Origin: a virus
Length of the DNA stretch: 23,362 nucleotides
Strand: one strand, 5' to 3'
Virus record (IMG/VR): IMGVR_UViG_3300030061_000832
Span: 1-23,362 of that record
Shown here: positions 1-23,362 of the stretch, piece by piece
Numbering within the stretch: position 1 is the stretch's first letter
Layout: the number at the start of each line of letters is the position of its first letter
The notes under the pieces: model-generated
The model's database searches: none
The model's input: the letters and a program-made list of their open reading frames with translations, nothing else
What the model was told of the DNA's origin: nothing
Translations under genes and position numbers: made by a program

Positions 1-230
1 CTTAATATTTTTCTTTTAGGAACATCAGTGTTTATTTCTAATACCACTATATCGTCATCATGCTGACTTGCTTTTAAGGCGGTCTCATAATGTTCAGTGC
101 ACCATATACCTAAATTACCTGATCCTTGACGGTATTTTGCATACCATTGCCGGTCATGGTAACAACAGAACTTATCTCCCTTTATTTGTTCAGTTAAATA
201 TTTTCTTGGTAAACCATGATATAATAACAT
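1..230 (-). CDS. Small phage protein, 5' part only (runs off the left edge); ADP-ribosyltransferase-like pattern, tentative
   Basis: An open frame starts at ATG 230 and stays open to the window edge, giving 76 visible residues. Its ATG overlaps the stop codon of the upstream gene (TAATG), so the two are probably translationally coupled. The protein starts MLLYHGLPRKYL and contains GIWCTEHYETALKAS followed by DDIVVLEI. The order 'LYHG ... I..G ... G(I/V)W.T.....A...A ... VVLE(I/V)' resembles the first strands of ADP-ribosyltransferase-type folds, whose first catalytic residue is the His of YHG. That is a pattern impression only: the later strands and any catalytic Glu lie outside the window. 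It could equally be an unrelated small phage protein. Its existence as a gene is well supported; the function is not. Confidence 0.6.
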   Translation of the reverse strand, partial: MLLYHGLPRKYLTEQIKGDKFCCYHDRQWYAKYRQGSGNLGIWCTEHYETALKASQHDDDIVVLEINTDVPKRKIL

Positions 231-565
231 TATAATACTCCTACTGCTTTGCCAATTAAGGGCATTGTGTCTTCTCTGTCTGCTGTTTCTACTATTTTAA
301 ACTTAGCATCAGCATTTATTAAGTCTGTGTTCTTTTTGATTCTAAACATACCTTCTAAAACAAATATATTATCTTTATAATCATGGTCAAATATAGTTTG
401 CCAATATGCATAGTTGTTGTTAGTATCATCTATGTATGTGTGATACCATTTATAGTTGTCGTGTGGATCTAGCAGTTCTATTTCATTATAGAATCCGCCT
501 GGGATACTGTGACTTGCTCTGCTTGGGTGGACTTTTGCTACCACCATTGTGTTTTTAAAGTTCAT
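230..565 (-). CDS. Hypothetical phage protein, 111 aa, first gene after a late-type promoter
   Basis: Function not recognised. The protein is mixed alpha/beta in appearance and rich in Asp, Asn, Tyr and His (for example HDNYKWYHTYIDD and FDHDYKDN), with no signal peptide or membrane segment. An in-frame TTG at 592 would add nine residues. I prefer ATG 565 because AAAGGTGAG lies at ribosome-binding distance from it, and because TTG 592 would sit almost at the transcript end predicted from the GATAAATA box at 603-610. The leader to ATG 565 would be 32 bases, the same as predicted for the portal gene. It is followed by a coupled gene that leaves the window. It may belong to the late regulon, since it shares the promoter motif, but its role in the virion or cell is unknown. 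Confidence 0.75.
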   Translation of the reverse strand: MNFKNTMVVAKVHPSRASHSIPGGFYNEIELLDPHDNYKWYHTYIDDTNNNYAYWQTIFDHDYKDNIFVLEGMFRIKKNTDLINADAKFKIVETADREDTMPLIGKAVGVL

Positions 566-602
566 ATTCTCACCTTTGTTAGTGTTTGCCAATTACATAT
601 AT

Positions 603-610
603 TATTTATC
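603..610 (-). promoter_or_regulatory. GATAAATA late-type promoter box for the 230-565 gene
   Basis: The minus strand reads GATAAATA here in a non-coding gap. T4-type late promoters (TATAAATA) start transcription about six bases downstream of the box, which would put +1 near 597. That leaves a 32-base leader with an AGGTGAG ribosome binding site before ATG 565. The same octamer precedes two other late genes and an apparent RNA gene. No well-placed -35 and -10 pair of the sigma-70 type was seen. Confidence 0.6.
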
Positions 611-643
611 ATATAACTACAAAATAAGGGTGGAAATTGGGTC

Positions 644-680
644 AAAAAAAAGCCTAATACAGCAATGAATTAGGCTTTTT
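644..680 (-). terminator. Strong intrinsic terminator ending the 3' side of the structured RNA and the late operon
   Basis: AAAAAGCCTAAT (647-658) pairs perfectly with ATTAGGCTTTTT (669-680) across a 10-base loop. On the minus strand the stem is followed by eight T residues, so it is a textbook rho-independent terminator for leftward transcription. The plus-strand reading also has five T residues and may work in reverse. It separates the structured region 681-982 from the promoter at 603-610. Confidence 0.85.
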
Positions 681-871
681 ACTTGAATGTTGTGTTTTAT
701 ACTAGGAGCACCCTTATATAAAACACAGAACTTTCAAAATAATAATTCGGAGTTTAAACAGAATTATTTGAATCTATATAATAGAATTATAGGTGTGTAA
801 GGTATGCCATTGACTTTAAGTGCATATAACCGATTAATTCTGGAGTCATAATGTCTATATGCTAACGTCTC

Positions 872-891
872 AATTACTACAAGTAGTAATT
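872..891. repeat. Perfect 9-2-9 inverted repeat
   Basis: AATTACTAC (872-880) and GTAGTAATT (883-891) are exact reverse complements separated by two bases. As RNA it would be an 8-bp hairpin with a 4-base loop inside the proposed non-coding RNA. As DNA it could be a dyad operator. A second repeat of the same 9-2-9 geometry but a different sequence occurs at 21273-21292. Confidence 0.7.
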
Positions 892-987
892 TATGTTTTG
901 GCAAACATTGGTGAGATACCTTTTAGAAGATTATCATTTGAATGGCAATTCATTTGATAAGCCAATAACATTTGCCTTACACATATA

Positions 988-995
988 TATTTATC
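988..995 (-). promoter_or_regulatory. GATAAATA late-type promoter box for the structured RNA
   Basis: The minus strand reads GATAAATA followed by TATATG, with a predicted +1 near 982. It lies 26 bases beyond the stop codon of the last tail-operon gene (stop at 1021-1023) and faces away from it, towards a region with no protein gene. Its position a few bases before the first long stem of 644-982 is the main reason to propose an independent RNA gene. Confidence 0.55.
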
Positions 996-1020
996 TAAAG
1001 TTGGTGTATTTGGTGGGTTT

Positions 1021-1332
1021 TTATGACTTATTCAGTTCGCTTCTAGCCCAAGTTAAAGCACTAGCACCGCCCCAACCTAAATAGGCTTGTATAGCCGGTG
1101 ATTCTTCTGCACTTAGTCCTTTTGCTTTGGCTCTATCGTAGTTGTCTCTTGCTCTGCTTAGGTAACTGACCATTCTAAGTAGTGTTTGTCTACTAACATT
1201 GTCACCATTTGCAAGTTGATTAGCTCTAGCAAGTCCTACTCTGGTCATAGCACGTCTACTAGGAGGTGCTTTTTCTCTGGCTTCTAAGGCTTTTTTTGCA
1301 TTGTTTTGCACTGACTTTGGAGGTATAGGCAT
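1021..1332 (-). CDS. Small phage protein with a C-terminal 'W-G-G ... WAR' motif, 103 aa, function unknown
   Basis: The start is ATG 1332, which overlaps the stop of the upstream gene as TAATG; an upstream in-frame start at 1404 would lie inside that gene and is less likely. The protein is basic and soluble. Its C-terminal half carries a pattern that I recognise from many phage and prophage proteins: GLARANQLANG, then SRQTLLRMVSYLSRAR, then a short spacer and AYLGWGGASALTWAR. In other phages this module is found alone or at the ends of head-associated proteins, and its biochemical role is not known to me. Here it is the last gene of the late operon, next to a holin-like gene. No catalytic motif is visible. 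Confidence 0.75.
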   Translation of the reverse strand: MPIPPKSVQNNAKKALEAREKAPPSRRAMTRVGLARANQLANGDNVSRQTLLRMVSYLSRARDNYDRAKAKGLSAEESPAIQAYLGWGGASALTWARSELNKS

Positions 1333-1565
1333 TACATAATACCGCTGAATATAGCACCTAAAATAGTTATCAGTGTGCTGAATGTTGCACCTAGTATAAG
1401 CCATATTCTATTATCTAAACGGTCTAAACGTTCAATAAAAAATTGTCTATTATCTTTGACTGCTTCTTTGAGTTCATCAATATCATCTGCCATATGTGTT
1501 AGATGATTATCTTTGATAATCTCAATTTCTTTAGCAAGTTCTTGTGTAGTAACACGTTTAGCCAT
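1332..1565 (-). CDS. Holin- or XhlA-like small membrane protein with N-terminal coiled coil, 77 aa
   Basis: Residues about 8-52 are charged and heptad-like (for example ELKEAVKDNRQFFIERLDRLDNR), consistent with a coiled coil. Residues about 54-76 form one hydrophobic membrane segment ending at the C-terminus. This layout, a soluble helical part ending in 'DR.W' and then a single C-terminal transmembrane helix, is that of the haemolysin XhlA family of phage lysis-associated proteins and of some single-span holins. The position at the end of the late operon fits a role in host membrane lysis. However, no endolysin gene is visible in the window, so the lysis role is an inference. An AGAGAAG ribosome binding site precedes ATG 1565. 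It is followed by a coupled gene (TAATG). Confidence 0.7.
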   Translation of the reverse strand: MAKRVTTQELAKEIEIIKDNHLTHMADDIDELKEAVKDNRQFFIERLDRLDNRIWLILGATFSTLITILGAIFSGIM

Positions 1566-1566
1566 G

Positions 1567-1686
1567 TTACTTCTCTACTACTTGACCTTGTGCATTTATT
1601 TCATGTGTTCCAGCATCTAACTTAGCCTGCAAATCTGTTTTTTGTTGCTCTAGTTCTTCAACTGTTGGAAAATTATGTTCACTCAT
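1567..1686 (-). CDS. Small hypothetical protein, 39 aa
   Basis: The frame from ATG 1686 to TAA 1567-1569 encodes MSEHNFPTVEELEQQKTDL and 20 more residues, ending GQVVEK. Three things support it as a real gene. Its start overlaps the stop of the 152-residue gene by eight bases (ATGAGTGA), its stop lies one base before the ATG of the holin-like gene, and it fills an otherwise empty 113-base slot in a tightly packed operon. The predicted peptide is acidic, helical in its first half, and has no membrane segment. Function is unknown; a small partner of the adjacent coiled-coil membrane protein is possible but is only a guess from position. Confidence 0.6.
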   Translation of the reverse strand: MSEHNFPTVEELEQQKTDLQAKLDAGTHEINAQGQVVEK

Positions 1687-2137
1687 CTTCAAATCCTATT
1701 TTCTTTCTTAAGTCTGTTAGTTGTTGTTTGTCTTGCACTATAACACATGGAGTAGGAGTATTATTTTCCTTCTCATCTGGATGACTCCAAAATGCCGCTA
1801 AATGCAAATACTTACTTTCTATTTTATCTACTATTGATAACAATGTATCAATACTAGTTTGTTCATTGTATTCTAATAACAATGCTTCATGCTTACTAGC
1901 ACAAAATGAGGCTACCCATGTAAGTTCATTACCTGGATCACCTGTTTTAACATGTAAGATTTTATCCTGCATGTAATACTTTTTAGACCAGGGGCATACT
2001 GTGGCAATACTGTCAAAGTATGCAGACCAATCTACTTCTTTTTGGAACCTCTGTTCTTTTTCTTCTTTTTCTTCTTTGTTCCTCTGTTCTTTCCCATTGG
2101 CATAATCTTCTCCTTTAATTGTTGTTGTATCCAACAT
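1679..2137 (-). CDS. Hypothetical protein with Lys/Glu-rich N-terminus, 152 aa
   Basis: I do not recognise the family. Residues about 15-30 are almost entirely Lys, Glu, Gln and Arg, encoded by a short purine repeat on the minus strand (2045-2095), and are probably a helical linker. The remainder looks globular, with several aromatic residues and Cys (for example VCPWSKKYYMQDKILHV and AAFWSHPDEKE). The start ATG 2137 lies 18 bases after the fibre stop codon, with only a weak AAAGAG-type ribosome binding site. It sits directly downstream of the long tail fibre gene, a place often used for fibre chaperones or small receptor-binding accessories, but nothing in the sequence confirms this. Confidence 0.7.
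   Translation of the reverse strand: MLDTTTIKGEDYANGKEQRNKEEKEEKEQRFQKEVDWSAYFDSIATVCPWSKKYYMQDKILHVKTGDPGNELTWVASFCASKHEALLLEYNEQTSIDTLLSIVDKIESKYLHLAAFWSHPDEKENNTPTPCVIVQDKQQLTDLRKKIGFEDE
2045..2095. repeat. Short purine/pyrimidine slippage-prone repeat inside a gene
   Basis: The minus strand carries repeated 9-base units of the type AAAGAAGAA, flanked by two copies of AAAGAACAGAGG. They encode KEQR, KEE, KEE, KEQR in the 152-residue protein. Gain or loss of a 9-base unit would keep the frame, so length variation among relatives is to be expected. Confidence 0.6.
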
Positions 2138-2155
2138 CGTTACTCTTTAAATTTA

Positions 2156-5100
2156 TTACATTGCACTTTGCGTTATTTTCTGCCAAGCACTACCATTGTA
2201 AACACACACTTGGTTGAGTGTTGTATTAAATACCATATCACCTGCTAACGGTCCACTTAGTGCATTTATTTGTGTAGTGTTTAAGTTTTGTAAACGTAAA
2301 CTTGAACTAAATTCTGTTCTAGCGGCTGAAAGTTCTACTTTATCACTGCTATTAGTGTGATCTCTTAATATTAAGTTACCACTACTTTGTTCGTTAGTAA
2401 TATCCCATTGTGCTTTTGCAGAACTGTTTGCTTCATGTGTGCTTATTCTTATTGTAGCATTACCTTTAGAATCATAGTTAAAACCACTTGTATTATCAAA
2501 TGTTTGTCCTGATTTAGGTTGTATTTCTACTAGTGTTCCTGCTTTACTGCTTAAATATCCAGCACCTAAGAATGAGTGGAATTCATGCAATTCATCTGGG
2601 AACCTATTCTGGGTATATGTAGCATTACCTGTTGACCCGTCTGCACCATAGTCTCTTTGTGGTCTTAAACTAACTGTGCCATCTGGTTTTGCGGCAATAA
2701 TAGTATTACCTGCCTGGTTTGCAATAAATGTGCTTGGAATACCACCACTTGATACGTTTGCACCATTTCTATAACTTGTTTTGTGTGTATTAGTAATATA
2801 CAAGTCTGCACTAGCAACATTGTCTGTTGTTGCTCTGTCTTTTGCAGTTTGAACTATTATACCACTAGGCGCATAGAATGGATCTACAGCAGTTAAGTCA
2901 GCACTTCTACCACTAAAGTTTATTTTACCAATTGTGACATTACTGCCTACTGCTAAACTTGTTGAACTTCTGTTTGAACTTTTACCACCTATTGCCCTAA
3001 AGTCAATAGTAGGTGAGTTAAGTTGTCTTGCATCACTTATATTATTACCACTTTGTCCTAAGAATGTTGTCCATTTAGGAAGAGCATTACCATCTGCGGC
3101 AGATAAAGCAATAAAGTTATTGTCTTGATAGTTATAAAAGTTAAATTTATTCTGTGGAGCATTATCAACAGTATAAGTTGTTTCTCCATCTAATTCTGAT
3201 GCTACACCCTGCAAACTTGCTACTGCAGGTTGTAATACTTCTGTTCCTGATGTTGTAACGTCTGGTGTTAAACTGTTACCAATAAGTAAACTACCGTCTG
3301 AGAGTTTAAATCCACTACCTGATTCACTACTTAATTTTGGTATGTTACGCATATTAACATTTGCTAAGTTAACTGTTGAGGCACCACCACTAGTATTATA
3401 AGGAATTCTATCTAATGTTACATTAGATAATGTTTGTGGTAAATCATATTCACTGTATCTAGGTCTTGTTCCTGCATAAGGTATTTGTGTATTTGCAGTA
3501 TCAGTATCAACTGACATCCCAATATTTTGTGTGCTACTAAACAAGTTAGGAACTAACAATGCACTAAATCCACTACCACCGGCGGCTACAGCACTTGTAA
3601 AGTTTTCACTAAATGTAGCAACGTTACCACTTATGCTTGTCATATGTGCTGTTTTTGGTAAATGACCTGTTTCACTAGCAGATGCTAACACATACAAAGT
3701 CCAACCTTTTGCATTTGCACCAGCACCACCTGATCCTGTTGCGTTAGTAAGGGCCGCTTCTGCTGTTGCACCTAAACCAAAACTGCTTGTAAATGCTGTT
3801 GCACTAGTTTGTCTACCTAAAAATACAGTGGTTCCAAAAGCACCACCAAATAATGGTGCAAATGTTAATTCATTACTACCACTACTTGCACTAACTTGAC
3901 ACATTAATGATTTGAAACCTACGTTGTCAAAACTTGTATGTGTATCTGCTTCTTTTACACCATAACCACTTGTGTCTACATCTAATATTCTACTTCCGCC
4001 TGTTCCTGCTACAAGTTCTTTTTCTAACCTTATTCTGCCTAAATAATTTAAATCAGCATTTGCGGCATTTGTGCCTGCTCTTATTCTAACGTTTGGTGCA
4101 TCTGTTCCATATGCTAATATTCTTGAAACGCCCATTTGTGTTGTTGCTTGAACTATGTTTGCATTTATGTCACCACTTGGTTTCAATGAAATGTTTGAAT
4201 CACTGCCCAAACCTAACACTATATTTGCTGTAGAAGTAATATTTCCTTGTGTGCTTTCCAGAGTGTCAATATCCATGTTTACAAATTTTGCATTTGCATT
4301 TGATGTTAATATACCTGTTAAAGTTCCACCACCAGCATTTATATTTGCTGTTGTTGTTATGTTACTTGTAGAATCTATTGCACCTCTATGTGTGCCCAAT
4401 ATGTTACCACCACTTACGTTTGCTGTTGTTGTTATATTACTTGTAGAATCTATTGCACCTCTATGTGTGCCTAATATATTACCACCACTTATGTTTGCTG
4501 TTGTTGTTATATTACTATCAGAACTAATTGCTGTTGTGATGTTATCTAAACTGTCTACAAATGCCGCATTTGCTCTAGCATTTGTAAAATATAAATTTGT
4601 GCCTTCTGCCAAATCGGCTGTGTCTAAACCTGCTAGACTGCTTGGTGAACCTGTAACATTACCTGTAATGTTACCTATAAATGTTCCTAACACATTGCCT
4701 GCACTAATGTTAGCAGTAGTTGTAATATTAGAAGTTGTGTTAACTTCTCCTTTTACAATACCTAAAACATTTCCACCACTAATATTTGCTGTTGTTGTAA
4801 TATTACTTGTAGAATCTATTGCACCTCTTACTGTGCCTAATATATTACCACCACTTATGTTTGCAGTAGTTGTAATATTGCCTGTTAAATTTGTTAAAGC
4901 ACCAGTGTAAGCCGCTATGGCTGTATTTGCTCTAGCAGTTGTATAGTATAAATTTGTGCCTTCTGCTAGGTCACTAGTGCTAGCCGCTATTTTATATTCT
5001 GTGCTACCATCATTACTAAATTTCCAAGCATCTCCAGTTTCATCCCATTTGACGTAAGTGTTTGAACTTGAACCTCTGTCAACAAATAGTTGACTGTTTG

Positions 5101-6544
5101 CACTCGGTGTTCCTGTTTGTCCAAACTGTAATGTAATATTTCTGTCTTCAACAAACAAGTCTGTAACAGTTTCTGAATTAATGTTTCCGGTTACATTTAA
5201 GTTGCCGGTTATACTTGCTCCATTACCTACTGTAAGTGTTCCACCTGTAGATAAATTTCCACCAGTAATATTACCTGTAACTGATGCAGTTGTTGTAAGT
5301 GTTAACTCATCACCTGCTATTAATCTAGCATTTAAAATATTACCTTTATTGCTAGTTTTATTCATAACAATTTCTGGAGTGTCTAATGATGCAGTTATAT
5401 AAACATTACCATCAGTTCCACTAACACCCATGGCTTGAACATTTGCAAAGAATATTCTATTTCCTACATATAAATTGTTTGTTTGAACATTTGCAGTATT
5501 AACAGGAAGATATGCCGCAACTTGGGTGTTGCCATAACTACTTACTATGCCTGTCAATTCGCTACCATTACCTTTATAATAACTAGCCTCTATATTACCT
5601 GAAGAAGTAATATTGCCCACTCTAGTTATGGTATTAGTTTCTATATTGTTTGCTATAAATGTGTTATTTGGACGATTCCATAAAACACCTGTTTGATATG
5701 ATGCTGAACTATTATCTTCGGATTGCCCATATCCCATGAACCATCCGCCTATATTACCTTTAGATGGATGAGTTGTATTTGCCAAATATTGTATAAATGG
5801 TTCGTTACTGCTTGGTAATTGTCCTGCTATTCTAACTACTGCATTAGCATTTGAATGCCCCCAAGATATTTCTGCTTTTGAAGTTGCATTACCAAAGTTA
5901 AAATCTACTGTGTTGAAACCACTTCCATCAAAACCTTTTAATTGTAAATCGTTTGTTGCTGAAGCAAGAATATGTGGTGTTGTTGAATCTGTTAATTCAA
6001 TATAGCCGCCTGTTGTAATATTTTTAGTTGCACTTATATTTGCAGTTGTGTTTATGTTGCCGGTCATATTGGTCATAGCACCTGTATATGCCGCTATTGC
6101 ACTATTTGACCTTGCTGTTGTATAATATAAATTTGTTGAGCCTTCTGTTAAAGCATCTGTATTTACAGTTGCGCCTGATGTTGTAAAGTATTTGTTAGTA
6201 GAGCCTTGCGTAAGATCGTCTGTGGTCTTGCCACTGAATACAGCATTTGAATCAATGCTGATAACACCTGAGCTTAATTGCATTGGTGATGTTGCACTAA
6301 AGTGACTTCTTACTTCACTGGCACTTGGTCCTGTATAATTTATTACACCAGTTGCATTTGAATATGTTAAACTGCCGTCTCCACCACTGTCAGTTACACT
6401 AATTGCTTCTCTAACTGCGGCATTACTAACAGCACTAACTGTTGCAAAACTGATGTTTGCTGGTGTATTTGTTACTGTTACAACGTTACTGGTGCTGTTT
6501 ACACTTATGTTGGATGCTGTTTCTGTTACTACTATGTTAGCCAT
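2156..6544 (-). CDS. Long repeat-rich tail fibre or side-tail protein, 1462 aa
   Basis: The protein is dominated by Ser, Thr, Asn, Gly and Ile with few charged residues, as expected of a trimeric beta-rich phage fibre. Near residues 110-165, 535-560 and 640-665 it has three copies of an 'L.EGTNLYYTTARAN' element. Around residues 550-630 and 695-770 it has two groups of 25-residue repeats of the form SNITTTANISGGNILGT..GAIDST. The C-terminus ends with a motif common in phage fibres, GDMVFNTTLNQVCVYNGSAW. The N-terminal part would attach to the tail and the distal part would meet the host surface; that is family knowledge. AAAGGAGAT precedes ATG 6544. The upstream 261-residue gene ends 11 bases away, and both are probably driven by the promoter at 7399. 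No chaperone-type self-cleaving Ser/Asp peptidase domain was evident at the C-terminus. Confidence 0.85.
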   Translation of the reverse strand: MANIVVTETASNISVNSTSNVVTVTNTPANISFATVSAVSNAAVREAISVTDSGGDGSLTYSNATGVINYTGPSASEVRSHFSATSPMQLSSGVISIDSNAVFSGKTTDDLTQGSTNKYFTTSGATVNTDALTEGSTNLYYTTARSNSAIAAYTGAMTNMTGNINTTANISATKNITTGGYIELTDSTTPHILASATNDLQLKGFDGSGFNTVDFNFGNATSKAEISWGHSNANAVVRIAGQLPSSNEPFIQYLANTTHPSKGNIGGWFMGYGQSEDNSSASYQTGVLWNRPNNTFIANNIETNTITRVGNITSSGNIEASYYKGNGSELTGIVSSYGNTQVAAYLPVNTANVQTNNLYVGNRIFFANVQAMGVSGTDGNVYITASLDTPEIVMNKTSNKGNILNARLIAGDELTLTTTASVTGNITGGNLSTGGTLTVGNGASITGNLNVTGNINSETVTDLFVEDRNITLQFGQTGTPSANSQLFVDRGSSSNTYVKWDETGDAWKFSNDGSTEYKIAASTSDLAEGTNLYYTTARANTAIAAYTGALTNLTGNITTTANISGGNILGTVRGAIDSTSNITTTANISGGNVLGIVKGEVNTTSNITTTANISAGNVLGTFIGNITGNVTGSPSSLAGLDTADLAEGTNLYFTNARANAAFVDSLDNITTAISSDSNITTTANISGGNILGTHRGAIDSTSNITTTANVSGGNILGTHRGAIDSTSNITTTANINAGGGTLTGILTSNANAKFVNMDIDTLESTQGNITSTANIVLGLGSDSNISLKPSGDINANIVQATTQMGVSRILAYGTDAPNVRIRAGTNAANADLNYLGRIRLEKELVAGTGGSRILDVDTSGYGVKEADTHTSFDNVGFKSLMCQVSASSGSNELTFAPLFGGAFGTTVFLGRQTSATAFTSSFGLGATAEAALTNATGSGGAGANAKGWTLYVLASASETGHLPKTAHMTSISGNVATFSENFTSAVAAGGSGFSALLVPNLFSSTQNIGMSVDTDTANTQIPYAGTRPRYSEYDLPQTLSNVTLDRIPYNTSGGASTVNLANVNMRNIPKLSSESGSGFKLSDGSLLIGNSLTPDVTTSGTEVLQPAVASLQGVASELDGETTYTVDNAPQNKFNFYNYQDNNFIALSAADGNALPKWTTFLGQSGNNISDARQLNSPTIDFRAIGGKSSNRSSTSLAVGSNVTIGKINFSGRSADLTAVDPFYAPSGIIVQTAKDRATTDNVASADLYITNTHKTSYRNGANVSSGGIPSTFIANQAGNTIIAAKPDGTVSLRPQRDYGADGSTGNATYTQNRFPDELHEFHSFLGAGYLSSKAGTLVEIQPKSGQTFDNTSGFNYDSKGNATIRISTHEANSSAKAQWDITNEQSSGNLILRDHTNSSDKVELSAARTEFSSSLRLQNLNTTQINALSGPLAGDMVFNTTLNQVCVYNGSAWQKITQSAM
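4286..4900 (-). repeat. In-gene 75-bp (25-residue) tandem repeats of the tail fibre
   Basis: Two groups of about three units each share the pattern SNITTTANISGGN(I/V)LG. Two units beginning at plus-strand positions 4364 and 4439 are exactly 75 bases apart and nearly identical, and a third close copy begins near 4804. The groups are separated by an LAEGTNLYFTNARAN element. The nucleotide identity between units is high enough for recombination to change copy number. Confidence 0.8.
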
Positions 6545-6555
6545 TTATATCTCCT

Positions 6556-7341
6556 TTAACCTGTTGCTGTAACGGTTATAGTTATATCTGGTGCACCACC
6601 GCCACCTAAACTGCTGTCTAGAATGTTGATAGTATCTCCAACTACATAGTCTGATCCTCGTGTAATAATGTCGAATTCGCATACACCATTGGCTAAAACT
6701 AATGCTTGGAATGTTGCTCCACTTCCTGCTTGTCCTGTAGATGCACTTGGTCCAGTAACTACACCACTTACACCTGTGTAAGTGCCTGCTGTTCTACTTG
6801 CACTTGCTGTCCCGGCTCCTGTAAATGTGCTTATAGCACCTGTGCCAATTGGTAAAAATACGTTACTTAATCTTGGATTTCCAACTGTGACACCCGGTTC
6901 GTATCTTTGGATTTGAGCATGTCTATGGCTTTCTGTTACATTTGGTGTTGTAGAAGAATCTGTCCACGTTACACTTACAACATTAACAGGAACATTTGCT
7001 CTTGCATCAGGCTCAATTGGTCCAGTATATAAATCTGCAGGAATAGTAATGTTTACTGTTCCGTCTGCGTTACTTACTGGGTTTACGTTACCTGCGCCTA
7101 CTGTTACATTAGCATATACGCCAACTACATTACTGTTAGTAAAGTTTGGTTGTCCGTCTGCCGCGTTATAAGTTAAATTGTCAACTATGATAGTTTGACT
7201 TTCAATAGAAAAACTATATGTGGCTATATTAGCCGGATAGTCATATTGATATGTTTTTTGTGTAGATGGAAATGTTTCTGAAACAACTACGTTGTTTGCA
7301 CCACCAATATATTGTGAAAAGGATAGTAATCTACCTGCCAT
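6556..7341 (-). CDS. Virion structural protein, probably tail or baseplate, 261 aa
   Basis: No named family was recognised with certainty. The protein is beta-rich and low in charge. It ends with CEFDIITRGSDYVVGDTINI followed by a Gly-rich turn and DITITVTATG. This 'G.(D/G)Y.VGDTI.I' element recurs in tail and baseplate proteins of marine phages. A central stretch (about residues 168-212) is rich in Gly, Ser, Ala and Thr. AGGAG lies just upstream of ATG 7341. It is the first gene after the GATAAATA box at 7399-7406 and has a 52-base leader containing a hairpin, so it may head its own late transcript together with the long fibre gene. A role at the fibre attachment site is inferred only from this adjacency. 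Confidence 0.7.
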   Translation of the reverse strand: MAGRLLSFSQYIGGANNVVVSETFPSTQKTYQYDYPANIATYSFSIESQTIIVDNLTYNAADGQPNFTNSNVVGVYANVTVGAGNVNPVSNADGTVNITIPADLYTGPIEPDARANVPVNVVSVTWTDSSTTPNVTESHRHAQIQRYEPGVTVGNPRLSNVFLPIGTGAISTFTGAGTASASRTAGTYTGVSGVVTGPSASTGQAGSGATFQALVLANGVCEFDIITRGSDYVVGDTINILDSSLGGGGAPDITITVTATG

Positions 7342-7364
7342 TGTGCTCTCCTGTTGGAAATTGC

Positions 7365-7388
7365 GTAAGGAGAGTGTTCTCTCGTTAC
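7365..7388 (-). promoter_or_regulatory. 5' leader hairpin of the 261-residue structural gene
   Basis: GTAA (7365-7368) and GAGAG (7370-7374) pair with CTCTC (7379-7383) and TTAC (7385-7388), with one mismatch and a four-base loop. It would form about five bases after the predicted +1 at 7393. A hairpin at the extreme 5' end can stabilise an mRNA. There is no T-tract after it, so it is not a terminator. Confidence 0.5.
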
Positions 7389-7398
7389 CTTATTGCAT

Positions 7399-7406
7399 TA
7401 TTTATC
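7399..7406 (-). promoter_or_regulatory. GATAAATA late-type promoter box for the fibre genes
   Basis: The minus strand reads GATAAATA followed by ATGCAA in the 86-base gap between the 136-residue gene and the 261-residue gene. This is the largest gap within the tail block. With T4-like spacing +1 would be near 7393, giving a 52-base leader. An internal promoter here would raise production of the structural protein and the long fibre independently of the upstream tail operon. Confidence 0.6.
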
Positions 7407-7427
7407 TGTTTTGCGTTTATATGACGT

Positions 7428-7838
7428 CTAAGAAGGCTTTGTGGGCCATGTTAGACCCTCTGCTGTTGCTAAATTGTCATCTAAACCATTAACAAAATCT
7501 CTTAACTGTTGTCTGTATGTTTGCCATTCTGCTTTTTTACTATCACTTAATGGGCTATCAACACCCACAGTCCAATCACAGTCTTTTAGATATGCATTTC
7601 TTAATTCTCTACAAGTTTGTTTTGCTGACATTTTAAACACATTGTCTGTGCTACTGACTATAACTGGAGGATCTTGGCTTATATCTACTTTGTTTGCATT
7701 TACATCATCAATATAACCTTCTATGTAAGCCATATTAGTATTTGAACTGCATGTGTTGTTTGCTTGGTCTTGTGTTACAGTTCTTTGCATTTCTATTTTG
7801 CCAGTGTCTGTTTTATAAAAAACGTAACTTGTTCTCAT
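7428..7838 (-). CDS. Tail fibre assembly-like (chaperone-type) protein, 136 aa
   Basis: The C-terminal half has the pattern RELRNAYLKDCDWTVG, DSPLSDSKKAEW, YRQQLRD (about residues 78-114). This is typical of a domain in many phage tail fibre assembly and tail assembly chaperone-like proteins: 'R..R...L..(S/C)DWT...D.PL....K..W..YRQ.LRD'. The N-terminal part (TGKIEMQRT) is not diagnostic. Its location between the tail-tip protein and the fibre genes fits a helper for fibre folding or attachment, although some relatives are virion components. AGGATATACAG before ATG 7838 serves as ribosome binding site. The domain is recognised with fair confidence; the precise function is inferred. Confidence 0.75.
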   Translation of the reverse strand: MRTSYVFYKTDTGKIEMQRTVTQDQANNTCSSNTNMAYIEGYIDDVNANKVDISQDPPVIVSSTDNVFKMSAKQTCRELRNAYLKDCDWTVGVDSPLSDSKKAEWQTYRQQLRDFVNGLDDNLATAEGLTWPTKPS

Positions 7839-7850
7839 CTGTATATCCTA

Positions 7851-10800
7851 TTATTTGTTATGCACCACATAGCCATCAACAATATATGTATCATCACCAT
7901 CAACATCTAAGTTATATACTGGTATGTCTTGCACTGATTTAGTGTAGTCTGCTAACGGTGTTTCACCATCATGTTTTATCAGTGTATCACCTATCATTAA
8001 CTTACCTGCAAGTTCTAAGTCTGGGTGCAACTCAGTTGTGCCTTCTGGATTGAAACTTTTCCAACCTTCTACAGTTAGCATTGGGTGAGTATCTGTTAAA
8101 CTAATTGCGTTATCAATTGTGTATACCACTTGTTGTGCTACTGGGTGATGATGTAGTTTGGTAACAGTATTTGTAACACCATTTAGTCCCATAACTTTCT
8201 CACCAATAACAACAAATTCAATTTCTTTCCAAACACCATTAGCCATTAACACCATACTGCCTGCAATAAAGCAACCAATAAACCTATCACCCTTTGTAAG
8301 TCTTATCATATCAAACTTTTGGTTGTTAAATGAACGTGGAGAACCTCCACTAGTGCCTATATCTGTGTTACCAAACATAGCAACATTGGCTTTTAATGGT
8401 GTATATACTTTACCTGTTGTGCTGGCACCTGCCGCCGCGGCTACTGTTGCCGCACTTGCATTTGATATGTTTATTTTTTCAGTTGCTACCAAAGGTCCTG
8501 GTGATTGGCTTGCACCTGCTATCTGAATACCTACGCCACCTGCTCCTAAGATACCAAAATCTTGTGTAATAATATTACCTTGCAAGGCATTATTTGCCGC
8601 ATAACGTTCTTGATACGTTACATTGCCACCATGTGCGAATGCAACGTTAAATGCACCTGTGTTTGTTCCTCCCAGCATTGCACTAGATATCATGCTGTAA
8701 TCGCCTTCATCAATACCTATAAGGTCATAGTCAAAGTTACTGCTTATAGCCGTATTTGCAGTTCCTACTGCATTTGCACCTACGGCACTTGATTGCACAC
8801 TTAAATTGTTTGCTGGTCTATCTTCTATTTGCACACCCACACCTACATCACGTAATTGTTGTGGTGTAACTGATCCTTGTGGTGAGATAAACACGTTACC
8901 ACTTTCTTTTGTTTGTGATACTGCACCTGTTTTTGAATCCTTAAGTCTAACACTGGCTTTGATGTTGCCTTCTGCTGGTCTACGTTCAATGTCATAAAAA
9001 GTGTTTATACCAAATTGATTTGATATAATTGGAACTCTAATTGTTTCGCCTGGAGTAAAGTGGTCACCTGCATTTATATCAAAACTTCTAACAGTATTCA
9101 ATTGTGGTGTGCTGTTTGTGATGTCTTGGTTTGTGGTTGTTACTTCAATTGTGTCTGCAGTAATATTTGCTGGTATTGTTACACCAATATCAAATAAACT
9201 ACTACCAATACCACCCATAACTGGTAAATGTATGTTTGCTAAGTCTACGTTTGCTGTTTGAACTGTGCCGTTTGCAAAGTGTGTGTTACCTTTGTTTGTT
9301 GCTGGGTTGTCTACAACATTTATATTAGCAATAAGATTTGCAATATCTAAGTTACCCCAATTTATCCACCAATTATTGATGTTAGGCAATCCTACAGTTC
9401 CATCACTTTGTATAGTGTCATGAGTATAAATGTCATCACTGTATTCTAACAACATAACTTTTGCACCTAACATTGCATCTGATGTTTCTATTTCAGTAAC
9501 ACGCATAACTCTAAATAATTTGTTTGTGAATCCATACAAACTGTTTGTAACTTTAACTACATCACCTACATCACACACAATAGCACTATAGTCTGCTGTA
9601 AAGTTTAACACCATACTTGTTCTTGCTTGACGTAAGTCAATGTTTGCTAAATTACCTACTCTTGCCCGGTCATTAACTAAATTAAATCTAGTGTCTAGTG
9701 GATTATCAGGCTCATTTGTGTTTCTATCACCACTTGGTGTGCTTATTACTATGGTTTGTGTTTGGTCTTTTTTGGTTACACTTGGATATTCAGCATCAAT
9801 ACTGTTGTATAAACTGTATAATTCTGTGCTTGTTATTTCAATACTGCTTACAATGTTATCATCATTAAACAGATAAGCATTGGCTTGTTCTGCCACAGTT
9901 GCCGCTCTGTTTGATATAACTTTGAATTTACCTTGTTTGGCATCATAGGCAAAATAGGCTTGGCAACTTCTACATATTTCATTAATGTTTACTTTTACTG
10001 GTTGATATGTGCTTAACATACCATCTACTTGCCATCTGTCATGTGTAGCACTAGCACCAGCGGCTGTTGTATAGGCTACTTGGGCATTTGAATAGTCGTA
10101 GAGGTCGTTAAAACTGTTTAAATCTAAATCAGCATTACTAAGCCCAGCACCATATCTATCGTTACGTAGATAGTCTAACAGCACGTTACTGGGTTCATTC
10201 AAACTGTTGTTGATGTCATATGTTATAGCACCTAAACCTTGTAATCCATTTTCAGCATCATAATCCATTTCTATAATAGAATAAACTAAACCTTCGTAAT
10301 TGGTAGAACTAGTTATAGTTGACATTAATGATTGTGCTGTAACTTTGTTACTTGTTGGAAATATTTGGTTTACAGTTGATTGTGCGTTACCGGCAAACAC
10401 TCTACAACGTATTTTGTTTGCAATAACAGTTGTGTTTGTGGCATTTGGGTCTGTTGCACTAATAACATTTGCACTACCAGTTGCAAAGTTTAATTTAGCA
10501 TCATCTCTGTAAATGTCATTAATTGTTATTGTGCCACTGTCTGTTTTTTCACCAATAACCATACAGTATACCATTGTGTTGTTTTGGTTCTTGATTTCGG
10601 CATCTACAATTATTCCACCCGTGAAACTTTGTCCATAAAACACTGGCACTCTGTTGTCTGTGCTAGGAGGTAATTGTATTTTAACACCTGGATCTTTTGC
10701 ATTTTGTTGTTTAGGTGGGTCCATTACACCTAAGGCTTTTGCAGTTCCTATTGCTAAACCTGCCGCAACAATACTAGTTACGATAGTTGCCGCTAAAGCA

Positions 10801-10856
10801 GAACCAAATAGTGTTGTTCCTACTATTGCACTTGCTATTGCTGTAAATACTGCCAT
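7851..10856 (-). CDS. Tail-tip / central tail protein with a C-terminal Hint (intein-like) domain, 1001 aa
   Basis: Residues 4-42 are strongly hydrophobic and are followed by KDPGVKIQLPPSTDNRVPV and FYGQSFTGGII, the N-terminal style of J-like or GTA-like tail-tip proteins of marine and alphaproteobacterial phages. The middle is a long beta-rich baseplate-hub-like part (for example VGDVVKVTNSLYGF, RVMRVTEIE). Residues 862-1001 form an apparently complete Hint domain: block A begins CFIAGSMVLMANG (Cys862), block B contains TDTHPML (Thr and His about residues 921-924), and the end is YIVDGYVVHNK. There is no room for a homing endonuclease. Because HN is followed only by Lys and the stop codon, protein splicing is not possible; cleavage or transfer at Gly861-Cys862 is the plausible chemistry. 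Position after the tape measure and two distal tail proteins supports a tail-tip role. The start follows the GNAT-like gene's stop directly. Confidence 0.85.
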   Translation of the reverse strand: MAVFTAIASAIVGTTLFGSALAATIVTSIVAAGLAIGTAKALGVMDPPKQQNAKDPGVKIQLPPSTDNRVPVFYGQSFTGGIIVDAEIKNQNNTMVYCMVIGEKTDSGTITINDIYRDDAKLNFATGSANVISATDPNATNTTVIANKIRCRVFAGNAQSTVNQIFPTSNKVTAQSLMSTITSSTNYEGLVYSIIEMDYDAENGLQGLGAITYDINNSLNEPSNVLLDYLRNDRYGAGLSNADLDLNSFNDLYDYSNAQVAYTTAAGASATHDRWQVDGMLSTYQPVKVNINEICRSCQAYFAYDAKQGKFKVISNRAATVAEQANAYLFNDDNIVSSIEITSTELYSLYNSIDAEYPSVTKKDQTQTIVISTPSGDRNTNEPDNPLDTRFNLVNDRARVGNLANIDLRQARTSMVLNFTADYSAIVCDVGDVVKVTNSLYGFTNKLFRVMRVTEIETSDAMLGAKVMLLEYSDDIYTHDTIQSDGTVGLPNINNWWINWGNLDIANLIANINVVDNPATNKGNTHFANGTVQTANVDLANIHLPVMGGIGSSLFDIGVTIPANITADTIEVTTTNQDITNSTPQLNTVRSFDINAGDHFTPGETIRVPIISNQFGINTFYDIERRPAEGNIKASVRLKDSKTGAVSQTKESGNVFISPQGSVTPQQLRDVGVGVQIEDRPANNLSVQSSAVGANAVGTANTAISSNFDYDLIGIDEGDYSMISSAMLGGTNTGAFNVAFAHGGNVTYQERYAANNALQGNIITQDFGILGAGGVGIQIAGASQSPGPLVATEKINISNASAATVAAAAGASTTGKVYTPLKANVAMFGNTDIGTSGGSPRSFNNQKFDMIRLTKGDRFIGCFIAGSMVLMANGVWKEIEFVVIGEKVMGLNGVTNTVTKLHHHPVAQQVVYTIDNAISLTDTHPMLTVEGWKSFNPEGTTELHPDLELAGKLMIGDTLIKHDGETPLADYTKSVQDIPVYNLDVDGDDTYIVDGYVVHNK
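7854..8273 (-). other. Hint domain (bacterial intein-like) at the C-terminus of the tail-tip protein
   Basis: This region encodes residues 862-1001 of the tail-tip protein. Visible hallmarks are the N-terminal nucleophile Cys in CFIAG, the block B TxxH motif (TDTH), the block F stretch VYNLDVDGDDTYIVDG, and the terminal VVHN of block G. The single residue after Asn is Lys rather than Cys, Ser or Thr, as in bacterial intein-like domains that cleave but do not splice efficiently. About 140 residues is the size of a mini-intein without endonuclease. Confidence 0.85.
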
Positions 10857-11330
10857 CTACACACCCTCATATATATAATTTGTTTCTATTGGCTTCCAAC
10901 CTCTTTTTTCAAGGTCAAAGTCTGGAGATATCTCCATGTTTGTGAGTGTAAAACCCTTTATTATATCTTTGTCTACTAATGTTTTACCTATCTTAACATA
11001 TTCTTTTAATAATCTATAACCCAATGTGCCGAATCTATGTTCTGGTTCTACCCACCATGCTAGTTCTTTCATTGTTTTTATTTCTGGTAACCATGCATCA
11101 CTTTGTATTTGTGCAATTAACATGCCTACTGGTTGGTCAGTTTGGTGGGTTTGGTGGGTTTGGTAACCCAATAATATTACACCTTCTTTGTTAAAACTGT
11201 CTAATAACCGTCTTATATAAGTGTCATTGTATTGTGGATTTTGTAATGCACTATATGGTGAACTGTTGGCAAAGTTAATCATCATTGCCATTATGTCATC
11301 ATAGTCTTGTATGTTTGCTTGCCTAATCAT
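10857..11330 (-). CDS. GNAT-like acetyltransferase in the tail module, 157 aa
   Basis: The order of elements is that of the GNAT fold: a start MIRQANIQDYDDIMAM (beta 1, alpha 1), then PVGMLIAQIQ (beta 4), ELAWWVEPEHRFGTLGYRLL (beta 4-5 with the acetyl-CoA loop near residues 97-105) and a C-terminal RGWKPIETNYIYE. The pyrophosphate-binding loop HRFGTLGYR is a degenerate form of the usual Q/RxxGxG/A, so activity is uncertain. A QTHQTHQTDQ repeat (residues 57-66) sits in the loop after VILLGY. GNAT-like proteins in the tail modules of marine phages are known to me as a recurrent feature, but their substrate is not. It starts two bases after the upstream stop and its stop abuts the tail-tip gene ATG, so it is expressed with the tail genes. 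It occupies the place where many siphophages have an NlpC/P60 peptidase. Confidence 0.75.
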   Translation of the reverse strand: MIRQANIQDYDDIMAMMINFANSSPYSALQNPQYNDTYIRRLLDSFNKEGVILLGYQTHQTHQTDQPVGMLIAQIQSDAWLPEIKTMKELAWWVEPEHRFGTLGYRLLKEYVKIGKTLVDKDIIKGFTLTNMEISPDFDLEKRGWKPIETNYIYEGV

Positions 11331-11331
11331 A

Positions 11332-12021
11332 CTACATGTGGCCTATAAATCCAAAACCTCCGAATCCGCCACCACCGAATCCGCCGAATCCGCCGTCGCC
11401 ATAGCCACCACCGTAGCCACCGCCTGCTCCTGCGCCTCTGTTATATTCTTTACCAAAGTCAAATTGAACATTATGTAAGTCACTTACTCTGTTAAATGTA
11501 TTATCACTTGCAAAATATTTCTGTCTATCTGTTAAGTTTGTTCTTTGTCCTGCAACTTTGTTTTCTAAAATAGTGTTTATACTTGCACATGTTACAGTTA
11601 CACTATTGGTGTTTTCACCTCTAAGAATGTTTGTATTTTCTGCAATACTAAAGTTTGTTATTATACCGTTATAACGTTGAAATATGTTTGCACTATCAAC
11701 AGTCATATCATCATTAAAAAATGCTCTGTGTATTTTTACAACACCACCTTTAATCTTAGAGCTCAATATCAAACTCATATAATCTTGGTCACTTGGTATA
11801 CCACTTAAACTTAAATTGATATCACCATTAGTTGCTTTGATATCTTCTGCTATTTCACTTACACCTAGGAAACTACCTAGTTCTGTGTAATCATTGCCAT
11901 CATATGTGATTGTTTTATATGCACCACTTAGATAATAAGTTGTGCTACCTATAGTAAGGTCAACCATCATACAATGTTGTATATGTGTTTTATCTGTTAC
12001 TGGTGCTATTGTTGTTGCCAT
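11332..12021 (-). CDS. Distal tail / baseplate-hub protein of the DUF2163-like type with a Gly-rich tail, 229 aa
   Basis: The body has beta-rich segments typical of the distal tail protein that follows the tape measure in GTA-like and marine siphophages: TTYYLSGAYKTITYDGNDYT near the N-terminus and AGQRTNLTDRQKYFASDNTF followed by VQFDFGK near residues 155-190. Relatives in the DUF2163/BR0599-like families end soon after this last segment. Here residues 195-229 add a tail made almost only of Gly, Phe and Tyr (for example FGGFGGGGFGGFGFIGHM). That extension is encoded by locally GC-richer DNA (about 11335-11440). Its start ATG shares a base with the stop of the upstream gene (TAATG). I am confident of a tail role and less so of the exact homologue. 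Confidence 0.7.
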   Translation of the reverse strand: MATTIAPVTDKTHIQHCMMVDLTIGSTTYYLSGAYKTITYDGNDYTELGSFLGVSEIAEDIKATNGDINLSLSGIPSDQDYMSLILSSKIKGGVVKIHRAFFNDDMTVDSANIFQRYNGIITNFSIAENTNILRGENTNSVTVTCASINTILENKVAGQRTNLTDRQKYFASDNTFNRVSDLHNVQFDFGKEYNRGAGAGGGYGGGYGDGGFGGFGGGGFGGFGFIGHM

Positions 12022-12686
12022 TATTGAACTACCTCCACCAACTCAAAGTCTTCTGTAAAGCCTAATCTATTATGTGGCAATACCACTGTTTTGGGTTTTT
12101 TAACTAATTTTAAATGATACCTACAGTTTGTTCCTACTCTTACTCCCCCACTAGTTAATACTACACCGTCTTGTGCTAACACTGGTCTGTGAACTGGGAC
12201 TGTAACACTACTTGCATTCCAGGCAACATTACTTGTTACATTGTAAGGATATCTATATGTTCCTGTATTACCCGCTGGTTGTATAACATCACCTACAACA
12301 AATAAATTGCCTCCTGGTGTGCCACTTACACTACTGGTGTTTATAACTAAGTTTGCTGTGCCTGTGCTACTCATTACTAACTGGTTAACCTGTGAACTAG
12401 TTGCACTACCTTGATAACTTGTTATGTAGTTTAAATTAGGATTACTTGCACCTATATCAACATTAGAACTTACAATAACGTCTAATGCGTCTAAGGCTTC
12501 TACAAGATCCCTGTTGTCACTGTATACCAATCCTTTATGCATTCCTACTTTAAATCTATATGGTATAGCATTCACACGTTCAGCAGTAAGTATTCTTCCA
12601 CTTCTACTAACTGATGATGCGGCAACTTTTTGTTTGTTTATTTCTAGATAAGTTGCATTATCTATAATTGTTTGTAAACTACTCAT
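12021..12686 (-). CDS. Tail structural protein downstream of the tape measure (distal tail candidate), 221 aa
   Basis: No certain family match. The N-terminus (MSSLQTIIDNATYLEINKQK) is helical, and VSRSGRILTAERVNAIPYRFKVGMHKGL is followed by a region rich in Ser, Thr, Asn and Val (residues about 75-185) and a beta-type C-terminus (TEDFELVEVVQ). It is placed directly after the tape measure, overlapping its stop as TAATG, and before the DUF2163-like gene. In long-tailed phages this slot holds the distal tail protein that caps the tube and starts the baseplate. This assignment rests mainly on gene order. Confidence 0.6.
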   Translation of the reverse strand: MSSLQTIIDNATYLEINKQKVAASSVSRSGRILTAERVNAIPYRFKVGMHKGLVYSDNRDLVEALDALDVIVSSNVDIGASNPNLNYITSYQGSATSSQVNQLVMSSTGTANLVINTSSVSGTPGGNLFVVGDVIQPAGNTGTYRYPYNVTSNVAWNASSVTVPVHRPVLAQDGVVLTSGGVRVGTNCRYHLKLVKKPKTVVLPHNRLGFTEDFELVEVVQ

Positions 12687-14587
12687 TATGCTGGTTGCCT
12701 CCTACTGCCTACCCTAGTTACATTAAATAAAAACTCTGGATTTTCTGCTAATCTCTCTTGGAAACTTCTTGTGTCAATTGCGTTTATGTTATAGTTTACT
12801 GTTGTTCCACCTATGCCCATACCGCCACCACTAGACATTTCATCATTTGGTATAACTGTTCCGCTTTGTTTTGGCACAAACAGTTCTGGTCCTTCTTCAC
12901 CAACAATATAAGGTTGTCCTGCTTTTGCTGGACCACCGTCTGCTAGTCCAAATATACTTAAGATAGGTCCTGATATAAACTTTTGCACTAATGCTTTTGC
13001 TAACACTTTCTTTATATGGTCACCTAAGTCGCTAAAACTGGCTTTACCTGTAAGTATAGCATCTGTTAGTGTATCTTCAAATATTTCTACACCTTTAACT
13101 AATCCATCTTCTAATGTTTTACTAAGTCTTTCTAATGGTGTGCCTAGTCTTGTTGCAACATTTTCTAATATTTGTTCCATGTCTAGTATTTGTTCATTAA
13201 ATGATGCTATACTAGTTCCTGCATTTTTCAATGCTTCAGTAATTGATTGCCATAAACTAAATTGTTTTTCAGTAGGTGGATTTGTTTTTTCTATTTCTGT
13301 TTTTACATCTTTTAGACTTAATATGTAATCTTTTAAACCTTCGACATCAAAGAATCCAAATTCACCCGTTTTACCTTCCATATCTTTGATAAGAGAGTCA
13401 ATTAAATCTCCGACTTCTTGTTGAAGTGCTTTTGTTTCTTCGTTACCGAATAAACCAGCAAAGAATCCTATATCGTCTATACGTTTTTGAAATTTACTAA
13501 CATCTTCGCCTGCTTTTTCTAATAAAATTATTGCTCTTTTAACATTTGATATGTCGTTACCTGCGCCTCTACCTATAAAGCCACCGCCTTCAAATGCCTG
13601 CATGGCCTTTTCTAAGAATTCTAATCTTTCTTGTGCCTCTTTTGCATCTTTGCTTAATTCTGGTAAGCCAGGAACTTTTACCTTTCTTGCTAAGCCTACT
13701 ATACTATTTGTAACTGCAATAACCATGTTTGCTAATTTACCAAACACAACTACAACATTTGCTAATATGTCTAAGAATTCATTTTTAAGAAAGTTACCTA
13801 GGTCTTCTATACTGCCTTTTTCTTTACCAAGTGCAACTAAGAAGTTTGTAAAGTCTAATGTTGCTTTTGTAAGTGCTGGTGCTAACGCGGCTACGAATAC
13901 ATTTGCTACACCATTTATTACTGTTCTTAATTCAGTTAATCCGTCATTAAAGTTTTCAACTCCTTGTATAGCACTTGTAGATAAAACAGCACCTAAATCT
14001 TGTGCTCTTTGAAATACTTCTCTCATGGCGTCACCGCCTTGATTAAGAACGTTAACTAATTCAGCACCTTCTGAGTCAAACGCCTTAAACGCAATGCTTA
14101 ATCTTGCTGATGCACCTTCTGTATCTTTTATAGCATCTGCTAATTCAAATAATACTTGTTCTGCACTTTTAAATTCACCATTACCGTCTTTTAATTCTAT
14201 ACCTAATCTTCTTAGTGTTGGTGCAAGTTCACCTGTGTTCTTTTGAGCTTCACCTAATCTACGTGAGAAACGTCTTAGTGCAACTTCGGCTTGATCCGTG
14301 CTTACACCGGCTAACTCTGCCGCAAAACTAAATTTTTGTAATGTTTCAGCCGCAACACCAGTTACTTTTGCTACTTTGCCTATTCGGTCAATAAGTGCCG
14401 CTTGACGTAATACTAATGCCGCAAATATACCTGCTAATGCTGTAAAAGCCAATGTAATTTTACCAATTATACCGCCAAGTTTTCCTAGTGCTCCACCTAG
14501 AGCTCCAACGCCTTTAGTGGCTTTGGATATACCAGCTGAAAACTGTTTTGTTCTTAATACTAATGTTGCCGCTATTGGTGCCGCCAT
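12686..14587 (-). CDS. Tail tape measure protein, 633 aa
   Basis: It spans the tail tube lumen, sets tail length and is ejected during infection. Sequence support: a long Ala/Gly/Leu-rich N-terminus with a hydrophobic stretch at about residues 28-62; helical segments typical of tape measures (KVTGVAAETLQKFSFAAEL, LRRFSRRLGEAQ, FELADAIKDTEG); and the C-terminal signature ADGGPAKAGQPYIVG and GEEGPELFVPKQSG (563-576), near universal in this family. It is short: at the usual 1.5 angstrom per residue it predicts a tail near 95 nm. Its ATG shares a base with the stop of the gp10-like gene, and it follows the chaperone pair as tape measures normally do. No muramidase or peptidase motif was seen in it. 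Confidence 0.95.
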   Translation of the reverse strand: MAAPIAATLVLRTKQFSAGISKATKGVGALGGALGKLGGIIGKITLAFTALAGIFAALVLRQAALIDRIGKVAKVTGVAAETLQKFSFAAELAGVSTDQAEVALRRFSRRLGEAQKNTGELAPTLRRLGIELKDGNGEFKSAEQVLFELADAIKDTEGASARLSIAFKAFDSEGAELVNVLNQGGDAMREVFQRAQDLGAVLSTSAIQGVENFNDGLTELRTVINGVANVFVAALAPALTKATLDFTNFLVALGKEKGSIEDLGNFLKNEFLDILANVVVVFGKLANMVIAVTNSIVGLARKVKVPGLPELSKDAKEAQERLEFLEKAMQAFEGGGFIGRGAGNDISNVKRAIILLEKAGEDVSKFQKRIDDIGFFAGLFGNEETKALQQEVGDLIDSLIKDMEGKTGEFGFFDVEGLKDYILSLKDVKTEIEKTNPPTEKQFSLWQSITEALKNAGTSIASFNEQILDMEQILENVATRLGTPLERLSKTLEDGLVKGVEIFEDTLTDAILTGKASFSDLGDHIKKVLAKALVQKFISGPILSIFGLADGGPAKAGQPYIVGEEGPELFVPKQSGTVIPNDEMSSGGGMGIGGTTVNYNINAIDTRSFQERLAENPEFLFNVTRVGSRRQPA

Positions 14588-14958
14588 TATAATCCCCTCA
14601 CGAATTTGTCAAGTCTTTTTTCTGCGTTTTTAACAGTAGGCTTGCTCATTCCTTTTTTTGCTTGTGTGGAGTAGCCTCCACGTGTTTTACCTGTTCCTTC
14701 TTTTGGTGGATTGGGAAATAATCCATCGTCTAGAACTTCTATATAATCTTTGTATTTGGCTGTGGCAAATATTGCAACACTTTTGTTTTTTGTAACTTTC
14801 TTTTTGGTATGGTTTACACCATAACCTGTATCAACTGGAGTTTCTTTTTTGAAATCTTTAAGAACTTCATCCGCGAACCTGCCGTTGATGTATTTCTGTA
14901 ATTTTTTCATGTCTCTCTTAAATGCTTTTGCATTTAACGTTGCGTTCTTTGTTGCCAC
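14587..14958 (-). CDS. HK97 gp10-like / minor tail (neck) protein, 123 aa
   Basis: The start is GTG 14958, chosen because a strong GGAGGA lies five bases upstream and the frame MATKNATLNAKAF reads well; it overlaps the end of the chaperone reading frame by 25 bases. The protein is very basic. Residues about 39-46 read ETPVDTGY, the 'TPVDTG' hallmark of HK97 gp10-like tail-completion proteins, followed by a KDYIEVLDDGLFPNPP element matching their 'Y..(Y/L)E.G' region. In most phages this gene lies between the head-tail adaptor and the major tail protein. Here it lies between the chaperone pair and the tape measure, which is unusual. The role in tail completion or stabilisation is inferred from the family. 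Confidence 0.7.
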   Translation of the reverse strand: MATKNATLNAKAFKRDMKKLQKYINGRFADEVLKDFKKETPVDTGYGVNHTKKKVTKNKSVAIFATAKYKDYIEVLDDGLFPNPPKEGTGKTRGGYSTQAKKGMSKPTVKNAEKRLDKFVRGL

Positions 14959-15481
14959 ATTTCCTCCAATTCTTCCGGTCTATAAGTGCCAGTTATATCT
15001 TCACCTGCTCTTATTTTTTGTTGTCTAACCTTATGCGTTTGTGCATGATTAAACACTTGTATGTCTAACGTATTGCCTTCTTCTAGCAGTTTACTAGGTA
15101 GAACGTGATACGTTTCTGCCATTGCATCTACCATTAACAAAAGATTATGTAATCTTGGGTCCATGGTATTGTCTACCTCACTTATTTTCCCAGGCTATCT
15201 GTAACCTTCATAAGTGCGGCGTTCATTACATCCATTGGCAATGTTTTTTCGTCGTCTACAACTGGTAATCCTTTATCATCCAATACTAGATCCTTAACTG
15301 CTTCGTATAATTCACCTGCGTTTGCGGTGTTGATACCTGCTAGTTTAGTGTATGTGCTTATTGGTAGTTTATCATAAACGAAGAATTCAAGTTCTTCACC
15401 GTATTTCTCTACGATGTCCTTGTCGTCTATTATAATTGATGTTAGTTCAGGTTTACCTGCTAATTCTGATAATCTCTTCAT
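14934..15481 (-). CDS. Tail assembly chaperone fusion (gpG-gpT type), made by -1 ribosomal frameshift, 182 aa
   Basis: The 99-residue frame (15481-15182) ends CTG GGA AAA TAA, which contains the canonical slippery heptamer G GGA AAA. A -1 slip there avoids the stop and reads seven linker residues (ISEVDNT) straight into the downstream frame, which begins MDPRLHNLLLM and continues for 76 residues to 14934. The predicted fusion is 99 + 7 + 76 = 182 residues. The downstream part has features of the T domain (AETYHVLPSKLLEEGNT, then Arg/Glu/Gln-rich RPEELEEMWQQRTQR). In lambda the G and GT proteins chaperone the tape measure and tube subunit during tail assembly and are not in the virion. The downstream ATG at 15164 has no good ribosome binding site, so the frameshift is the likely route. 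Confidence 0.85.
15182..15481 (-). CDS. Tail assembly chaperone, short form (gpG type), 99 aa
   Basis: This is the product of ribosomes that do not shift at 15185-15191. It is acidic (MKRLSELAGKPELTSIIIDD, LVLDDKGLPVVDDEKTLPMD) with a C-terminal helix, consistent with tail chaperone N-domains. The ATG overlaps the stop of the preceding gene by four bases (ATGA) and is preceded by CAGGAG. Its place between the tail tube gene and the tape measure is the standard location of the lambda G gene. Family assignment rests on gene order plus the slippery site; sequence similarity to gpG itself is not evident by eye. Confidence 0.8.
   Translation of the reverse strand: MKRLSELAGKPELTSIIIDDKDIVEKYGEELEFFVYDKLPISTYTKLAGINTANAGELYEAVKDLVLDDKGLPVVDDEKTLPMDVMNAALMKVTDSLGK
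15185..15191 (-). promoter_or_regulatory. Programmed -1 frameshift slippery site GGGAAAA
   Basis: In the chaperone frame the codons are GGA AAA TAA preceded by G, which fits X_XXY_YYZ with X=G and Y=Z=A. Lambda G uses the close relative GGGAAAG. The stop codon directly follows the heptamer, and the -1 frame stays open for 83 codons. No obvious downstream stem-loop was identified. Confidence 0.85.
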
Positions 15482-15663
15482 ATCTTTTTCTCCTGTATAT
15501 CTCTATCTTGTAAATTGTGTAACCCACTTAGTGCAAACTGTAGTCTGCCTTGGGCTTTCACTAAATCTTTTTCAGCACATCTAATTTCGTTTTGTGCTTT
15601 TGCTATCTCGCCTTCAAGACTCTTTAGAATCTCCTTTAGGCTGTGATTGTTCCATATCTGCAT
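15478..15663 (-). CDS. Small coiled-coil protein, 61 aa
   Basis: Almost the entire length is predicted helical with heptad spacing (for example ILKSLEGEIAKAQNEIRCAE, then KDLVKAQGRLQFALSGLHNL). It has no membrane segment and no known motif. It overlaps the end of the 79-residue gene by 50 bases in another frame, and its stop overlaps the chaperone start (ATGA). The ribosome binding site before ATG 15663 is weak (GAAGAAGAC); a better GGAG lies inside the frame, but no usual start codon follows it at a suitable distance. Position between the tail tube and chaperone genes suggests a tail assembly role, but none is demonstrated. Confidence 0.55.
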   Translation of the reverse strand: MQIWNNHSLKEILKSLEGEIAKAQNEIRCAEKDLVKAQGRLQFALSGLHNLQDRDIQEKKI

Positions 15664-15853
15664 AACTGTCTTCTTCTGTTGTATTTACCGTCTTTTTGGC
15701 TTTACTGGCATCAGGTAGTTCGATTCCAACCTCTTTTGCGATTGCATCTAACTTGTGTTCTTCGCCATATATAGTAATAGTTCTTGCACTATTTCCTTGG
15801 TATACACCGTCAACGTAAAGTTTACTGATTATTTTTTCTAACTTTTGTTTCAT
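15614..15853 (-). CDS. Small hypothetical protein upstream of the tail chaperone, 79 aa
   Basis: Not recognised. The N-terminal half (MKQKLEKIISKLYVDGVYQG, then ARTITIYGEEHKLDAIAKEV) could be a small alpha/beta domain. The C-terminal 30 residues are polar and probably disordered (KKTVNTTEEDSYADMEQSQP). The AAGGA ribosome binding site lies directly after the T-tract of the intra-operon terminator at 15866-15898, so this gene is the first to be reduced if that terminator acts. It is in the tail-assembly neighbourhood. Confidence 0.65.
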   Translation of the reverse strand: MKQKLEKIISKLYVDGVYQGNSARTITIYGEEHKLDAIAKEVGIELPDASKAKKTVNTTEEDSYADMEQSQPKGDSKES

Positions 15854-15865
15854 CTTAATATCCTT

Positions 15866-15898
15866 TAAAAATAAACTCCCCCAAATTGGAGGAGTTTA
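15866..15898 (-). terminator. Strong terminator between the major tail protein gene and the tail assembly genes
   Basis: On the minus strand TAAACTCCTCC pairs with GGGGGAGTTTA (11 bp with one G-U) around the loop AATTT, followed by TTTTTAAAGG. It is a near-ideal intrinsic terminator lying inside the structural operon. It would let head and tube genes be made in excess over the downstream chaperone and tape measure genes, if only part of the polymerases stop. Confidence 0.8.
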
Positions 15899-15920
15899 AA
15901 TTATTGTAGGTTTCTCTAAC

Positions 15921-16400
15921 CTAGGCTACTGTGCCTTTAGTTAATTCGCCATTAACAACGATAGTCATTGGAGATATCCACACCGCGGCATCAATTGATG
16001 CACTTGGAGCCAATCCGCCTATGAACCCTTTGCCTTCGATAAAATTATCAGTGCTGTCAGCACCTTCAAAAGCGACACTAAAGAACGTTTCTGTTTTATT
16101 AATTGATTGTTGTAATAATCCGACATTTGCAAGAACGTCTGATCCTGTTCCTGTTCCAAAGAAAATTGTTTCATCAACTAACATGTTTAACGTAACTTCG
16201 TTTTCGTTCACTGTTGTAAAGGCTGAACTCGCTGAACTGTCAAGTGTAGAATATCTAACTGTTCCAGTTCCTGCGTTTACCGTAATATCTTGAACAGTGG
16301 GCACCACAGTTCCACCACCACCAGGTCTGGCGTGGGTAGCATTTGCGGCACTCATTGTTAATATTGCTTGAGAACCTGCTGTTATGTTTATTACTGCCAT
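15921..16400 (-). CDS. Major tail (tube) protein candidate, 159 aa
   Basis: The protein is small, low in charge and beta-rich, with many Thr, Ser, Val and Gly residues (MAVINITAGSQAILTMSAAN, VRYSTLDSSASSAFTTVN, MTIVVNGELTKGTVA). This is the composition expected of a tube subunit. It has a good AGGAG ribosome binding site before ATG 16400, lies after the connector genes and before the chaperone pair, and is followed by a strong terminator, as abundant virion proteins often are. Family membership is not certain from sequence alone. The neighbouring 131-residue protein is the main alternative for this role. Confidence 0.65.
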   Translation of the reverse strand: MAVINITAGSQAILTMSAANATHARPGGGGTVVPTVQDITVNAGTGTVRYSTLDSSASSAFTTVNENEVTLNMLVDETIFFGTGTGSDVLANVGLLQQSINKTETFFSVAFEGADSTDNFIEGKGFIGGLAPSASIDAAVWISPMTIVVNGELTKGTVA

Positions 16401-16409
16401 TATGTTCTC

Positions 16410-16805
16410 CTATATTGTAATAAAGTTAAATTCAAATGTATAGGTTATTACATCATCTTCTAATTCTGTTGTTACACTGGTATCGTTACTAACGGTGCCA
16501 GTTATAACTGAATTAGCATTCATAATGTTGGCGACTACATTTGCTATATCGCCAGGTTGATTTTTAGCATCTACACTCATGTATCCTTCTAATGATATTG
16601 TTGTTTGCTCTAGTTCAAAACCGTCTAGTGTTTTTAAAACTTGTTCTCTTTCATCTTGTTCTTCATCCATGTAAAAGTGTTTCATATTTTTTAAATACAA
16701 ACTTTGTCCACTTGCTGTGAAGGGCAATTCACTACTTACACTGATATTGCTACCAGCAATGTTTGTAGTAATTTGCGATAATAAACTAGTTCTAGTTGCA
16801 CTCAT
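16410..16805 (-). CDS. Tail completion or tail-terminator-type protein candidate, 131 aa
   Basis: The gene begins in the stop codon of the adaptor gene (TAATG), so it is coupled to it. The sequence has an N-terminal helix (MSATRTSLLSQITTNIAG), a central acidic stretch (YMDEEQDEREQVLKTLDGFE) and beta strands near the end (TELEDDVITYTFEFNFITI). Its size and location between the head-tail adaptor and the tube protein match tail-completion or tail-terminator proteins of siphophages, which cap the tube and join it to the head. I did not recognise a specific family, so the call is from order and size. Confidence 0.55.
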   Translation of the reverse strand: MSATRTSLLSQITTNIAGSNISVSSELPFTASGQSLYLKNMKHFYMDEEQDEREQVLKTLDGFELEQTTISLEGYMSVDAKNQPGDIANVVANIMNANSVITGTVSNDTSVTTELEDDVITYTFEFNFITI

Positions 16806-17353
16806 TATCTAACTCTTACAATGTTTTTCTTGCCACGTGTTCTACGTGTCATTCTAAATGTTGTGAGTTTTTCATCGTTTTTGACTGTGCCATCACCATC
16901 TTTGTCATACCAATCAGCAAGAGCAATAAGTTCTTGGAACATGTCCTCGAACTTATCACTGTAATACTGAATTTTTGTTACTTCTGCGTCATTTTCTATA
17001 CCGAAATTAGCCGCTTTGGGTAAAATGTATTCTTTAAGAACGTAATAAACACTCATATCTGTAAAGTCTTGTTGACGTGCTAATATCCTATCCGCATTTA
17101 CATCCGGTAGGTCATTAATACTTGAACCTGTATACGTCCTCCACCAACTGCTTACTTTAAGTTTAGCAAGTATTCTTTGCATACTCTTTTCACAAAGATT
17201 ATCCAAATACTCATCCAAACTGGTAAACGCCGGAGAAGCCGCATCTATGAAATTAATTTCATTGGCTTCAAATACACGTTGTTCAATATCTCTTACATCA
17301 AAACTATCGCTAAAAGCAATTACATTTCCTGATGCGTTTGTTACAAATGCCAT
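16805..17353 (-). CDS. Head-tail adaptor (connector) protein with an EF-hand-like loop, 182 aa
   Basis: Its place after the major capsid gene and its size match the gp6-like/adaptor class that binds under the portal. The middle is helical (SLDEYLDNLCEKSMQRILAK, then DFTDMSVYYVLKEYI), as in that class. Residues 150-161 read DKDGDGTVKNDE, which fits a canonical 12-residue EF-hand calcium loop: Asp at 1, 3 and 5, Gly at 6, Val at 8, Glu at 12. The C-terminus is very basic (RMTRRTRGKKNIVRVR), plausible for contact with DNA or an acidic partner. AGGAAG precedes ATG 17353. Calcium binding is an inference from the loop. Confidence 0.7.
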   Translation of the reverse strand: MAFVTNASGNVIAFSDSFDVRDIEQRVFEANEINFIDAASPAFTSLDEYLDNLCEKSMQRILAKLKVSSWWRTYTGSSINDLPDVNADRILARQQDFTDMSVYYVLKEYILPKAANFGIENDAEVTKIQYYSDKFEDMFQELIALADWYDKDGDGTVKNDEKLTTFRMTRRTRGKKNIVRVR

Positions 17354-17384
17354 GTTATCTTCCTATTTGTTTAACCAACTATCC

Positions 17385-18380
17385 TTACGCTGTGTTTAGA
17401 TCTGTTGGAACGTTATTACTTCTATAGAATCTACATCCTACTGCTTGACCAATTAGTCCTTCAAGTAATGCTTGGTTAGCCGCATCTTGTGCCACTGAAC
17501 CGATAGAACCTGAACTAATGCCACCAACACCATTTAATTCTTTTGCAAGATGGAATTCGTGAGCCGCACTAACTACTGAAGCATAAAAGCCGCTTTCGTC
17601 AGTTGGAGCATTCATTTTTCTAAGTTCTGCTACTGAAGTAGATACATCGTCAAGTGATGCTCTTAGTGTAGCATTGGCTTCGCCAATTGTGCCAGAAGCA
17701 ATAAGAGCTCTAGCCATATCAACACCAACGGCAATGTTTGCACCTGTGAAAGAAGGAGTTCTTACGAAACCATTTCTTAAAGTTGCAACCATTTGAAATT
17801 GGTCTTTTTCTACATCTTCGAACATTTTAACTGTTGGTTGTCTTTTAACACCATAAGCCATTGCTTCAGGTGAGAATACGAAAGAAACGTCTGCTTTTGT
17901 TAAGTCAGTGTTTGCTAAGCCTGAGTCATTAGACAAGTCAATTGAACTAATGTCTGTGATAGCCGCTGTTGTGCCGGTTCCTAAAACTAGGAATCCAACT
18001 TCGTCAGTTGATTGTGCAATAGCTCTTGAAAGCCTTGTTACAACTGCATTTCTTACTGTATTGAAACCACCGTCTTCTAGTGCTTCAGTGTTGACTAATG
18101 TTCCTGCACCACGTTTCGACATCGAAAGGCTTACGGCGTCAGGGGCAAAGTCTGATGCATTATCTGTGATAATGTTTGATCCTTCACTTTGTGCTGAAAC
18201 GTTTCCGCTCCAAGAGTTAGTGATAGGAATTTGTAATTGATTACCAACTGCACCTTCGATATTGTATTGATTCGCGATTAACTGAGAGTTAGGAAGCAAT
18301 ACCATATTATCATAGTGAGGGATTAAGTCGGTTACAATTTCTGAGTATAGGTCTGTTATACCTGAACTTGTTGTTGCCAT
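17385..18380 (-). CDS. Major capsid protein, 331 aa
   Basis: It follows the scaffold gene and precedes the adaptor, and has the composition of a phage capsid subunit: MATTSSGITDLYSEIVTDLI at the start, then IEGAVGNQLQIPITNSWSG and LSMSKRGAGTLVNTEALEDG, with many Ala, Ser and Thr and no signal peptide. It probably adopts the HK97 fold, like nearly all tailed phage capsids; the pattern of an N-terminal helical arm followed by beta-rich E-loop-like segments is consistent, but I cannot show the fold from sequence. No N-terminal protease processing site or prohead protease gene was seen, in line with scaffold-assisted assembly. AGGAGAAAT lies before ATG 18380. Confidence 0.85.
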   Translation of the reverse strand: MATTSSGITDLYSEIVTDLIPHYDNMVLLPNSQLIANQYNIEGAVGNQLQIPITNSWSGNVSAQSEGSNIITDNASDFAPDAVSLSMSKRGAGTLVNTEALEDGGFNTVRNAVVTRLSRAIAQSTDEVGFLVLGTGTTAAITDISSIDLSNDSGLANTDLTKADVSFVFSPEAMAYGVKRQPTVKMFEDVEKDQFQMVATLRNGFVRTPSFTGANIAVGVDMARALIASGTIGEANATLRASLDDVSTSVAELRKMNAPTDESGFYASVVSAAHEFHLAKELNGVGGISSGSIGSVAQDAANQALLEGLIGQAVGCRFYRSNNVPTDLNTA

Positions 18381-18414
18381 TATATTTCTCCTATTTGTTT
18401 ATAATGTATTGTTA

Positions 18415-19287
18415 TTATCTAGTCATCCTATTAGTAGGATCTCCTAGTTGAGTTTTTGAAGCATGTTCACGCAAATTGGACTCTGTAATGTCCCCTATTG
18501 CCATGCCTTTTCCTCGCAATTTAACATAAGCATTTCTAAGAGCAGGGTCACTTGCAATCAGTTTATCAACTGGTTGTCCGCTTTCCTTAGCCTTAGAAGG
18601 CTGTTTGTCTGCGTCAAAGGATTCAACTCCTTTCTTTGCAAATGGAAGTCCTAATGTTTTACCAACTACTTCAACAGCAGTTTTGTAATCAGGAGTTTCT
18701 CCATCTGTGGTAAAGTAATCTTCACCATTTTTAATAGCAAAGGTTTCACCTTCTAAATGCAACATGTTTCTAGCCTGCATCAAGTCAACTACTGCTGACT
18801 TTTGTTCTGGCTTCCACTGTGTAGGCATATTTTCTTTAAGAGTTCCTACATGCTCTTTAAGAGCAAAGTCTGTTTTAACTGATAGAAGTTCTGCTTTGAG
18901 TTCTTCTACAGTTTGTTCTCTTTTGGCAACTGCATCACGTAGACTTTGAACATTTAAACTGTTGTCAGCGATATCAGTGTTTCTTAATTCAGAAACTACT
19001 TGCTTGACCTTGTCAAAACTCTCTACTTCTAGGTCGTTTAACAATTTTGTTTCAACTTCTCGTCTAGCCTTTGATGCAATAACGTTTGTTTCATCTCTAG
19101 AGTAAACTCTATTTCCGTCTACAAATGTTTTACCATCTTTTAATTCTACACTTGGTGCACTTTGTTTAGTTGTTGTCACCTTTTCTTCAGAGTTTGTTTC
19201 TGCTTTCGCTTCTACTTCCGTCTCTGTTCCTACGGGTTGCACGTTCTCGCCTGCAATCAACGAATCTACTGGAATATCTCCGGTCAT
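18415..19287 (-). CDS. Capsid scaffolding protein, 290 aa
   Basis: Scaffolds assist capsid assembly from inside the procapsid and leave before DNA packaging. This one has the usual three-part layout. The N-terminus is acidic and disordered (residues 1-50, rich in Glu and Thr). The central region is helical and coiled-coil (about 112-150, for example LRDAVAKREQTVEELKAELL). The C-terminus is basic and polar (residues about 225-290, ending SKTQLGDPTNRMTR), of the kind that binds the capsid subunit. It lies between the portal and the major capsid protein, as expected, with AAAGGAG before ATG 19287. There is no peptidase motif, so it is not a protease-scaffold fusion. Confidence 0.85.
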   Translation of the reverse strand: MTGDIPVDSLIAGENVQPVGTETEVEAKAETNSEEKVTTTKQSAPSVELKDGKTFVDGNRVYSRDETNVIASKARREVETKLLNDLEVESFDKVKQVVSELRNTDIADNSLNVQSLRDAVAKREQTVEELKAELLSVKTDFALKEHVGTLKENMPTQWKPEQKSAVVDLMQARNMLHLEGETFAIKNGEDYFTTDGETPDYKTAVEVVGKTLGLPFAKKGVESFDADKQPSKAKESGQPVDKLIASDPALRNAYVKLRGKGMAIGDITESNLREHASKTQLGDPTNRMTR

Positions 19288-19333
19288 GATTTATCTCCTT
19301 TTTATCGGTTGAGTTAACCGTAATTTCAATTGT

Positions 19334-21007
19334 TTAAAGACTATTACTAGTTGATGTGCTAGACATTAACTGTTTTAATCTTTGGCGCAATTGGTCACGC
19401 ATTGTTTCTTTTAATTCTATTGCATCAGTATCTCCTGTTGCAATTTCATATTCTTCATGTGTAGCAAAAGGCATATAAATTACACTACCATCTTCCAATG
19501 TATGGCTATGTGATCCAGAGCCACCTAGTGCTCTTGCCCTTGCTTCTGCTTGTTCTTCTGAGGGGTATTCTTCTACCTTTGTTTTTTCAAATACTCCGCT
19601 AAATTCATTATATGCTTGTAACATAGTTCTTATTTCAGCAATTTCATGCTCTACAGCACGTTTGTTAAACTGTCTATTGTAACTGATGCTAAAGTCATCT
19701 GGTGATACTTGGTTTGTCCAATCAAACCATATCTGCCACAAATTGTATTCTGCATTTTCTAGGTTAGTAGCCTTTTTACGAATCATTGCTTCTAGTTTTG
19801 CATCGTATTGTTCTATTTGAACACCACTGCTTGATGCTTTTACAAGGTCTTCACCTCTAATCATTGCAAGTTCATTCATTTTATCTATTTTTTGGTCTAC
19901 TAATGCTCTAATTTCTGCTAATGCAGTTAATGGTGGTGCTTCAAACTGGTATACATAGTTTGGCACTCCTCCTACATTGTTTTCAACTCTAATAACACCG
20001 CCTGGCTCTGCACTAATTTGACCATCATTTAGGTCATCTGTGTTTGAGTCAATAACTAGTGTTGGGTGTGCTGAGTATGTGATAGTGCTGTATATTTCTG
20101 CCATATCGCCATACACACTACGTTGTATCTGTGCTAGGTCAAAACTGCTTGTTGAGCCTACACCATTATAAATCTTTTGGTTCTGGTATATAGGGTTACA
20201 AGGAATATATCCTAATGGATTTTCTTGTGTAACAGTATATATACCGTCTATTTGTTCTAAACCTTCAATGTCGAAACTGGGCATATAGTCTTCATCTTCT
20301 GAATCTACTGGCACAAATACTGTTCTAATAACGTCTTTGTCCATGTATCTATATACTGCTTCTTCTTCATCGCTGTTTAATTCTATGAGTATTTTGGTTA
20401 ATGTTAAATTACCATCTTTGTTGTAACTGTATTCCCAATTTCTAACATCTACTGGGCTATGCACTTGCCATGTAGGCACTGGATTGTCTCCAAATTTCAT
20501 GCAACTAACCCATGCAACACCATATACAGTTGTGAGTATGTCAACTTGGCTCATAAATTCATTAATGGAATCTTGTTCTCCATTAACATTGTTTATGAAT
20601 TGTTCTATCTCTGGTGTTTCTGGTAAAACTCTCTGAGGTGGAGTTCTAAATAATAAACTGTTGTATTCGCTCACATACAGTTTAAGATAGTTTAGGTTTG
20701 GAGTATTGTGCAACTTTTCATAATAGAAACTACCAGATTGTGCAATGCCATTGTCATTAGCATCTTGAGTGCTGTATGCGTTACTCACATGTGCTTTAAG
20801 TTTGCTAACAGTATTGCCGTCACTGTCCACTTGATAAGTGTTAATTGTTTCGCTAGGGGTATTAGTGTCTACTTCATACGCCTTAAGGTATTGCCCATTC
20901 CTGTATTCAGGGCCACCATAATAACTGTTAATGGCTAGTTTCCAATCAGTTAAATATCTGTCGTATAAGTTGTGGACACCAGTGATGAATTCTGAAAATG
21001 TGGTCAC
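19334..21007 (-). CDS. Portal protein, 557 aa
   Basis: The portal forms the dodecameric ring at one capsid vertex for DNA packaging and tail attachment. Size, position before the scaffold, and segments such as YVSEYNSLLFRTPPQRVLPE, VDVRNWEYSYN, GYIPCNPIYQNQ and the helical MIRGEDLVKASSSGVQIEQY (stem and crown regions) match portals of marine long-tailed phages. The HSHTLEDGSVIYMPFATHEE segment near residues 500-519 is also typical. I choose GTG 21007 (MTTFSEFITGV): GGAG lies five bases upstream, and the predicted transcript from the GATAAATA box at 21045-21052 would begin near 21039. That is after the alternative in-frame TTG at 21043, which would have added 12 residues. The leader is 32 bases. 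Confidence 0.9.
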   Translation of the reverse strand: MTTFSEFITGVHNLYDRYLTDWKLAINSYYGGPEYRNGQYLKAYEVDTNTPSETINTYQVDSDGNTVSKLKAHVSNAYSTQDANDNGIAQSGSFYYEKLHNTPNLNYLKLYVSEYNSLLFRTPPQRVLPETPEIEQFINNVNGEQDSINEFMSQVDILTTVYGVAWVSCMKFGDNPVPTWQVHSPVDVRNWEYSYNKDGNLTLTKILIELNSDEEEAVYRYMDKDVIRTVFVPVDSEDEDYMPSFDIEGLEQIDGIYTVTQENPLGYIPCNPIYQNQKIYNGVGSTSSFDLAQIQRSVYGDMAEIYSTITYSAHPTLVIDSNTDDLNDGQISAEPGGVIRVENNVGGVPNYVYQFEAPPLTALAEIRALVDQKIDKMNELAMIRGEDLVKASSSGVQIEQYDAKLEAMIRKKATNLENAEYNLWQIWFDWTNQVSPDDFSISYNRQFNKRAVEHEIAEIRTMLQAYNEFSGVFEKTKVEEYPSEEQAEARARALGGSGSHSHTLEDGSVIYMPFATHEEYEIATGDTDAIELKETMRDQLRQRLKQLMSSTSTSNSL

Positions 21008-21044
21008 TAGTTCTCCATTTTTTGTAAAATATATTTTATGCAAC

Positions 21045-21052
21045 TATTTATC
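21045..21052 (-). promoter_or_regulatory. GATAAATA late-type promoter box for the head operon
   Basis: The minus strand reads GATAAATA followed by GTTGCA, with predicted +1 near 21039 and a 32-base leader to the portal GTG. This leader length equals that predicted for the gene at 230-565. It would drive portal, scaffold, capsid and following genes. Confidence 0.6.
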
Positions 21053-21128
21053 AATATCCAGTAATATAGACGTATTTCGTTGGCGTTTTGTAAATAATAT
21101 AGCAAGAAGACACGCATAGTATTTTTGT

Positions 21129-21165
21129 AAAGCCTAGTTATTCCAATATTGCTAGGCTTTTTTTT
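21129..21165 (+). terminator. Intrinsic terminator facing right, upstream of the head operon
   Basis: AAAGCCTAG (21129-21137) pairs with CTAGGCTTT (21152-21160), followed by more T residues to 21165 on the plus strand. The minus-strand reading has only three T residues, so it points rightwards. No plus-strand gene is present to its left, so it would stop an antisense or small plus-strand transcript. Confidence 0.65.
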
Positions 21166-21202
21166 GGCTTGTTATAAGTAATAGTGTTAATGTTTCGGCG
21201 CG

Positions 21203-21292
21203 ATATGTTTTACATATTTAGGGCTTGTCCGCAAACTGGAGAAATAAACAAAAGTAATATGTTTCCAGTTTGGTTTACAGTTTACTGTAAAC
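21203..21292. repeat. Cluster of three adjacent inverted repeats
   Basis: ATATGT/ACATAT (21203-21208 with 21212-21217), CAAACTGGA/TCCAGTTTG (21232-21240 with 21264-21272) and GTTTACAGT/ACTGTAAAC (21273-21281 with 21284-21292) are exact. The last two are directly abutting. The final repeat has 9-2-9 geometry and could be an operator-type dyad. No gene lies here. Confidence 0.7.
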
Positions 21293-21327
21293 ATCTTTCC
21301 TACAACGATACAAAAACAAAAATTAAA

Positions 21328-21367
21328 AACTTCAGTATTTAGGACTATTTACTGGAGTTTTTTTTTG
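21328..21367. terminator. Bidirectional terminator in the structured gap
   Basis: AACTTCAGTA (21328-21337) pairs with TACTGGAGTT (21350-21359), 10 bp with one G-U. On the plus strand it is followed by a run of T residues to 21366. On the minus strand it is followed by TTTTTAATTTTTG. Both directions have good T-tracts. Confidence 0.75.
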
Positions 21368-21399
21368 ACTCAATATTTGTTTTATCTTAGACATATATA

Positions 21400-21407
21400 G
21401 ATAAATA
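21400..21407 (+). promoter_or_regulatory. Plus-strand GATAAATA box (possible rightward late-type promoter)
   Basis: The plus strand reads ATATATA then GATAAATA then TTTACTGT. With T4-like spacing +1 would be near 21413, and the transcript would run into the structured elements between 21447 and 21837, antisense to the minus-strand genes. The copy could be fortuitous in such AT-rich DNA, and no protein gene follows it. Confidence 0.35.
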
Positions 21408-21446
21408 TTTACTGTAACAATAGAGTTTAACTTAATTTTAAAAAGA

Positions 21447-21530
21447 ATTATGTGTGTATTGCTCTAGCAGATAGGTTTCTGCATAGTTACATATAATAAA
21501 ATAAAAAACAGGGCAGATAATAATATTATC
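21447..21530. other. Two hairpins in the structured gap
   Basis: GCAGA/TCTGC (21467-21471 with 21478-21482) is enclosed by ATTATGTGT/ACATATAAT (21447-21455 with 21489-21497, one mismatch). A separate perfect dyad, GATAATA/TATTATC (21516-21522 with 21524-21530), follows. They add to a chain of foldable segments from 21203 to 21837. Confidence 0.5.
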
Positions 21531-21555
21531 GACCAATTTTAATTTTAAATCTTTT

Positions 21556-21656
21556 AAAAGGGTTACTGGGTAACATATCCTCCCGGATATAAACTTAAAT
21601 ATTTAACAGAGGACCTGTTGAATAGTTAGTGTGTTATAAGGCTTAGTAACCCTTTT
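21556..21656. ncRNA. Candidate structured RNA element closed by a perfect 12-bp stem
   Basis: AAAAGGGTTACT (21556-21567) is the exact reverse complement of AGTAACCCTTTT (21645-21656). Inside are a perfect ATATCC/GGATAT hairpin (21575-21580 with 21585-21590), whose loop on the minus strand is GGGA, a GNRA tetraloop, and AACAG/CTGTT (21605-21609 with 21615-21619). The minus strand is therefore slightly favoured, but no promoter was found for it there; the plus-strand box at 21400 would give the opposite strand. A local hairpin GTTAC/GTAAC (21562-21566 with 21570-21574) competes with the closing stem. No tRNA features (T-loop, CCA, anticodon arm) are present. Confidence 0.5.
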
Positions 21657-21726
21657 ATTTTACCTATACTAAACTACCAACCATATCAAGATAATTGCTT
21701 AGATGAAGTCTGTGAGGGTCAAAAGA

Positions 21727-21772
21727 AAGCCCAAACACGATTAAACTATGAAACTCGCAGGTGTTTGGGCTT
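21727..21772 (-). terminator. Probable terminator of the terminase operon
   Basis: AAGCCCAAACAC (21727-21738) pairs exactly with GTGTTTGGGCTT (21761-21772) across a 22-base loop. On the minus strand it is followed by TCTTTTG. It lies about 70 bases after the last small gene, consistent with an end to transcripts arriving from the terminase side. The long loop and interrupted T-tract make it less typical. Confidence 0.6.
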
Positions 21773-21773
21773 A

Positions 21774-21837
21774 TTGCACACTTATGAGTATCCGTCGATA
21801 CTCTTTACTACTTACCACAGCAATCACCTGTGTGCAA
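21774..21837 (-). ncRNA. Candidate three-way-junction RNA in the 3' UTR of the terminase operon
   Basis: TTGCA (21774-21778) and TGCAA (21833-21837) close a region holding GAGTATC/GATACTC (21786-21792 with 21797-21803, 4-base loop) and CACAG/CTGTG (21816-21820 with 21828-21832). Without the second hairpin the closing stem extends to 8 bp (TTGCACAC/GTGTGCAA). It directly follows the stop of the 62-residue gene and directly precedes the probable terminator, a common layout for small RNAs cut from mRNA 3' ends. It was checked for hammerhead and tRNA signatures and has neither. Confidence 0.45.
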
Positions 21838-21842
21838 CTGTT

Positions 21843-22031
21843 TTATTTATGTTTTTGGTTATACCACTCTGTGTAAGCACGGTCAACATAACGTTTTAGT
21901 ATTTCTCTGTCTGTGCATTCGAATATATCAAACAGCAAAGGCTTAAACATTTCATAAGGTGGGTTTTCATACTTGCCTTGTCTTACACCATATGGCTTTA
22001 GTTCCTCTAAGGAAATAATGGACTTCTTCAC
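21843..22031 (-). CDS. Small hypothetical protein, 62 aa
   Basis: It starts at GTG 22031, which overlaps the stop of the upstream gene (TAGTG), and encodes MKKSIISLEELKPYGVRQGK, then PPYEMFKPLLFDIFECTDRE and ends WYNQKHK. There is no membrane segment or known motif. The ribosome binding site is poor, so translation probably depends on coupling to the gene upstream. It is the last gene before the 0.8-kb non-coding gap. Function is unknown. Confidence 0.6.
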   Translation of the reverse strand: MKKSIISLEELKPYGVRQGKYENPPYEMFKPLLFDIFECTDREILKRYVDRAYTEWYNQKHK

Positions 22032-22312
22032 TATGAGATATCTATTGTGCCTTGGTCGGCTTTTGCCATTTTGTCTTTGAGTGTTTGTGTTGGATCATCA
22101 ACAAATTGTGTGTCTGCTTTACCAGGTGAGTTTATTTCACTTACACCTGTGCCTATACCAGTAACCAAACTGCCTTCATGTTTGATTAACTTTTTAAGTT
22201 GTCCAAAATGTTTTACACTTGCACCATATTGTGCACCTTTGTGTTTTCTAGCAACTGCTTTGGCATGTTTGCGTTTTAATTGTTTGTGGTTTTGTTTGCG
22301 TTGTTTTTTCAT
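22031..22312 (-). CDS. Small basic hypothetical protein, 93 aa
   Basis: The first 26 residues are extremely rich in Lys, Arg, His and Gln (MKKQRKQNHKQLKRKHAKAV), suggesting nucleic acid or phosphate binding. The rest is ordinary (HFGQLKKLIKHEGSLVTGIG, then acidic DDPTQTLKDKMAKADQGTID). AGGAATAAACT provides a ribosome binding site before ATG 22312. It lies in a run of small genes between the terminase and portal genes, where accessory packaging or head proteins are often found; no specific function can be assigned. Confidence 0.65.
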   Translation of the reverse strand: MKKQRKQNHKQLKRKHAKAVARKHKGAQYGASVKHFGQLKKLIKHEGSLVTGIGTGVSEINSPGKADTQFVDDPTQTLKDKMAKADQGTIDIS

Positions 22313-22321
22313 AGTTTATTC

Positions 22322-22606
22322 CTAACTTATATCTATTTCTTCTTGAATAGCATTTTGTGTTTGTTTTACACCTTCGGCAAATGTTTGTGCACCAGTATCT
22401 GAATGGTCTTGTAATGGATTTGGTTCTTCACCTATAACTCCTTCATCAATCATTTTTACATCACACATACCCCATGCTAATGCATAATATTTTATGTATC
22501 CATATACATCTGCTTGGTCTTTGCCTTTGAATGTTCTTCTTATTTTGGTTATTTCATAGTTTTTATCATGTTGCCTATAAAACAAATCTACTTCAACTCT
22601 ATACAT
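22322..22606 (-). CDS. Small hypothetical protein, 94 aa
   Basis: I choose ATG 22606 (MYRVEVDLFYRQHDKNYEIT) because GGAG lies six bases upstream and the start overlaps the previous stop by eight bases. An in-frame GTG at 22636 would lie inside the neighbouring gene. The N-terminal 50 residues look like a small alpha/beta domain (RRTFKGKDQADVYGYIKYYA), followed by a probably flexible C-terminus rich in Glu, Gln and Asn. No family is recognised. It lies in the terminase-portal interval and is part of the same overlapping gene chain. Confidence 0.65.
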   Translation of the reverse strand: MYRVEVDLFYRQHDKNYEITKIRRTFKGKDQADVYGYIKYYALAWGMCDVKMIDEGVIGEEPNPLQDHSDTGAQTFAEGVKQTQNAIQEEIDIS

Positions 22607-22790
22607 CTTCGTCTCCATAATGTTTTTTGTCTGCACTTTCTATACTGTTGTTCTTTAGTTGTTCTGCGTATCTATCTTGGTCTTTTTTGTGTTTACCAAA
22701 TATTTTATCCCAATTATCTCTATACCGGTCATCATCTTGAGTGTTACGTCTACCTGATCCTTTGCCACCATGCCAATTACTTTTCTTCAT
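22599..22790 (-). CDS. Small 'GGKGS' phage protein, 63 aa
   Basis: It begins MKKSNWHGGKGSGRRNTQDD and continues with RYRDNWDKIFGKHKKDQDRY. The pattern 'W.GGKGS..R ... Y..NWD.IFG' is one I know as a small conserved phage protein often near packaging genes, without an assigned function. ATG 22790 is preferred, with AGGA eight bases upstream and a 14-base overlap with the 88-residue gene. An in-frame upstream start at 22814 is less well placed. The YRDNWDKIFGK segment is echoed by YKDNYDKIDWGKK in the neighbouring protein. Confidence 0.75.
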   Translation of the reverse strand: MKKSNWHGGKGSGRRNTQDDDRYRDNWDKIFGKHKKDQDRYAEQLKNNSIESADKKHYGDEDV

Positions 22791-23043
22791 TGGGTTCATC
22801 CTGGTAAACACCATTTATTTTTACTCTAAACTTGGGTTTTGTTTTGTCTTTTTTGCCCCAATCTATTTTGTCATAGTTGTCTTTGTATTCTTGACTGTTG
22901 TCTGCACTACTGATACCACTACCAGGCTTAAATCCTTCTGCTCTATCTCTTGCCGCTCTTAGTGTAGGGTTTTTGGCAATTAAACTTTCATTCTTCTTCC
23001 ATTGACTGCTGTTCTTTTTTGGGGGTGGTGCGAATTTTTTCAT
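22777..23043 (-). CDS. Small basic hypothetical protein, 88 aa
   Basis: The start ATG 23043 overlaps the terminase stop by four bases (ATGA), with AGGAG upstream. The sequence is Lys- and Pro-rich at the start (MKKFAPPPKKNSSQWKKNES), then ARDRAEGFKPGSGI and YKDNYDKIDWGKKDK. The last resembles the YRDNWDKIFGK segment of the next gene's product, so the two may be related by duplication or share a binding partner. No catalytic or membrane features are seen. Because it is coupled to the terminase gene it may serve packaging, which is inference from position only. Confidence 0.65.
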   Translation of the reverse strand: MKKFAPPPKKNSSQWKKNESLIAKNPTLRAARDRAEGFKPGSGISSADNSQEYKDNYDKIDWGKKDKTKPKFRVKINGVYQDEPNEEK

Positions 23044-23362
23044 CTGTTTCTTGCTCCTGAGTATCTATGCGATTTACCTCTGTCTTGACTTTTTATTTCC
23101 TTGCGTATAACAAAGTTTTGATACACTACATATCCTAGTGCATCACCTAAATGGTCATATTGTCCATCTTTGTTTGGTTGTCTAGTGCCTTCCTTGTATG
23201 TGTGTTTGATTAAACATTCTCTAACACGTTTACAACTGGGGTCAACAAACAAATTGCGTTCTTTTATGTTGTTGCACAACATACTATTTACACTATTGAT
23301 TCTGTCCACAACTGGCGGATTGGTTTTGTTCACTTTTACTTTGAATCCTGCATTTTGTAACA
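23040..23362 (-). CDS. terL: Large terminase subunit, C-terminal part only (runs off the right edge)
   Basis: The frame is open to the window edge and gives about 106 residues, starting LQNAGFKVKVNKTNPPVVDR. It contains FVDPSCKRVRECLIKH and QYDHLGDALGYVVYQNF. This matches the end of the RNase H-like nuclease domain of large terminases, where the Asp of the 'DH.(G/A)DA..Y' motif is one of the metal-binding catalytic residues. The ATPase domain and the other nuclease residues are outside the window. The enzyme cuts concatemeric phage DNA and pumps it into the procapsid through the portal encoded about 2 kb downstream. Confidence 0.85.
   Translation of the reverse strand, partial: LQNAGFKVKVNKTNPPVVDRINSVNSMLCNNIKERNLFVDPSCKRVRECLIKHTYKEGTRQPNKDGQYDHLGDALGYVVYQNFVIRKEIKSQDRGKSHRYSGARNR

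Follow-up and report, generated by a model that had tools for sequence, protein, structure and literature searches.

Among the virion genes of an uncultured phage lies a stretch of some 340 nucleotides that seems to encode no protein, which raises the question of whether it specifies an RNA and, if so, what that RNA might act upon. The DNA analysed here (the window) is the 23,362-base virus record IMGVR_UViG_3300030061_000832, which belongs to a tailed phage with its major genes all on the minus strand and with recognisable portal, major head and tape measure proteins; the nearest named relatives of the portal, at about 25% identity, are from Pelagibacter phages and one other Proteobacteria phage. 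The window contains no tRNA genes, and a 152-aa neighbour protein found no relative when compared with bacterial and archaeal genomes. The region in question sits within the virion gene block, between a gene for a 127-aa protein (1021-1404) and a gene at 230-592, and a sequence-only reading had proposed that it is a stand-alone, late-expressed structured RNA gene with its own promoter, folded body and terminator.

An RNA gene within the virion gene block

No long reading frame was found between the two flanking genes, and the short open frames within the 340-nt RNA have no counterparts in relatives, so that the gap is indeed without an evident protein-coding gene. On the minus strand, the promoter box noted earlier is present at 988-995 and reads GATAAATA; the 5' end of the RNA gene (644-983) is placed at about 983/982 and its 3' end after the T run at 644, where an intrinsic terminator, a hairpin followed by eight T residues, occupies 644-680. 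Weak Rfam matches to the Thr and Phe leaders at 643-756 correspond to this terminator, lie far below threshold and were rejected. Three further hairpins of the earlier reading are likewise present in the sequence and form in the predicted fold, namely a perfect hairpin, AUUACUAC-UUGU-AGUAAU, at 872-891 and two that lie outside the long-range helix described below, at 741-768 (loop ...AAACUCC, with its CUCC core within 746-756) and at 691-727 (loop GGUGCUCCUA, 703-712). The predicted fold also contains a GAAU-UGCC-AUUC hairpin at 940-951 whose UGCC loop is found in relatives too, and a loop with a CUCC core (AUGACUCCAG, 840-849) that recurs in them. Folding of 982-644 yields -89.8 kcal/mol, where dinucleotide shuffles average -57 (sd 4.9), which corresponds to z = -6.7; none of 100 shuffles folds as well.

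Neither at relaxed nor at gathering thresholds did Rfam provide a credible family match for the RNA, a nucleotide search against annotated phages returned nothing, and a literature search of partial coverage found no description of it; within these limits, the structured RNA family appears to be previously undescribed. The GATAAATA box may be of the T4 late type, in which a gp55-type factor recognises a late box that lacks a -35 element (T4 late promoters are described in PMC2988020); it occurs five times in the window, where 1.7 copies are expected, with four of the five copies on the coding strand in gaps preceding genes or the RNA. One of these boxes, at 603..610 (minus strand), belongs to the next transcript, whose open frame at 230-592 contains an ORF of 111 aa from AUG (230-565) with the ribosome-binding region and start at 563-577 (AAAGGUGAGAAUAUG). 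Late expression together with the virion genes, as the sequence-only reading had it, is plausible in that the same box precedes other genes of the block, but it remains an inference.

Relatives and the conserved P1 helix

Searching IMG/VR with the 127-aa upstream protein identified 61 loci, and in the 11 most similar contigs the same succession was found, a box followed 2-5 nt later by a helix, several hairpins and a terminator, although the sequences themselves often cannot be aligned. Loci at a greater distance (L014 to L022) lack this layout after the 127-aa gene. Further searches added G012, G013, G014, G015, G025, L392, G016 and G017, as well as G018-G020, G021, G026, L314, L316, L325, L326 and L451, and the RNA gene is now recognised in at least 25 contigs of mostly marine, uncultured, small phages, with RNA lengths of about 70-340 nt, the short versions of G016 and G017 measuring about 65-75 nt. 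Its position is not fixed: in G021 the unit precedes the terminase gene, in G018-G020 a second unit stands in tandem behind the first RNA, and in four contigs (G014, G015, G025 and L392) the RNA is encoded on the strand opposite its neighbours, which makes it an independent unit and not merely a leader of the next gene. The tandem box-plus-structure unit was noted in L260 (~11231) and L263 (~12500), corresponding to G018 and G019, as UGUAGCARAACUC../..UUUUGCUACA. Scanning for the promoter and helix by sequence pattern alone produced many false matches; ten loci (L064, L069, L073, L079, L087, L127, L132, L137, L167 and L174) were discarded because they were coding or had the wrong layout, and the L450 candidate was dismissed as chance.

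The core of the fold is a long-range helix, here called P1, which the sequence-only reading did not notice. Its 5' arm (UGUGUAAGG, 975-983) begins 4 nt after the box in the window, and 2-5 nt after it in nearly all relatives, and pairs with the 3' arm (CCUUACACA, 794-802) to close a multi-hairpin junction. The long stem proposed earlier (900-905/971-976) remains possible as an alternative pairing, in which GGCAAA of the 5' segment binds the UUUGCC loop, but it is absent from the minimum-energy fold and is not what relatives conserve. Covariation was measured on P1 only, since the full-length RNAs align poorly with one another (41% column identity). Across 16 distinct P1 sequences, 99.3% of the cells are paired and two-sided changes occur in seven of nine pairs; double-changed cells number 43, compared with 10.2 (sd 2.9) in shuffles, and sliding one strand abolishes the signal.

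As the P1 arms were read from folds and aligned by hand at the promoter-proximal end, this analysis partly presupposes pairing, and a separate shuffle test was therefore made on 12 members chosen by gene order alone and not by the helix: shuffled sequence gives an equally good P1 in at most 2% of cases for each of them and in none of 300 for seven. In the close relatives G014, G025 and L392 the inner half of P1 differs while pairing is kept, and in 12 relatives the inner regions reach folding z-scores of -3.1 to -6.7. Folding statistics, the layout in at least 25 contigs, the two-sided P1 changes and the opposite-strand copies together support a stand-alone RNA gene at 983-644 on the minus strand, with promoter box, folded body and terminator; its structure is conserved and the gene is independent of its neighbours, and its transcription is inferred, there being no expression data.

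Complementarity between loops and the neighbouring leader

Two hairpin-loop cores recur among the RNAs, UUGCC(A) and CUCC, both predicted to be unpaired, and such loops show complementarity, over a short 7-11 bp, to the leader of the late transcript that follows. In the window there is a single strong site, the loop UGUUUGCCAA (898-907), whose GCC core is predicted unpaired with a probability of about 1.0, facing UUGGCAAACA (583-592, minus strand), a site located 18-27 nt ahead of the next gene's AUG, beside the ribosome-binding region and upstream of the Shine-Dalgarno sequence rather than on it. The target word occurs once more in the window, as TGGCAAACA at 7518-7526 (minus strand), inside the reading frame 7428-7838. 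The loop and leader words differ between phages on both sides, as in UGUUUGCC/GGCAAACA: UAUUUGCCUAU faces AUAGGCAAAUA in G006, UGUUUUGCCA faces UGGCAAAACA in G009, UGUUGCC faces GGCAACA in G010 and G011, UUGCCAUUA faces UAAUGGCAA in G008, L326 and L451, and UGAGCUCC(A) faces (U)GGAGCUCA in G005, G007, G008, G012, G013, L314 and L325. The matched site is on or adjoins the Shine-Dalgarno sequence or start in G002, where the paired stretch spans from GAGG to the start codon, in G012 and G013, where GGAGCUC is itself the Shine-Dalgarno sequence of the next gene, and in G010, where AAGGAGAAU at the Shine-Dalgarno sequence faces a further loop, AUUCUCCUU. In the leaders of L275/L276 (G008), L314, L326 and L451, a conserved AUGGCAAAUACAUAA overlaps the antisense site and could be a four-codon frame (MANT).

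The strength of this complementarity was assessed by comparing the best uninterrupted helix between the RNA and the first 70 nt of the leader with the best helix in every 70-nt segment from the same contig, scored by stacking energy with a genome-wide background; scoring by longest common substring was dropped as too noisy in AT-rich sequence. In all 13 phages with a readable next late transcript the own-leader helix ranks in the best 0.2-10%, and below 2.5% in ten of them (Fisher combination 1e-12, or 4e-11 for eleven hand-chosen representatives). Twelve of these phages gave a median p of 0.011 for the own leader, against 0.38 when other late leaders were used, 0.69 with the own leader reversed and 0.48 with its reverse complement. 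Seven held-out contigs gave a Fisher p of 2.5e-4, driven by L314, L325, L326 and L316, with no leader signal in L310, L319 and L321, where the RNAs are poorly defined. Cognate pairs of RNA and leader exceed non-cognate ones in a permutation test using a crude score (p 0.02), and the opposite-strand group gave only weak values (p 0.04 and 0.07). The p-values of the discovery set are optimistic, since the match was first noticed there and gave rise to the hypothesis, and since the phages are related; the Fisher combinations ignore this relatedness, and combined p-values are only indicative. The complementary cores have a mean unpaired probability of 0.89, compared with about 0.36 for the whole RNA, and are thus displayed in the predicted structures.

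Could the neighbouring message be just one of many targets? The CUCC loops might mimic the 3' end of 16S rRNA and bind GGAG-containing messages of phage and host broadly, in the manner of multi-loop bacterial sRNAs such as AbcR, CcsR/'cuckoo' and RNAIII, whose C-rich loops are complementary to Shine-Dalgarno sequences. CUCC is present in nearly all members while its flanks vary (GACUCC, GAGCUCC, GGCCUCC, GGUCUCC), and the G026 loop UUGGUCUCC fits three GGAGACC Shine-Dalgarno sites, located on the other strand and over 1 kb distant, so that any pairing there could only be in trans. However, in most genomes other Shine-Dalgarno sites rarely match over 7 nt or more, a general model of widespread Shine-Dalgarno targets did not hold when tested, and the strongest, co-changing matches are those to the next leader, often through UUGCC rather than CUCC. 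We regard a broad anti-Shine-Dalgarno role as unlikely, though worth keeping in mind. The bacterial RNAs, compared by sequence through Rfam only, differ in being chromosomal, and the loops described here match the leader of one neighbouring phage transcript.

Less probable still is a late RNA with a structural or protein-binding role (as packaging RNA, virion component or protein decoy), in which the loops would contact a protein or one another. The late-type box, the elaborate fold and the position in the virion block would suit such a role, and self-complementary GAGCUC loops could form RNA dimers; yet the palindromic loop is missing in many members, and loop sequences, length and hairpin number change fast where a fixed protein partner would resist change. 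Complementarity to the leader is also left unexplained, and the evidence favours pairing with the neighbouring late transcript over the packaging-, host- or lysis-related function at first guessed. That the RNA is instead a cis-acting leader or attenuator, with a read-through molecule carrying both RNA and leader and pairing internally, would fit its place beside the next gene in the same orientation in most members, but a strong terminator and a second promoter intervene and opposite-strand copies exist, leaving this very improbable. Inverted protein-binding sites in DNA near promoters, which the shortness of the motifs and their spacing of 300-450 bp at most would allow, can scarcely be credited, as both copies change together between phages with the RNA hairpin context preserved.

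A putative antisense RNA and its wider context

What the comparisons favour, and what we hold to be rather likely in the absence of expression data, is a stand-alone late antisense RNA whose loops pair in trans with the neighbouring late leader, most likely repressing or delaying translation. The RNA gene would fire from its T4-type late box, both its transcription and its timing being inferred, and the transcript would fold at once into the closed P1 helix, with its 5' end sealed in a stem and with several loops, built around UUGCC and CUCC, exposed on its hairpins. These loops may then pair in trans with the neighbouring late leader, at the Shine-Dalgarno sequence or start or just upstream of it, a duplex likewise inferred; in some phages they could also pair with other messages, as at the three sites of G026. 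The likeliest effect would be lower or later translation of a message switched on simultaneously, although the sign of the effect is itself inferred. As the loops are complementary to the start of that messenger, the RNA probably controls the timing of its translation. The next gene does not encode the same protein in every phage, which points to the leader, and not the function of the gene, as the common target; no tested next gene has a Pfam match at gathering score, and in the PHROG database there is only a weak match to a family of unknown function. The assignment of the RNA as regulator and of the next transcript as target is likewise provisional.

Among the papers searched, the closest described system appears to be the c4 RNA of phages P1 and P7, in which complementary sequences in loops target the ribosome-binding region of the ant mRNA (PMC12197685). 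Both are structured phage RNAs with loops complementary to the ribosome-binding region of a phage message, a feature supported here by the controls and the predicted exposure, with the window site lying 18-27 nt upstream of the AUG. The new RNA differs in having its own promoter and terminator, with a late-type box and a place in the virion-gene block, in its P1-closed multi-hairpin junction, and in the lack of any antirepressor link seen or demonstrated. The c4 model (RF01695) did not match window positions 1-3000 at E up to 5, nor was there a c4 match at gathering score in the window or in seven relatives. The sar RNA of P22, likewise a small phage RNA, prevents translation of ant mRNA by pairing with it (PMC12197685), but it measures 68-69 nt, whereas the RNA described here is a multi-loop molecule of 70-340 nt, apparently late. 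GOLLD and ROOL, which are phage-borne structured RNAs as well (PMC12286853), are much larger, often lie near tRNA islands and have Rfam models, none of which matched, so that identity with them is excluded. In our contigs a tRNA-Asn gene was observed only in L279 (G012; 11528-11603) and in no other contig scanned. The manA, wcaG and PhotoRC-II motifs share with the new RNA their occurrence in marine phages, being found in cyanophages near metabolic or photosynthesis genes (PMC2864571); their Rfam models did not match it either. Our best reading is thus of a fast-evolving phage antisense RNA that may resemble c4 in its working without being related to it, and that would mask or border ribosome-binding regions.

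The family adds to abundant uncultured phages an undescribed structured RNA with a testable mechanism, for which the natural co-variation of loop and leader supplies both cognate and non-cognate pairs. Regulatory phage RNAs are mostly known from lysogeny control in temperate enterobacterial phages, and a conserved antisense RNA at late-type promoters of small, mostly marine phages would mean RNA control of the late programme. It is conceivable, though we think it improbable, that matching loops and leaders act as a recognition code which diverges quickly, each phage lineage having a pair of its own. In this reading, which concerns small phages (~28-29 kb) with several such RNA genes, the late RNA of a resident phage could shut off the late transcript of a superinfecting phage that shares its code but leave other phages untouched, much as c4 does in heteroimmunity. 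A genome of about 28-29 kb is suggested by contigs of 28.8-29.1 kb together with the 30115-base contig G030, which carries the same gene at both ends (296-598 and 28958-29260), about 28.7 kb apart.

Other RNA-like units were observed in these phages. A second unit of the same design lies at 21729-21851 (minus strand) of the window, with a CATAAATA box, a helix GUUGCACAC/GUGUGCAAU and a terminator AAGCCCAAACACC..GGUGUUUGGGC (z -5.3 for the unit); corresponding units whose helix arms have changed occur in G002 (11800), G008 (16428) and G012 (8519). A third closed helix, AAAAGGGUUACU/AGUAACCCUUUU, which encloses 100 nt, occurs at 21545-21665 (minus strand) in the non-coding stretch 21044-21842, with a z of only -2.3. 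Finally, an element AUGGCA..ACAGAACCCU..ACACAUAAGG..CGGGCCAG recurs behind a late-type box in L277 (1917-2040), L273 (9805-9930), G014, G018, G026 and G028; in some phages it contains in-frame stops, and it is possibly another structured RNA.
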